Source: Candidatus Gastranaerophilales bacterium (GTDB lineage: Bacteria > Cyanobacteriota > Vampirovibrionia > Gastranaerophilales > Gastranaerophilaceae). From it: 52,124 bases of DNA. Each line of letters opens with the position of its first letter. The stretch's first letter is position 1. Below are positions 1 to 52,124 of this stretch, piece by piece. Under the pieces are notes generated by a model. The model ran no database searches. It saw nothing but the letters and a program-made list of their open reading frames with translations, and was not told the origin of the DNA. Both the position numbers and the translations under genes were made by a program. The stretch covers positions 1-52,124 of the forward strand of contig CALUPO010000013.1 of the NCBI GenBank assembly GCA_944322675.1. The letters run 5' to 3'.

Positions 1-2
1 TA

Positions 3-623
3 TCAAGTGCCATAGCATCATTAAAAAGTGTTGATGATGAAACAAAAGAAAAACTTGATTTTGATAATCAGAAAAAAGTGGTGCATGGATTAAATGAAAT
101 TTATACAAAAGATAAGGATGTTGAAAAAACAGAAGAAACTAATGGTGAAATTAGCTTTGGTGGAAGAAAAGATAGGGCGATGAATATTGTAAAAAAACGA
201 ACTGCATCTGCTGTAGCTATTGCAGCAGGAGCTAGTGCTCTTGATTTTGTTCCTTTAGCTGGACCTTTATTAAGTTTGGGTACAAGCATCGGTGGGTTAA
301 TGGCTAATGAATATGAAATGGTTCAAGAAATTGCTTCTGAATATGTAATAACTCATACACAAAGTGCACAAGATGGTAATTCAGTAGCTGCAAATGGTAC
401 CAAAGTAGGTTTAACTTCATACGCTACAGGAACCGCTGCAATAGATATTTTGCTTGCATCAGCTGCAGAGGAACTTACAAAAGAAGCTGCAAAACAAGTT
501 ATATTTAAATTTATACCTTTTGTTGGACCTATTGTTAGTACAGGTGTAGCATCAGCAACAACATATAAATTAGGTGAGCGTGTTATAAAAGTTTATCAAC
601 AACAAACAGGACATTATGACTAA
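3..623 (+). CDS. DUF697-like hydrophobic protein, 5'-truncated by the window edge
   Basis: The reading frame is open from base 3, so the gene probably starts outside the window; the in-frame GTG GTG at 78 has no Shine-Dalgarno and is unlikely to be the start. The visible protein (about 206 residues) has a charged N-terminal part, then two hydrophobic blocks. The first contains DFVPLAGPLL and the second FIPFVGPIVS followed by a Gly/Ala/Thr-rich helix. This IP-VG ... TT--LG pattern resembles the DUF697/YcjF family of membrane-associated helical proteins; the family assignment is an inference. It is followed after 46 bases by a four-helix membrane protein. An inverted paralogue with the same downstream neighbour lies at 51499-52122. 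The N- and C-terminal parts are nearly identical between the copies, while the middle differs. Its function is unknown. Confidence 0.7.
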   Translation, partial: SSAIASLKSVDDETKEKLDFDNQKKVVHGLNEIYTKDKDVEKTEETNGEISFGGRKDRAMNIVKKRTASAVAIAAGASALDFVPLAGPLLSLGTSIGGLMANEYEMVQEIASEYVITHTQSAQDGNSVAANGTKVGLTSYATGTAAIDILLASAAEELTKEAAKQVIFKFIPFVGPIVSTGVASATTYKLGERVIKVYQQQTGHYD

Positions 624-669
624 ATAGTCATAATATTCTATTTTAATAATTATGTTTGGAGATTTAAGT

Positions 670-1323
670 ATGGTAAATAACATAGTAAACACAAGTAATC
701 CCTATAATCATATTTCAGAACAAAAAAAGAATGCAGGTTGTATAAGACCTCCTAAAAATCCATTTTATATTATTTCAACATTTGGTGGACTTGCTTCAAT
801 TGTAGGCACAGTTGATTATCTTGATACATATAAAACAAAAAGCATGAAACCATTATTAGAAAAAGAAGCAAAAGATGTAAGGCAGTCTAATCAAAAAAAT
901 ATTAGCATTTTTGAAAATGTAGTTGAACAGATTCAAAATACTAAGAAAAATAAACCGGCTAAATACTATTCTTTGTTAGCATTAGGAGTTTTAATTATTT
1001 CAACAATAAGCTATGGTTTAAGTGAAATGAATATATGGGTAAAAGATGATGAAAATAAAGAAAAAAATCTAAAGAAAAAAATGACTACCAATACTATTAT
1101 AGGTAGTATAGGTGGTGGTGCTACATGTGGATTATCAGCAAATGTTTTCTTAAACGGTATAGATGAAGTTAATAAAAAGAAAAGTTATAAAACAAAAAAT
1201 GCACTGAAAGGTGTTGCAGTTGGTGCTTTGGTGGCAACTGTTGTGGGCGGTTTAACTCTTATTGCCAACGAACTCTCTTTGGATAAGTTTAAAAAAGAAA
1301 ACAGACAAGAGATTAGTGGATAA
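670..1323 (+). CDS. Four-helix membrane protein of the IWV family, unknown function
   Basis: Protein of 217 residues. An ATG at 652 is possible, but the ATG at 670 is preferred because GGAGA lies 8 bases upstream and the resulting N-terminus, MVNNIV, resembles that of the protein at 28086. It has four predicted membrane segments (around FYIISTFGGLASIVG, YYSLLALGVLIISTIS, a Gly-rich GSIGGGATCGLSA, and GALVATVVGGLTLIA). The second segment is followed by NIWVKDDENKEKNLKKK. The C-terminus is LSLDKFKKENRQE. The protein at 50768-51451 has the same plan, the same IWV motif after helix 2 and an almost identical tail, so the two are paralogues. It probably forms an operon with the DUF697-like gene. 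No known family is recognised. Confidence 0.75.
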   Translation: MVNNIVNTSNPYNHISEQKKNAGCIRPPKNPFYIISTFGGLASIVGTVDYLDTYKTKSMKPLLEKEAKDVRQSNQKNISIFENVVEQIQNTKKNKPAKYYSLLALGVLIISTISYGLSEMNIWVKDDENKEKNLKKKMTTNTIIGSIGGGATCGLSANVFLNGIDEVNKKKSYKTKNALKGVAVGALVATVVGGLTLIANELSLDKFKKENRQEISG

Positions 1324-1466
1324 AATAAGGATTTACGAAGTGTCAGCCATTGAAGTTCTTTTGCATAAATTCGTCACACCCTTGCAACCCTTTGGAGTTA
1401 TTCGTTCCTTTGTCTTTACTTAGTCTTGACTTTTTCTTCATGTAAGTTTGCTGTATTCAAGGGGGT

Positions 1467-1495
1467 TGCAGGGGGAGCCTTTGGCTCCCCCTGCA
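1467..1495. repeat. Perfect GC-rich palindrome
   Basis: Two perfect 13-base arms, TGCAGGGGGAGCC and its complement, flank a TTT loop. Its GC content stands out against the AT-rich surroundings. There is no U-tract after it on either strand, so a simple rho-independent terminator is not well supported. It lies between copy A and copy B of the 1331-1730 repeat. Confidence 0.8.
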
Positions 1496-1506
1496 TAAAA
1501 CAATAA

Positions 1507-1559
1507 TCCGCCGTGGATAGACGGCTTCACAAATGTGAAGACGGCATGCCTCAGGCGGA
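1507..1559. repeat. Nested hairpin element
   Basis: Outer arms TCCGCC (1507-1512) and GGCGGA (1554-1559) enclose an inner perfect hairpin CTTCAC/GTGAAG (1525-1540). The element is GC-rich compared with its surroundings and looks like a REP-type extragenic palindrome or a decayed mobile element end. Confidence 0.65.
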
Positions 1560-1738
1560 AAAAGAAGTATCAACCATGGAACTTCTTTTGCATAAATTGA
1601 GACAGTTTATGTAAAAAAGAGAAAAGCAAGAGGTTTGAGAAATAAACATTTGTTTACGAAGTATCAACCATTGAACTTCTTTTGCATAGATTGAGACAGT
1701 TTATGTAAAAAAGAGAAAAGCAAGAGGTTTAAAAACTA

Positions 1739-1996
1739 TTAATTGTTGCTGGTGATATAATCCTCTTTTTGCTTCCTTGTTAGTTTCTTAAATCTTATTT
1801 CTTCACATAATGCATCATGCTTTGAGTGAAATTCTTTTTGAAAGACAAGTGCTTTTGGTTTATTTGTGCGGGTAAATTTTGCGCCTTTGCCTTCAACATG
1901 CTTTTTATAACGAGCTATAACATCATTTGTATAACCGCAATAAAGTTTATTGTTTTGAGTTAAAATAACATAAATAAAATGTCTTTTTTTATCCAT
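1739..1996 (-). CDS. GIY-YIG domain nuclease-like protein (YhbQ/UPF0213 type)
   Basis: An 85-residue single-domain protein. The N-terminal FIYVILTQNNKLYCGYTND segment gives the GIY-YIG signature (Y-V-I ... Y-C-G-Y-T), followed by ARYKKH and the conserved Glu-rich helix ALCEEIRFKKLT. The size fits the stand-alone YhbQ/UPF0213 group, members of which have been linked to DNA repair or processing; the precise role here is unknown. It starts only 2 bases after the stop of the upstream dihydrouridine synthase gene, so it is probably the last gene of the TPR-dus-GIY operon. Two direct repeats lie just beyond its stop codon. Confidence 0.88.
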   Translation of the reverse strand: MDKKRHFIYVILTQNNKLYCGYTNDVIARYKKHVEGKGAKFTRTNKPKALVFQKEFHSKHDALCEEIRFKKLTRKQKEDYITSNN

Positions 1997-1998
1997 TT

Positions 1999-2970
1999 TT
2001 AAACCTCAAGTAAATAATGGGATAGAATATCATCAAGAATTTTATTTACACCATTTAAAGTTTCTTCTGTCATTAATGCAAGACGATATTTTGAAGCATT
2101 TTTTAAATTATTAATAAAAAAAGGATAAAATTTTCGCATAAATTTTATAGCTACTTTTTCACCACGATAATCACATTCTTTATTTATATAATCTTTTAAA
2201 ACGTTGATTTTATTTTGAAAAGTCATAACATCTTTATCATTATTTTCAATACGAGAAAGTAAAGAAACATCATACAAAACTCCACGACCTATTGAAACTC
2301 CATAAGCATTGGTAATTTCAAGACATTTTTGACTGTCTTCATAAGATAAAATATCGCCATTTGCAAAAACCGGAATTGAAACATTTTTAACAAGTTCACC
2401 TATTTTTTCCCAATTTGAAGCACCTGAATACATTTGACTTCTATATCTGCCATGAAGTGTTATAAAGTCTGCACCTGCTTTTTCCATAAGCTTACCAAAT
2501 TCAATAAAATTTTCTTGTTCTTTAGTAAAGCCTAAGCGAAATTTAACTGAAACAGGAAGCTTTATCGATTCTTTAACTGCTTGAACAATATCATAAGCTA
2601 AAGAGGTATTTATCATTAAAGCAGAGCCATCACCGCCGCTTGTAACTTTTTTGACAGGACAGCCCATATTTATATCAATACCCTGGCATTTTGATTCCAA
2701 TATTTTTGCAGCTTTTGCCATTTTTTCAACTTTATGTCCTACTATTTGACAAAATATTGGTGAGTCTTTTTGAGTAACTTCTGATATTTTTACATCTGGT
2801 TTATTGCATAATGCTTCAGCACTAATCATTTCTGTTGTAAGTAACGTATTTGATGAATAACTTCTTACAATACTTCTTAACACAATATCTGTTATTCCCG
2901 CCATTGGGGAGAGAATTGTTTTGGGAAGTTTAAAGTTTTTATTTATTATTATTTGTTTTGTATTTGTCAT
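1999..2970 (-). CDS. dus: tRNA-dihydrouridine synthase (DusB-like)
   Basis: A 323-residue protein with the whole Dus pattern: LSPMAGITD at the N-terminus (FMN binding), DINMGCPVKKVTSGGDGSAL with the catalytic Cys, VSVKFRLGF, FITLHGRYRSQMYSG, VFANGDI and VSIGRGVL for FMN phosphate binding. Dus enzymes reduce uridines in the tRNA D-loop using NADPH and FMN. The GCPVKKV motif resembles DusB or the single bacterial Dus of Gram-positive bacteria. It lies 34 bases downstream of the TPR gene and 2 bases upstream of the GIY-YIG gene, on the same strand. The position modified cannot be told from sequence. Confidence 0.95.
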   Translation of the reverse strand: MTNTKQIIINKNFKLPKTILSPMAGITDIVLRSIVRSYSSNTLLTTEMISAEALCNKPDVKISEVTQKDSPIFCQIVGHKVEKMAKAAKILESKCQGIDINMGCPVKKVTSGGDGSALMINTSLAYDIVQAVKESIKLPVSVKFRLGFTKEQENFIEFGKLMEKAGADFITLHGRYRSQMYSGASNWEKIGELVKNVSIPVFANGDILSYEDSQKCLEITNAYGVSIGRGVLYDVSLLSRIENNDKDVMTFQNKINVLKDYINKECDYRGEKVAIKFMRKFYPFFINNLKNASKYRLALMTEETLNGVNKILDDILSHYLLEV

Positions 2971-3004
2971 ATTTATTATTTATATTTACTCTCACTTAAA
3001 AAAA

Positions 3005-5125
3005 TCAATTTGTAAGTTCATTTATACGTTTTTGAGCATAATCTGTAAGTTCGTTTTTTTCGTTAATTGATTTTGATAAATATTCTTTAAAGTATTTTAT
3101 AGCATTTTCTTTTTGATTTAATATGTCATAATTTACACCAAGGGAATAATAAACTTCCTTTAAATCAGGATTTTTATTTATAGAAGTTAAATAATCATTA
3201 ATGGCATTTTGTTTATTTCCAAGTTCATCAAAAATTATAGCCCTATAATAATAAGCATAAGCATCTTCATATTTATTTGATATTAAAGTATTTAACTTAT
3301 TTAAAGCTGTTTTAAAATCTTTTTTATCAATTAATCCAATGATTTCATTTAGTTTTAATGTATTTTGTTCTTCATCAATTGCACTTATAAGTTCTTTAGC
3401 TTTACTATTTTCGTTGTTTAAAGTAATGGATTTTTGAAGATAATTTTTTGCATTCAAATAGTCTTTTAAATTGTAATAACAAAGTCCTATATAATATGCT
3501 GTATCTGAATTTTTAGGATTAATATCAAGAGCTTTTTTATAAGATTCTATTGAAGCTTTATAATCATTTAAATAAAATTTACATCCTGCAATGCCAAGCA
3601 AAACAGGTTCATTTTTGACTTCAATGGCATTATACATATTTAAAGCATCGTTATAATTTTGTTGTTCAAATAGTTTTGATGCTTGTAAAATTTGATTATT
3701 TAAATCAACATTATAAAGTTCATTAAAGTGGGCAATTAAATTCTTATCGTCAGGGAACTTATTTTGTGCACGTTTAGCCAGATCAAGACTATCTTTTAAA
3801 TTGCCGCATTCATATAATGCTTTTGATAAATTTAAATATGTATTTGAGTCATTTTTTCCAAGTTCAATTGAGCGTTTATAATAATATAACGCTTCTTTAG
3901 GTTGCTTTTGTTTATGAAGTTCATAACCAATTTGATAATTTAAATCAGGATCATTTGGTGTTTTATTAAGTTTTTGTTTTAGAAACGTAATTAAATCATT
4001 TGAATTTAGGTTCTTCATTAATAAATTATCTAAATTTTCTTTTGCTTCATTATTATCAGGATTATTAGCAAGGCATGCTTTATAGTCTTTTATAGCTTCT
4101 TGATATTTATTTAACTTTTCATAGCATAAAGCTCTTAAGAATTGTGCCCGATGATTATTTGGACTTTTTGAAAGGATTTCATTGTATATTTTTAAAGCAT
4201 TTTGATAATCCTTTTTATTCATATATAAGCTACCAATATTAATTTTAGAAATATTGGTTGAAGGAGGTTCATATTTGGAAGCTATATTATAATACTTTAA
4301 TGCTTCATCAAACTTATTCATTTTTTGACAAACGGCACCTATATTTATTAAACTTTGGTAATCTTTTGGATTTTGTTTTATTTTATTTTGATAATCTAAA
4401 TATAATTTGTTTAAAATCCCAATATCGTCAATATCACCATTCATAGCTTTTGTATAAAAATTGTTTGCTATATTTTTATCACCTAATGTTTCATATATTT
4501 TGCCAAGTTTTAGTAAACTTTGAGAATGATTTTTATCATAACTTAGAACTTTTTCATAATAAACTTTTGCTTTATCAAGATTATTTAATACATAAAAAAT
4601 ATTAGCAATTTCAAAGTAAGATGACATTTGATATTTAGAATCACTTAATGCATAATGAAAAGTTGTAGCAGCAGCTTCAAGTTTGCCTTCTTTTTTTAAT
4701 CTTTTAGCTTCTTCAAATATCCCCTTTGAAGATGTGTCTTTTTTAGCTTGTTTAATTACATCATTTAAATTTGCTTCGGTAGTTTGTATAGCTTTCGATA
4801 ATTGTGTTGATGAAAAGTCGTTGCTATATTTTAAATAAAATAAAGCACTTTTTAAATCGTCTATACAAGAATTAAAATCTCGTTTTTTGTTGTAATAATA
4901 TGTAGCACGGGCTAGATACGAATTTATTATTCCTGCATTTGCATGGGTGTTAATTGATTCAAGATTTAATGCACTTCTATAAGAATTTATGGAATCTGTA
5001 TATAAATGTTTTTCAAAGTATTGCTTTCCCTGAAGATTATATGCATTTATAACATCTATATTTTGTGCAAAACATATAATTTTAGGTAACAAAAAAAGGG
5101 TTAAAATAATTGCAAGTTTTTTCAT
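3005..5125 (-). CDS. Secreted/periplasmic tetratricopeptide repeat protein
   Basis: A 706-residue protein starting with a Sec signal peptide (KKLAIILTLFLLPKIICFAQ, cleavage probably after the Ala). The remainder is almost entirely TPR repeats, at least a dozen, for example YYEKVLSYDKNHSQSLLKLG and AIKDYKACLANNPDN. TPR arrays are protein-protein interaction scaffolds; no catalytic domain is seen. GAGGA lies about 11 bases before the ATG, and a TATAAT -10 box (minus strand, 5157-5162) lies just upstream. It is the first gene of the probable operon with dus and the GIY-YIG gene, and is divergent from polA. The partner is unknown. The stop codon is TGA. Confidence 0.92.
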   Translation of the reverse strand: MKKLAIILTLFLLPKIICFAQNIDVINAYNLQGKQYFEKHLYTDSINSYRSALNLESINTHANAGIINSYLARATYYYNKKRDFNSCIDDLKSALFYLKYSNDFSSTQLSKAIQTTEANLNDVIKQAKKDTSSKGIFEEAKRLKKEGKLEAAATTFHYALSDSKYQMSSYFEIANIFYVLNNLDKAKVYYEKVLSYDKNHSQSLLKLGKIYETLGDKNIANNFYTKAMNGDIDDIGILNKLYLDYQNKIKQNPKDYQSLINIGAVCQKMNKFDEALKYYNIASKYEPPSTNISKINIGSLYMNKKDYQNALKIYNEILSKSPNNHRAQFLRALCYEKLNKYQEAIKDYKACLANNPDNNEAKENLDNLLMKNLNSNDLITFLKQKLNKTPNDPDLNYQIGYELHKQKQPKEALYYYKRSIELGKNDSNTYLNLSKALYECGNLKDSLDLAKRAQNKFPDDKNLIAHFNELYNVDLNNQILQASKLFEQQNYNDALNMYNAIEVKNEPVLLGIAGCKFYLNDYKASIESYKKALDINPKNSDTAYYIGLCYYNLKDYLNAKNYLQKSITLNNENSKAKELISAIDEEQNTLKLNEIIGLIDKKDFKTALNKLNTLISNKYEDAYAYYYRAIIFDELGNKQNAINDYLTSINKNPDLKEVYYSLGVNYDILNQKENAIKYFKEYLSKSINEKNELTDYAQKRINELTN

Positions 5126-5156
5126 AAAAATAAATCCTCATTTTGCCTATATTAAT

Positions 5157-5162
5157 ATTATA
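5157..5162 (-). promoter_or_regulatory. -10 box of the TPR-dus-GIY operon
   Basis: TATAAT on the minus strand, about 31 bases before the TPR gene start. No convincing -35 box was identified. Confidence 0.45.
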
Positions 5163-5209
5163 TTCAAAAAAAAACTTTTTTTATTATCCTATAATCTTAT
5201 ATTTAAGTG

Positions 5210-5218
5210 TGATATAAT
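5210..5218 (+). promoter_or_regulatory. Extended -10 promoter element of polA
   Basis: TGATATAAT is a perfect extended -10 (TG-N-TATAAT), about 50 bases before the polA ATG. The -35 region is AT-rich and poor, as expected for an extended -10 promoter. Confidence 0.5.
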
Positions 5219-5267
5219 AAATTCATAATATATTTATAAATAATAAAAGAAAGTTATTTAAAGCTAT

Positions 5268-8141
5268 ATGGAAAAAACACTTATATTGATTGATGGGCAT
5301 GCTCTTGCTTTTAGAAGTTATCATGCATTAGAAAGAACAGGTATGAAAACAAAAGAAGGAATTCCAACCTGGGCTGTTTTTGGTTTTTTTCGTGCTTTAT
5401 TTGATATATTAAAAAATAAAGATATAAGTCCTGATTCAATAGCGGTGGCTTTTGATGTGGGTCGTCATACATTTAGATTGGAAAAATATGAGGAATATAA
5501 AGCTAATAGAGGCACAATGCCGGATGATTTAAAAAGTCAGCTTTCTTTAATTATAGAAGGTTTAAAGGTCTTTAATATTCCTATTTATACAAAAGAAGGG
5601 TATGAAGCTGATGATGTTATAGGAACAATTGCACAAAAAATTAAAAATCAAGGTGATAAAATATATATTTTAACAGGTGATAGAGATTCTTTTCAGCTTA
5701 TTGATGATGATGGACAGATTGTTGTTATTATACCACAAGCTAGTAGTTTAGTTTTTTATGATAAGCAAAAAGTTTATGAGAAAATGGGAGTGTATCCTAA
5801 TCAAATTGTAGATTTTAAAGCATTATCAGGCGATACATCAGATAATATTCCAGGTGTTCGGGGTATTGGTCCCAAAACAGCTTCTAATTTACTTGAAAAA
5901 TACAATAATTTGGAAAGTGTTTATGAAAATATTAACGATATAACTCAAAAATCACTAAAAGAAAAACTTATTAATGGAAAAGAGGATGCATATTTAAGTC
6001 AATATCTTGCAAGAATTGATAAAAATGTGGATATTAATTTTGATATTGATGATGCAAAACTTGATATAAGCAATTTAGATGATGTTGTCGCTTTTTTTAA
6101 AAAGCTTCAAATGTATGGTTTTATAAAAAATATTGAATCTGTTTTTGGTGCTTTTAATTTAAAAGTTTATAATGAAAAAAGTGAAAGTAATATTTCAAAT
6201 CATTCGCAATTAAATTTGTTTATTTCTAATATTGATGATAATGAGCAAAGTGAAACTTTGGATAATTTAAAAATAGTTAATGTATGTAGTAAAGCTGAGT
6301 TTAGCCAAAAGATTATTCAAAATCAGGAAGAATTTGATAAGTTTTTATCAATTTTAGAAAAACAAAAGTTTTTTTCATTTGATGTGATGGCAGATGATGA
6401 AGTAAGTGTATTTAATGCAAATATTAATGGTATATCATTTGGTTTTATTGATAATTTTGACTTATTTGAAGATATTCAAAATTATGATGAAAATAAAAAT
6501 AAAATGAAAACTTATTTACTTCCTTTAAATCATAATGAATGTTTTCATATTAATTCAAAACAAATGCTTAATCTATTGAAACCTATCTTTGAAAATGAAA
6601 GTTTAAAGAAAACAGCCAATAATATAAAGTTTGCTTTGAATTTGCTAAGTCAGTATGATATAAAAGTTAATGGTGTTGTTTTTGATGTTGTTCTTGCTTC
6701 TTATGTTTATGATGCAAATCGTCGCCATTTGTTAAGCTCGCAGGCACAAGAAAATCTTGATTATATTATTGACTCAAATTATGATGTTTTAGGCAGAGGA
6801 AAATATGCATTAAAATTTTGTGAATTAAATTTAAGTAAGTTTAAATGTTATGGTTGCCAAAATGCTTACGTTATTTATGCTTTAACTTATTATTGGTTAA
6901 AGACATTAAAGGAGGATGAGAAAAAAATACTTTTTGATATCGAAATACCTCTTGCTTTTGTTTTATCTATTATGGAACAAAACGGTGTAAGTATTGATGT
7001 TGAATATTTAAATACTTTAAATATTGATATTTCTAAAATGGCAAAAGATATTGAAAATAGGATATTTGAACTTGCCTCATGTGAATTTAATATTAACTCT
7101 CCCAAAAAAGTTGGAGAGGTTTTATTTGATAAATTAAATCTCAAAGTTAAAGGAAGAAAAGCTGCAAAAAATTCAACAAATGCAAAGGTTTTAGAACAAC
7201 TTGCTGAAAATTATGAAATAGCGTCAAGAATTCTTGAATATCGTCATTTAATGAAATTAAAAACGACATATATAGAAGCATTGCCAAAGTTAATTAACGT
7301 AAAGGATAATCGTATTCATACAACTTATAATCAATTTGCAACAAACACAGGAAGACTTTCAAGTACTAATCCTAATTTACAAAATATTCCAATACGTACC
7401 GAGTTGGGGCTTAAAATTCGTCGGGCTTTTGTTCCTAAAAATAAGGAAAAATGTGTTATTTTATCTTCTGATTATTCGCAGATTGAATTAAGACTTTTAG
7501 CACATTTTTCAGGTGATAATAATTTAATCGAAGCTTTTAAGAATAATATTGATGTTCATTCACTTACAGCATCTAAAGTTTATGGAGTGGATATAAAAGA
7601 CGTTACAAAAGATATGAGGCGTCATGCTAAAGCTGTTAATTTTGGAATAGTTTATGGGCAAACAAAATATGGTCTTGCAAGTGCTTTGAATATATCAAAA
7701 GATGAAGCACAAGATTTTATTGATAAATATTTTGAAACTTATAAGAATGTAAAAAAATATATGGAAGAAAATATTAATTTTGCCTTAAAAAATGGATATG
7801 CAAGAACTTTATACGGAAGAAAAAGGTATTTGCCGGAATTAACAAGTTCAAATAAGCAAATTCAAGAATTTGCTCAAAGGGCAGCAATAAATTCACCTCT
7901 TCAGGGAACGGCATCTGATTTAATTAAACTTGCAATGATTGAGTTGAATAAAAAATTAAAAGACAATAACTTAAAATCAAAAATGATAATTCAAGTGCAT
8001 GATGAACTTGTGCTTGAGGTTTTAAAAGAAGAACTGGATTTTGTAAAGGAACTTGTTGTAAAATCAATGGAACTTAATCAGCCTCTTAAAGTACCTCTTG
8101 TTGTGGATATTTCTTTTGGTGAAAGTTGGATGAAAGATTAG
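5268..8141 (+). CDS. polA: DNA polymerase I with degenerate proofreading domain
   Basis: A 957-residue family A DNA polymerase for gap filling, primer removal and repair. The N-terminal 5'-3' exonuclease domain (about 1-290) retains acidic motifs (LIDGHALAFRS, AFDVGRHTFR, GYEADDVIG, TGDRDSFQL, SGDTSDNIPG) and the GIGPKTA helix-hairpin-helix. The polymerase domain has motif A DYSQIELRLL (D735), motif B RRHAKAVNFGIVYGQ and motif C QVHDELVLE (D912). The middle 3'-5' exonuclease domain (about 350-530) keeps its fold but not its catalytic acids: exo I reads FDVMADD (D372 is present but Met replaces the Glu), exo II KFALNLL (no Asp) and exo III YGCQNAY (Asn for Asp). Proofreading is therefore probably lost, as in Taq or Bacillus Pol I. 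The gene is monocistronic or co-transcribed with the following small gene. Confidence 0.98.
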   Translation: MEKTLILIDGHALAFRSYHALERTGMKTKEGIPTWAVFGFFRALFDILKNKDISPDSIAVAFDVGRHTFRLEKYEEYKANRGTMPDDLKSQLSLIIEGLKVFNIPIYTKEGYEADDVIGTIAQKIKNQGDKIYILTGDRDSFQLIDDDGQIVVIIPQASSLVFYDKQKVYEKMGVYPNQIVDFKALSGDTSDNIPGVRGIGPKTASNLLEKYNNLESVYENINDITQKSLKEKLINGKEDAYLSQYLARIDKNVDINFDIDDAKLDISNLDDVVAFFKKLQMYGFIKNIESVFGAFNLKVYNEKSESNISNHSQLNLFISNIDDNEQSETLDNLKIVNVCSKAEFSQKIIQNQEEFDKFLSILEKQKFFSFDVMADDEVSVFNANINGISFGFIDNFDLFEDIQNYDENKNKMKTYLLPLNHNECFHINSKQMLNLLKPIFENESLKKTANNIKFALNLLSQYDIKVNGVVFDVVLASYVYDANRRHLLSSQAQENLDYIIDSNYDVLGRGKYALKFCELNLSKFKCYGCQNAYVIYALTYYWLKTLKEDEKKILFDIEIPLAFVLSIMEQNGVSIDVEYLNTLNIDISKMAKDIENRIFELASCEFNINSPKKVGEVLFDKLNLKVKGRKAAKNSTNAKVLEQLAENYEIASRILEYRHLMKLKTTYIEALPKLINVKDNRIHTTYNQFATNTGRLSSTNPNLQNIPIRTELGLKIRRAFVPKNKEKCVILSSDYSQIELRLLAHFSGDNNLIEAFKNNIDVHSLTASKVYGVDIKDVTKDMRRHAKAVNFGIVYGQTKYGLASALNISKDEAQDFIDKYFETYKNVKKYMEENINFALKNGYARTLYGRKRYLPELTSSNKQIQEFAQRAAINSPLQGTASDLIKLAMIELNKKLKDNNLKSKMIIQVHDELVLEVLKEELDFVKELVVKSMELNQPLKVPLVVDISFGESWMKD

Positions 8142-8173
8142 TTTATTAAAAAAGTGAAAAAGGATTGGCGTTT

Positions 8174-8575
8174 GTGATTATAAAATATTTTTTAGTAATT
8201 TTTCTATTTTTAATATGTTTATTTTTAAACATTCATCATAAAGCATATTCAAATAGCCCGGGTGTTCAAAATAGTGCTGTTTCTCCTTATGTTAATTATA
8301 ATGACTGTATAAAAAATTATAAAATAGATGAAGAAAGTTTATTTTATCTTACACTTTCTTCAATATCGAATGCAAAATATAAAATTCTAGAAATTCAAAC
8401 AAGAAGCGGTTATATTTTATTTAGTGCGTATGGTCGTGAATTTCTAGCTCAGGTTGTTAAAGTTAACGATAATTTAAGTGAGTTAAAAATCACACCGCAA
8501 AATAATAGTTATAAATTTGATTACAATTTAATTTATAAAGTTTTTGAAGATGTAGCTTTTAATTTATCAAATTAA
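8174..8575 (+). CDS. Small exported protein, unknown function
   Basis: About 133 residues. A TTG at 8165 is in frame but would be one base from the AAGG motif; GTG at 8174 has AAGG about 10 bases upstream and is preferred. The N-terminus is a long hydrophobic stretch (KYFLVIFLFLICLFL) that acts as a signal peptide or anchor. The rest contains mixed polar segments, with a C-terminal part (QTRSGYILFSAYGREFLAQV and LKITPQNNSYKF) that looks like a small beta-rich domain. It starts 32 bases after polA and its last bases overlap the convergent acsC stop. No family is recognised. Confidence 0.7.
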   Translation: MIIKYFLVIFLFLICLFLNIHHKAYSNSPGVQNSAVSPYVNYNDCIKNYKIDEESLFYLTLSSISNAKYKILEIQTRSGYILFSAYGREFLAQVVKVNDNLSELKITPQNNSYKFDYNLIYKVFEDVAFNLSN

Positions 8576-9891
8576 GAAACATTTGTAAGTTCATTATTAA
8601 GTTTTTCAATAAATTGTGGCAATTCAAAAGCTTCAACGGTTCCTATTATTATTTTCCAATTTGGCAAAGCATCTTCAAGTTCTTCTTTCATAGAGGCTAA
8701 TAATCCAGGAATAATAATTAATTTATTTTTTAAATTATTTAAAATTTTGTTTTCATTTACCATTTTCTTTACCATATCAGCTGTAAACTTTTCAGCTGAC
8801 CAAGCTGTTAAAACACTCATTCCATCAGATGGTGTAATTAAAAGAAAAGTAGGTGTTTCAATAGCTTCAAGCTCATTAGCAACAGCAAAATATGTTAATG
8901 CAAAATTTGTAGTCATAACAACAATTGCCTTATCAAGATTTTCTTTTGGATTATTTATTTCATATATTTTACTTTCAACTTGAAGTGGTTTTTGTGGATT
9001 TGTAAATATATTTTGTCTTAATGTAAGTAAAGCAGAAAACATTGATTTATCAAAAATATCAAAAACGATAATATTTGAATATCGGCAAATAAGTAATGAA
9101 GCAATTGCAGTTGCTTTATTTATATCCTGTTCTTTTATTTGTGTTAAAACAGGATATGCAAAAGGTTGATATTTTTCTTCAATAGCTTGATAACGAATAT
9201 TTGTTAAATCATTAATTACATCTTTAATATTTTTATTTTCGATATTATCATATTTTAAAATTAAAGACTTAAAACCATCATTTTGAAGTTTTTCACTTTT
9301 TTGACTCAATAAATTAAGATCTTGAGATGAAACTATTATTGTACTATCTTTATTAATATTAGAAAAATTATCTAATTCTAAAATAATATCATTAAAATTA
9401 TCTTCTAAATTTATATCATTTTTTGATTTTAATATTATATTTAGGTTTTTTGATTTTATTTTATTTAAAGCAAAATTAATATTACCATTATCAATTAAAT
9501 AAATTCCATCAATTTTAAAAGTTTCGCCAACTCTTTCAATTTGATAATTTGCAATTTCATTAAGCTTAAATTCAAAATCAGGATCATTTGAAAATAATGT
9601 TATATAAAATCGACATGGATTAACAAAAGTTTTTTCATGTCGAAACATAACAGTTTCACCACCTGTTTTTATATTATTGCCTAAATTTATTTCATGTTGT
9701 TGAGTTATATTTGCCTGAATAAATAATTGCTTTAATTCATTTGAAACAAAAGGACACTTTTCAATACAGGTATTTTTTGAAGCAAGTTTTATAGCAAAAG
9801 CCATACAAGTTGGAAAACCACATTTTTTACAATTAGTATTTTCTATTTTTTTGCCTCCGGGCAGATATTTAAATATTTCAATTGCATTCAA
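8572..9891 (-). CDS. acsC: Corrinoid iron-sulfur protein large subunit (AcsC/CdhE-like)
   Basis: A 439-residue protein, close to the usual length of about 445. The N-terminal NCKKCGFPTCMAFAIKLAS...CIEKCP segment carries the four Cys (CxxCxxxxC...C) of the low-potential 4Fe-4S domain. The middle is the TIM-barrel domain, and the C-terminal part (LLITPSDGMSVLTAWSAEKF, LIIIPGLLASMKEELEDALP, WKIIIGTVEAFELP) matches the cobamide-binding domain. In the Wood-Ljungdahl pathway this subunit with AcsD carries a methyl group from methyltetrahydrofolate to acetyl-CoA synthase. Here no acsA, acsB or acsE lies in the window. Its start overlaps the acsD stop by 14 bases, so the pair is translationally coupled. 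Its role may be methyl transfer to another acceptor, such as a methionine synthase of the folate-independent type; that is an inference. Confidence 0.92.
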   Translation of the reverse strand: MNAIEIFKYLPGGKKIENTNCKKCGFPTCMAFAIKLASKNTCIEKCPFVSNELKQLFIQANITQQHEINLGNNIKTGGETVMFRHEKTFVNPCRFYITLFSNDPDFEFKLNEIANYQIERVGETFKIDGIYLIDNGNINFALNKIKSKNLNIILKSKNDINLEDNFNDIILELDNFSNINKDSTIIVSSQDLNLLSQKSEKLQNDGFKSLILKYDNIENKNIKDVINDLTNIRYQAIEEKYQPFAYPVLTQIKEQDINKATAIASLLICRYSNIIVFDIFDKSMFSALLTLRQNIFTNPQKPLQVESKIYEINNPKENLDKAIVVMTTNFALTYFAVANELEAIETPTFLLITPSDGMSVLTAWSAEKFTADMVKKMVNENKILNNLKNKLIIIPGLLASMKEELEDALPNWKIIIGTVEAFELPQFIEKLNNELTNVS

Positions 9892-10702
9892 TTTTTAATA
9901 CCTCATTTAAAGTTTTAACTGTATTTTGATTACATACTACAATAATATTTGCATTTGCCGCAATTATTGATGAAGCAGCTGCTATTTCCCACAAATCAAT
10001 ACGTTTATCTAGTTGTCCCCAATTTTCATTATAATTGTTGGTTTTTAATTCTTTAGCCTTAAAAACTTCTTCACCTATAAATGAAATTATAGGAAAGTCA
10101 AGCATTTTATCACCTTTTAATGCTTCTATTCTAATTTTTTCCATCATTGAATATCCGTAATCAAGCCCATACCCAAGCCCGCCTGTATCTGTATCAATAA
10201 TTATTTTATCATTTTTTAATCCCATATCAAGAGATAAAATGTTAAGTTCTTTTGCTAAGTTTATATCAATAGGAGTTCTTAAAACAATTTTGTGTTCACT
10301 TTTTATAATTGAAGGAATAATTTCTCGATAATTAGATTCCTGTGCAAATGCTATAATTGATGGTTTTTTGATGTTGGAGGAAAAATAATTTAATAATTTA
10401 ACATCTAATTTATCATTATTCATTCCACACAATATTAATGGTTTATCTATACTATTTAAAAAATCAATTGATTTTTGAATATATTTAAATTGTTTTTCAA
10501 AATCTTTTACACTTAAATTAAATTTTAATGCCAAAAAAGAAGATTTAATATCGATAGCATTTATTATACGAAATTTAAAATTTTCAAATATTTCATCAAA
10601 ATTTTCTTCACTAATATTTGTTTCTTTTTTTGTAAAAAGTGGTATTTCATAAGCAATTTTAAAATCTTTAGCTTTTTTTGTAAATGCAATATCAAATAAC
10701 AT
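9878..10702 (-). CDS. acsD: Corrinoid iron-sulfur protein small subunit (AcsD/CdhD-like)
   Basis: A 274-residue protein, shorter at the N-terminus than the roughly 320 of acetogen AcsD. Diagnostic segments include LRTPIDINLAKELNILSLDM, DTDTGGLGYGLDYGYSMMEK, RIEALKGDKML and the WEIAAASSIIAANANIIVVC region. It forms a TIM-barrel that heterodimerises with AcsC and caps the corrinoid. It lies 3 bases after the stop of a sensor histidine kinase gene and overlaps acsC by 14 bases, so the order is kinase-acsD-acsC in a single operon. The stop codon is TGA. A stand-alone CFeSP pair outside a CODH/ACS cluster is unusual; whether CODH/ACS genes exist elsewhere in the genome cannot be seen. Confidence 0.9.
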   Translation of the reverse strand: MLFDIAFTKKAKDFKIAYEIPLFTKKETNISEENFDEIFENFKFRIINAIDIKSSFLALKFNLSVKDFEKQFKYIQKSIDFLNSIDKPLILCGMNNDKLDVKLLNYFSSNIKKPSIIAFAQESNYREIIPSIIKSEHKIVLRTPIDINLAKELNILSLDMGLKNDKIIIDTDTGGLGYGLDYGYSMMEKIRIEALKGDKMLDFPIISFIGEEVFKAKELKTNNYNENWGQLDKRIDLWEIAAASSIIAANANIIVVCNQNTVKTLNEVLKIECN

Positions 10703-10705
10703 ATT

Positions 10706-12520
10706 TTAAATAACCTCTTCTTTATTTAAATTAGTTGTGTCAAATGTTGGCAGTAAAATAGAGAAAGTAGAACCTTCATTAACTTTACTTTTTACTTTAA
10801 CAAATCCATTATTATGTTTTTCAACAGTTATTTTAACAAGATGTAAACCAAGACCTGTTCCCTTTATTGAATGAGTGGCATTTTCGACACGATAAAACCT
10901 ATCAAAAATTTTGTCTAAATGTTTTTCTTCAATACCAATACCATTATCAATAACAGATATTTCAACATAATTAGGATCTTTTGCAATTTCTGCTCGTATT
11001 TTAATTTTATCATTGTTATTTGAATATTTTATAGCATTTGAAATAAGATTTTTAATGGCACGTTCAATACTTTGTTCATTAATAAAGACTTTTGGTAAAT
11101 TGTCTTCTTTTAGAATAGAAAAATGAAGTCCTTTTTCCTCAGCAAGTATTTGCATAGATTCAATACTATTTTCAATAACCTGACTTATATCATAAAAATC
11201 TTTATGCAATTTAATATTTGTTGATTCAAGTCTTGAAAAATCTAAAATTTCATTTACCATCCTGTGTAAATGGTCAGTTTCTTTATTTAAAGTTGCCAGA
11301 AATTCATGCTTTGTTTCCTCATCAAATTCAGATGAATGGTTATATAACGTATCAGCATAAGTTCTTAAAACAGTAACAGGAGTGCGAAGTTCATGAGATA
11401 CATTAGATATAAAAGAACTTTTCATCTTATCAATTTCAACTTCTTTTGTAACATCAATTAGAACAATAATATATCCTAAATAATCCTGATTTTTGGAAAA
11501 CATAGGAGATATAACAGCTTTTAAAACCCGTTTATCAATTTCTATATTAAATTCAAGTGGTTTTTTCTCCATTATATCAAGGGGAGTATCTTTAAATTGT
11601 TCAATTTTTTCTTTGAAACAAAGGTTTCCGTTGCTATCACAATATTTTTGGATTTTAGTTGAATTGATTAAATCCGGTTCAACGTCCAGCAATTTTTGAG
11701 CTGCATTATTAATAAGCACAACATTATCATAGTTATCACAAACAACAACGCCATTTGCAATACTCATTAAAACAGCTTCAAATTTGTTTCTTTCAAGAGT
11801 TAATTGTTCAATATTTTGTTCTTCATAAGTATTTAAGCGGCTTGACATATCATTAAAAGCTTCTACAAGTTGTTTTAATTCTCCGGATATGCCATTTATA
11901 TCTATTTTATAGCCAAAGTGACCGCCTGAAATATTTTTTACACCCATTTGTAACGTGTTTAATTCTCGTGTAATTAAGATAGTATTTATTAATACAGTTA
12001 TTGTAAAAACAATCCATGCTACAGAAAATACAATTAACATAGAGTTTCTTGTGGTTTTTGAAATATTTTGTATTGTATGACCGCTCAAACCTATAATAGC
12101 TGCACCTATAACCTTAGGATTGTTTTCTTCTTGGTTAAAATTTTCAATAATCATGGGAGAGCTCACTGTTATACGAGTTTCATTAGCTCTTTTAGGAAAA
12201 TCATTTTTACTTGAATAAATAATTTCACCATCATTAGTTTTAAATTCAATATAAGCTATATCTTTGTTTGATTGAAGCAGAGATTTAATATTTTTGCTTA
12301 TTTTTTCATAAATATCATACTCACCATAATCCTTAGCAATTTCAGAACTTTCAACAGCAAGAGTTTTTGACATCATTTTACCAAATTCGGTATAACTTGC
12401 ATCAAGTTTTTCCTGAATATTAATAATTGAAAAAAAAGCAATAGACATAATTAACAGGGTGCTAGTGATTAGACCTGTAAAAATTAATTTGTTTTGTGTT
12501 GTAAAACTCATCCTTTTCAT
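10706..12520 (-). CDS. Membrane sensor histidine kinase (TM-sensor-TM-HAMP-PAS-HisKA-HATPase)
   Basis: 604 residues. TM1 is at about 10-32, followed by an extracytoplasmic sensor of about 130 residues, TM2 at about 163-186, HAMP to about 235 and a PAS domain at about 245-360. HisKA has NVSHELRTP with the phospho-acceptor His376, and HATPase_c has NLISNAIKYS, VIDNGIGI and GTGLGLHLV. All catalytic boxes are intact. The plan is that of WalK/PhoR/NblS-type kinases. No response regulator is adjacent. It is the first gene of an operon with acsD and acsC. A TGATATAAT extended -10 box ends 7 bases before its ATG, so the mRNA is probably leaderless. The signal sensed is unknown; the genetic linkage suggests a connection with corrinoid or one-carbon metabolism, which is an inference. 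Confidence 0.93.
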   Translation of the reverse strand: MKRMSFTTQNKLIFTGLITSTLLIMSIAFFSIINIQEKLDASYTEFGKMMSKTLAVESSEIAKDYGEYDIYEKISKNIKSLLQSNKDIAYIEFKTNDGEIIYSSKNDFPKRANETRITVSSPMIIENFNQEENNPKVIGAAIIGLSGHTIQNISKTTRNSMLIVFSVAWIVFTITVLINTILITRELNTLQMGVKNISGGHFGYKIDINGISGELKQLVEAFNDMSSRLNTYEEQNIEQLTLERNKFEAVLMSIANGVVVCDNYDNVVLINNAAQKLLDVEPDLINSTKIQKYCDSNGNLCFKEKIEQFKDTPLDIMEKKPLEFNIEIDKRVLKAVISPMFSKNQDYLGYIIVLIDVTKEVEIDKMKSSFISNVSHELRTPVTVLRTYADTLYNHSSEFDEETKHEFLATLNKETDHLHRMVNEILDFSRLESTNIKLHKDFYDISQVIENSIESMQILAEEKGLHFSILKEDNLPKVFINEQSIERAIKNLISNAIKYSNNNDKIKIRAEIAKDPNYVEISVIDNGIGIEEKHLDKIFDRFYRVENATHSIKGTGLGLHLVKITVEKHNNGFVKVKSKVNEGSTFSILLPTFDTTNLNKEEVI

Positions 12521-12527
12521 AGTAGGA

Positions 12528-12536
12528 ATTATATCA
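12528..12536 (-). promoter_or_regulatory. Extended -10 box for a leaderless kinase-acsDC transcript
   Basis: On the minus strand, TGATATAAT ends 7 bases before the ATG (12518-12520). With normal spacing the start of transcription falls on or next to the ATG. There is no room for a Shine-Dalgarno. Confidence 0.6.
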
Positions 12537-12599
12537 TGCTTAAAAAACTTTGTAACATTAAGTTTTATTAAGTAAAGAATATGTTTTAATTATCCTGAC

Positions 12600-12627
12600 T
12601 TGACGAAGTAATTTTAGTGAGTATGAT
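12600..12627 (+). promoter_or_regulatory. Candidate rpoB-rpoC1-rpoC2 promoter
   Basis: TTGACG (-35) followed after 16 bases by TATGAT; an alternative TATAAT follows slightly downstream at about 12629-12634. It lies about 115-145 bases before the rpoB ATG, giving a long AT-rich leader in which no structured regulator is recognised. Confidence 0.4.
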
Positions 12628-12743
12628 ATTATAATGTACGTTTGTGTATTGTATTTGTTTGTTAGATAAATTGATGACTGTAAATAAAATTTAATAATAA
12701 TTTTAATATTGTGGAGCATGTTTTAAGCGAGGTATATAAGTAA

Positions 12744-15700
12744 ATGTCGACAAAATACAAAAAAAGAGTTACTCCAATGGGAATACCCAATACAAGATTG
12801 GAGGATTTACCTGATTTAATTGAAGTGCAAAAAAAATCATTTGAGTGGTTTTTAAAGGAAGGTTTGAAAGAAGAATTACTGTCTTTTTCGCCTATAAAAG
12901 ACTACACAGGACGTTTGGAATTACATTTTTTACCAAATTATACATTTGATAATCCTAAATATACAGTTGAAGAAGCACGTATACATGATGCAACATATGC
13001 AAAACAGCTTCGTGTTATGGTTCGATTGGTTAATCGTGACACAGGTGAAATAAAAGAACAAGAAGTTTATATAGGTGATATACCTACAATGACAAATAAG
13101 GGTACTTTTATTGTAAATGGTGCTGAACGTGTTATTGTTTCACAAATTGTTCGTTCACCGGGTGTGTATTATAAGCGTGAAATATCTCCTACAGGTAAGC
13201 GTCTTTATAATGCCACATTGATTCCTAATCGCGGGGCCTGGTTGAAAATTGAAACTGATAATAATGATATAATTCATGTAAAAATTGATAAAAATAGGAA
13301 AATTTTAGCTACAACCCTTCTTAAGGCTTTGGGTATATCCCCTGCTGAAATGGAAACGTTATTTACACATTTTGAGTTTTTGAAAAAAACTCTTGATAAA
13401 GATGGTACTCAATCTACAGATGAGGCTTTAATTGAAGTTTATAAAAAATTACGTCCTGGGGATCCTGCTTCATCAGGTGGTGGACGTCAAATACTAGAGG
13501 CCCGTTTCTTTGATGAGAAGAAATATGATATAGGTCGTGTTGGGCGTTATAAGATGAATAAAAAGTTAGGTTTGAATTTACCTGACACACAAAGGACATT
13601 AACTGTACAAGATATTGTTTCATCAATTGAATATTTGATAAATTTAACATATGATGAAGGTACAATTGATGATATTGACCATTTAGGAAATCGTCGTATA
13701 CGTTCAATTGGTGAATTGTTGCAAAACCAGTTTAGGGTTGGTTTATCCCGTATTGAACGTATTGTTAAAGAACGTATGACTTTGCAAGATTCTGATACAT
13801 TGACACCATTAAATCTTTTAAATACAAAACCTCTGGTTGCATCATTAAAAGAGTTTTTTGGTTCGTCTCAACTGTCACAGTTTATGGACCAAACAAATCC
13901 ATTGGCTGAGTTGACACATAAGCGTCGTATTTCAGCGTTAGGGCCTGGTGGTTTGGTGCGTGAGCGTGCAGGGTTTGCAGTTCGAGATATTCACCCATCA
14001 CATTATGGAAGAATATGTCCGGTTGAAACGCCAGAAGGTCCAAATGCTGGTTTGATTGGTTCTTTGGCAACACATGCTAAAGTTAACGATTATGGATTTA
14101 TTGAAACTCCATATTTCGTTGTTAAAGATGGGAAAGTTACAGAAGATGTTGTTTACTTAAGTGCGGATGAAGAAAATAATTTGCGTATTGCACCATCTGA
14201 TGTTGAGTTAAATCCTGATAGAACATTTAAAAATGAGTATGTACCTGTTCGTTATCGAGCTGAGTTTACAATGGGTGAGTCAAAACGTGTTGATTTTATG
14301 GGCGTTTCCCCTATTCAAATTATATCAGTTGCAACATCATTGATTCCGTTTATTGAGCATGACGATGCTAACCGTGCATTAATGGGTTCAAACATGCAAC
14401 GTCAAGCTGTTCCTCTTTTAATTACAGATAGACCTGTTGTAGGTACAGGGTTGGAACATAGGGCTGCAAAAGATTCTTGTATGGTAGCTGTTTCAGAAGT
14501 TGATGGAACGGTAACAAGAGTTGTGGGTGATGAAGTTCAGATAACGGATACTCAAGGTCGTGTTCACCGCTATATTTTAATGAAATATGTAAGAAGTAAC
14601 CAGGATACATGTATAAACCAAAAGCCTATTGTTCGTGAAGGTGATGTTGTTAAAGCTGGTGATGTAATTGCCGATGGTGCTTCGACTAATGGTGGGGAAT
14701 TATCTTTAGGTAAAAATGTTCTTGTAGCATATATGCCTTGGGAAGGGTATAATTTTGAGGATGCTATATTATTATCTGAACGATTGGTGCATGATGATGT
14801 ATTTACATCTGTTCACATTGAAAAATTAGAAATAGATGCCCGCCAAACAAAATTGGGACCTGAAGAAACAACTCGTGAAATTCCAAATGTTTCAGAAGAA
14901 GCTTTAAGACATTTAGATGAAAGAGGTATTGTTCGTATTGGTGCAAGGGTTTATGCTGATGACATTTTAGTTGGTAAGGTTACTCCAAAAGGTGAATCTG
15001 AGCATCCGCCTGAAGAAAAATTGCTTCGTGCAATATTTGCTGAAAAAGCACGTGATGTAAAAGATAATTCACTTCGTGTACCACATGGTGAAGGTGGTCG
15101 TGTTGTTGACGTTAAAGTATTTGACAGAGAAAAGGGTGATGAATTGCCACCGGGGGCTAATACCGTTATTAAGGTTTATATAGCTCAAAAACGTAAAGTG
15201 TCAGTTGGTGATAAATTATCGGGTCGACATGGTAACAAAGGTATTGTTTCAAGAATATTGCCAAAAGAAGATATGCCATTTTTACCGGATGGAACACCTG
15301 TTGATATCGTATTAAATCCACTTGGTGTACCTTCTCGTATGAACGTTGGGCAAACATATGAATGCTTGCTTGGATTGGCTTCTTATTTGACTAAAAACTA
15401 TTATGAAGCACCTCCATTTGATGAAATGTATGGTGCAAATCAATCTGAGAAAGCAACAAGAGAAGAATTGATAAAAGGTATCAAAGAATCAGGTTGTGAC
15501 TGGGTTCGTGAAGATGGTAAAGTTTATCTTCTTGACGGACGCACTGGTGAGCGTTTTGACCAGCCTGTTGCTGTAGGTATTTCATACATCTTGAAACTTG
15601 TTCACTTGGTAGATGATAAAATTCATGCTCGTTCAACTGGTCCTTATTCTTTGGTTACTCAACAACCTTTGGGTGGTAAAGCTCAATTTGGTGGTCAAAG

Positions 15701-16058
15701 ATTTGGAGAAATGGAAGTTTGGGCATTGGAAGCTTATGGTGCCGCTTATACATTACAAGAGATGTTAACAATCAAATCAGATGATGTTAACGGTCGTTCA
15801 CGAGCTTATGAATCGATTGTTAAAGGTGATAATATTCCACGTCCTGGTATTCCTGAATCGTTTAAGGTTCTTGTCCGTGAATTGCAAAGTATAGGGCTTG
15901 ATATAACCGTAGCTAAAAAAGGCGGTGAGGAAGTTGATTTAATGACAGATACCGATGATTTAAGAAAATCAGCACCAAAGCGTGTGTTGTCGGATATTGA
16001 TTCTGAGTTATTAAATATAAATTTCTTTGAAACACCTTCAATGATAAGTGATAAATAA
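12744..16058 (+). CDS. rpoB: RNA polymerase beta subunit
   Basis: 1104 residues, similar in length to cyanobacterial RpoB and shorter than the enterobacterial subunit because it lacks the large lineage-specific insertions. Conserved regions include [14 protein letters not shown], the rifampicin region ([30 protein letters not shown]), [18 protein letters not shown], the [14 protein letters not shown] active-site region, SGRHGNKG and the C-terminal [20 protein letters not shown]. In the rifampicin region the visible residues are the wild-type consensus. GCGAGG lies about 11 bases before the ATG. It is the first gene of rpoB-rpoC1-rpoC2, with 40 bases to rpoC1. The ribosomal protein genes that often precede rpoB are absent; a divergent histidine kinase is there instead. 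Confidence 0.99.
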
Positions 16059-16098
16059 AATTTGATAATATTATTATAAAAAATAAAGGAGATAAAAA

Positions 16099-17814
16099 TT
16101 GTCTACAAGTATTGATTACTTTGACTATATACGAATAAGTATCGCATCACCTGAGCGTATACTTAAATGGTCATATGGAGAGGTGACAAAACCTGAAACC
16201 ATAAATTACCGTACTTTAAAACCTGAGCGTGATGGTTTATTTTGCGAAAGGATTTTTGGACCTTCAAAGGATTGGGAATGCTATTGCGGTAAATATAAAA
16301 GAGTTCGCCACAAGGGTATAATTTGTGAGCGATGTGGTGTTGAAGTTACTGATTCAAAAGTACGACGTCATCGTTTGGGTCATATAAAATTGGCTGCACC
16401 TGTTAGTCATATTTGGTTTTTAAAAGGAATACCTTCATATTTAGGTTTATTACTTGATATGACTTTAAAAGATTTAGAACAGGTTATTTATTTTAATAAC
16501 TATGTTGTTATAAACCCAGGAGAAAGTGATTTTAAGAAATTCCAACTAATTGTTGAAGAAGATTATGAAGATTATATATTAGAAAATGAAGATTCTGAGT
16601 TAAAAGTTGGAATTGGTGCTGAGGCTATAAAAGAATTATTAGCTGAAATTAATTTGAATGAATTAGTTGAAGAAGTTCGCAATGAGCTTGCACAAAGCGG
16701 TGGTTCTGTTCAAAAGAAAGCGAAGTTGATTAAGCGTTTACGTTTAATAGAGTCTTTAATTGAAAGCGGAACAGAACCAACTTGGATGATAATGGATGTA
16801 TTGCCTGTAACACCTCCTGATTTGCGTCCTATGGTGCAATTGGATGGTGGACGTTTTGCTACATCTGATTTGAATGATTTATATCGTCGTGTTATAAACC
16901 GTAATAATCGTTTGTTGCGTTTGCTTGAAATGGGTGCCCCTGAAATTATTGTAAGAAACGAAAAACGTATGCTTCAAGAAGCTGTTGATGCATTGATTGA
17001 CAACGGGCGTCGCGGACGTATGGTTGTTGGACCGAATAATCGTCCTTTAAAATCTTTAAGCAACATAATTGAAGGTAAACAAGGTCGTTTCCGTCAAAAC
17101 TTGTTAGGTAAGCGTGTTGACTATTCAGGTCGTTCTGTTATTGTTGTTGGTCCGCAGCTTGCTTTAAATCAATGTGGTTTGCCAAAAGAAATGGCAATTG
17201 AGTTATTTAAGCCGTTTGTTGTTAATAAATTAATAGAGCGTGGTCATGTTCAAAATATAAAATCAGCAAAGAAAAAAATAGAACGTTCAGAAGCAATTGT
17301 TTGGGATATTTTAGAAGAGGTTATTGAAGGACATCCTGTGTTGCTTAACCGTGCTCCAACCTTGCACAGGCTTGGTATTCAGGCTTTTGAACCAATCTTG
17401 GTTGAAGGTCGAGCAATTCAGCTTCACCCACTTGTATGTACAGCATTTAATGCTGACTTTGATGGTGACCAAATGGCTGTTCACGTTCCTTTATCTATTG
17501 AGGCTCAAACTGAAGCCCGTATGTTAATGCTGGCAACAAACAATATACTTGCACCGGCTACCGGTAAACCAATTATCACACCATCACAGGATATGGTATT
17601 GGGAATATATTATTTAACTATTATTAAAGATGAAAATTCGCCAATATGTGGTCATTTCTTTAGTTTTAAAGATGCGATTTCTGCGTATGAAGCAGGTGTT
17701 ATAAATCTTCATGATAAAATTGTTGTTCGTGACGATGATAATAATCGTATTGAAACAACAGTAGGTCGCATTATTTTTAATGAAGTTGTCCAAAATTCAA
17801 TATTGGCATCATAG
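16099..17814 (+). CDS. rpoC1: RNA polymerase beta' N-terminal half (gamma subunit)
   Basis: 571 residues corresponding to the N-terminal half of bacterial beta'. The start is TTG with AAAGGAG 7 bases upstream. The zinc ribbon Cys are at C61, C63, C76 and C79 (ECYCGKYKR...IICERCG). The catalytic Mg-binding motif [12 protein letters not shown] is at about 451-462. The protein ends shortly after the active-site double-psi barrel, and rpoC2 begins 28 bases downstream. A split rpoC is a hallmark of Cyanobacteria, plastids and the Melainabacteria lineage, and here it is the strongest marker of taxonomy. There is no frameshift: the two ORFs are separated by a proper stop and a new ATG. Confidence 0.98.
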
Positions 17815-17842
17815 GTTAATAAAGTAAGGAAGTTATAATAAA

Positions 17843-20800
17843 ATGAATAATACATACTCATCTCAAAAAAATGTTAAGAAAAATTTTGATTATATAAATA
17901 AAATTGTTGATAAAAAAGGCTTGAATAAGTTGTTATCCCAGATTTATTTAGAATTTGGCGGTGCTAAAACTGCAACTTTGGCAAACAATTTAAAAAATTT
18001 AGGCTATAAGTATGCAACAAAAGCAGGAACAACTATATCAATTAAGGATTTGGATGTTCCTGAGGTTAAAGCTCAATTATTAAAAGAAGCAGAAGATGAA
18101 ATTGAAAAATCAACACAAAGATATTTAAAAGGTGAAATTACTGAAGTAGAAAGATATACAAAGGTTATTGACACTTGGAGTGAAACAACGGCAAAGTTGA
18201 CGCAAGAAGTTGTTGAAAATTTCGATAAATTAAATCCTGTGTATATGATGGCATTTTCAGGAGCTCGTGGTAATGTTTCTCAGGTTTCGCAGCTTGTTGG
18301 TATGCGTGGTTTGATGGCAGATGCACAAGGGCAAATTATTGACTTACCAATCAAATCTAACTTTAAAGAAGGTTTAAGTGTTACAGAATATATTATTTCA
18401 AGTTATGGTGCACGTAAAGGGCTTGTTGATACGGCTTTAAAAACAGCGGATAGCGGATATTTAACACGTCGTCTTGTTGATGTTGCACAGGATGTTATAA
18501 TTCGTGATGCTGATTGTCATACTAAAAAAGCAATAAAAATGATGGCAATATCTGATGGTGAAAAAAATATTGTTCCTCTAACTGAACGTTTGCTTGGTAG
18601 GACTATTGCTCAGGATATTGTCGACGAAAATGGAAAAGTTATTGTTGAAGCCAATACAACAATGTCACGTGATGATATTAAAAAAATTGAACCATTGAAT
18701 TTAAAGGAATGTATGGTTCGTTCAGGTTTAACCTGTGAGCTTGAATATGGTGTCTGTCAAAAATGTTATGGTTGGGCTATGACAACACAAAAGCTTGTTG
18801 ATATAGGTGAATCAATTGGTATTATTGCAGCACAATCAATAGGTGAGCCCGGAACACAGTTGACAATGAGAACTTTCCATACAGGTGGTGTATTTAAGGG
18901 TTCAGGAGCTATGAGACATATTGAGGCTCAAAAAGACGGTGAAGTTGTTTCAAAAATATTAATAAAAGAATTAAGAACTCGTCATGGTGACGTTGTTAAA
19001 GTAACAATTCATGAATCTGATATTGTTATAAAAACTCAAAGTGGAGAGGAAAAATACCATGTTCCATCAAATGCAATTATACATGTGCAACAAGGAGATA
19101 CTGTAAAAAAAGGGCAGATATTAGCAGAATTTGAGCCGCAATCACAAGGTGATGGAAGTCGTTTGACTGAAAAAGCTACAAAAGATATTACTACGGATAT
19201 TTCAGGTGAAGTTATTTTTGAAGATTTTGTTGCTGATGAAAAAAAGGATAGGCAAGGAAACATTTCAAGGACTTCGAATAAAGGTGGTATTATTTGGGTA
19301 TTAGGCGGAGATGTTTACAATTTACCCGGTGGTTCAAAGGTGCTTGTGGAAGATCAGCAATTTGTTAATGCCGGTGAAAAGTTAGCAGAAACTCATATTG
19401 TATCAGAACATGGCGGTGAAGTTCGTTTAGGAAATGATTTAGTAGTTGAAAGTGTTGAATTTGATGGTAAAACCATTAAAAAGGTTATTCAGGGTAAGGA
19501 AATAACAATAGTTATTGCGTCTATTATGCCTAAGAATGCTGTTTTTGAAGCTACTAAAAAAGAACAAATCTGGAATGTTAAAAATAGTGATGAAAAATAC
19601 ATTGTAAAATCGCCTATTGATACTACTGTTGAAAACGGTATGATTATTGCCGAGTTAATAAGTGATGAATGTTCAGTTGATTCAAGTGGTGAAATTCGTT
19701 ATAACGGTGTTGAGGTTGATGAAAATCAAATTATAACAAAACCCGGGCAGTTGATATTTATACCTGAAGAAGTTTATCAGGTAAATAAAGATTCTTCATT
19801 AAAAATGGTTGAATCAGGTACATTTGTGACAGCCGGTACTGAAGTTGTTAAGGATTTGTATACACATATTGATGGTATTGTTCAAATAAAAGAATTTAAT
19901 GATTTAATACATGAAGTTGTAATTCGTCCCGGTGAAATACATACATTGAGCAATTTAGGCGATTTGAAAGTTGATGAAGGTGAAGTTGTTCAAAAAGGTG
20001 AATATATTACAAAAGATATTGTTGCAAATGAAACGTCGGTTGTTACTATTTTGGAAGCTGAGTCTGATATTACAATTGATGATTTAGATGAGGAACTTGA
20101 ACTTGCAATGGATGAAGATACTTTGTCTAATAGGCCTGTTCAAATTTTGGTGCGACCTGTTAAAACATTTATGATAGAACCTAAAGATGTTGCTATTGAG
20201 TTTAATTCAACAGAAGAATCTATTGATATAGTTCCTGTTACTCAATTGCAATTTAAGGATGGAGCTCGTGTTAGGAATTTAGATGGTGCAACGTTAACAC
20301 GCACAAGTTTGGTATTGCAAATGGGTGGTTATTTAAGCCACTTAAAAGGAATGGTTGAGTTGGATAAGGATAACAATTTAAAAGTTGTTGTTCTTGAAAC
20401 TTTAATTATAAGGCGTGAAACTGAAGGTGCTCAGGGGATTGAAAATGCTTTACAAACAGAATTACTTGTTGAAAATGGTGATATTATTGAGTCAAAATCA
20501 CCTGTTGCAAAAACACAAGTTCTTGCTGTACATCCTGCTGTTGCAAATATAAAGAAAAATATGACTGATTTTCGTCGTTTACTTCTTGTATCTTCAGATA
20601 ATGAAGAAATTGTTTCGTTTAAGGGTAAGCCACAAGTTAAAGAAGGTGCTTTTATTAAACGTGATAGCATTATTTCTTCAAACGGTGATAAAACACCTGT
20701 ATCAGGAAAGATTGTTAAGGTGAATGATGATAATATATCAATTCGTATAGGTCGTCCTTATTTAATAAGTCCTGGTACAATGCTTCAGGTTGATAACGGT

Positions 20801-21685
20801 GCTTTAGTTCTTCGTGGTGATGTTGTTGCAACTCTTGTATTTGAAAGACAAAAAACAGGTGATATTGTTCAGGGTCTTCCTCGTGTTGAAGAATTGTTGG
20901 AAGGTCGTAAACCTAAGGAAAGTGCAATTGTTGCAGAATTTGAAGGAACAGTTGAGTTAGAAGTGGAAGATGATATTACACATTTATATCTTGTTGATGA
21001 CTATGGTCGTCATGAGATTAAGTATCCTATTGATTCAAATATTATAGTTTCACATAATCAAAAGATTAAAGTTGGTCAACCTTTAACAAGTGGGCCTTTA
21101 AATCCTCATGATGTTATGAGGTTAAATGGACCTGAGGTGGCACAACAGTATTTGGTTGATGAAGTTCAAAGAGTTTATCGTTCACAAGGTGTTGAAATTG
21201 CTGATAAACATGTTGAAATTATTGTACGTCAAATGACTAAGAAAGTTAAAGTTCTTGATCCTGGTGATACCAAGTTGCTTCCAGGTGAATTAATTGAAGT
21301 TCAATTTGTTGAAGCTGAAAATAAAAAAGTAAAAGAACTTGAAGGACAAGAAGCCACTTATGAGCCGGTTCTTTTAGGTATAACAAAAGCAAGTTTAAAT
21401 ACTGAAAGCTTTATTTCAGCTGCATCATTCCAGGAAACTACAAGAATATTAACTGAAGCTGCTGTTGAAGGTAAGCGGGATTTACTTCGAGGCCTAAAAG
21501 AAAATGTAATTATAGGTCGTTTAATCCCTGCAGGTACAGGTTATCATCATTTGATTAATGCAAATGAAGAAAAAGAAAAAGAAGCTTTAAAGCGTGCTGC
21601 TTTGAAAAATTCTCCTCGAAAACCTGCAGCAATTCTTGAAGAAATAGAAGGTATGTTTGGAACTCCAGACTTTAATATCGAGTAG
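17843..21685 (+). CDS. rpoC2: RNA polymerase beta' C-terminal half with large trigger-loop insertion
   Basis: 1280 residues. The N-terminal part has FSGARGNVSQVSQLVGMRGL (bridge-helix region), GYLTRRLVDVAQD and the zinc-site region CQKCYGW. The trigger-loop segment GEPGTQLTMRTFHTGG reaches about residue 349 and the conserved QGLPRVEELLEGRKPKE resumes at about residue 1010, so about 650 residues are inserted. The insert matches the position of SI3 and consists of repeated beta-rich barrel-like (SBHM-type) units such as GDVVKVTIHE, VVQKGEYI and VKEGAFI. Cyanobacterial rpoC2 carries an insertion of about this size. The C-terminus ends IEGMFGTPDFNIE. A strong terminator follows. Confidence 0.98.
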   Translation: MNNTYSSQKNVKKNFDYINKIVDKKGLNKLLSQIYLEFGGAKTATLANNLKNLGYKYATKAGTTISIKDLDVPEVKAQLLKEAEDEIEKSTQRYLKGEITEVERYTKVIDTWSETTAKLTQEVVENFDKLNPVYMMAFSGARGNVSQVSQLVGMRGLMADAQGQIIDLPIKSNFKEGLSVTEYIISSYGARKGLVDTALKTADSGYLTRRLVDVAQDVIIRDADCHTKKAIKMMAISDGEKNIVPLTERLLGRTIAQDIVDENGKVIVEANTTMSRDDIKKIEPLNLKECMVRSGLTCELEYGVCQKCYGWAMTTQKLVDIGESIGIIAAQSIGEPGTQLTMRTFHTGGVFKGSGAMRHIEAQKDGEVVSKILIKELRTRHGDVVKVTIHESDIVIKTQSGEEKYHVPSNAIIHVQQGDTVKKGQILAEFEPQSQGDGSRLTEKATKDITTDISGEVIFEDFVADEKKDRQGNISRTSNKGGIIWVLGGDVYNLPGGSKVLVEDQQFVNAGEKLAETHIVSEHGGEVRLGNDLVVESVEFDGKTIKKVIQGKEITIVIASIMPKNAVFEATKKEQIWNVKNSDEKYIVKSPIDTTVENGMIIAELISDECSVDSSGEIRYNGVEVDENQIITKPGQLIFIPEEVYQVNKDSSLKMVESGTFVTAGTEVVKDLYTHIDGIVQIKEFNDLIHEVVIRPGEIHTLSNLGDLKVDEGEVVQKGEYITKDIVANETSVVTILEAESDITIDDLDEELELAMDEDTLSNRPVQILVRPVKTFMIEPKDVAIEFNSTEESIDIVPVTQLQFKDGARVRNLDGATLTRTSLVLQMGGYLSHLKGMVELDKDNNLKVVVLETLIIRRETEGAQGIENALQTELLVENGDIIESKSPVAKTQVLAVHPAVANIKKNMTDFRRLLLVSSDNEEIVSFKGKPQVKEGAFIKRDSIISSNGDKTPVSGKIVKVNDDNISIRIGRPYLISPGTMLQVDNGALVLRGDVVATLVFERQKTGDIVQGLPRVEELLEGRKPKESAIVAEFEGTVELEVEDDITHLYLVDDYGRHEIKYPIDSNIIVSHNQKIKVGQPLTSGPLNPHDVMRLNGPEVAQQYLVDEVQRVYRSQGVEIADKHVEIIVRQMTKKVKVLDPGDTKLLPGELIEVQFVEAENKKVKELEGQEATYEPVLLGITKASLNTESFISAASFQETTRILTEAAVEGKRDLLRGLKENVIIGRLIPAGTGYHHLINANEEKEKEALKRAALKNSPRKPAAILEEIEGMFGTPDFNIE

Positions 21686-21701
21686 AATTGTAAAATTTTA
21701 T

Positions 21702-21735
21702 AAAAGGTGGTATTAAATTTAATACCGCCTTTTTA
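21702..21735 (+). terminator. Rho-independent terminator of the rpoB operon
   Basis: AAAGGTGGTATTAAA pairs with TTTAATACCGCCTTT, followed by a T-rich tract, starting 17 bases after the rpoC2 stop. Confidence 0.9.
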
Positions 21736-22147
21736 TTTATTATGAACATTTATTTATGCTTGTCGTTATAATAAGTGTAGAAATGTAGGTAAATAAATAA
21801 GATGTAATTTATATTATATAAAACTAAAAATAAGGGGTTAAAAAAGTTTAAAATTATGCCACATTGGCACTTGATATTAGATAATTAAGGGGGTTATAAG
21901 CCAGTTAAGTAAAAACTATAAAACGTTGAAAATTAAGTATAATAATATAAACTAGCAATTATAGGATGAAAAAATTAATTTTGTAAATTTAAAATAGGAT
22001 GTATGCTATAGCTTCTTTTTGTAGGTGAAACAATGTTTAAGTCCTAATAAATAAAATGGTGTTTTATAAAGTATATAAATTTAGAGAATAGCAGAAAAAA
22101 AGGAAAAATAAAGGGTGCCAAGCCCATTAAATAAAAAGGAGAAAAAT
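21736..22147. other. Long AT-rich intergenic region without recognised gene
   Basis: About 410 bases between the rpoC2 terminator and the small secreted protein. Visible items are a TATAAT near 21765 that could be a promoter, and a tiny hairpin TGCCA-CAT-TGGCA near 21857-21869. No tRNA, known riboswitch or credible ORF was recognised. It may hold a long 5' untranslated region or a small RNA. Confidence 0.4.
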
Positions 22148-22615
22148 ATGAAAAAAATAATATTTACATTGGCATTACTATTAGTTGGTATAATATCTTA
22201 TGCTCAAGATGATTCAAGTGAAGCATTAAAGTTTATACAAAGTTATATAAATGCAGCAAATACTTATAGTACAACATTGCCAACTTATTATTCGCCAAAT
22301 GCAAAGATAATAAGAGTTGTGGAAAAAACAAATGGTGGAACTGCTTCTGTTGTTACTGATATGAAGGAATATACAAAGCAGCTTAAACTTGGTGCTGTTG
22401 GTGCAAGGGTTGCAAAATATAAAAATTATTATAGTAATTTGAAAGTCACACCTGTTGCAAATGGATATAAAGTTTCCGGATTGCGTCAACCATCAGGTGA
22501 AAGTTATCGTTTGCCGGTTTATTTTATTGTAAATAAAAATAAAAACGGAAAATGGGAAATTATTGAAGAATCTATGAACACTAAAGTTCAGAAGTTTTTG
22601 AAGTATGCTCAATAA
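22148..22615 (+). CDS. Small secreted protein, unknown function
   Basis: 155 residues from the ATG at 22148, chosen because AAAAGGAG lies 6-8 bases upstream and the product begins with a textbook signal peptide (KKIIFTLALLLVGIISYAQ, cleavage after Ala); an in-frame ATG at 22115 would bury it. The mature domain of about 135 residues (ALKFIQSYINAANTYSTTLP ... VTDMKEYTKQLKLG ... GKWEIIEESMNTKVQKFL) has the alternation expected of an NTF2/SnoaL-like alpha+beta fold, in which a helix-rich start is followed by beta strands ending in W-I-E. That fold guess is weak. The neighbours are the rpoB operon upstream and a LysM protein downstream, which has its own promoter. Confidence 0.8.
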   Translation: MKKIIFTLALLLVGIISYAQDDSSEALKFIQSYINAANTYSTTLPTYYSPNAKIIRVVEKTNGGTASVVTDMKEYTKQLKLGAVGARVAKYKNYYSNLKVTPVANGYKVSGLRQPSGESYRLPVYFIVNKNKNGKWEIIEESMNTKVQKFLKYAQ

Positions 22616-22643
22616 TTAAATTGTATGAAATTTTAAAATAAAC

Positions 22644-22680
22644 TTGACTTTTAATTTTAACACTTATATTATATAAGTGT
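22644..22680 (+). promoter_or_regulatory. Promoter with overlapping palindromic operator for the LysM gene
   Basis: TTGACT (22644-22649), a 17-base spacer and TATTAT (22667-22672). A perfect palindrome with 9-base arms, ACACTTATA-TTA-TATAAGTGT (22660-22680), spans the -10 box, a geometry expected of a repressor operator. The LysM start is about 50 bases downstream. Confidence 0.6.
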
Positions 22681-22729
22681 AAGGAAATTTTTAAGACTTT
22701 ATGTGTTAGAATAAAAACGGGGAAATAAA

Positions 22730-23326
22730 ATGAAAAATTCAACATTATATAATTCAAATTTGACAAAGGATAGAGTTTCCTTTCTTGAGGATTTAAAAAA
22801 ATATGATAAAGCTTCAATTTTGTCAAATAACGGAATGTCTGAAATGAAAGAGTATACCCGTCAAAATTCTCAAATGCATAATCAAAAAGAATTAGATGTT
22901 TTATGGCGTAATTTTAAGGTTGCACAAACTCAGAGTATATCTGAAAAATCTCCTGGTGTATATTTAGGTGTTGGTTTTTTTGCAGGTTTTTTAAGCATGC
23001 TTATTTTAAGTCTTTGCATGAGTTTTATAACTCCTTCAAGCACAGCTTCAATTTCAAAAAATATTTCAAATGCCCCAAAATTGATTAAACGTGTAAAATT
23101 AAAACCTTCACAATTAACAATTGTTCCTCCAGACAAAAAAACTGTTAAAAGTGAGCCTGCTTTAAATGAAACATATACCGTTGTTGCAGGCGATACATTA
23201 GAAAGCATTGTTGTTCGTTTTTATGGTAAATTTGATCCTGCCAAAGTTCAAGCTATTCAAGAAGCAAATAATATGAAAGATCCGAATAAGTTGCAACTGG
23301 GGCAGCAGTTGAATATTCCTTTGTAA
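22730..23326 (+). CDS. Single-pass membrane protein with C-terminal LysM domain
   Basis: 198 residues. The N-terminal cytoplasmic part of about 75 residues is polar; one membrane helix follows (YLGVGFFAGFLSMLILSLCM, about residues 80-100), then a linker of about 45 residues and a C-terminal LysM motif (TYTVVAGDTLESIVVRFYGK ... IQEANNMKDPNKLQLGQQLN). LysM binds N-acetylglucosamine-containing glycans, so the protein probably links the membrane to peptidoglycan. No catalytic domain is present. GGGG lies 9-12 bases before the ATG. It has its own promoter with a palindromic operator. Confidence 0.9.
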   Translation: MKNSTLYNSNLTKDRVSFLEDLKKYDKASILSNNGMSEMKEYTRQNSQMHNQKELDVLWRNFKVAQTQSISEKSPGVYLGVGFFAGFLSMLILSLCMSFITPSSTASISKNISNAPKLIKRVKLKPSQLTIVPPDKKTVKSEPALNETYTVVAGDTLESIVVRFYGKFDPAKVQAIQEANNMKDPNKLQLGQQLNIPL

Positions 23327-23338
23327 AAAGAAAAATGA

Positions 23339-23512
23339 TTAGTTAAACTTTTTACTTAAGTGTTTTAATATTGATATTTTTTGCTTTTCGCTTTCATCAT
23401 TTGTTTTATTTTTTATATTTAAAAGGTTTTTACATTGCATGTTGTGTTGTTCTTTGTTAAATATAATAGAAAATAAAAATGAAAAAATGTTGTCAATTAA
23501 GTCTTTGTTCAT
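23339..23512 (-). CDS. Small protein of 57 residues, unknown
   Basis: The reading frame begins with ATG at 23512, preceded by AAAGGG at a suitable distance, and ends with TAA. The start is MNKDLIDNIFSFLFSIIFNK, a short hydrophobic helix, followed by a polar Lys-rich tail. It lies 42 bases downstream of the glycine-zipper gene on the same strand and could be co-transcribed. There is no recognisable family. Composition fits a real gene, but its shortness makes this uncertain. Confidence 0.45.
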   Translation of the reverse strand: MNKDLIDNIFSFLFSIIFNKEQHNMQCKNLLNIKNKTNDESEKQKISILKHLSKKFN

Positions 23513-23554
23513 TTTTTAACCCTTTCAATTTTTTGATTTTGTTTTAAACAATAT

Positions 23555-24829
23555 TTATGAGGCTAGTACAAACGGATTTGTATAAGAGCTTTGAGTTGTT
23601 GTAGATGTATTTTTTGCTAATTTATTTTCAATAACCTGTACTTGAGCTAATATTTTTTGAGCTTTCTTAGAATCTGTTTCTTGTGTTGCTTGTTCTTTTG
23701 CTTGTGCTAAAAGTGTTTCAAGATTAGTTTGTGAAGATGCTGCAGTTTGTGCTTGTTCTTTAAGTTGTTCTTCTTGTTGTTTTTCACTTGTTGATTTGCC
23801 AAAAATCCAGGATGATAATTTGCGTCCTATAACAGAACCTAAAGAAGAACCGACAGCTTTTCCTATTGCTCCGCCAATTGAGGCTCCCACAGGACCAAGC
23901 AAGCCGCCTAGTGCAAATCCTATTGTTCCGCCAAGTATTTGTCCTGCTGCACTCATACCGACATCGCTTATGGCGATTGTTAAGGCTGATTTTCCAAGTT
24001 GAGACCAACCTTCACTTGAACTTGTTTGAAATGCATTCATTATTTCAGGAAGTTCAGTTGCCAAACCTGTTATTGCTGTTATTGCAATACATGGACCGCT
24101 AAAAGCTTCTTTTGCAACGGATTTTGTAACTGATTTTATATTGGATACAGATGAACTTGCTGCTTTATCTAAATCTTTTGCTGTATTTTTAATTGTTTTA
24201 TTGTCAATTCCCTTTAAATCATTTAATGACGTGTATTTATCTAAGTCTTCTGTTTCAACTCCGGCAGTTTTTGCTAGTTTTTGAGTTATAGTTTTCATGT
24301 TATTTTCTATTTGCTCTGCCTTCAATTTTTCTCCTTTAGTTGCAGTTTTGAAACCTTCTATATCTACATTACCATCTGCTATACCTAATTTTTTATGTAA
24401 AAGACCTTTTTGCGGAGTTTTAGTTGTTTCTTTTTTACCTGATGATGATGGTGAGAACCAGCTCTTTATTTTATCCAAGATAGTGTTGCCATTAATCTTA
24501 TTACAAGCTTTTGTTTCTCCAATGAATAAATCTTCAAAACGGTTGCTTAAGTTAAATTGTTCAAATTTGTTGTCACTTATACTTGTTGCAATTTTATATG
24601 CTGCACGAACATCATCTTTGTATTTTATACTTTTTATAACTTCAGGTGCAGCACCTATCATACTGAATCCTGCTGCGGATACAAGTTGAGAGGCTAAATC
24701 CTGACTTTCAGTGTAGCCTAATAATTCATATAATTCTTCAATATCTCCAACAGACACACCAAGGTTTGCGGTCCCCGAAACTTGACCTAAGGTGAATGGA
24801 TTATTAACCTGTTGAAAATTAACTGTCAT
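23555..24829 (-). CDS. Glycine-zipper protein, possibly secreted or membrane-inserting
   Basis: 424 residues. The first 110 residues are a mixed helical region beginning MTVNFQQVNNPFTLGQ. Residues 110-230 are Lys/Thr-rich and low in complexity. A hydrophobic segment follows (CIAITAITGLA), then a long glycine zipper at about 300-345 (GGTIGFALGGLLGPVGASIG, GAIGKAVGSSLGSVIGRKL). The last 80 residues are a Gln/Ala-rich coiled coil ending in YTNPFVLAS. Glycine zippers of this type occur in pore-forming or membrane-inserted proteins. No signal peptide is seen. No homologue is recognised; a role as an effector, envelope or secretion-related protein is conceivable but unproven. Confidence 0.8.
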   Translation of the reverse strand: MTVNFQQVNNPFTLGQVSGTANLGVSVGDIEELYELLGYTESQDLASQLVSAAGFSMIGAAPEVIKSIKYKDDVRAAYKIATSISDNKFEQFNLSNRFEDLFIGETKACNKINGNTILDKIKSWFSPSSSGKKETTKTPQKGLLHKKLGIADGNVDIEGFKTATKGEKLKAEQIENNMKTITQKLAKTAGVETEDLDKYTSLNDLKGIDNKTIKNTAKDLDKAASSSVSNIKSVTKSVAKEAFSGPCIAITAITGLATELPEIMNAFQTSSSEGWSQLGKSALTIAISDVGMSAAGQILGGTIGFALGGLLGPVGASIGGAIGKAVGSSLGSVIGRKLSSWIFGKSTSEKQQEEQLKEQAQTAASSQTNLETLLAQAKEQATQETDSKKAQKILAQVQVIENKLAKNTSTTTQSSYTNPFVLAS

Positions 24830-24907
24830 TAATTTACATGTATCCTATATATCTTATATATATATAAAGTATATTTTTAATCTTAAATTTTAGAATTCTT
24901 ATAATTA

Positions 24908-24937
24908 TTTACAAATTTTAACAAAAAATGATATAAT
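24908..24937 (+). promoter_or_regulatory. Promoter giving a leaderless kinase mRNA
   Basis: TTTACA (24908-24913), an 18-base spacer and the extended -10 TGATATAAT (24929-24937). The -10 ends 6 bases before the ATG at 24944. Confidence 0.65.
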
Positions 24938-24943
24938 TTTTAC

Positions 24944-25696
24944 ATGGATAATCACAATTTGGATAATAAATATAATGATTTTTTACAGCTTTTATCTCAT
25001 GAAATGAGAACACCTTTAACATCAATTCGCGGTTTTGCTCAAACTATGATTAATGCTTACGATAAATTGAGTGATGAGCAAAAAATTAACTTTTTAAAAA
25101 TTATTGAAGAACAAAGTAATAGACTTATACATCTTGTTGAAGACATGCTTATGGCATCAAAATTTAACCATGAAGTTGATACTTTTATTTTTAAATCTTT
25201 TAATATTAATGAAGTAATTGAAAATTGTGTACACTTAATTAAGATTAAACACCCAGGTCATTATTTTTTCTTTAATAAAAATACTCTTATGCCAAATGTG
25301 TGGGCTGATGTTGAAAAAACTCAGCAAGTGCTTGTTAATGTTCTTGATAATGCTTGTAAATATTCACCTTATTCTTCAAAAATTGAAATAAAACTTAAAA
25401 CTATTTTTGAAAATGGTGAAAAATGTGTTGTTTCAATATTCGATGAGGGGTGTGGAATTAGTGATGAAAATAAAAATAAAATATTTGAAAAGTTTACAAG
25501 ACTGCAAAACTTAAATACTCAAAATGTTGAAGGCAGCGGGCTTGGTCTTTATATTGCCAAAAATATTATGGAAAAAATGCATGGATATATAAAATATGAA
25601 CCAAATTATCCTTGTGGTTCGATATTTAATATTGGTTTTTGTACTTTAAATCCAAATGATGAAATTAATCGAAAATTGTCAAGAGAGGAATGTTAA
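24944..25696 (+). CDS. Soluble histidine kinase
   Basis: 250 residues with no membrane segment and no separate sensor domain. HisKA begins almost at once (LLSHEMRTPLTSIRGF, His19), followed by HATPase_c with NVLDNACKYS, IFDEGCGI and EGSGLGLYIAKN. All boxes are intact. The kinase must receive its signal through a partner, since it has no sensory input. The downstream response regulator starts 1 base after its stop codon, so the two are a cognate pair. The start is supported by an extended -10 box only 6 bases upstream of the ATG. Confidence 0.93.
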   Translation: MDNHNLDNKYNDFLQLLSHEMRTPLTSIRGFAQTMINAYDKLSDEQKINFLKIIEEQSNRLIHLVEDMLMASKFNHEVDTFIFKSFNINEVIENCVHLIKIKHPGHYFFFNKNTLMPNVWADVEKTQQVLVNVLDNACKYSPYSSKIEIKLKTIFENGEKCVVSIFDEGCGISDENKNKIFEKFTRLQNLNTQNVEGSGLGLYIAKNIMEKMHGYIKYEPNYPCGSIFNIGFCTLNPNDEINRKLSREEC

Positions 25697-25697
25697 T

Positions 25698-27011
25698 ATG
25701 ATTACAAATATTATTCTTCTAATTGATAATCGAGATATAATGGCTGTTAAATATAAAAAAATATTGACTAAAAATAATTTTGCTGTTTTTCATTTAAAAG
25801 ATTTACATGATTCTTCAAGTGTCATAATTGATAATGAACCTGAAATTATTCTTATTTCTGATAGTTTAAATACAAAAATGTCACAAAATATTGAATATTT
25901 AAGATCTATAAACACAAAAACAAGACCTTGTATTATAGCATTATCAAAATCAAATGATATTAATGATAAACTTGAAGCATTGAATAAAGGTGCTGATGAT
26001 TATTTTTCTGAACCCATTAATTTTTTGGAATTTATAGGCAGAATTAAAGCTCATCTAAGACGCACTTATGAAAGTCAAATGAATGATATCACTTTGCTAT
26101 TTGGAAATAAAATAACAACAAAAATTTTAAAACGAACACTAAATGACACTTTTGGTTATTCTTATTTATATATTACTATTAAAAATATTGAATCATATAA
26201 GGATTTATATGGTGATATTGCTTATTCGAAAATGTTACAGACCTTATGTGCTATTTTAACATCTTGTCTTGATGAAAAGGATTATTTAGGACATTTTATA
26301 CAGGATAATAGTTTTTTAATTATAACTTCTCAAAATAAAATTGAAAATATTGCAAAGTATATGATTTATGCTTTTAATAAAGTAAAAGAAAAATTTTATG
26401 CTAAAAATGATATTAATCGTGGGTTTTTAATATTAAAAGGTGATCTTTTTGAAGAAACAAAAACATCTTTTGTTAAAATATTTTTAGGTGGTGTAATTAA
26501 TATTAATAAAAAATATAAAAATGTTAATGAGCTTTTGCATGCTCTTGTATATATTAATAAACTTGCTTCAATGAAAGATGATTCTAGTTATTTGATTGAA
26601 CGTCATCAACTTGTTGCAAATGATTCTATTATTCAAAAACCTCACAATTATAATATTATGATTATTGAAAATGACGAGTCATTATCTTTACTTCTTGAAA
26701 CACAATGCAAGTTAAATAATTATAATGTCTTGAAATTAAATGATGTTAATTCTATTCTTCAAAATAAAACATTTAAACCTTCTGTTATAATACTTGATGC
26801 TGGAAGTGTTGAAAATTTTGAAGGTGTTGACTTATGTAAAAAATTAAAGAATATAGATTATTATAATAATTCTAAAATAATTTTAACTACAGTTTTTCAT
26901 GATAAACAAACCATATTAAAAAGTGGGGCTGATTTATATTTGCCAAAACCATATAATGTAGACAATATTATAAATTGGGTTCGGCGTTTTAATATTGAAT
27001 ATAATTTGTGA
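25698..27011 (+). CDS. REC-degenerate GGDEF-REC response regulator
   Basis: 437 residues from the ATG at 25698, chosen for GAGAGGAA 8 bases upstream. Domains: an N-terminal receiver (about 1-120, with ISDS, ALSKSN and a SEPIN loop where Pro-Lys is usual, so partly degenerate), a middle domain (about 125-300) whose pattern SYLYITIKNIESYKDLYGD ... GHFIQDNSFLII matches a GGDEF fold but lacks the GGDEF signature, and a C-terminal receiver (about 320-437) with acidic ENDE, IILDAGS and PKPY, which look functional. It therefore probably does not make cyclic di-GMP and may act through protein contacts. It is paired with the upstream kinase. The stop is TGA. Confidence 0.9.
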   Translation: MITNIILLIDNRDIMAVKYKKILTKNNFAVFHLKDLHDSSSVIIDNEPEIILISDSLNTKMSQNIEYLRSINTKTRPCIIALSKSNDINDKLEALNKGADDYFSEPINFLEFIGRIKAHLRRTYESQMNDITLLFGNKITTKILKRTLNDTFGYSYLYITIKNIESYKDLYGDIAYSKMLQTLCAILTSCLDEKDYLGHFIQDNSFLIITSQNKIENIAKYMIYAFNKVKEKFYAKNDINRGFLILKGDLFEETKTSFVKIFLGGVININKKYKNVNELLHALVYINKLASMKDDSSYLIERHQLVANDSIIQKPHNYNIMIIENDESLSLLLETQCKLNNYNVLKLNDVNSILQNKTFKPSVIILDAGSVENFEGVDLCKKLKNIDYYNNSKIILTTVFHDKQTILKSGADLYLPKPYNVDNIINWVRRFNIEYNL

Positions 27012-27076
27012 TAATTATAAGTATTTATTTTACAATAATATTGACACAATATTTTATTTATGTTAGTTTTCTAGTT

Positions 27077-27180
27077 AATAACTTTGAGGAAATTGGGTGA
27101 AACTCCCAAGCCGGGCCGCGGCCGTAAAGTCGGAATGCTTAAAGTTGTTATAAATAGGCGAAGGTACTTCGAGCATTATA
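27077..27180 (+). ncRNA. Cobalamin-type riboswitch aptamer
   Basis: The core reads AACTTTGAGGAA, then GGGTGAAACTCCC, then GCCGGGCCGCGGCCGTAAAG and TCGGAATGCTTAAAGTT. It matches the cobalamin aptamer consensus (GGAA-n-GGTGnAAnTCC, then GCyGnnCCGCnGCnGTAA, close to the E. coli btuB version). AACTTTGAG pairs with CTTAAAGTT (9 pairs, one G-U) and closes the core. A hairpin CGAAG-GTA-CTTCG flanked by TTATAA follows at about 27139-27179 and could provide the kissing loop. The form is compact, like the short class II/AdoCbl-variant aptamers. A terminator follows, and then an operon of unknown function. Confidence 0.75.
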
Positions 27181-27220
27181 AGTCTTTTTAGCCATGCAGG
27201 TTTAATATAATAATAGCTTG

Positions 27221-27276
27221 AATATCCCGCTTCAAAAACTAAGTTAAAAAGCTTTAGTAGAGAAAGGGATTTTTTA
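27221..27276 (+). terminator. Riboswitch expression-platform terminator
   Basis: ATCCCGCTTC pairs with GAAAGGGAT (with an inner CTAAG/CTTTAG stem), followed by six Ts. It lies between the aptamer and the start codon at 27312, so cobalamin binding could control transcription termination. Confidence 0.65.
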
Positions 27277-27311
27277 GTAATGTTTAATAAGTTTAAAGTG
27301 GAAACACAATA

Positions 27312-28040
27312 ATGGCGGCAATAAATAAAGTATCGCCTATTAAAGTTGGAACATGTCCGCATGGATTGCCAATGGGAGCATGCCCTATTTGTAATGCATC
27401 AGGTGGTGCAGGAAGTATGAAAAAGGCTGATTTTTCTGCAAAACCTGGTGAAATGAGTTATGCTCAATGTCTTGCTATAGGTAATATGTTGAAAGCTCAA
27501 AAACAAAGACGTGAAGATGCAAAACAAGATATTATCCAAATGCAGCAACAATTGGCTTTATTTTATAAAAATATGAATAATATGATTCAAAAATTTCAGA
27601 TGATTCTTGTGAATTCTTATAATAAATTACCTGATGGAATTAAAACAATCATTAAAAATGTTGCAAATAACGTTATCATGCCAACTTTAAACTTTGTAAG
27701 AAATGTATTTAATAATATAAAGAATTATATAAATAATACCTACCAACAGATAAAAGGCATGCTTAAGGAGGCATGCGATAGATTTGTTGGCATGCTTGGA
27801 GAAATTAAAAATTTTTTTGAAAAACAAATTTTGGAAAAATTAGATAATATAAAAAATAGATTATATAAACTATTTGGATTTTCAAATGTAAATTCAGAAC
27901 AAAATAATGATGAAAAAAAAGTTAGTAAAGAGGAAAAGTTATTAAATAAATTAAATAAAATTAAAGATTGGTTAAAAAATATTTTTAAGAAAAAGAAGGA
28001 AAATAAAAATAAACATAAACATAAAAAGCATGACAAATAA
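27312..28040 (+). CDS. CPHG...CPIC helical protein, riboswitch-controlled, unknown function
   Basis: 242 residues. The N-terminus holds a compact putative metal site, TCPHGLPMGACPIC (C15, H17, C24, C27). Residues 45-200 are long amphipathic helices with many Asn, Phe and Ile, for example IMPTLNFVRNVFNNIKNYIN. The C-terminus is extremely basic and His-rich (KKKKENKNKHKHKKHDK). No catalytic domain is recognised. The start is ATG with a weak GTGGA upstream. It is the first gene after the cobalamin-type riboswitch and terminator, and the genes at 28086 and 29620 follow on the same strand. A membrane-surface or metal-related role is a guess. Confidence 0.8.
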   Translation: MAAINKVSPIKVGTCPHGLPMGACPICNASGGAGSMKKADFSAKPGEMSYAQCLAIGNMLKAQKQRREDAKQDIIQMQQQLALFYKNMNNMIQKFQMILVNSYNKLPDGIKTIIKNVANNVIMPTLNFVRNVFNNIKNYINNTYQQIKGMLKEACDRFVGMLGEIKNFFEKQILEKLDNIKNRLYKLFGFSNVNSEQNNDEKKVSKEEKLLNKLNKIKDWLKNIFKKKKENKNKHKHKKHDK

Positions 28041-28085
28041 TTTTATGTTTGTTTTTTATATATTTGTTGAGGGATTGTGTAAATT

Positions 28086-29606
28086 ATGGTGAATAATATA
28101 GCTGGTATAAACATTAATAATCAGAATAACGAACAAAAAAAGCATGCTCAAAATCTGGATAAGAAAAAAAAATTAGGAAATGATGCAGCTGTTTTAAATA
28201 CTGGATATTTAAATGAAATGTATAATTCGTTAATTATACCAAGTGATGAGTCTGTTAAAAGTTTTTGTATAAATGATAAAGTTTATTTAAAAGAAAATAA
28301 AAGTGATAAAGATTATAAGAAGATATTTAAAGCTACATGCCTTGCTTCATTTGGCTTAACTGCTCTTATTGCAGGTTGTACAGGTATAATAAAGGCATCA
28401 GCACGAAATAAAGTGAAAAATGCTTTTGAACGGCAATTGCCTGAATTACCAAGAAATATTTGTTTGAATGATGAAAAAATTTTTGCAACATATATGGCAA
28501 TACAAAATCCATCAATGAAAACGTTAATAGGAGTGACAGGTGTTTTTGGACTTGGATTTATAGGACTTATTGCTAAAAATTTTATTGATGGTTTTAAGTC
28601 AATATGGGTAAAAAAGCAAGAAGCTAAAACACAAATTGAATTGCAAAATAAACTTATTGAGGTTGAAACCAATAGTTTTGCTGGCAAAGTTCAAATACAA
28701 AGAGATTTAATGTCAAAATGTGCAAAGAAATTTGAGCATGTTTTGGAAAGTAAAGATAACAAACATAAAAGGCATGCAAAATCCAGAATTGATTTTAAAG
28801 CAGGTGAAAAGGATATACAGGCAAAACAATCTGGAAAAGATAACATATTTTATTTTGGCTTAGGTGGGATAACGCTTTGCGGCATGGGATTTATGGCATA
28901 TATAACAAAAAAAAATTTAAAAGATGCTGATAAGTATTATAAACAGTTTCAGTCAAAATTAAAAGACACAGTTAGTGCTTTTATAAAAAATGTTGGAGAC
29001 GAAACTACAAGCTTAAGTTTACCTTATGAAGTTGTTGAGAAAATAAAAAATCGCATGGTGACTTTAGCACCTGATAATAAAGAAATAGATAGCATGCTTG
29101 AGCCTTTAAGATCAAAAATGAAAAATAAAGGTGAATTTGAGAAATTTAAAAGTGCAATAAAGCATGAAGTTAGAAAAATTTCAGATACTGCTTCAGAAGC
29201 AATAGCTGGGAAACCCGGTAATAAAGCTACATTTTATTCTCATGTAGATGATTTAAGAGGTCATTTTTATAATTGGATAGTGAATGATTGTGATCCAACA
29301 TTAGGATTTTTATTTTTAGCGATGATGTTAACAACCTCACTTGGATATATTGGTTTAAGAGCTATTGAAGCAGTTCGAGAAACTGGTGTTATTAAAGCAA
29401 ATGCAAAAACTGAGCTTGACATGCAAAAACAACTTGTGGATGTTGAATTAAGAAGTTACCGAGCTAAAAAAAATACAGCAATAACACCTTTAATGGAAGA
29501 ATTTGACAAAAAATCAAGTGAAGGAAAGGATATAAAAGATTTAAAGATTATGGCAGAAAATATATTAATGGAAATAAAAAATGGGCCGCCATATATTTTC
29601 ACTTAA
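28086..29606 (+). CDS. Duplicated membrane protein of the IWV family
   Basis: 506 residues with four membrane segments (near ATCLASFGLTALIAGCTGII, GVTGVFGLGFIGLIA, FGLGGITLCGMGFMA, FLFLAMMLTTSLGYIGLRA). The two halves look like an internal duplication: helix 2 is followed by KSIWVKKQEAKTQIELQNKL and helix 4 by GVIKANAKTELDMQKQLVDV. Charged helical regions separate the membrane pairs. The helix-IWV-Lys/Glu-rich pattern is shared with the membrane proteins at 670-1323 and 50768-51451. It is 45 bases after the CPHG protein gene and 13 bases before the next gene, so the three are probably one operon. The function is unknown. Confidence 0.8.
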   Translation: MVNNIAGININNQNNEQKKHAQNLDKKKKLGNDAAVLNTGYLNEMYNSLIIPSDESVKSFCINDKVYLKENKSDKDYKKIFKATCLASFGLTALIAGCTGIIKASARNKVKNAFERQLPELPRNICLNDEKIFATYMAIQNPSMKTLIGVTGVFGLGFIGLIAKNFIDGFKSIWVKKQEAKTQIELQNKLIEVETNSFAGKVQIQRDLMSKCAKKFEHVLESKDNKHKRHAKSRIDFKAGEKDIQAKQSGKDNIFYFGLGGITLCGMGFMAYITKKNLKDADKYYKQFQSKLKDTVSAFIKNVGDETTSLSLPYEVVEKIKNRMVTLAPDNKEIDSMLEPLRSKMKNKGEFEKFKSAIKHEVRKISDTASEAIAGKPGNKATFYSHVDDLRGHFYNWIVNDCDPTLGFLFLAMMLTTSLGYIGLRAIEAVRETGVIKANAKTELDMQKQLVDVELRSYRAKKNTAITPLMEEFDKKSSEGKDIKDLKIMAENILMEIKNGPPYIFT

Positions 29607-29619
29607 AGGAGGAAAACTT

Positions 29620-30156
29620 ATGTATATAAGTAAAATTATCAAATATGACCTTATTTCATTTAAGTCTAGTGTCAGTGTCGATAGAGATAGCATGGATGAC
29701 AAAATAAAACAGATAGGTAAAAAAACAATTTTACCTTCGGGGAAAATAAATTATTCTCAGTTTAATGAGAAATTAGTAAAAGAAATAGCAAGTAAAAAAG
29801 AAGCCTCATTGCCATATATAGATAAGTTTTTAAAGGAAGCACGAGGTGAAAAAGAAATAGTAGAGGGATTGTATATAGTAGATTGTTTGATTGAAAATGG
29901 AACAAAAGGTGTGGATAAATTATATCCTACGTTGTCTCGTTTTAATAAAAGCGAGAGTCCCAATATTCAGGTATTTTTAGCGGGTATATATAGGAAAACT
30001 CAGGTACCTGATGCATTTGGTCCTTTATGTAGCATGCTAATTAAAAATAGTATAAAACCAGATAAGAATGTTAATTTTGATCCAAATGAGGAAATTGGCG
30101 GGGCCATTTTGGAGTATATTAGAAATAAAAATGCAGCAAATGCTTATAATCATTAA
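29620..30156 (+). CDS. Helical-repeat protein, unknown function
   Basis: 178 residues from ATG at 29620, selected for the strong AAAGGAGG 7 bases upstream. The central region (LPYIDKFLKEARGEKEIVEG, YIVDCLIENGTKGVDKLYPT, VQVFLAGIYRKTQVPDAFGP-like blocks) is made of helical pairs like HEAT/ARM repeats. There is no signal peptide or membrane helix. It is the last gene of the riboswitch-controlled operon, 13 bases after the membrane protein gene. A cytoplasmic adaptor for the membrane protein would fit, but this is inference. Confidence 0.75.
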   Translation: MYISKIIKYDLISFKSSVSVDRDSMDDKIKQIGKKTILPSGKINYSQFNEKLVKEIASKKEASLPYIDKFLKEARGEKEIVEGLYIVDCLIENGTKGVDKLYPTLSRFNKSESPNIQVFLAGIYRKTQVPDAFGPLCSMLIKNSIKPDKNVNFDPNEEIGGAILEYIRNKNAANAYNH

Positions 30157-30225
30157 AAAATGTTAACCTGAAAATTGTTGTTACAAAAAGATTTAGCAAA
30201 AATAAAAAAAAATAAAAAAAAAGAC

Positions 30226-30254
30226 TTGATTTTTAAAATATTGTGAGTTATATT
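30226..30254 (+). promoter_or_regulatory. Promoter of a candidate intergenic RNA
   Basis: TTGATT (30226-30231), a 17-base spacer and TATATT (30249-30254). The predicted transcript would begin near 30261. Confidence 0.5.
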
Positions 30255-30260
30255 ATAAGA

Positions 30261-30395
30261 GTTGGAACTGATGAGGTTAAGTTAAAGCTCTAAGTTACTT
30301 AATTTAATTTTATTATCAGACTCAACTTTATTTTTTAATTTGCTTAGCGTTTTATTTATGCGTTAGTTAAGGTTTATCAGTAGCCTTCCGAATTA
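30261..30395 (+). ncRNA. Candidate structured RNA or leader with two alternative pairings
   Basis: The 5' segment GTTGGAACTGAT (30261-30272) can pair in two exclusive ways. One is with ATCAGACTCAAC (30315-30326), followed by a T-rich tract that would make a terminator. The other is with ATCAG (30376-30380) and TTCC (30386-30389) further on. It has its own promoter. It could be an attenuator in front of the rRNA operon or an independent small RNA; a 6S-like RNA was considered but not supported. Confidence 0.35.
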
Positions 30396-30450
30396 AAAAA
30401 GGTGGGATTGCCCAAAAAAGTAAAGAGTGATTGAAAATATAAAAAATAAT

Positions 30451-30478
30451 TTGACAAAGATATTTTTTGTTGTATCTT
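30451..30478 (+). promoter_or_regulatory. rRNA operon promoter P1 (candidate)
   Basis: TTGACA, a 16-base spacer and TATCTT, about 385 bases before the 16S gene. Confidence 0.5.
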
Positions 30479-30560
30479 AGATAGTATAAGCAGAAATTAA
30501 GTTTTTGTTTAAGTTTTTAAGATAAAATTTAATAAATCTTTAAATTATATTAAAAACTTC

Positions 30561-30589
30561 TTGACAATAAAAAATGTTTTAATTAAACT
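30561..30589 (+). promoter_or_regulatory. rRNA operon promoter P2 (candidate)
   Basis: A perfect TTGACA -35, a 17-base spacer and TAAACT -10. A boxA-like ACTTTGAAAAC follows in the leader (30718-30728), as expected for an antiterminated rRNA transcript. Confidence 0.6.
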
Positions 30590-30744
30590 AATTAAGTGAC
30601 CATTGATAGTTTAATGTATATTCAAAGATGATTCTTTGAAATATGTCTACTATGTTAAAGGCGATGAGTGAAGAGAATAATGTTTTATCGATTTTTATAT
30701 TCTCTTGTATAAATTGAACTTTGAAAACAGAATAGAAATATGAC

Positions 30745-30769
30745 GAAAGAAATAAATGCCTGTTAATTT
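30745..30769 (+). other. 16S precursor processing stem, 5' strand
   Basis: The leader GAAAGAAATAAATGCCTGTT plus AATTT pairs with AAATTAAAAGGCATTCTTTC in the spacer (32479-32498). The stem encloses the 16S gene and is the expected RNase III site. Confidence 0.65.
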
Positions 30770-30862
30770 TAAGAAAGAAGACAGACAACGCAAAGGCGAA
30801 GAGCCAAGCGATTTTTGAAATGAGTCTTAGACAACTTTAAGTTGTTTAGAAATAATTTTCTG

Positions 30863-32387
<1,525 letters not shown>

Positions 32388-32646
32388 AGGGAGATAGAGA
32401 ATGTTGTTTCTCAATCCCAGGTCGAGATTGTTGATAGTATGAAGGTAAAGCTGTCTGAGACCTTTATACTGGAGATCTAAATTAAAAGGCATTCTTTCTT
32501 TTCTATTTTGTCTTTAGAGTTTAAGTAACTCTAAAATTTATAGATGAAATTCTATTTTGTACTTTGAAAATTGCATAATGTAATAAGCATATATCAAAAA
32601 TATTTTATTATATTTGAAGGTATAAGCGTAATCATCAATGAAATTA
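32388..32646 (+). other. 16S-23S spacer without tRNA
   Basis: About 259 bases without any tRNA gene. A boxA-like ACTTTGAAAAT is at 32561-32571. AAAATTGCATAATGTAATAA (32567-32586) pairs with TTATTGCATTGTGCAACTTT (35704-35723) after 23S, which forms the 23S processing stem. Confidence 0.8.
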
Positions 32647-35654
<3,008 letters not shown>

Positions 35655-35766
35655 TAGATATTATAACTTTTTGTTATATAGGAAATTGATAATTACGTTA
35701 AGTTTATTGCATTGTGCAACTTTAAAAGTACAGAAAACATTGATTAATTTCAATGTAAAAAGAATT

Positions 35767-35881
35767 TCTGGTGACAAGGCGGCAGCATTCCACCCGTTCC
35801 CATCTCGAACACGGTCGTAAAGACTGCTAGCGGCGACGATACTTGGAGGGTGACCTCCTGGCAAAATAGCTAGTTGCCAGA
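35767..35881 (+). rRNA. rrf: 5S ribosomal RNA
   Basis: 115 bases. The ends TCTGGTGAC and GTTGCCAGA pair, and the interior has the conserved CCCGTTCCCATCTCGAACAC loop region. It is the last gene of the rRNA operon and is followed by a terminator. Confidence 0.97.
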
Positions 35882-35888
35882 TCCTATT

Positions 35889-35924
35889 TTAAAAAAGCGA
35901 GAGTTATAACTCTCGCTTTTTTAT
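35889..35924 (+). terminator. rRNA operon terminator
   Basis: AAAAAAGCGAGAGTTA pairs with TAACTCTCGCTTTTTT, directly after the 5S gene. Confidence 0.93.
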
Positions 35925-35954
35925 TATAATATTTTACTTTTTAAACTTTTATTG

Positions 35955-35960
35955 TAAAAT
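35955..35960 (+). promoter_or_regulatory. -10 box for a leaderless aroE mRNA
   Basis: TAAAAT ends 6 bases before the aroE ATG; TTTACT about 16 bases before it may be the -35. There is no Shine-Dalgarno. Confidence 0.45.
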
Positions 35961-35966
35961 TATTAT

Positions 35967-36830
35967 ATGATACAAAATAATGTTAAAAAAGTAAAATTGG
36001 GCTTAATTGGGCATCCTTTGGGACATTCTTTATCAGGGATAATTCATAATGCTGCTATGAAAAGTGTTGGGATTGAGGGTGAGTATTTACTTTTTGATAC
36101 TGAGCCTGAATTTTTAATTGATCAGGTAAAATATTTTAAGTCTCAAAATTTTTTAGGTTTTAATGTTACAATTCCATTTAAAGTCCCTATTACTTTATTT
36201 TTAGATGATGTTGATAATTTAGCTAATCTTATTTCTTCTGTTAATACAGTTAAAATTACCCCTGATAGAAGGTTAATAGGTTATAATACCGATGTTTATG
36301 GATTTAAAAATGCTATTCCTTCTAATTTTGATTTGAAACAAAAAAAAGTTGCTTTAATTGGCTTAGGTGGTGCTTCTCGTGCTATTTTAGCTGCATTTTC
36401 TCAAATTGATGTCGAATGCGTTGATGTTTATGTACGTAATGTTATTAATGCAAATGAATTTTTGTCAAATTTTCGTATTAATTTTTCAAATCTTAAAGTA
36501 AACTTATTTCAAATGCAAAATTTGAAAACGCTAGAGCCTTATAAAATGCTTGTTAACGCTACTCCTGTTGGTATGCGCGGGCATTCAATGGATTTGTCTC
36601 CTATTGGGGATTATTTGTTAAAATCGTTTAATCAAGATGGTATTATTTATGATATTATTTATAATCCTATTAAAACAAAACTCATTAGAGATTCTATTAA
36701 TTTTGGAATAAGAACTATTAATGGACTTGATATGCTTGTGTTTCAAGCTGCTAAAGCTTTTGAAATTTGGACTGGGTTGTCGCCTGATGTTAAATTAATG
36801 AAAATAGCTGCTTTAGAACATATGCTTTAA
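35967..36830 (+). CDS. aroE: Shikimate dehydrogenase
   Basis: 287 residues. It reduces 3-dehydroshikimate to shikimate with NADPH in the chorismate pathway. The substrate-binding N-terminal domain has IGHPLGHSLSGIIHN and NVTIPFK with catalytic Lys72. The NADP-binding domain has LIGLGGASRAI. ATPVGMRGH and YDIIYNPIKTKL follow, and NGLDMLVFQAAKAFEIWTG is at the C-terminus. The length is typical. It begins a run with the flavin reductase-like gene (23 bases) and radA (16 bases). The gene starts after the rRNA terminator and appears leaderless. Confidence 0.97.
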   Translation: MIQNNVKKVKLGLIGHPLGHSLSGIIHNAAMKSVGIEGEYLLFDTEPEFLIDQVKYFKSQNFLGFNVTIPFKVPITLFLDDVDNLANLISSVNTVKITPDRRLIGYNTDVYGFKNAIPSNFDLKQKKVALIGLGGASRAILAAFSQIDVECVDVYVRNVINANEFLSNFRINFSNLKVNLFQMQNLKTLEPYKMLVNATPVGMRGHSMDLSPIGDYLLKSFNQDGIIYDIIYNPIKTKLIRDSINFGIRTINGLDMLVFQAAKAFEIWTGLSPDVKLMKIAALEHML

Positions 36831-36853
36831 ATATTTTTTCTAGGAGAACTTTT

Positions 36854-37360
36854 ATGTTTAAAAATTTTGATATTGATAATTTTAATCAAAATCCTTTTAA
36901 GTTAATTGGTGATGAGTGGATGTTGATTACAGCTAAAGATAAACAAAATGGTAAAGTTAATTCAATGACTGCTTCCTGGGGAGGTCTTGGATTTATGTGG
37001 GGGAAGCCGGTTTGTTTTATTGTTGTTCGTCCTCAAAGATATACACTTGAGTTTATAAATTCTTCAAATGAATTTTCATTGTGTTTTTTTGATAAAAAAT
37101 ATAAAAAAACTTTGTCTTATTTTGGTACTATTTCAGGTCGGGATGAGGATAAAATTAATAATTCTGATTTGACTATTTTTGATAATAGTCAAATTCCTTA
37201 TTTTAATGAAGCTAAGTTTGTACTTTTATGTTCTAATCTATATAGACAAAAGTTTGAAGAAAATTGTTTTATTAATAAAGAAATAATTGATAAATGGTAT
37301 CCAAATAAAGATTATCATTATCTTTATATAGCTTCAGTTAATCAAATTTTATTTAAATAA
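36854..37360 (+). CDS. Flavin reductase family protein (FMN-binding split barrel)
   Basis: 168 residues with the flavin reductase-like/FMN-binding split-barrel pattern: WMLITAKDKQNGKVNSMTAS, GGLGFMWGKPVCFIVVRPQR, EFSLCFFDKKYKKTLSYFG and SGRDEDKI. Such proteins bind FMN and often reduce flavins or act as small electron carriers in anaerobes; the substrate cannot be given. AGGAGA lies 8 bases before the ATG. It is probably co-transcribed with aroE and radA. Confidence 0.88.
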   Translation: MFKNFDIDNFNQNPFKLIGDEWMLITAKDKQNGKVNSMTASWGGLGFMWGKPVCFIVVRPQRYTLEFINSSNEFSLCFFDKKYKKTLSYFGTISGRDEDKINNSDLTIFDNSQIPYFNEAKFVLLCSNLYRQKFEENCFINKEIIDKWYPNKDYHYLYIASVNQILFK

Positions 37361-37376
37361 TTTATGGTATATTTTT

Positions 37377-38780
37377 ATGGCAAAAGTTAAAACTAAATGG
37401 GTTTGTCAGAATTGTGGTTATGAAACTGCAAAGTATTTAGGTAAATGTCCTGATTGTTTAAGTTGGGGTACTATTGTCGAAGAAGAAGTTTGTATTCAAA
37501 ATAGTAAAACATCTGGTTTGTGCATTCAAAATTTTAGTAACCAAAAACCTGAATTATTATCTAGTATAAATTCTAATCAAAATGATAGTATAAAACGTCA
37601 AAAAAGTGGTATTGATGAATTTGACCGTGTAACGGGTGGTGGTTTGGTCTTAGGCTCTTTAAACTTAATAGCTGGAGACCCCGGCATTGGAAAATCGACA
37701 CTTTTGCTTCAGGTTTGTTCAAATTTGGCTAAAAACGGTTTAAAGTTATTGTATGTTTCGGCTGAAGAATCGGCTATTCAAATTAAACTTCGTGCTAATC
37801 GTTTAAATATTGATTCTAATAATTTATATATTTATGCCAACACTAATTTTGAATTGATTGAGATACAAATTAATGAATTAAAACCTGATATTTTGATAAT
37901 TGATAGTATTCAAACTATATTTAAATCAAGCTTGGGTTCTGTTTCAGGAACTGTTTCTCAAATAAAAGAATGTACATTATCATTAATGCAAATTGCAAAA
38001 ACATTAAATATAACAACAATAATTGTCGGGCATGTGACTAAAGACGGCAATATTGCAGGTCCAAAAATTCTTGAACATATGGTAGATAGTGTTTTTTATT
38101 TTGAAGGTGATAAGTATAAATCATATCGGATGTTACGTTGCAATAAAAATCGTTTTGGAGCTACAGATGAACTTGGCATGTTTGAAATGGAAGACTTTGG
38201 ATTAAGACAAATTATAAATCCAAGTGAATTATTTTTAAATAACCATAGGCAAAATGATAAAGGTGTTTCAGGTAGTGTTGTAGTTGCAACAAATGACGGT
38301 AATCGTCCTTTGCTTGTTGAAATTGAATCCCTTGTCGGTGTCACTCCATACCCATCTCCAAGGCGAGTTGCTAATGGTGTTGATTATAATAGGCTGCTTC
38401 AAATTTTGGCTGTGTTGGAAAAACGGGTTGGTTTAAATCTAAGTAAGCAGGACGTTTATGTTAATGTGTCAGGTGGTCTAAATATTTATGAACCTGCTTC
38501 TGATTTAGGTGTTGCGGTTGCTATTTTATCTTGTGCTTATGATGTGGTTTTTGACCCTAAAACTGTTCTTTTGGGCGAAATAGCTTTATCTGGTGATATA
38601 AAGAACGTAACTAATATTGAAAAACGCATTTTAGAAGCTCAAAAACTCGGTTTTAACCGTATCATAATCCCAAAACAACAAAATAAAAAATTCAAAGACT
38701 ATAAAATAAAAATTGTTGAAGTTGAAAAATTAAAAGAAGTTGTTAAGCTATGTATGGAAAATATGAAGAAAGAAAATTAA
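37377..38780 (+). CDS. radA: DNA repair protein RadA
   Basis: 467 residues, full length. The zinc finger has C10, C13, C24 and C27 (CQNCGYETAKYLGKCPDC). The RecA-like ATPase has Walker A GDPGIGKST (K106), Walker B ILIIDS and the RadA-specific KNRFG motif. The C-terminal Lon-like domain (VNVSGGLNIYEPASDLGVAV) is present but is not expected to be proteolytic. RadA is a branch-migration helicase that helps recombination intermediates to be processed. It is the last gene of the aroE run and meets the minus-strand Dph6-like remnant convergently. Confidence 0.98.
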   Translation: MAKVKTKWVCQNCGYETAKYLGKCPDCLSWGTIVEEEVCIQNSKTSGLCIQNFSNQKPELLSSINSNQNDSIKRQKSGIDEFDRVTGGGLVLGSLNLIAGDPGIGKSTLLLQVCSNLAKNGLKLLYVSAEESAIQIKLRANRLNIDSNNLYIYANTNFELIEIQINELKPDILIIDSIQTIFKSSLGSVSGTVSQIKECTLSLMQIAKTLNITTIIVGHVTKDGNIAGPKILEHMVDSVFYFEGDKYKSYRMLRCNKNRFGATDELGMFEMEDFGLRQIINPSELFLNNHRQNDKGVSGSVVVATNDGNRPLLVEIESLVGVTPYPSPRRVANGVDYNRLLQILAVLEKRVGLNLSKQDVYVNVSGGLNIYEPASDLGVAVAILSCAYDVVFDPKTVLLGEIALSGDIKNVTNIEKRILEAQKLGFNRIIIPKQQNKKFKDYKIKIVEVEKLKEVVKLCMENMKKEN

Positions 38781-38781
38781 T

Positions 38782-39564
38782 TTATTTATCTTCAATTAAT
38801 TCAGTACAAAAGTTATCACCGATTTTAATTGGCTCTTTAGTTTTTATATTCATATCTTCTTTAAAAATAGGACCAGCAAATGTAAATGTGTGGTATTCGC
38901 CATTTTCACCATTTAAATCAACATTTGAAGACAAATTTTTTAATAATTTTTTATCAAGTTCTTTACCTGCAAATTTTTTATCTAATTTTCGAGAATCAAT
39001 ACAAACCAATATAGAGCGAAATCCTAAATTTATACTTCTTAAAACATTGTCATATGACTCTGAAAATAGTGGAAGAAGCAATTTTAAATTAAATTTGTTT
39101 AATTGCCTAGCTCTTGTTAATGATAAATCATTTGGATGTTGTTCAAAAAATGCTACTCCTCGATATAAATCTCCATAGGCTATAGCTTCGACACCTTCTT
39201 TTTTTGACTTACTATAAAAAGCATCCATCGTTTTTTCATAGCCATCATATGTATCATTATCAATATATATTTTTTTAATAGGAAGTCATATTGCTTCTGC
39301 TTGTTTATCAATAATATCTTCACGAATACCACTTAAATTCACTCTTTTGAATTTGCTTGACAAAGTTATGAATAAGCCTTTAAGATTAAATTTCCCGCTT
39401 TTTATAATATCATATAATGCTAAAGCACAATCTTTACCGCCACTCCATGCCATAAGTATATTTATTTTTTTATCACTTTTTGTATTAAGTGTAATAATAT
39501 TATCATATTTTCCGCAAAAGGATAATTTATTTTTTGTATATTTTTTTTGATTAGATTTTTTCAT
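38782..39564 (-). pseudogene. Dph6-like ATP-binding gene interrupted by an in-frame TGA
   Basis: The N-terminal part (ILMAWSGGKDCALALYDI PP-loop) ends at DKQAEAI followed by TGA at about 39286-39288. The same frame then continues without a gap through LPIKKIYIDNDTYDGYEKT, GDLYRGVAFFEQ, and the family signature [17 protein letters not shown]. It belongs to the Dph6/ATP_bind_4 family, like the intact gene at 40782-41447. At the TGA, relatives commonly have Gly (AEAIGLP), so GGA to TGA is the simplest change. An ATG at 39564 is preferred over one at 39603; it overlaps the M15 gene by 14 bases. It may be a genuine pseudogene or a sequencing error; the rest is uncorrupted, so loss would be recent. 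Confidence 0.8.
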
Positions 39565-39940
39565 CCATTTCAAAGTGCCAGTATTCATCAATTGTATTTC
39601 CACCCCAAATCCCTCCTAATTGTTCCCACAGTAATCCTGCTTTTGTATATTTTTCATTATTACTTAAATTATTATCAATTGTAATGTCTATAGCAATACC
39701 TCTTTCGTGTTCACTACTTCCCGGAATTCCCGTTTTCTCCATACCATATATATGAGCATATTTGTCATAAAGTTCTTTTTGCTCTTCATAAGTTCTCAAG
39801 CCACTTGCTATATCAAATTTTATATTATTTTGATAACATAATTCATAAAATTTAAAAACTTTTTCTTGCATTTTGGGAGAAAGTTCATTTATTTTTTTTA
39901 AATTATTTTCTCCAATAAATGATTTTAATATTTTGTTCAT
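39551..39940 (-). CDS. M15 family peptidoglycan peptidase
   Basis: 129 residues. The M15 zinc-site pattern is complete: SGLRTYEEQKELYDKY, GIPGSSEHERGIAIDI (H78, D85) and EYWHFEMD (H122). Single-domain enzymes of this kind cut peptide bridges in peptidoglycan (VanY-like D,D-carboxypeptidase or L-Ala-D-Glu endopeptidase) and are also used as phage endolysins. No signal peptide or anchor is visible, so the export route is unclear. The gene overlaps the broken Dph6-like gene and is divergent from the gene at 40043. A TATCAT about 6 bases before the ATG may be its -10. Confidence 0.88.
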   Translation of the reverse strand: MNKILKSFIGENNLKKINELSPKMQEKVFKFYELCYQNNIKFDIASGLRTYEEQKELYDKYAHIYGMEKTGIPGSSEHERGIAIDITIDNNLSNNEKYTKAGLLWEQLGGIWGGNTIDEYWHFEMDEKI

Positions 39941-40029
39941 TGATTAATGATAAGACAAAAATAATTTTTTTAGTGTAAATTTTTGTAAACAATATAAAAT
40001 ATTTTTATATTAAATTTTATATTTTGTAG

Positions 40030-40035
40030 TAAAAT
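40030..40035 (+). promoter_or_regulatory. -10 box for a leaderless 40043 transcript
   Basis: TAAAAT ends 7 bases before the ATG. No Shine-Dalgarno is present. Confidence 0.4.
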
Positions 40036-40042
40036 TTCTCTT

Positions 40043-40795
40043 ATGAAGAATAATGTTTGTAATATAAGTTTTAAATCCAATATTAAATTTTGTACAAAAG
40101 AAGAATTTGAGGCTAATCAACCTAAAAATTTTGTGATTGAATATCCTAAGGACTATAATAAATTTTTTAAAAAACAGATGAAATACAAGAGAAAATATCC
40201 AGTCCAGTCAAGTTTTCCGTGGAATATTAAAAGTGTTAGATTAGAAAAAAATATAATTACAGGTAAAATTTTTACGTGTTCAGCTGGTGGTATAACAGGA
40301 AAAAATAATCATAAAAAACAGTTAAGATATCATTTTGTACCAGAAGATGATAATATTAAACAAATTAAGTCTTCACATAGTCCTATATTTAAAAAATTAT
40401 TAAAGGGATTTAATAAAATCAAAGATAAAAAGAAAAATGGTTTTTTAATTGGAGGAGATGATGTAAATTCTAGTTTTAAAAAAATAAGTAAGCATTTATT
40501 TTTAACTTTAAAATCCTTTTTTAGAAAATCTAATATAGAATTAACATATTTTTGGGGGCAAAATGGTAAGGATGGTGTTGATGCTTATTATACTGCTTGT
40601 GATGATACTTGGAGAATTCTTAAAAATAAAAATGATATTTGTGATGTGATACAAACTCCAAAAGATATTTTTAGTGCTTTTAAATTTGCAAAACTTTCAA
40701 AATATAATAAACTTTTTTTACCAAACTCTACAAAATCTATTAATTATAAAACTTTTAATAATTTAATGAGACAATATAAATATGAAAAGTTCTAA
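40043..40795 (+). CDS. Unknown 250-residue protein translationally coupled to a Dph6-like gene
   Basis: A strongly basic protein (Lys- and Asn-rich) starting with MKNNVCNISFKSNIKFC. A Gly-rich core (FTCSAGGITGKNN) and a later FLIGGDDVNSSF and YFWGQNGKDGVDAYYTACDD segment look like conserved loops. There is no signal peptide, membrane helix or recognised domain. Its last 14 bases overlap the start of the Dph6-like gene, so the two are probably co-translated. The short SFKS-type N-terminus may be a lineage-specific tag, but this is only an impression. Confidence 0.75.
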   Translation: MKNNVCNISFKSNIKFCTKEEFEANQPKNFVIEYPKDYNKFFKKQMKYKRKYPVQSSFPWNIKSVRLEKNIITGKIFTCSAGGITGKNNHKKQLRYHFVPEDDNIKQIKSSHSPIFKKLLKGFNKIKDKKKNGFLIGGDDVNSSFKKISKHLFLTLKSFFRKSNIELTYFWGQNGKDGVDAYYTACDDTWRILKNKNDICDVIQTPKDIFSAFKFAKLSKYNKLFLPNSTKSINYKTFNNLMRQYKYEKF

Positions 40796-41447
40796 CTTTA
40801 ATATAATCCTTTCTTTTTCAACCGGTAAAGATAGTATTATGGCATTATATTATCTATTACAAAATGGTCACAAAATTGAAAACGCATTTGTCACTTTAAA
40901 TAGTGAGTATAAAAGAGTTAATTTTCATTCAATTAATGAAAAATTAATTGCTAAGCAGGCAAGTTCTTTAAATTTAAATATTGAAAAAATTTATATAGAT
41001 AAAAGTGCAACAATTGAAGAATATAAAGATAAAATGACTCCTTATTTTATGAAGTTTAAAATGTCGGGTTTTAGAAATATAGCTTTTGGTGATATATTTT
41101 TGACCGAATTAAAGGATTTTCATGATAACCATTTGAATGAACTTAATATGACAGGTGTTTATCCTTTGTGGGGAAAATCATCAAAAGATGTAATAAATGA
41201 ATTTTTACATTTAGGATTTAAAGCAATAATAACTTGTATAGATTTAAATATGCTTGATAAATCATATTTAGGTCAAATTTTAGATAAAAAATTGCTTGAT
41301 ACTTTCCCTACAAATGTTGATATTTGTGGAGAAAATGGAGAATATCATACTTTTGTTTTTGATGGACCAATTTTTAAAAATATGGTTGACTTTAAAGTTA
41401 AAAATATTTATCAAAAAGATAATTTTGCATATTTAAATTTAATTTAG
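40782..41447 (+). CDS. Dph6-like ATP-binding protein (ATP_bind_4 / AANH superfamily)
   Basis: 221 residues. The N-terminal PP-loop is [16 protein letters not shown], and the family signature [17 protein letters not shown] lies near the C-terminus; [11 protein letters not shown] matches the middle conserved block. Dph6 is an ATP-dependent amide ligase for diphthamide in eukaryotes and archaea; bacteria lack diphthamide, so bacterial members likely adenylate another substrate. It is the intact paralogue of the disrupted gene at 38782-39564. It overlaps the upstream unknown gene by 14 bases and the convergent mnmG stop by 4. Confidence 0.88.
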
Positions 41448-43309
41448 ATTTTGTGAGATTCAATTAAAACCATTAAAACTGAAATATCGGCTGGTTTAAC
41501 CCCACCAATTCTATTTGCTTGAGCCAAATTTGAAGGTCGAACTTTTGCAAGTTTTTCACGTGTTTCAATTGAAATATGTTTAATTTGCATATAGTCAATA
41601 TTTTGAGGAATTTTAACTTTTTCCAATTTTGAACTTTGCAATACCTGATTTTCTTGACGTTTTATATAACCATCGTATTTTAGTTTTATTGAGACTGTTG
41701 TTGTAATGTCATCCGGTAAATTTAAATTTTTTGTTGTTTCATCTAACTCTTTTAAAACATTATATTCAATGCCGGGGCGTTTTAATAATTCATTTAGGTA
41801 TGTACCTTTTGAGATTTTTTCATTATATTTTGCCAAGATTGCATTATTTTGTTCGTTAGCTAGAATTTTAGTGTTTGAAAGTCTAATAATTTCATCATTT
41901 ATTGTTTTTTCTTTATCTTTAAATATTTTATATCTATAGGAATCAACGAGTCCTATTTTATATCCTATTTCAGTAAGTCTTTCATCGGCATTATCTTGTC
42001 TTAATAAAAGTCTATATTCACTTCTTGAAGTAAGCATGCGATATGGTTCGTCTAAGTCTTTTGTAACAAGGTCGTCTATTAATGTACCAATATAAGAGGA
42101 ATTGCGTGATAATGTAAGCATATTTTCTTCATTATCAATATATTTAACAGCATTAATACCTGCAATAAGCCCTTGAGCAGCTGCTTCTTCATATCCGCTT
42201 GTGCCATTAATTTGACCGGCAAGGAATAAACCTTTTATTTTTTTTGTCATAAGTGTGTGATTTAACTGATATGATGGGATATAATCATATTCAACAGCAT
42301 AAGCAGGCTTTATTATATGGACATTTTCAAGCCCCGGGAGTGTTTTTAACATTTCGATTTGAACATTTGCTGCAAGACTTGTTGAAAACCCTTGCACATA
42401 CATTTCATAAGTGTTTTTACCTTCAGGCTCAATAAAAATATGATGTGAAGGATTTTGTGCAAATCTAATTATTTTATCTTCAATGCTTGGACAATATCTT
42501 GGACCTTTGCCGTGGATTAAGCCTGAATACAGAGGAGAAGTGTTAATATTTTCTTTAATAATTTGGTGTGTTCTTTCATTAGTTCTTGTTAAATAACAAG
42601 GATATTGCTCACGAATTGGTCTATTTGGCAAAAAAGAAAAGAAACTTAAAATGTCATCACCGGGTTCAAGCTGCATTTTGTTAAAGTCTATCGTTCTGCC
42701 ATCAACACGGGCCGGTGTTCCTGTTTTGAGTCGTTTTACATCAAATCCAATTGTTCTTAAACAATCAGAAAGTCCATTTGCACTTGCTTCACCAAGTCTT
42801 CCAAATTCTTGAGAGGTGTGTCCCACCCAAATTTTACCGTTTAATGAAGTCCCGGTTGTAAGAATAACGGATTTTGCATAATATTCAAGTCCAAATTCAT
42901 CAACAAGCCCCATTACAGCATCATTTTTAACGATAAGTGATTTAATTATGCATTGTTTGAGAGAAATATTTTTTTCATTTTCAATGACTTTTCTCATAAA
43001 AGCCATATATTCTTTTTTGTCGCTTTGAGCACGAAGAGCATGAACAGCAGGACCTCGAGAACGATTAAGCACTTTCATTTGCATATATGTTTCATCAGCA
43101 GCTATTCCCATTTGACCGCCAAGTGCATCAATTTCACGAACCAGACACGATTTTGCAGGACCGCCAATTGCCGGGTTGCAAGGCATAAGTGCAATATTAT
43201 CTAAGTTTAATGAAACAAGCAAAATTTTAGCCCCTAATCTTGATGCACTTAAAGCTGCTTCACATCCGGCGTGCCCCGCCCCAACTACTATTACATCATA
43301 TTTAAACAT
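41444..43309 (-). CDS. mnmG: tRNA uridine-5-carboxymethylaminomethyl modification enzyme MnmG (GidA)
   Basis: 621 residues, full length. The FAD-binding N-terminus is [20 protein letters not shown]; other signatures are [20 protein letters not shown], the [11 protein letters not shown] segment, [50 protein letters not shown], and [18 protein letters not shown]. MnmG works with MnmE to modify the wobble uridine of several tRNAs. MnmE is not in the window. The minus-strand -10 TATAAT ends 6 bases before the ATG, suggesting a leaderless mRNA. It is convergent with the Dph6-like gene. Confidence 0.98.
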
Positions 43310-43315
43310 ACTTAT

Positions 43316-43321
43316 ATTATA
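43316..43321 (-). promoter_or_regulatory. -10 box for a leaderless mnmG mRNA
   Basis: TATAAT on the minus strand ends 6 bases before the mnmG ATG. A TTGGCG 16 bases before it may be the -35. Confidence 0.6.
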
Positions 43322-43366
43322 ACCCGTAAATTAAATCCGCCAATATTCTTTTTGTATTTATAATAT

Positions 43367-43426
43367 AGGCGGCACAGCCGACATTATTTAGATTATAATA
43401 TCGCAAATTTGTCGGCTGTGCCGCCT
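43367..43426. repeat. Long GC-rich palindrome
   Basis: Perfect 17-base arms, AGGCGGCACAGCCGACA (43367-43383) and its complement (43410-43426), enclose a 26-base AT-rich loop. It lies upstream of mnmG, so it is not that gene's terminator. Confidence 0.85.
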
Positions 43427-43473
43427 TTCATTTTAATAAAAACTTTGGGATTTATATATTAGTTTACACTAAG

Positions 43474-43960
43474 TTTTGTGAAAAGTTGTATACAAATTTC
43501 AATATTTTGATGTCTTCCGGATAATTTTATCCCTCTCCTTTTTTAGTGTGAGGGCGGGGTGGTTTTAATATCGAACTTTAACAAATTAATTACTTTAATG
43601 TCCTCCGGACGGGGCAGCTTTTACGCAAAAGCTGCACAAAACCGCAACCCACTTGGTTTTCGTATATTCACACGACTCAACTTGAGCCTCCTTAACTCGT
43701 GCACTTCGTGCACTCAAACAAAAGGAGGCTTTGACAATGTTTCGTCTGTGACTATTACTCAAACCTGCGTATGGGTTGCCATTGTTGACCTCTTTCTCCA
43801 ACTTCTTTATTCCCCCTCTTCTTTTTTTAGCTTTAGGGTTAGGGCGAGGATGATTTTAATGCAGCTTTGTTTCACATTTTTTTTAAGAATTATTTAAAAA
43901 TTAATTTAACATCCTCCGGACGAAGAAGCTTTGTGTAAAGTTGTATATAAATCCTAAAAC
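43474..43960. repeat. Mosaic of direct repeats and hairpins
   Basis: Two diverged direct repeats of about 100-120 bases (43529-43623 and 43810-43932) share ATCCYYCTCTT, GGGCGRGG, GRTTTTAAT and ATCCTCCGGACG. Between them are two hairpins: GCAGCTTTT-ACGC-AAAAGCTGC (43614-43635) and AGCCTCCTT/AAGGAGGCT (43685-43730), which encloses GTGCAC-TTC-GTGCAC (43699-43713). Flanking motifs such as AAAGTTGTATA recur at both ends (about 43483 and 43938). Base composition differs from the neighbouring genes. It looks like a decayed mobile or repetitive element; the small frames inside are not convincing genes. Confidence 0.7.
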
Positions 43961-44017
43961 TTTTTATTAATGTCATTTATTTGTTCATTAAATATAACAA
44001 CTTAGCATAATTTAAGT

Positions 44018-44023
44018 TATAAT
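44018..44023 (+). promoter_or_regulatory. -10 box for a leaderless hydE mRNA
   Basis: TATAAT ends 7 bases before the hydE ATG; the -35 region is weak. Confidence 0.55.
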
Positions 44024-44030
44024 ATTTTTT

Positions 44031-45038
44031 ATGAAAGATTTAATTTTAAAAGCAAAAAATAAACACGATTTATCATTTGATGAAATTGTAGCTTTGCTTA
44101 AATATAAAAATCAAGATGAAATTTTTAAAGCTGCAAATGAAATTCGAGAAAAATATGTTGGCAATGGTGTCCATATTCGTGGACTTATTGAGTTTTCAAA
44201 TGTTTGTAAACAAAATTGTAAATATTGTGGAATTAGAGCACAAAATAAATGTCAGGAACGATATCGATTAAGCGAGGATGAAATAATTCAAACAGTTTCG
44301 GAAGCAACAAATTTGGGGTATAAAACAATTGTTCTTCAAAGTGGAGAGGATGATTATTTTGATGAAAAAAAAATGATTTCTTTAATAAAAAAAATAAAGA
44401 AATATGATGTTGCTTTGACTTTAAGCATTGGTGAAAAAACACATGAAAATTATAAAGCTTATAAAATGGCTGGGGCTGACAGGTATTTACTTCGTATTGA
44501 AACAACAGATAAAACGTTATATAAAAAAATGCATCCAAATATGAGTTTTGAAAATAGAAAACTTTGTCTATACAATTTAAAGAATCTTGGTTTTGAAACA
44601 GGAAGTGGCTGTTTGGTAGGGTTGCCGGAACAATCTATTGAAAGTTTGGCTTGTGATATTTTATTTTTTAAAGAACTTGAAGCTGATATGATCGGTATTG
44701 GTCCTTTTATTGCAACAAAAAAAACACCACTTGAAATGTTTCAAAATGGTGACATTTTCTTAAGCTTTAAAGTTATGGCAATTGTTAGACTTTTGATGCC
44801 TGATATCAATATCCCTGCAACAACAGCCATGGAAACATTGTTGGAGGACGGGAGAAAAATCGCTTTACAAAGTGGTGCTAATGTAGTTATGATTAATATT
44901 ACACCACAAATATATCGTTTGAGATATAATATTTATGACAATAAAAATTTTGCAAATGTTTCACTTTCTGAGATAAAAAAATTACTTTCTTCTTTAAACA
45001 GAACAGTTGCTTTAGATTTTGGTTCTCATAAATCTTAA
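44031..45038 (+). CDS. hydE: [FeFe]-hydrogenase maturase HydE (radical SAM)
   Basis: 335 residues. The radical SAM cluster motif is CKQNCKYC (C59, C63, C66). HydE-like segments include HIRGLIEFSNVC, GIRAQNKCQERYRLSEDEI, TIVLQSGEDDYF, RIETTDKTLYKKMHP, GLPEQSIESLACDILFF, and IPATTAMETLLEDGR. HydE, with HydF and HydG, builds the dithiomethylamine-bridged 2Fe subcluster of [FeFe]-hydrogenase. Neither HydF, HydG nor the hydrogenase is in the window. PylB and BioB are related alternatives, but the pattern fits HydE best. 40 bases before a holB-like gene on the same strand. Confidence 0.92.
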   Translation: MKDLILKAKNKHDLSFDEIVALLKYKNQDEIFKAANEIREKYVGNGVHIRGLIEFSNVCKQNCKYCGIRAQNKCQERYRLSEDEIIQTVSEATNLGYKTIVLQSGEDDYFDEKKMISLIKKIKKYDVALTLSIGEKTHENYKAYKMAGADRYLLRIETTDKTLYKKMHPNMSFENRKLCLYNLKNLGFETGSGCLVGLPEQSIESLACDILFFKELEADMIGIGPFIATKKTPLEMFQNGDIFLSFKVMAIVRLLMPDINIPATTAMETLLEDGRKIALQSGANVVMINITPQIYRLRYNIYDNKNFANVSLSEIKKLLSSLNRTVALDFGSHKS

Positions 45039-45078
45039 ATTGACTTTGATTATTTATTTATATTAAACTTGATTTGTT

Positions 45079-46056
45079 ATGTTTAGTCTGTGTTTAAAAC
45101 AAAATTATCCTTTTTTAACTAATTATTTTGAAAAAATGTTTTCAAATGATGTTTTAAAAATCCCAAATTCTATAGTTTTTTATGGACTTGATTCATTGGC
45201 ACAATATTATTTTTCACTAAACATTGCCAAAATATTGAATTGTCTTGAGAATAAAAAAATAGACTGTCAATGCCAAAATTGCAATTGGATAAATAAAAAT
45301 ATGCATCCAAGTGTTATTACTGTTTCAAAAACAGATACAAAGCCTGATAATGACAATTCAAAAACCGTAATTTCAGTAAAACAAATTGAAATGATAAAGC
45401 AGATGATTTTTTCGCGACCAATTGATTATTATACAGTTGTTATTTTTACTGATAATGAAATAGTTAAAACTAATACTGTTCAATATTTGAAAAGTAAGTT
45501 AGATGGTATAAATTTTCCTCATCCGCAAGGTCAAAACTTAAAAGAAAATGAATTTTATCTGCCAAAAGGTTTAAGTCGTAAAGTATTTCAAGAAGAAGCT
45601 TCTAATTCCTTATTAAAAATGATTGAAGAACCACCATCAAAAGTTCTTTTTATTTTTTTAACAAAGGATTTGAATGACTTAATTGAAACAATTATTTCTC
45701 GCAGTGTTACTTTTTGTTTAAATTCAAATATGAAACCAACATTTGATACTTCTCAATGTAACGAGGTTTTCGATTTTTATTTTAGTAACATTAAATACAA
45801 TCCTTTTGAGTTTATTAAAAAATTAAATGAGTTAAGAAAAAATAATAAAGAAGAAAGTTTTTCCTACCTTATCGATACATTTGAATATTATCTTCAAAAG
45901 TTGTTGCTATCTAATATTAATAACAATAAATTAACCTACCTGATAAAAAAAGACATACAAACACTTGAAAATTCAAAAAAAATGGAAAATTCTTATGTGA
46001 GAGAAAGTTTAATTATTGAAAATATAGCATTTAATTTTGTTAAAAATCGAGATTAA
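45079..46056 (+). CDS. holB: DNA polymerase III delta' subunit-like protein
   Basis: 325 residues. The pattern is of the clamp-loader delta'/DnaX group: SIVFYGLDSLAQYYF in the Walker A position without the Lys, so probably not an ATPase, as in delta'; a small Cys cluster CQCQNCNW for the zinc module; EEASNSLLKMIEEPPSKVLFIFLT; and IISRSVTF, where the SRC motif has Ser-Arg-Ser. It likely helps load the sliding clamp. The start has no obvious ribosome-binding site. It ends 1 base before the convergent antiporter stop. Confidence 0.85.
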   Translation: MFSLCLKQNYPFLTNYFEKMFSNDVLKIPNSIVFYGLDSLAQYYFSLNIAKILNCLENKKIDCQCQNCNWINKNMHPSVITVSKTDTKPDNDNSKTVISVKQIEMIKQMIFSRPIDYYTVVIFTDNEIVKTNTVQYLKSKLDGINFPHPQGQNLKENEFYLPKGLSRKVFQEEASNSLLKMIEEPPSKVLFIFLTKDLNDLIETIISRSVTFCLNSNMKPTFDTSQCNEVFDFYFSNIKYNPFEFIKKLNELRKNNKEESFSYLIDTFEYYLQKLLLSNINNNKLTYLIKKDIQTLENSKKMENSYVRESLIIENIAFNFVKNRD

Positions 46057-46057
46057 A

Positions 46058-47809
46058 CTACTGTAAAATATCTTTATTATTTCCCTCTTCATTTTGATTA
46101 TTTTGTTTATTACAGCCACATTCAATTTCATTACATAATAATCCAAATTCATTGAAAATATAGTTTGATAGAATTTGAGAAACAGCAAGTTCGCCCGAAA
46201 AAACAATATTTGCACCTTTAGCTTTTAAAGCTTCAATGTCATTAATATATGATGTATTAACAAGAATTTGAACATTTGGGTTTATGGATTTTACTATTTC
46301 AATAATTTCTTTACTTGAAGCAAGCGTTGAAGAAATTATAAAAGCTAGTGCATTATTAATTCCTGCTTTTATTAAAACCTCACGTTGCATAGCATCACCA
46401 TATAATGCATTTAAACAATTTGAATTTTTATCTTTGATTTTTTTAACAGTATCAATATTAAGCTCTATTATATTTACACTAATACCTTTATCATTAAGTA
46501 TTTTTGTAACAGCTTGCCCAACAGGCCCATATCCAACTATAATAACATAGTCTTGCTCATTGATTTCATTATTTATATTAATTTTTAAAACACCTTCCTC
46601 GTTATTGTTTTGGACAGAGTTTATATTTATGCCTTTTTTATTTAAAAATTTAACGAATGGATTTATAGCTTTATACAATATAGGATTTAAAGTTATAGAA
46701 ATAATACTTGAAGCAATTATGGCACTATAAGCTTCTTGTGGTAAAATATTTAATGATGTTCCCATAGAAGCAAGTATAAATGAAAATTCACCTGTTTGAG
46801 CAAGTGCAATACCTATTGATATGGCTTGTTTTAAAGGTTTCTTTAGAAGTAATACAACTAAAAAAGCTATAAGAGGCTTGATTATTAAAATTATAAATAA
46901 GGTTAAAAACATTAATTGCCAACTATTTTTTAACTCATTAATATCAAGCAGCATGCCAACTGATACAAAAAATAAAACAGCAAAAATATCTTTAATTGGC
47001 AAAGCTTCTGAAGCTGCACGGGATGAAAAATCTGATTGACCCACAACAATACCAGCTAAAAAAGCCCCTAAAGCCATTGAAGCATCAAAAAAATGAGCCG
47101 AACCAAATGCAATTCCAATTGCAAGAGTCAAAATAGACAATGTGAATAAATCACGTGAACCTGTTTTGGATATAAAAGTTAGAAAATAGGGTATTAATTT
47201 TCCACCTACAATAAGTGTAAAAACTGTTAAAAATATAAGTTTTAAAATAGTTACACCAAAAATTGGCAAAATATTTGCATTTGAAATATCTGGTGAAAAA
47301 ATAGCAGGTAGCAAGACAAGAACTAAAATTGTAAATAAATCTTCAACAACAAGCCAGCCCACTGCTGTGTGTCCTATTTTGGTGTGTAAAACCCTGTTAT
47401 CCGACAATACACGCATTAATACGACAGTACTTGCAACAGAGATAGAAATACCAAAAACTAACCCGGCTTTATAATCCCATCCAAAAAAATGAGCTAAAAA
47501 CATTGAGGTTATTGTGGTTATAACTATTTGAGAAATTGCACCCGGTATAGCTACATTTTTTACGGCTATTAAATCTTTAATATGAGAATTTAAACCGACT
47601 GAAAACATAAGCAATATTACACCTATTTCAGCAAATTGTGCTGCTGTGTCATAATCAATATGTAAATTTGGAATAAAATTAACTAAAATCCCTGCAAATA
47701 TATACCCTACAATTGGTGAAAGTTTTAAATATTTTGATATTAAACCAAAAACTAAAGCGATTGATAAACCGCCTATTAAAGTAATTATTACATCTATATT
47801 ATGAGTCAT
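46058..47809 (-). CDS. CPA2-family cation/proton antiporter with TrkA-N domain
   Basis: 583 residues. The first 390 or so form a membrane domain with about 12 helices of the Na+/H+ or K+/H+ exchanger type (GYIFAGILVNFIPN, ASTVVLMRVLSDN, HTAVGWLVVEDLF, ALGAFLAGIVVGQS). A cytoplasmic Rossmann TrkA-N/RCK domain follows (YVIIVGYGPVGQAVTKIL, IELNIDTVKKIK, LYGDAMQREVL). A Cys-containing tail, NEIECGCNKQ, is unusual. Such proteins export K+ or Na+ and are often gated by nucleotides. A GGAATGA Shine-Dalgarno-like sequence precedes the ATG. It is convergent with holB. Confidence 0.93.
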   Translation of the reverse strand: MTHNIDVIITLIGGLSIALVFGLISKYLKLSPIVGYIFAGILVNFIPNLHIDYDTAAQFAEIGVILLMFSVGLNSHIKDLIAVKNVAIPGAISQIVITTITSMFLAHFFGWDYKAGLVFGISISVASTVVLMRVLSDNRVLHTKIGHTAVGWLVVEDLFTILVLVLLPAIFSPDISNANILPIFGVTILKLIFLTVFTLIVGGKLIPYFLTFISKTGSRDLFTLSILTLAIGIAFGSAHFFDASMALGAFLAGIVVGQSDFSSRAASEALPIKDIFAVLFFVSVGMLLDINELKNSWQLMFLTLFIILIIKPLIAFLVVLLLKKPLKQAISIGIALAQTGEFSFILASMGTSLNILPQEAYSAIIASSIISITLNPILYKAINPFVKFLNKKGININSVQNNNEEGVLKININNEINEQDYVIIVGYGPVGQAVTKILNDKGISVNIIELNIDTVKKIKDKNSNCLNALYGDAMQREVLIKAGINNALAFIISSTLASSKEIIEIVKSINPNVQILVNTSYINDIEALKAKGANIVFSGELAVSQILSNYIFNEFGLLCNEIECGCNKQNNQNEEGNNKDILQ

Positions 47810-47957
47810 AAATTCATTCCATCTCTTTATTACTTAATTATTAATTATATAAAAATTATTATAAGGTTACAACTATATTAAATTCTTGTACTTATCTTTA
47901 TTTAAGGTAAAATTTTATAAGTTATGTTGATTTTAAAGCTTAAGGGGGGATATCAAA

Positions 47958-48602
47958 ATGACAAAGATAAGTGAAATAAAACTTGCAGTATTTGATTTTG
48001 ATGCAACTATAATGGATGGTGAAACAATAAATTTTTTGGCAAAAGAGGCAAATGTTGAAAATGAAGTTTCTGAAATTACTCATTTAGCAATGAATGGTGA
48101 GATAGATTTTTTTGAAAGTTTAATTAAACGTGTAAGTCTTTTAAAAGGTTTAAGTGAAAAAAAAGTTAATGATATTTGTCAAAATTTACCTCTTGTTTGT
48201 GGTGCAAAAGAACTTGTGAGTTACTTAAAAAATAATAATGTAACAGTGGTTTGTTTAAGCGGCGGGTTTAAAAATGCTACAGAACCTATATGTAAAAAAC
48301 TTGGTTTTGACGCTTCATTTTCAAATACTTTGCATGTAAAGGATGGTTTTTTAACAGGTCTTGTTGGTGGAGAAATGATGTTTTCAAATAGTAAAGGTAT
48401 AATGATTAATAAAATTCAAAACCTTTTAAGTATCGATAACACTCAAACGCTTGTTTGTGGTGATGGTGCAAATGATATAAGTATGTGTAAATATGCAAGT
48501 CATAAAGTGGCTTTTTGTGCAAAAGATGCATTAAAAAAAGTTTGTAATTATCATGTTGAAAATAAAAATTTAAGTGAAATAATTAACATATTTGAAAAAT
48601 AG
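47958..48602 (+). CDS. serB: Phosphoserine phosphatase SerB (HAD-IB family)
   Basis: 214 residues. HAD motif I is FDFDATIMDGE (nucleophile D13, D15), motif II CLSGGF, motif III with the Lys in SNSKG and motif IV LVCGDGANDISM. The SerB-type helical cap (NGEIDFFESLIKRVSLLKG) is present. It hydrolyses phosphoserine to serine. An AAGGGGGGA ribosome-binding site precedes the ATG. The downstream transporter gene follows after 59 bases, with its own AAGGAG. Confidence 0.93.
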   Translation: MTKISEIKLAVFDFDATIMDGETINFLAKEANVENEVSEITHLAMNGEIDFFESLIKRVSLLKGLSEKKVNDICQNLPLVCGAKELVSYLKNNNVTVVCLSGGFKNATEPICKKLGFDASFSNTLHVKDGFLTGLVGGEMMFSNSKGIMINKIQNLLSIDNTQTLVCGDGANDISMCKYASHKVAFCAKDALKKVCNYHVENKNLSEIINIFEK

Positions 48603-48661
48603 CTTAATTTTATGATACTATACAATTAAGAATAAAAATTTAAGGAGTAAGAAGAAAAAAT

Positions 48662-50074
48662 ATGGAAAACACAGCTTTAAAGGAATCAGACTCTCAAAAC
48701 CAGGGACTAAAAAGATTTTCAACATTTCAATTGCTTAATTTTTGTCTTGGTTTTTTCGGGCTTCAATTTGCATGGCAAATGAGAATTATTTTATCTGGTC
48801 CTGTCACTGAAAATTTAGGTGCATCACCATTATTATTTGGTTTAATATGGCTAGCAGGTCCATTTACCGGTATGGTTGTGCAACCAATTGTTGGTGCTTT
48901 AAGTGATAAAACGCATACACGTTTTGGTCGTCGTCGTCCATATTTACTTTCTGGTGCAATTTTGGCAAGTATAGCTTTAATTGCTTTTCCAAACTCACAA
49001 AATATAATAAATGGTTTATTTTCAAGTATAGGTATTGCTGTTCCGACATTTGCTGCTTTGTTTTTTGCAGCGATAATGATATGGGTTATTGATGCTTGTG
49101 TAAATATTGCTCAAGGTCCTTATCGTGCTTTAATTCCTGACACTATGCCTCAAGAACAACATAGTGTTGCCAATTCTTTTTTAAGTTTTGCAATAGGTCT
49201 TGGCTCTGTTATTGCTGCAGGTACCGCTCCTATTCTAAAATGGGCTTTTGGTTTTCAAATGTCAATAAATGCTCAATTTTATATGGCTGCTATTGCTTTT
49301 TCTTTAGGGATGATATGGACTTGTTTAACAATTAATGAATTAAAAAATAAAAATGTAAATAAAGAAAAAGAAACGTCTAAAGATGAAGTAGAATCTAGTT
49401 TCTTTAATGACTTAAAAGAGTTTTTCCTTCTTTCGCCTGAAGTTGGAAAAATTTGTTGGATGCAGTTTTTTACCTGGATTGGCACAATGTGTATGATGAT
49501 ATTCTTTACACAATACACAATCCACACAATATATGGAGTACCTGATTTAACAAGTGTTAGCGAAGCTGTTAAAACACAGTTTGAACAAGCTACTTTAAAT
49601 GGTACAAATTTATCTTCAATTGGTTTTGCTGCTTTTAACTTGATATGTTTTATTATTTCTATCCCACTTGGGCTTTTGTCATCAAAATTTGGTAATAAAA
49701 AAGTTCATATCGTTTCTTTGTTATCAATGGCATTGGCATTTTTAGGATTGACTTTTGTTAAGGATATCCCTTCTGTTATGTTTTTTATGGGACTAGCAGG
49801 CATTGGTTGGGCAAGCACTTTATCTCTTCCTTTTGCAATGCTATCTCAATATATAAAACCGGGAACTGAAGGGTCTGTTATGGGGATATTTAATATTTTT
49901 ATTGCAGGACCTCAAGTGTTTGTTTGTACTTTAATTCCCTGGATAATAAATGCAAGACCTTTTACTCAAAATGGAATGATAAATTATCATTGGGAGTATG
50001 CTTTATTTATTGGAGCGTTAATGTTGCTTTTTGCTTCTTTTATTACTTCTTTTATAAAAGAAAAAAATGCATAG
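48662..50074 (+). CDS. MFS sugar transporter, SLC45/GPH-like
   Basis: 470 residues with about 12 membrane helices. The N-terminal FQLLNFCLGFFGLQFAWQMR, LIWLAGPFTGMVVQPIVGAL, SDKTHTRFGRRRPYLLSGAI and the second-half LSSKFGNKKVH and PGTEGSVMGIFNI segments match the SLC45/sucrose-maltose group of the major facilitator superfamily. These transport disaccharides with protons. No sugar-utilising enzyme is nearby. The AAGGAG is 14 bases before the ATG, longer than usual. A terminator follows. Confidence 0.9.
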   Translation: MENTALKESDSQNQGLKRFSTFQLLNFCLGFFGLQFAWQMRIILSGPVTENLGASPLLFGLIWLAGPFTGMVVQPIVGALSDKTHTRFGRRRPYLLSGAILASIALIAFPNSQNIINGLFSSIGIAVPTFAALFFAAIMIWVIDACVNIAQGPYRALIPDTMPQEQHSVANSFLSFAIGLGSVIAAGTAPILKWAFGFQMSINAQFYMAAIAFSLGMIWTCLTINELKNKNVNKEKETSKDEVESSFFNDLKEFFLLSPEVGKICWMQFFTWIGTMCMMIFFTQYTIHTIYGVPDLTSVSEAVKTQFEQATLNGTNLSSIGFAAFNLICFIISIPLGLLSSKFGNKKVHIVSLLSMALAFLGLTFVKDIPSVMFFMGLAGIGWASTLSLPFAMLSQYIKPGTEGSVMGIFNIFIAGPQVFVCTLIPWIINARPFTQNGMINYHWEYALFIGALMLLFASFITSFIKEKNA

Positions 50075-50090
50075 TTTTATATAAACTTAA

Positions 50091-50127
50091 AAACCTCTCA
50101 ACTTAAAAAATTGAGAGGTTTTTTTAT
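50091..50127. terminator. Bidirectional terminator
   Basis: AAACCTCTCAA pairs with TTGAGAGGTTT, with a T-tract on the plus strand and an A-tract at the other end. It separates the plus-strand transporter from the minus-strand coiled-coil gene. Confidence 0.92.
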
Positions 50128-50133
50128 TATTAA

Positions 50134-50595
50134 TTATTGTTGTGCAGCAGCTTGAGTTTCCTGGTTATAATTATTTTTAATGTTTTCCCACATTTCTTTT
50201 TCTGTTTTGGCTTTATTAAGTTCCTGGCTTATTCTTTGACCTTCTTTTGAAATTTCATCAAAATCGACAATACTATCAGCAGCAACTTCTTCAACTTCTT
50301 TCACACCATCGTTATATGCTTGTTGTAATTCAAGATATTGTGCTTGATATTGTTCCTGAGTTATTGTTCCTGCAGTTAATTGTTCTTCTAATGATGCAAC
50401 ATCTGTATCAAATTTGCTGCTTAATTGTTCGGTTGCAGCTGTTTTATAATTATCAATTTGTGATTGTGCATCAATACTTTGTTCAGTTAGCATTATGTCA
50501 AGTTTTTCAAGTCTTGTCACGTCACGTGTTAATGATGCGACACGGGATGTGGCAAGTTGAAGCATTCCAAATTTTACTGTTATACTATTTGACAT
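50134..50595 (-). CDS. Small coiled-coil protein, unknown function
   Basis: 153 residues, almost entirely alpha-helical, with heptad repeats (LTRDVTRLEKLDIMLTEQSI, LEEQLTAGTITQEQYQAQYL, SQELNKAKTEKEMWENIKNN) and a Gln/Ala-rich C-terminus. The N-terminus MSNSITVKFGMLQLATSRV is not a signal peptide. No family is recognised; it may be a cytoplasmic chaperone-like or structural protein. It is in the same orientation as the IWV/DUF697-like pair upstream, with a 170-base gap. Confidence 0.75.
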   Translation of the reverse strand: MSNSITVKFGMLQLATSRVASLTRDVTRLEKLDIMLTEQSIDAQSQIDNYKTAATEQLSSKFDTDVASLEEQLTAGTITQEQYQAQYLELQQAYNDGVKEVEEVAADSIVDFDEISKEGQRISQELNKAKTEKEMWENIKNNYNQETQAAAQQ

Positions 50596-50767
50596 TATGT
50601 ATTTTGGTCCTTAATTAACTCTATATATATAAAAAATATTTAAATAATATAATTTCATATTATATAAAAATTGTTACAAAATTTAATATTAATTTTCTTA
50701 TTTTTGTAAATTGACTCATCTTATGCAAAAAAAGTTTAATGATTGATACTAAAAAATATAGTATATC

Positions 50768-51451
50768 TTAAACTTCCTGCTTGTTTTCTTTTTTAAACTT
50801 ATCCAAAGTGAGTTTGTTTGTCATTTTAGTTCCAACAAATGTCAAAGCGGCAGTTGCAATACCCAAAAGAGATGCTAAACCTACTCTTTTAATTGCATCA
50901 TTTTGTTTATATTGTTTTATAACTTCTTCATTTAAAGGTTTCATACAAGGAAGCGAAATTGCAAGACCGCTTAAAACTGAAAGTGATGGCAAATATTCTT
51001 CACTTCGTTTTAATTTTCGTTCTAAAGCTTCTTCTTTTGTTTCATTTTCTTTTTTATTAACCCAAATATTATTTTTAGTCACCTGAAGCAAGCTTGCAAC
51101 TCCAACAACTAAACCACAAGCCATAAGTGCATATAACCAGGGTTTACCTTTTCTTATTTGTGATACATCATCTTGTAATTTTTCCATAAAAGGATAAAGT
51201 TTTATAGTATTATCATTTGCTTCATTCTTAACATTTTTTGCAACATCTTTACCATTATTCAATATAAAACCGTCAACAGCTGTATATACTAAACCACCTA
51301 AAATAGAATTAAAAAGGATACTACTTTGTGCATGTGTTTTAACTTTAAAAATGCTTGTTTGCTGTGTTTTTTCTTTAGCATAAAAACCATTATTTGTTTT
51401 TTTATTATAAAAAGCTTTACCATTTAATCTATAGTTATTATTTATAATCAT
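50768..51451 (-). CDS. Four-helix membrane protein of the IWV family (right-hand paralogue)
   Basis: 227 residues. The start at 51451 has GGGG 11-14 bases upstream. Membrane segments include SILFNSILGGLVYTAVDGFI, LYALMACGLVVGVASLL, LPSLSVLSGLAISLPC and VGLASLLGIATAALTFVG. Helix 2 is followed by NNIWVNKKENETKEEALERK. The C-terminus LTLDKFKKENKQEV is nearly the same as in the protein at 670-1323. It follows the DUF697-like gene by 47 bases, the same arrangement as on the left. The function is unknown. Confidence 0.75.
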   Translation of the reverse strand: MIINNNYRLNGKAFYNKKTNNGFYAKEKTQQTSIFKVKTHAQSSILFNSILGGLVYTAVDGFILNNGKDVAKNVKNEANDNTIKLYPFMEKLQDDVSQIRKGKPWLYALMACGLVVGVASLLQVTKNNIWVNKKENETKEEALERKLKRSEEYLPSLSVLSGLAISLPCMKPLNEEVIKQYKQNDAIKRVGLASLLGIATAALTFVGTKMTNKLTLDKFKKENKQEV

Positions 51452-51498
51452 TATTTTTTCCCCAACTTAATTAACTTTGAATAATATTAAATTATATA

Positions 51499-52122
51499 TT
51501 AATCATAATGTCCTGTTTGTTGTTGGTAAACTTTTATAACGCCATTTCCTAATGATTTTGTTGTAGCTGTTGCGACACTAACACCTACAATTGGTCCAAC
51601 AAAAGGTATAAATTTCAATAATGCTTGTTTGGTCGCTTCTTTAGTTAATTCTTCGGCTACTTTATTTAGCAAAGCATCTATTGCAACTGTTCCTGTTGCA
51701 TAAGAAGTTAATCCAATGTTTGTTCCACTTTTAGCTGTGGCTTTAGCATCTTTATTGCTTTTTGGTATATCGATTCCATATTCAGCAGCTATTCTCTTAA
51801 CCATGAGATATTCATTTGCCATTAAACCTGATACCCCTACACCTATATCCAGTGTAGTTCCCCAAGGTGGTGGAATAATCTCTAGAACATTTGCCCCACC
51901 AGAAATTAATCCTGCATATACAGTATGTTTTTTTACAATATCCATCGCCCTATCTTTTCTTCCACCAAAACTAATTTCACCATTTGTTTCTTCTGTTTTT
52001 TCAACATCCTTATCTTTTGTATAAATTTCATTTAATCCATGCACCATTTTTTTCTGATTATCAAAATCAAGTTTTTCTTTTGTTTCATCATCAACACTTT
52101 TTAATGATGCTATGGCACTTGA
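51499..52122 (-). CDS. DUF697-like hydrophobic protein, 5'-truncated by the window edge
   Basis: The frame is open to the last bases of the window, so the gene probably begins outside; the ATG at 52047 is in frame but has no Shine-Dalgarno. About 207 residues are visible. The first 45 and the last 75 residues closely match the left-end protein, but the hydrophobic middle (VYAGLISGGANVLEIIPPPW) differs. The second hydrophobic block holds KFIPFVGPIVGVSVATATT. The best family guess is DUF697-like. It is followed by its own IWV-family partner. Confidence 0.7.
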   Translation of the reverse strand, partial: SSAIASLKSVDDETKEKLDFDNQKKMVHGLNEIYTKDKDVEKTEETNGEISFGGRKDRAMDIVKKHTVYAGLISGGANVLEIIPPPWGTTLDIGVGVSGLMANEYLMVKRIAAEYGIDIPKSNKDAKATAKSGTNIGLTSYATGTVAIDALLNKVAEELTKEATKQALLKFIPFVGPIVGVSVATATTKSLGNGVIKVYQQQTGHYD

Positions 52123-52124
52123 TA

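What the first reader, a model, noticed from the sequence alone, without database searches (positions are those of the whole stretch)
8572..12520. Corrinoid iron-sulfur protein genes in an operon with a sensor kinase, without CODH/ACS
AcsD and AcsC are coupled by a 14-base overlap and lie 3 bases after a full membrane histidine kinase gene. No CO dehydrogenase, acetyl-CoA synthase or methyltransferase gene lies in this window. The CFeSP may carry methyl groups for another reaction; in Dehalococcoides a CFeSP is proposed to feed a folate-independent core methionine synthase. A kinase in the same transcript could sense corrinoid or methyl status. I know of no described kinase-acsDC arrangement.
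Basis: partly seen in the sequence, partly recalled or inferred. Interest (0 to 1): 0.78.

Follow-up and report, generated by a model that had tools for sequence, protein, structure and literature searches.

The report
Methionine synthase built from acetyl-CoA-pathway parts
A group of gut bacteria related to cyanobacteria keeps two proteins of the acetyl-CoA pathway without the enzyme that makes acetyl-CoA, and the genomes indicate that they now form the vitamin-B12-carrying middle part of a three-piece methionine synthase.

Summary
The genes are as described: kinase, acsD and acsC lie head to tail on the minus strand (gap 3 bases, overlap 14). The host is a Ca. Gastranaerophilales genome (2.10 Mb, 99.5% complete) with no acetyl-CoA synthase (AcsB), MetE or MetH. 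Elsewhere in the genome are MetF, AcsE (methyl-THF:corrinoid protein methyltransferase) and an operon of a 363-aa core methionine synthase, a CxC ATPase and FolD. The synthase has the zinc ligands H-C-D-C at the spacing published for MesB/core-MetE; Pfam misses it.
Among 192 genomes of the order, AcsC (128) and this synthase (129) co-occur in 126; AcsE and MetF in 115. No genome has AcsB, and no genome with AcsE has MetH. In two examined genomes without AcsC, a divergent homolog has lost the zinc ligands.
Best explanation: methyl-THF -> AcsE -> AcsCD -> core synthase -> methionine, a MetH split into three proteins. The kinase precedes acsDC only in this genus (two genomes); ftsH does so in 31 others. 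Function is inferred; no biochemistry was done.

The parts
8572..9891 (-). acsC: large subunit of the corrinoid iron-sulfur protein; 4Fe-4S motif C-x2-C-x4-C-x16-C and C-terminal corrinoid domain kept
   Evidence: NCBIfam NF003195 over its cut-off; PF03599 and PF04060; PDB CFeSP large subunits E 4e-68; motif
9878..10702 (-). acsD: small subunit of the corrinoid iron-sulfur protein, shortened at the N-terminus
   Evidence: PF03599; PDB CFeSP small subunits E 4e-35 over residues 80-266; NCBIfam best 179.5 bits, below cut-off 280
10706..12520 (-). membrane sensor histidine kinase (HAMP-PAS-HisKA-HATPase, NblS/WalK-like); adjacent to acsDC only in this genus; probably not functionally linked
   Evidence: domains; neighbour comparison

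Best explanation
AcsCD is the corrinoid methyl carrier of a three-part, B12-dependent methionine synthase. FolD and MetF make 5-methyl-THF. AcsE moves the methyl group to the cob(I)amide of AcsCD. A single-domain zinc enzyme (core methionine synthase, MesB-like, 363 aa) activates homocysteine and takes the methyl group from methyl-AcsCD to give methionine. The three proteins correspond to the folate, corrinoid and homocysteine modules of MetH; the 4Fe-4S cluster of AcsC probably serves reductive reactivation. The CxC MinD/CooC-like ATPase between mesB and folD probably helps to load metal or corrinoid or to activate. Shown by sequence: the parts, their key residues, their co-occurrence and the missing alternatives. 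Inferred: every catalytic step and the direction of flow.
For: No AcsB (0 of 192 genomes), no MetE/PF01717, no MetH/PF02574 in this 99.45%-complete genome. AcsE present: best matches are solved MeTr structures (E 8e-44), with SFDSTN, NST, DPLV and GLSN motifs kept. MetF present, over the TIGR00676 cut-off. MesB-like at G000:C3:74081-75139, in an operon mesB-ATPase-folD with metK about 2.5 kb away. In four other families (f2, f3, f4, f7) one operon holds mesB-ATPase-folD-acsE; in G108 metF-acsE are adjacent. Zinc ligands H232, C234, D253, C330 have spacing +2, +21, +98; published core-MetE/MesB has +2, +21, +97, with Asp in the same place (PMC7005905, PMC7857596). NCBIfam 'methionine synthase' NF002119 matches the own protein at E 1e-10 over residues 120-355. 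Co-occurrence in 192 genomes: AcsC/MesB-like 126 both, 2 and 3 single, 61 neither; AcsE/MetF 115, 3, 5, 69; MetH (7 genomes) never with AcsE. In two examined genomes without CFeSP, one each from genera g15 and g16, a divergent homolog has lost the zinc ligands (QFDG, SSTS).
Against: No biochemistry. The core synthase is far from characterised enzymes: no Pfam match, no solved relative by sequence, and hhalign against this order's own MetE gave nothing useful. Direct sequence comparison with Dehalococcoides MesB could not be done. Genes for acsDC, acsE, metF and mesB are unlinked in this genome. Eight g6 genomes keep AcsC and MesB-like but lack AcsE and MetF, so folate cannot be the methyl source there. 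Fisher P values ignore relatedness. The homocysteine source and cobamide uptake were not tested.
Confidence: 0.85

Rival explanations
1. AcsCD is the remnant of a complete or broken Wood-Ljungdahl pathway and still works with CODH/ACS, for carbon fixation or acetyl-CoA cleavage.
For: AcsC, AcsD and AcsE are true Wood-Ljungdahl family members.
Against: AcsB (PF03598) is absent in this genome and in all 192 genomes, while AcsC is found in 128, so it is under selection for something else.
Confidence: 0.02
2. The kinase and AcsCD form a sensing module in which the corrinoid protein or methyl status controls, or is controlled by, the kinase.
For: Tight spacing, probably one transcript, in the window genome and in G149.
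Against: Present only in this genus; 31 other genomes have ftsH in the same slot with 14-23 base overlaps and six have no coupled upstream gene. The order is better explained by acsDC riding behind different promoters.
Confidence: 0.04
3. AcsE-AcsCD passes methyl groups to another acceptor (a thiol other than homocysteine, or arsenic or mercury), and the MesB-like protein is a methylcobamide:thiol methyltransferase of the MtaA/UroD superfamily.
For: Weak matches to MtbA and MtaA/CmuA (E 3e-4 and 2e-3).
Against: Best family match is methionine synthase (E 1e-10 for the own protein, 2e-11 best), with Asp as zinc ligand at MesB spacing; metK is near; these genomes otherwise lack a methionine synthase; MetH replaces the set in some genera. 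The HgcA model scores far below its cut-off (38 vs 275 bits).
Confidence: 0.08

Closest known systems
MesB / core-MetE of Dehalococcoides mccartyi (PMC7005905, PMC7857596)
   Same: Single-domain zinc methionine synthase without folate domain; H-C-D-C ligands at +2, +21, +97/98; predicted to use the CFeSP AcsCD as methyl donor; near metK.
   Different: In Dehalococcoides the methyl group is proposed to come from acetyl-CoA through AcsB, and AcsE and MetF are absent. Here AcsB is absent and AcsE and MetF are present. [quoted passage not shown]
MetH, cobalamin-dependent methionine synthase (also known in two or three pieces)
   Same: Same overall reaction and order: methyl-THF to corrinoid to homocysteine.
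   Different: The three parts are separate proteins of other families: AcsE, AcsCD and a MetE-type instead of a MetH-type homocysteine domain (PF02574 absent).
Wood-Ljungdahl methyl branch (MetF-AcsE-AcsCD)
   Same: Identical steps from methyl-THF to methyl-CFeSP.
   Different: No acetyl-CoA synthase; the acceptor is most likely homocysteine.

Membership tests
CODH/ACS (Wood-Ljungdahl pathway) | AcsB/CdhC acetyl-CoA synthase in the genome | tested here: not met
   PF03598 absent in own genome; found in 0 of 192 genomes of the order
CODH/ACS (Wood-Ljungdahl pathway) | CO dehydrogenase catalytic subunit | not tested
Corrinoid iron-sulfur protein (AcsC/AcsD) | Two subunits of the CdhD/CdhE family, 4Fe-4S motif and corrinoid domain | tested here: met
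   AcsD shortened and below curated cut-offs
AcsE (MeTr) | Stand-alone pterin-binding methyltransferase closer to MeTr than to DHPS or MetH, folate and catalytic Asn motifs kept | tested here: met
   score below the curated NCBIfam cut-off (193 vs 259 bits)
MesB core methionine synthase | Single catalytic domain of about 340 aa, no folate domain | tested here: met
   363 aa
MesB core methionine synthase | Zinc ligands H-x-C, D and C at MesB spacing | tested here: met
   H232 C234 D253 C330 in own protein; kept in all homologs examined from AcsC-bearing genomes
MesB core methionine synthase | CFeSP (AcsC/AcsD) in the same genome | tested here: met
   126 of 129 genomes for AcsC; AcsD not surveyed order-wide
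MesB core methionine synthase | Sequence score to DET0516 at the published threshold (130-173 bits) | not tested
   reference sequence not available with these tools
MesB core methionine synthase | Methylcobalamin or methyl-CFeSP:homocysteine methyltransferase activity | not testable with these tools
   needs purified protein
MetH | S-methyl_trans homocysteine domain PF02574 | tested here: not met
   absent in own genome
MetE | PF01717 catalytic domain | tested here: not met
   absent in own genome

The most novel reading that the evidence does not exclude
The order Gastranaerophilales uses a fully disassembled B12-dependent methionine synthase (AcsE + AcsCD + a fifth, undescribed family of core methionine synthase with its own CxC ATPase), and in one genus (g6, AcsE and MetF lost) the same AcsCD is charged by an unknown, folate-independent methyl donor.
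Probability: 0.35. Interest if true: 0.8.

Novelty: new variant of a known kind. Interest (0 to 1): 0.72.

Why it matters
That MesB takes its methyl group from the corrinoid iron-sulfur protein has been predicted but, as far as the papers read here say, not tested, and in published hosts the CFeSP also serves acetyl-CoA metabolism. Here is a large clade of gut bacteria in which the CFeSP has no acetyl-CoA synthase to serve, so methionine synthesis is its only evident job. That makes the prediction directly testable with four proteins. It also shows that 'AcsC/AcsD/AcsE present' is not evidence for a Wood-Ljungdahl pathway in genome annotation, and that a common model (Pfam PF01717) calls these bacteria methionine-synthase-negative when they probably are not.

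Tried and rejected
PF01717 alone suggested that there is no MetE-type synthase; it does not detect the MesB-like protein, so that negative was set aside. hhalign of the MesB-like alignment against this order's own MetE catalytic domain gave no useful match (the MetE set had 3 close rows). No PDB relative of the MesB-like protein by sequence. No riboswitch (Rfam) near mesB, acsE or acsDC in the loci examined (the window itself was not scanned, being over the size limit).

Full report
What is in the window. The three genes stand as described: kinase 12520-10706, acsD 10702-9878 and acsC 9891-8572, all on the minus strand, with a gap of 3 bases and an overlap of 14. AcsC is a clear member of its family, over the curated cut-off, with E 4e-68 to a solved CFeSP large subunit. 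It keeps the C-x2-C-x4-C-x16-C cluster motif. AcsD matches solved small subunits over residues 80-266 but is short and stays below curated cut-offs.

Whose genome it is. The closest named record is a Candidatus Gastranaerophilales MAG (79% identical AcsC). The genome has 2.10 Mb in 41 contigs and is 99.45% complete.

No acetyl-CoA synthase, no methionine synthase of the usual types. AcsB (PF03598) is absent here and in all 192 genomes of the order; the same search rang in two control methanogens. MetH's homocysteine domain (PF02574) and MetE's catalytic domain (PF01717) are absent here. In the order, PF02574 occurs in 7 genomes (MetH-type proteins) and PF01717 in 3 (MetE). The CODH catalytic subunit was not searched for.

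The partners exist elsewhere in the genome. Two Pterin_bind genes were found: one is dihydropteroate synthase; the other (contig C10) is AcsE, nearest to solved MeTr structures at E 8e-44, with the SFDSTN, NST, DPLV and GLSN motifs. It scores below the curated AcsE cut-offs, as AcsD does for its own, so the clade is divergent. MetF is present over the TIGR00676 cut-off.

The key step was to read the neighbourhoods of acsE in other genera. In genomes from four other families (f2, f3, f4, f7) acsE ends an operon mesB-like, ATPase, folD, acsE, and in G108 metF is directly upstream of acsE. The first gene encodes a protein of about 360 aa without a Pfam match but with an NCBIfam 'methionine synthase' match. 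A profile of it finds the homolog in the window's genome at G000:C3:74081-75139 (E 2e-130), in an operon mesB-ATPase-folD, with metK about 2.5 kb away on the other strand. The own protein matches NF002119 at E 1e-10 over residues 120-355.

Active-site residues. The alignment shows invariant H232, C234, D253 and C330. Published core-MetE of Dehalococcoides is modelled to coordinate zinc by His215, Cys217, Asp236 and Cys312 (PMC7005905), and PMC7857596 gives 214, 216, 235, 311 for DET0516. The spacing is +2, +21, +97 there and +2, +21, +98 here, with Asp where MetE has Glu. MesA has other spacings (216, 218, 240, 301). The ATPase has an invariant C-x-C in eight genomes examined, as CooC-type maturation ATPases do (own knowledge); its role is a guess.

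Co-occurrence. Of 192 genomes, AcsC is in 128, AcsE in 118, the MesB-like protein (close matches, divergent and truncated ones set aside) in 129 and MetF in 120 (tallied). AcsC and MesB-like: 126 both, 2 and 3 alone, 61 neither. AcsE and MetF: 115, 3, 5, 69. All four: 112. None of the genomes with AcsE has MetH; six of the seven MetH genomes lack AcsC. Fisher P values are tiny but ignore relatedness. In genera g2, g7 and g13, the members without AcsC also lack AcsE, and MetF is absent or (G080) truncated, which points to repeated joint loss. In those genomes the MesB-like gene is variously absent, internally deleted (G062, G083) or still present with its ligands (G080, G162), so it is lost later or kept. 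One examined genome each of g15 (G185) and g16 (G096), both without CFeSP, has a divergent homolog with the zinc ligands lost (QFDG, SSTS), as PMC7857596 reports for Chloroflexales. The other g15 and g16 homologs were not read residue by residue.

The kinase. All kinase-acsDC loci outside the window come from one further genome, G149 (L005, L012 and L100 show the same contig). Thirty-one other genomes have ftsH upstream with 14-23 bases of overlap, and six have no coupled gene. acsDC is a two-gene unit carried behind different neighbours; the kinase gives no evidence of a sensing link.

How it most likely works. MetF makes methyl-THF; AcsE methylates the corrinoid of AcsCD; the MesB-like zinc enzyme takes the methyl group to homocysteine. 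The parts, residues and co-occurrence are shown; the reactions are inferred. Dehalococcoides is proposed to feed MesB from acetyl-CoA through AcsB, without AcsE or MetF. The window's organism has the complementary arrangement: folate input and no AcsB. I found no paper in the held library that describes this in Gastranaerophilales or Melainabacteria; the library is incomplete.

Limits. In some f3 genomes AcsD is not beside AcsC. Eight g6 genomes keep CFeSP and MesB-like but lack AcsE and MetF, so another methyl donor, or decay in progress, must be considered there. Whether the core synthase is MesB proper or a fifth family was not decided.

Noticed in passing
genus g6 genomes (G057, G113, G172 and five more; loci L178-L182): AcsCD and the mesB-ATPase-folD operon are kept, with zinc ligands intact where read (G057, G113), but AcsE and MetF are absent; [quoted passage not shown]
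   Followed up: partly
L168:7127-8182 (G185, g15) and L169:7112-8185 (G096, g16): Divergent MesB homologs in genomes without CFeSP have lost the zinc ligands (QFDG, SSTS), like the Chloroflexales homologs in the literature; they may have a new function.
   Followed up: partly
L150:7323-8063 and homologs: A MinD/CooC-like ATPase with an invariant C-x-C follows mesB in the operons examined, mostly with folD after it; no curated family in the libraries searched claims it.
   Followed up: partly
L166:6793-7665 and L167:6885-7757 (G062, G083, genus g2): MesB-like proteins shortened to 290 aa by an internal deletion, with zinc ligands kept, in genomes that lost AcsC, AcsE and MetF.
   Followed up: partly
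L006, L007, L010, L011, L013-L039, L112, L118: acsD overlaps the end of an ftsH-like gene by 14-23 bases in 31 genomes.
   Followed up: no

What the first reader, a model, noticed from the sequence alone, without database searches (positions are those of the whole stretch)
27077..30156. Cobalamin-type riboswitch controlling an operon of unknown function
A compact aptamer with the cobalamin core motifs is followed by a proper intrinsic terminator and then by genes not known from B12 uptake or synthesis: a CPHG...CPIC helical protein, a duplicated membrane protein and a helical-repeat protein. Riboswitch-controlled genes usually relate to the ligand, so these proteins may be a new corrinoid-related envelope system.
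Basis: partly seen in the sequence, partly recalled or inferred. Interest (0 to 1): 0.75.

Follow-up and report, generated by a model that had tools for sequence, protein, structure and literature searches.

The report
B12 switch before unknown three-gene operon
A vitamin-B12-sensing RNA switch sits in front of three uncharacterised genes found almost throughout one order of gut bacteria; these bacteria seem unable to make B12 and mostly lack the known B12 importers, so the three proteins are good candidates for an unrecognised way of obtaining B12.

Summary
Window 27071-27148 (+) passes Rfam's cut-off for the AdoCbl-II cobalamin riboswitch (41.8 bits, cut-off 36.5). It precedes three conserved genes without a known family: P1 (CPHG-x5-CPIC, 242 aa), P2 (four-TM, duplicated, 506 aa) and P3 (armadillo-like solenoid, 178 aa). 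A covariance model trained only on aptamers before class III ribonucleotide reductase (NrdDG) and BtuB-C-D-F-like operons finds an aptamer 51-204 nt before P1 homology in 80 of 80 named P1 loci and in 20 of 20 further P2 loci. P2 is in 259 of 286 genomes of the order (Gastranaerophilales) and 0 of 161 elsewhere in the phylum. The window's genome has B12-dependent NrdJ as its only detected RNR, no NrdD, no CobS, and no FecCD, TonB-plug or EcfT. Most likely the operon is made when AdoCbl is low and helps acquire or handle corrinoids. Regulation by AdoCbl is well supported by homology; the protein function is inference, and some genomes contradict a sole-importer role.

The parts
27041..27069 (+). 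putative promoter TTGACA-17 nt-TAGTTT
   Evidence: read in the sequence; the same boxes and 17-nt spacing stand before the aptamer in sister genome G149 (sequence printed); not listed by the consensus scan
27071..27148 (+). AdoCbl-II (RF01689) cobalamin riboswitch aptamer
   Evidence: 41.8 bits, gathering 36.5; 71.2 bits, E 2.9e-20 with model R1 trained only on NrdDG/Btu aptamers; P4 covariation
27224..27275 (+). expression-platform hairpin AUCCC...GGGAU plus U6: terminator-like, 3' arm AGGGA is a Shine-Dalgarno-like element
   Evidence: -10.9 kcal/mol; equivalent hairpin before P1 start in relatives
27280..27312 (+). 10-codon upstream reading frame (MFNKFKVETQ*), stop overlaps the P1 start (TAATG)
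   Evidence: a different 10-codon frame ends just before the P1 start in sister genome G149 (sequence); existence as a translated peptide is not shown
27312..28040 (+). P1: 242 aa, N-terminal CPHG-x5-CPIC plus a further invariant Cys53, then amphipathic/coiled helices
   Evidence: (40 homologues, invariant C15 P16 H17 G18 C24 P25 I26 C27 C53)
28086..29606 (+). P2: 506 aa, four predicted TM helices in two related halves, each with a long helix after its second TM
29620..30156 (+). P3: 178 aa, armadillo/HEAT-like helical solenoid
   Evidence: start chosen by Shine-Dalgarno AAAGGAGG

Best explanation
The leader is an AdoCbl-II riboswitch. When adenosylcobalamin is plentiful the RNA binds it and favours the downstream hairpin, which in the window ends transcription (U6 tail) and in most relatives also hides the Shine-Dalgarno of P1; when it is scarce P1-P2-P3 is made. 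The three proteins most likely form a lineage-specific membrane system by which these B12 auxotrophs acquire or handle corrinoids, in genomes lacking the usual BtuB/BtuCDF and ECF importers: P2 as the membrane part, P1 as a metal-knuckle partner, P3 as an armadillo-type adaptor. Shown by computation: the aptamer, the conserved linkage, the shared aptamer class with NrdDG and Btu operons, and the B12 economy of the genome. Inferred: ligand binding, OFF direction, complex formation, and the corrinoid role.
For: Rfam match above cut-off. Model R1, built from 19 aptamers before NrdDG or Btu operons and no P1 leader, finds an aptamer 51-204 nt before P1 homology in 80 of 80 named loci and before P1-P2 in 20 of 20 further loci, including three P2-positive genomes missed by the Rfam screen (G061, G124, G006). 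Of 61 hand-picked riboswitch loci the first operon is P1-led in 40, NrdD-led in 13, BtuB-C-D-F-like in 6, other in 2 (families on representatives; coordinates). Own genome: NrdJ, no NrdD (47), no CobS (49), no FecCD (36, 38), no TonB plug (53), no EcfT (52). Riboswitch and P2 are lost together: 13 of 286 genomes lack both, 14 lack P2 only, 11 lack only the Rfam hit, 248 have both (Fisher p 2.8e-9 without phylogenetic correction). In the hand-picked 66-genome set, genomes lacking both lack a full PF02867 hit in 12 of 14 (counting G151), P2-positive ones in 10 of 38 (p 2.5e-4, same caveat). Riboswitch-positive genomes without P2 more often hold a strong FecCD: 5 of 14 against 18 of 259 P2-positive (p 0.003). 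Platform: Shine-Dalgarno paired in 30 of 34 P1 leaders against 46 of 130 control genes; U-run before the start in 25 of 40 against 18 of 303.
Against: No ligand, expression or transport data. The operon encodes no ATPase and no recognisable corrinoid-binding motif, and P2 has no PDB fold match with E <= 0.001 (model pLDDT only 72.8). G102 has a PF02867 reductase but no NrdD, importer, CobS, riboswitch hit or P2, so its B12 source is unexplained. Six riboswitch-positive genomes of the window's family (G097, G184, G186, G248, G270, G280) lack both P2 and FecCD; G270 has P1 followed by two P3-like genes. 10 of 38 P2-positive genomes in the 66-set lack a full PF02867 hit, so the B12 client there is unknown. 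18 genomes have both P2 and a strong FecCD, so P2 is not simply a replacement. The 66 genomes were chosen by hand and relatives are not independent. PF02310 has no match in the own genome, so NrdJ is the only B12 user seen there.
Confidence: 0.5

Rival explanations
1. A B12-scarcity response that does not handle corrinoids: B12 level is used as a signal of host or community state, and P1-P3 remodel the cell surface, adhesion or a stress structure.
For: P2 has two long helical stalks and P3 an adaptor-like solenoid, more scaffold-like than carrier-like; no ATPase or corrinoid motif in the operon; P2 persists in 10 of 38 genomes of the 66-set without a full PF02867 hit and together with FecCD in 18 genomes.
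Against: The genes, not only the switch, are missing in several lineages that also lack a PF02867 reductase (most of g23, part of g21, G087, G268, G016). The other main operons under this aptamer class in the order, NrdDG and BtuB-C-D-F-like, are directly about B12.
Confidence: 0.25
2. P1-P3 are a B12-independent substitute for a B12-dependent process, as NrdDG is for NrdJ.
For: NrdDG stands under the same aptamer class in 13 of 61 examined loci, and divergently beside P1 in 4 of 80; the logic is in print for NrdDG in delta-proteobacteria (PMC545781, passages read).
Against: None of the three resembles an enzyme family, and P2 is a membrane protein. A substitute should persist in lineages that gave up B12, yet P2 is absent in most of those identified here.
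Confidence: 0.1
3. Intracellular corrinoid trafficking, storage or reductase-linked handling rather than import, with import by an unidentified facilitator.
For: P1's invariant Cys/His motif (40 of 40) looks like a metal site, and neither P1 nor P3 shows a consistent membrane segment; the genome still needs an entry route that these searches may have missed (outer-membrane porins, BtuM-like or unknown carriers were not searched).
Against: P2 is a conserved four-TM protein in most operons (77 of 80; one miss is cut by a contig end), which points to a membrane step.
Confidence: 0.12
4. The aptamer is a chance or decayed match, or senses another ligand such as FMN.
For: FMN gives a sub-threshold overlapping match (27.1 of 66.2 bits).
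Against: Score above cut-off, covariation, 80 of 80 and 20 of 20 conserved linkage, and the same aptamer before B12-related operons.
Confidence: 0.03

Closest known systems
AdoCbl-II riboswitch (Rfam RF01689; listed as 'AdoCbl-variant', taxa 'Marine', in PMC2864571; passages read)
   Same: Full-length match above the gathering score, P4 covariation, association with B12-related operons in the same order.
   Different: New host order and a new target operon; in the leaders examined the platform hairpin often combines Shine-Dalgarno sequestration with a U-run.
B12-element-controlled NrdDG with NrdJ in the genome (delta-proteobacteria, PMC545781; passages read)
   Same: NrdDG stands under AdoCbl-II in 13 of the 61 loci examined.
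   Different: The window's genome has NrdJ and no NrdD match, so B12 cannot be bypassed that way.
BtuB-BtuCDF cobalamin import (TonB receptor plus FecCD ABC importer)
   Same: Sits under the same aptamer class in some relatives (6 of 61 loci) and would serve the same need.
   Different: P1-P3 show no TonB plug, barrel, FecCD, ABC ATPase or BtuF domain; own genome lacks FecCD and TonB plug.
ECF-type cobalamin import (CbrT with EcfT; recalled, not searched in print)
   Same: Would serve the same need.
   Different: No EcfT (PF02361) in the own genome or in any of 46 genomes of its family searched.

Membership tests
AdoCbl-II riboswitch (RF01689) | covariance-model score above the curated cut-off | tested here: met
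   41.8 bits against 36.5, model positions 1-81
AdoCbl-II riboswitch (RF01689) | conserved, covarying secondary structure in homologous leaders | tested here: met
   40 leaders: 4 of 5 P4 pairs change on both sides and stay paired; P6 pairs invariant; outer stem not recovered in this alignment
AdoCbl-II riboswitch (RF01689) | same aptamer before B12-related genes | tested here: met
   NrdDG and BtuB-C-D-F-like operons
AdoCbl-II riboswitch (RF01689) | ligand-switchable expression platform | tested here: inconclusive
   hairpin with U-run / Shine-Dalgarno sequestration seen; the alternative fold and kissing loop were not resolved
AdoCbl-II riboswitch (RF01689) | binds adenosylcobalamin | not testable with these tools
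   needs in-line probing or ITC
BtuB/BtuCDF importer (P1-P3 as a member) | TonB receptor, FecCD permease, ABC ATPase, BtuF-type domains in P1-P3 | tested here: not met
   own genome lacks FecCD and plug
ECF-type cobalamin importer | EcfT in the genome | tested here: not met
B12-independent isozyme (NrdDG-like) | homology to NrdD or NrdG | tested here: not met
corrinoid acquisition system of new kind | needed for B12 uptake or B12-limited growth | not testable with these tools
   needs expression, knockout or uptake experiments

The most novel reading that the evidence does not exclude
P1-P2-P3 is the founding example of a new class of cobalamin (corrinoid) acquisition machinery, unrelated to TonB/BtuCDF or ECF importers, that supplies B12 to an order of gut bacteria that mostly cannot make it.
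Probability: 0.33. Interest if true: 0.9.

Novelty: new variant of a known kind. Interest (0 to 1): 0.7.

Why it matters
B12 exchange structures gut communities. If right, an order of common gut bacteria takes up or handles B12 with proteins no family model recognises, and its B12 use has been missed. The riboswitch gives a direct handle: expression should rise on B12 depletion, and the three genes can be tested for uptake in a laboratory host. It also gives three large, conserved unknown families a concrete hypothesis.

Tried and rejected
P2 structure: AlphaFold model of mean pLDDT 72.8, pTM 0.56; Foldseek against PDB gave no match with E <= 0.001, mostly long-helix or multi-helix chains; not interpreted further. 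P1 and P2 profiles against PDB sequences gave mostly coiled-coil or helix-bundle matches (P1 best E 9.5e-4; P2 best E 0.008). P1 against PHROGs: weak tape-measure matches on its helical part, treated as composition. P3 Foldseek: many armadillo/HEAT chains with probability about 0.8-0.98 but E >= 0.1; taken as fold type only.

The idea that P2 replaces FecCD outright was rejected: 18 genomes have both. The idea that every B12 user of the order has P2 was rejected: 11 of 14 riboswitch-positive, P2-negative genomes have a PF02867 reductase.

An L5-L13 kissing loop was looked for by eye in the leaders and not settled. RF00174 was not screened genome-wide; QueG, BtuM-like proteins, porins, cobalamin adenosyltransferases and the B12 pathway other than CobS were not searched, so auxotrophy rests on CobS alone. 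PF02867 covers class I as well as class II reductases; only the matches of G000 and G149 were typed as NrdJ. The whole-leader fold is not more stable than shuffles, so conservation rather than energy carries the structural claim.

Literature (PMC library only, search listings unless stated): 'Gastranaerophilales' with 'riboswitch' 0 papers; 'Gastranaerophilales' with 'B12' 28, 12 listed, none by title about B12 regulation in these bacteria; 'Melainabacteria' with 'cobalamin' 18, 15 listed; further listings. Passages read: PMC2864571, PMC4040986 (nothing on B12 uptake in the passages), PMC545781. So 'not described' holds only for these searches.

Counts dropped or inferred: and 7 genomes without a match are not named in the output; I identified them by elimination among the 22 non-family members of the order. 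G151 counts as P2-positive in the tool tally and in the 248/11/14/13 table, but its only match is a 113-column fragment (E 3.9e-4), so I moved it to the P2-negative group for the 66-genome comparison. The control row of the FecCD test is all 259 P2-positive genomes, not only the 248 with a riboswitch hit. Weak FecCD matches (G002, G015, G026, G262) were left out of the 18 and the 5.
Full report
What is there. Window 27071-27148 on the + strand matches the Rfam family AdoCbl-II (RF01689) over its whole length at 41.8 bits, above the curated 36.5; it is the only such match in this genome. A TTGACA-17-TAGTTT pair lies at 27041-27069 (read), and the same boxes with the same spacing precede the aptamer in the sister genome G149 (sequence). 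After the aptamer comes a hairpin, AUCCC at 27224 to GGGAU ending 27270, followed by six U (-10.9 kcal/mol). Then come three co-directional genes: P1 (27312-28040), P2 (28086-29606) and P3 (29620-30156 by its Shine-Dalgarno). A 16S-23S-5S operon follows at 30863-35882.

Lineage. Record titles of the P1 relatives name Candidatus Gastranaerophilales, Melainabacteria or Cyanobacteria MAGs, or are unassigned; two carry other labels (Heliobacteriaceae, Fusobacterium), which look like mislabelled MAGs. The split rpoC in the window fits cyanobacterial relatives (recalled trait). The order name is thus inferred from titles, not given by the tools.

Is the riboswitch real and tied to these genes? RF01689 matches at E <= 0.001 in 262 of 286 genomes of the order, 209 over the cut-off. 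I fetched 60 of these loci, hand-picked from the higher-scoring rows for spread over genera, and with the window examined 61: the first downstream operon is P1-led in 40, NrdD-led in 13, BtuB-C-D-F-like in 6 and other in 2. Family assignments were run on representatives; the six FecCD genes and ten of the NrdD genes are also confirmed by coordinates, the other three NrdD by their sequence only. I then built a covariance model from the 19 NrdD- and Btu-type aptamers alone. In the 80 named P1 loci (the best 80 of 296 relatives, so biased to near homologues, and overlapping in part with the other sets) it finds an aptamer on the P1 strand 51-204 nt before the P1 homology in 80 of 80. In 20 further P2 loci it finds one before P1 in 20 of 20, among them G061, G124 and G006, where the faster Rfam screen had missed it. 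In an alignment of 40 P1-type aptamers, 4 of the 5 P4 pairs have changes on both sides that keep the pair; the outer stem was not recovered there. The aptamer before P1 is therefore the same element that these bacteria place before recognised B12 genes.

Expression platform. In most P1 leaders the hairpin's 3' arm is the Shine-Dalgarno (GUCCUC...GAGGA), followed by a U-run and the start codon. The Shine-Dalgarno is paired in 30 of 34 P1 leaders with such a motif against 46 of 130 control genes in the same loci, and a run of at least five T precedes the start in 25 of 40 against 18 of 303. One hairpin may thus block both transcription and translation. In the window the arm AGGGA precedes not P1 but a 10-codon frame (27280-27312, MFNKFKVETQ*) whose stop overlaps the P1 start; G149 has a different 10-codon frame ending just before P1. 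In this genus termination, or coupling through a leader peptide, is the likelier mode. This is inference from sequence.

The proteins. P1 has C15-P-H-G...C24-P-I-C27 and C53 invariant in 40 sequences, a plausible metal knuckle, then helical sequence without a consistent TM segment. P2 has four predicted TM helices in two halves that are homologous (hhalign E 3.9e-10); each half has a TM followed by a long helix, the TM and stalk together about 75 residues, in a model of moderate quality. P3 is a confident helical solenoid of armadillo/HEAT type by Foldseek probability, with non-significant E-values. No family model reaches its cut-off for any of the three window proteins. P2 is in 259 of 286 genomes of the order by the tool's tally and in none of 161 genomes of the phylum outside it (124 of 292 in all, every match inside the order).

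B12 economy. The window's genome has one ribonucleotide reductase large chain, which is NrdJ, AdoCbl-dependent (NF006417 992 bits, cut-off 961; TIGR02504 741 bits, cut-off 400). It has no NrdD, no B12-binding domain (PF02310), no CobS, no FecCD, no TonB plug and no EcfT. In the hand-picked set of 66 genomes, CobS is in 3, EcfT in 12 (none of the 46 of the window's family), and the 11 genomes with a TonB plug over its cut-off are exactly the 11 with a strong FecCD match. Over the order strong FecCD matches are in 23 of 286 (24 over the cut-off, one weak). So this cell appears to need imported B12 but shows none of the importers searched, and its only AdoCbl-II-controlled operon is P1-P2-P3.

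Phylogenetic pattern. Of 286 genomes, 248 have both the RF01689 match and P2, 11 only P2, 14 only the RF01689 match, and 13 neither. The 13 fall in g23, g21, g17, g12, g15 and f6, whose other members mostly keep both except g23, so there are several separate losses. Counting G151 with them, 12 of these 14 lack a full PF02867 match, against 10 of 38 P2-positive genomes of the 66-set. Genes as well as switch disappear in lineages that seem to have given up B12-dependent RNR; this is why I favour a corrinoid function over a mere B12-timed response. Riboswitch-positive genomes without P2 hold a strong FecCD in 5 of 14 cases against 18 of 259 P2-positive genomes. These tests ignore shared ancestry, and the 66 genomes were chosen by hand.

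Against. G102 has a PF02867 reductase and none of NrdD, riboswitch hit, P2, FecCD, plug, EcfT or CobS. G097, G184, G186, G248, G270 and G280 have the riboswitch but neither P2 nor FecCD; G270 has P1 with two P3-like genes instead. Ten P2-positive genomes of the 66 lack a full PF02867 match. The operon has no ATPase and no corrinoid motif. P2 looks as much like a scaffold as a carrier. Missing families rest on one profile each, and draft genomes have gaps.

Verdict. The RNA is a known riboswitch class in a new lineage; its target is a new, conserved, order-specific operon. That P1-P3 acquire or handle corrinoids is the best reading (about 0.5), with a B12-timed envelope response as main rival (about 0.25). 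The literature searches found no description of a riboswitch in this order.

Noticed in passing
window 30863-35882: A complete 16S-23S-5S rRNA operon lies directly downstream of P3; ARAGORN finds no tRNA in the window, so none in its spacers.
   Followed up: partly
window 16099-21682: rpoC is split into two genes (571 and 1280 aa), as in cyanobacterial relatives (the trait itself is recalled).
   Followed up: no
L065 (genome G270): AdoCbl-II aptamer followed by P1 and two P3-like genes with no P2; G270 has no P2 match elsewhere.
   Followed up: partly
L084 (genome G004) 1268-2686: AdoCbl-II aptamer before an OprB-family porin in a genome with EcfT but no FecCD or TonB plug: a candidate outer-membrane route for B12.
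   Followed up: no
L074 (genome G198) 1075-1356: AdoCbl-II aptamer before a 94-aa reading frame without a Pfam family.
   Followed up: no
L125, L130, L145, L173: NrdDG stands divergently beside the P1-P2-P3 operon, with its own aptamer on the other strand.
   Followed up: partly
window 27076-27150: FMN riboswitch model overlaps the aptamer at 27.1 bits (cut-off 66.2), a sign of shared core motifs GGGUGAAA...GUAAAGUC.
   Followed up: no
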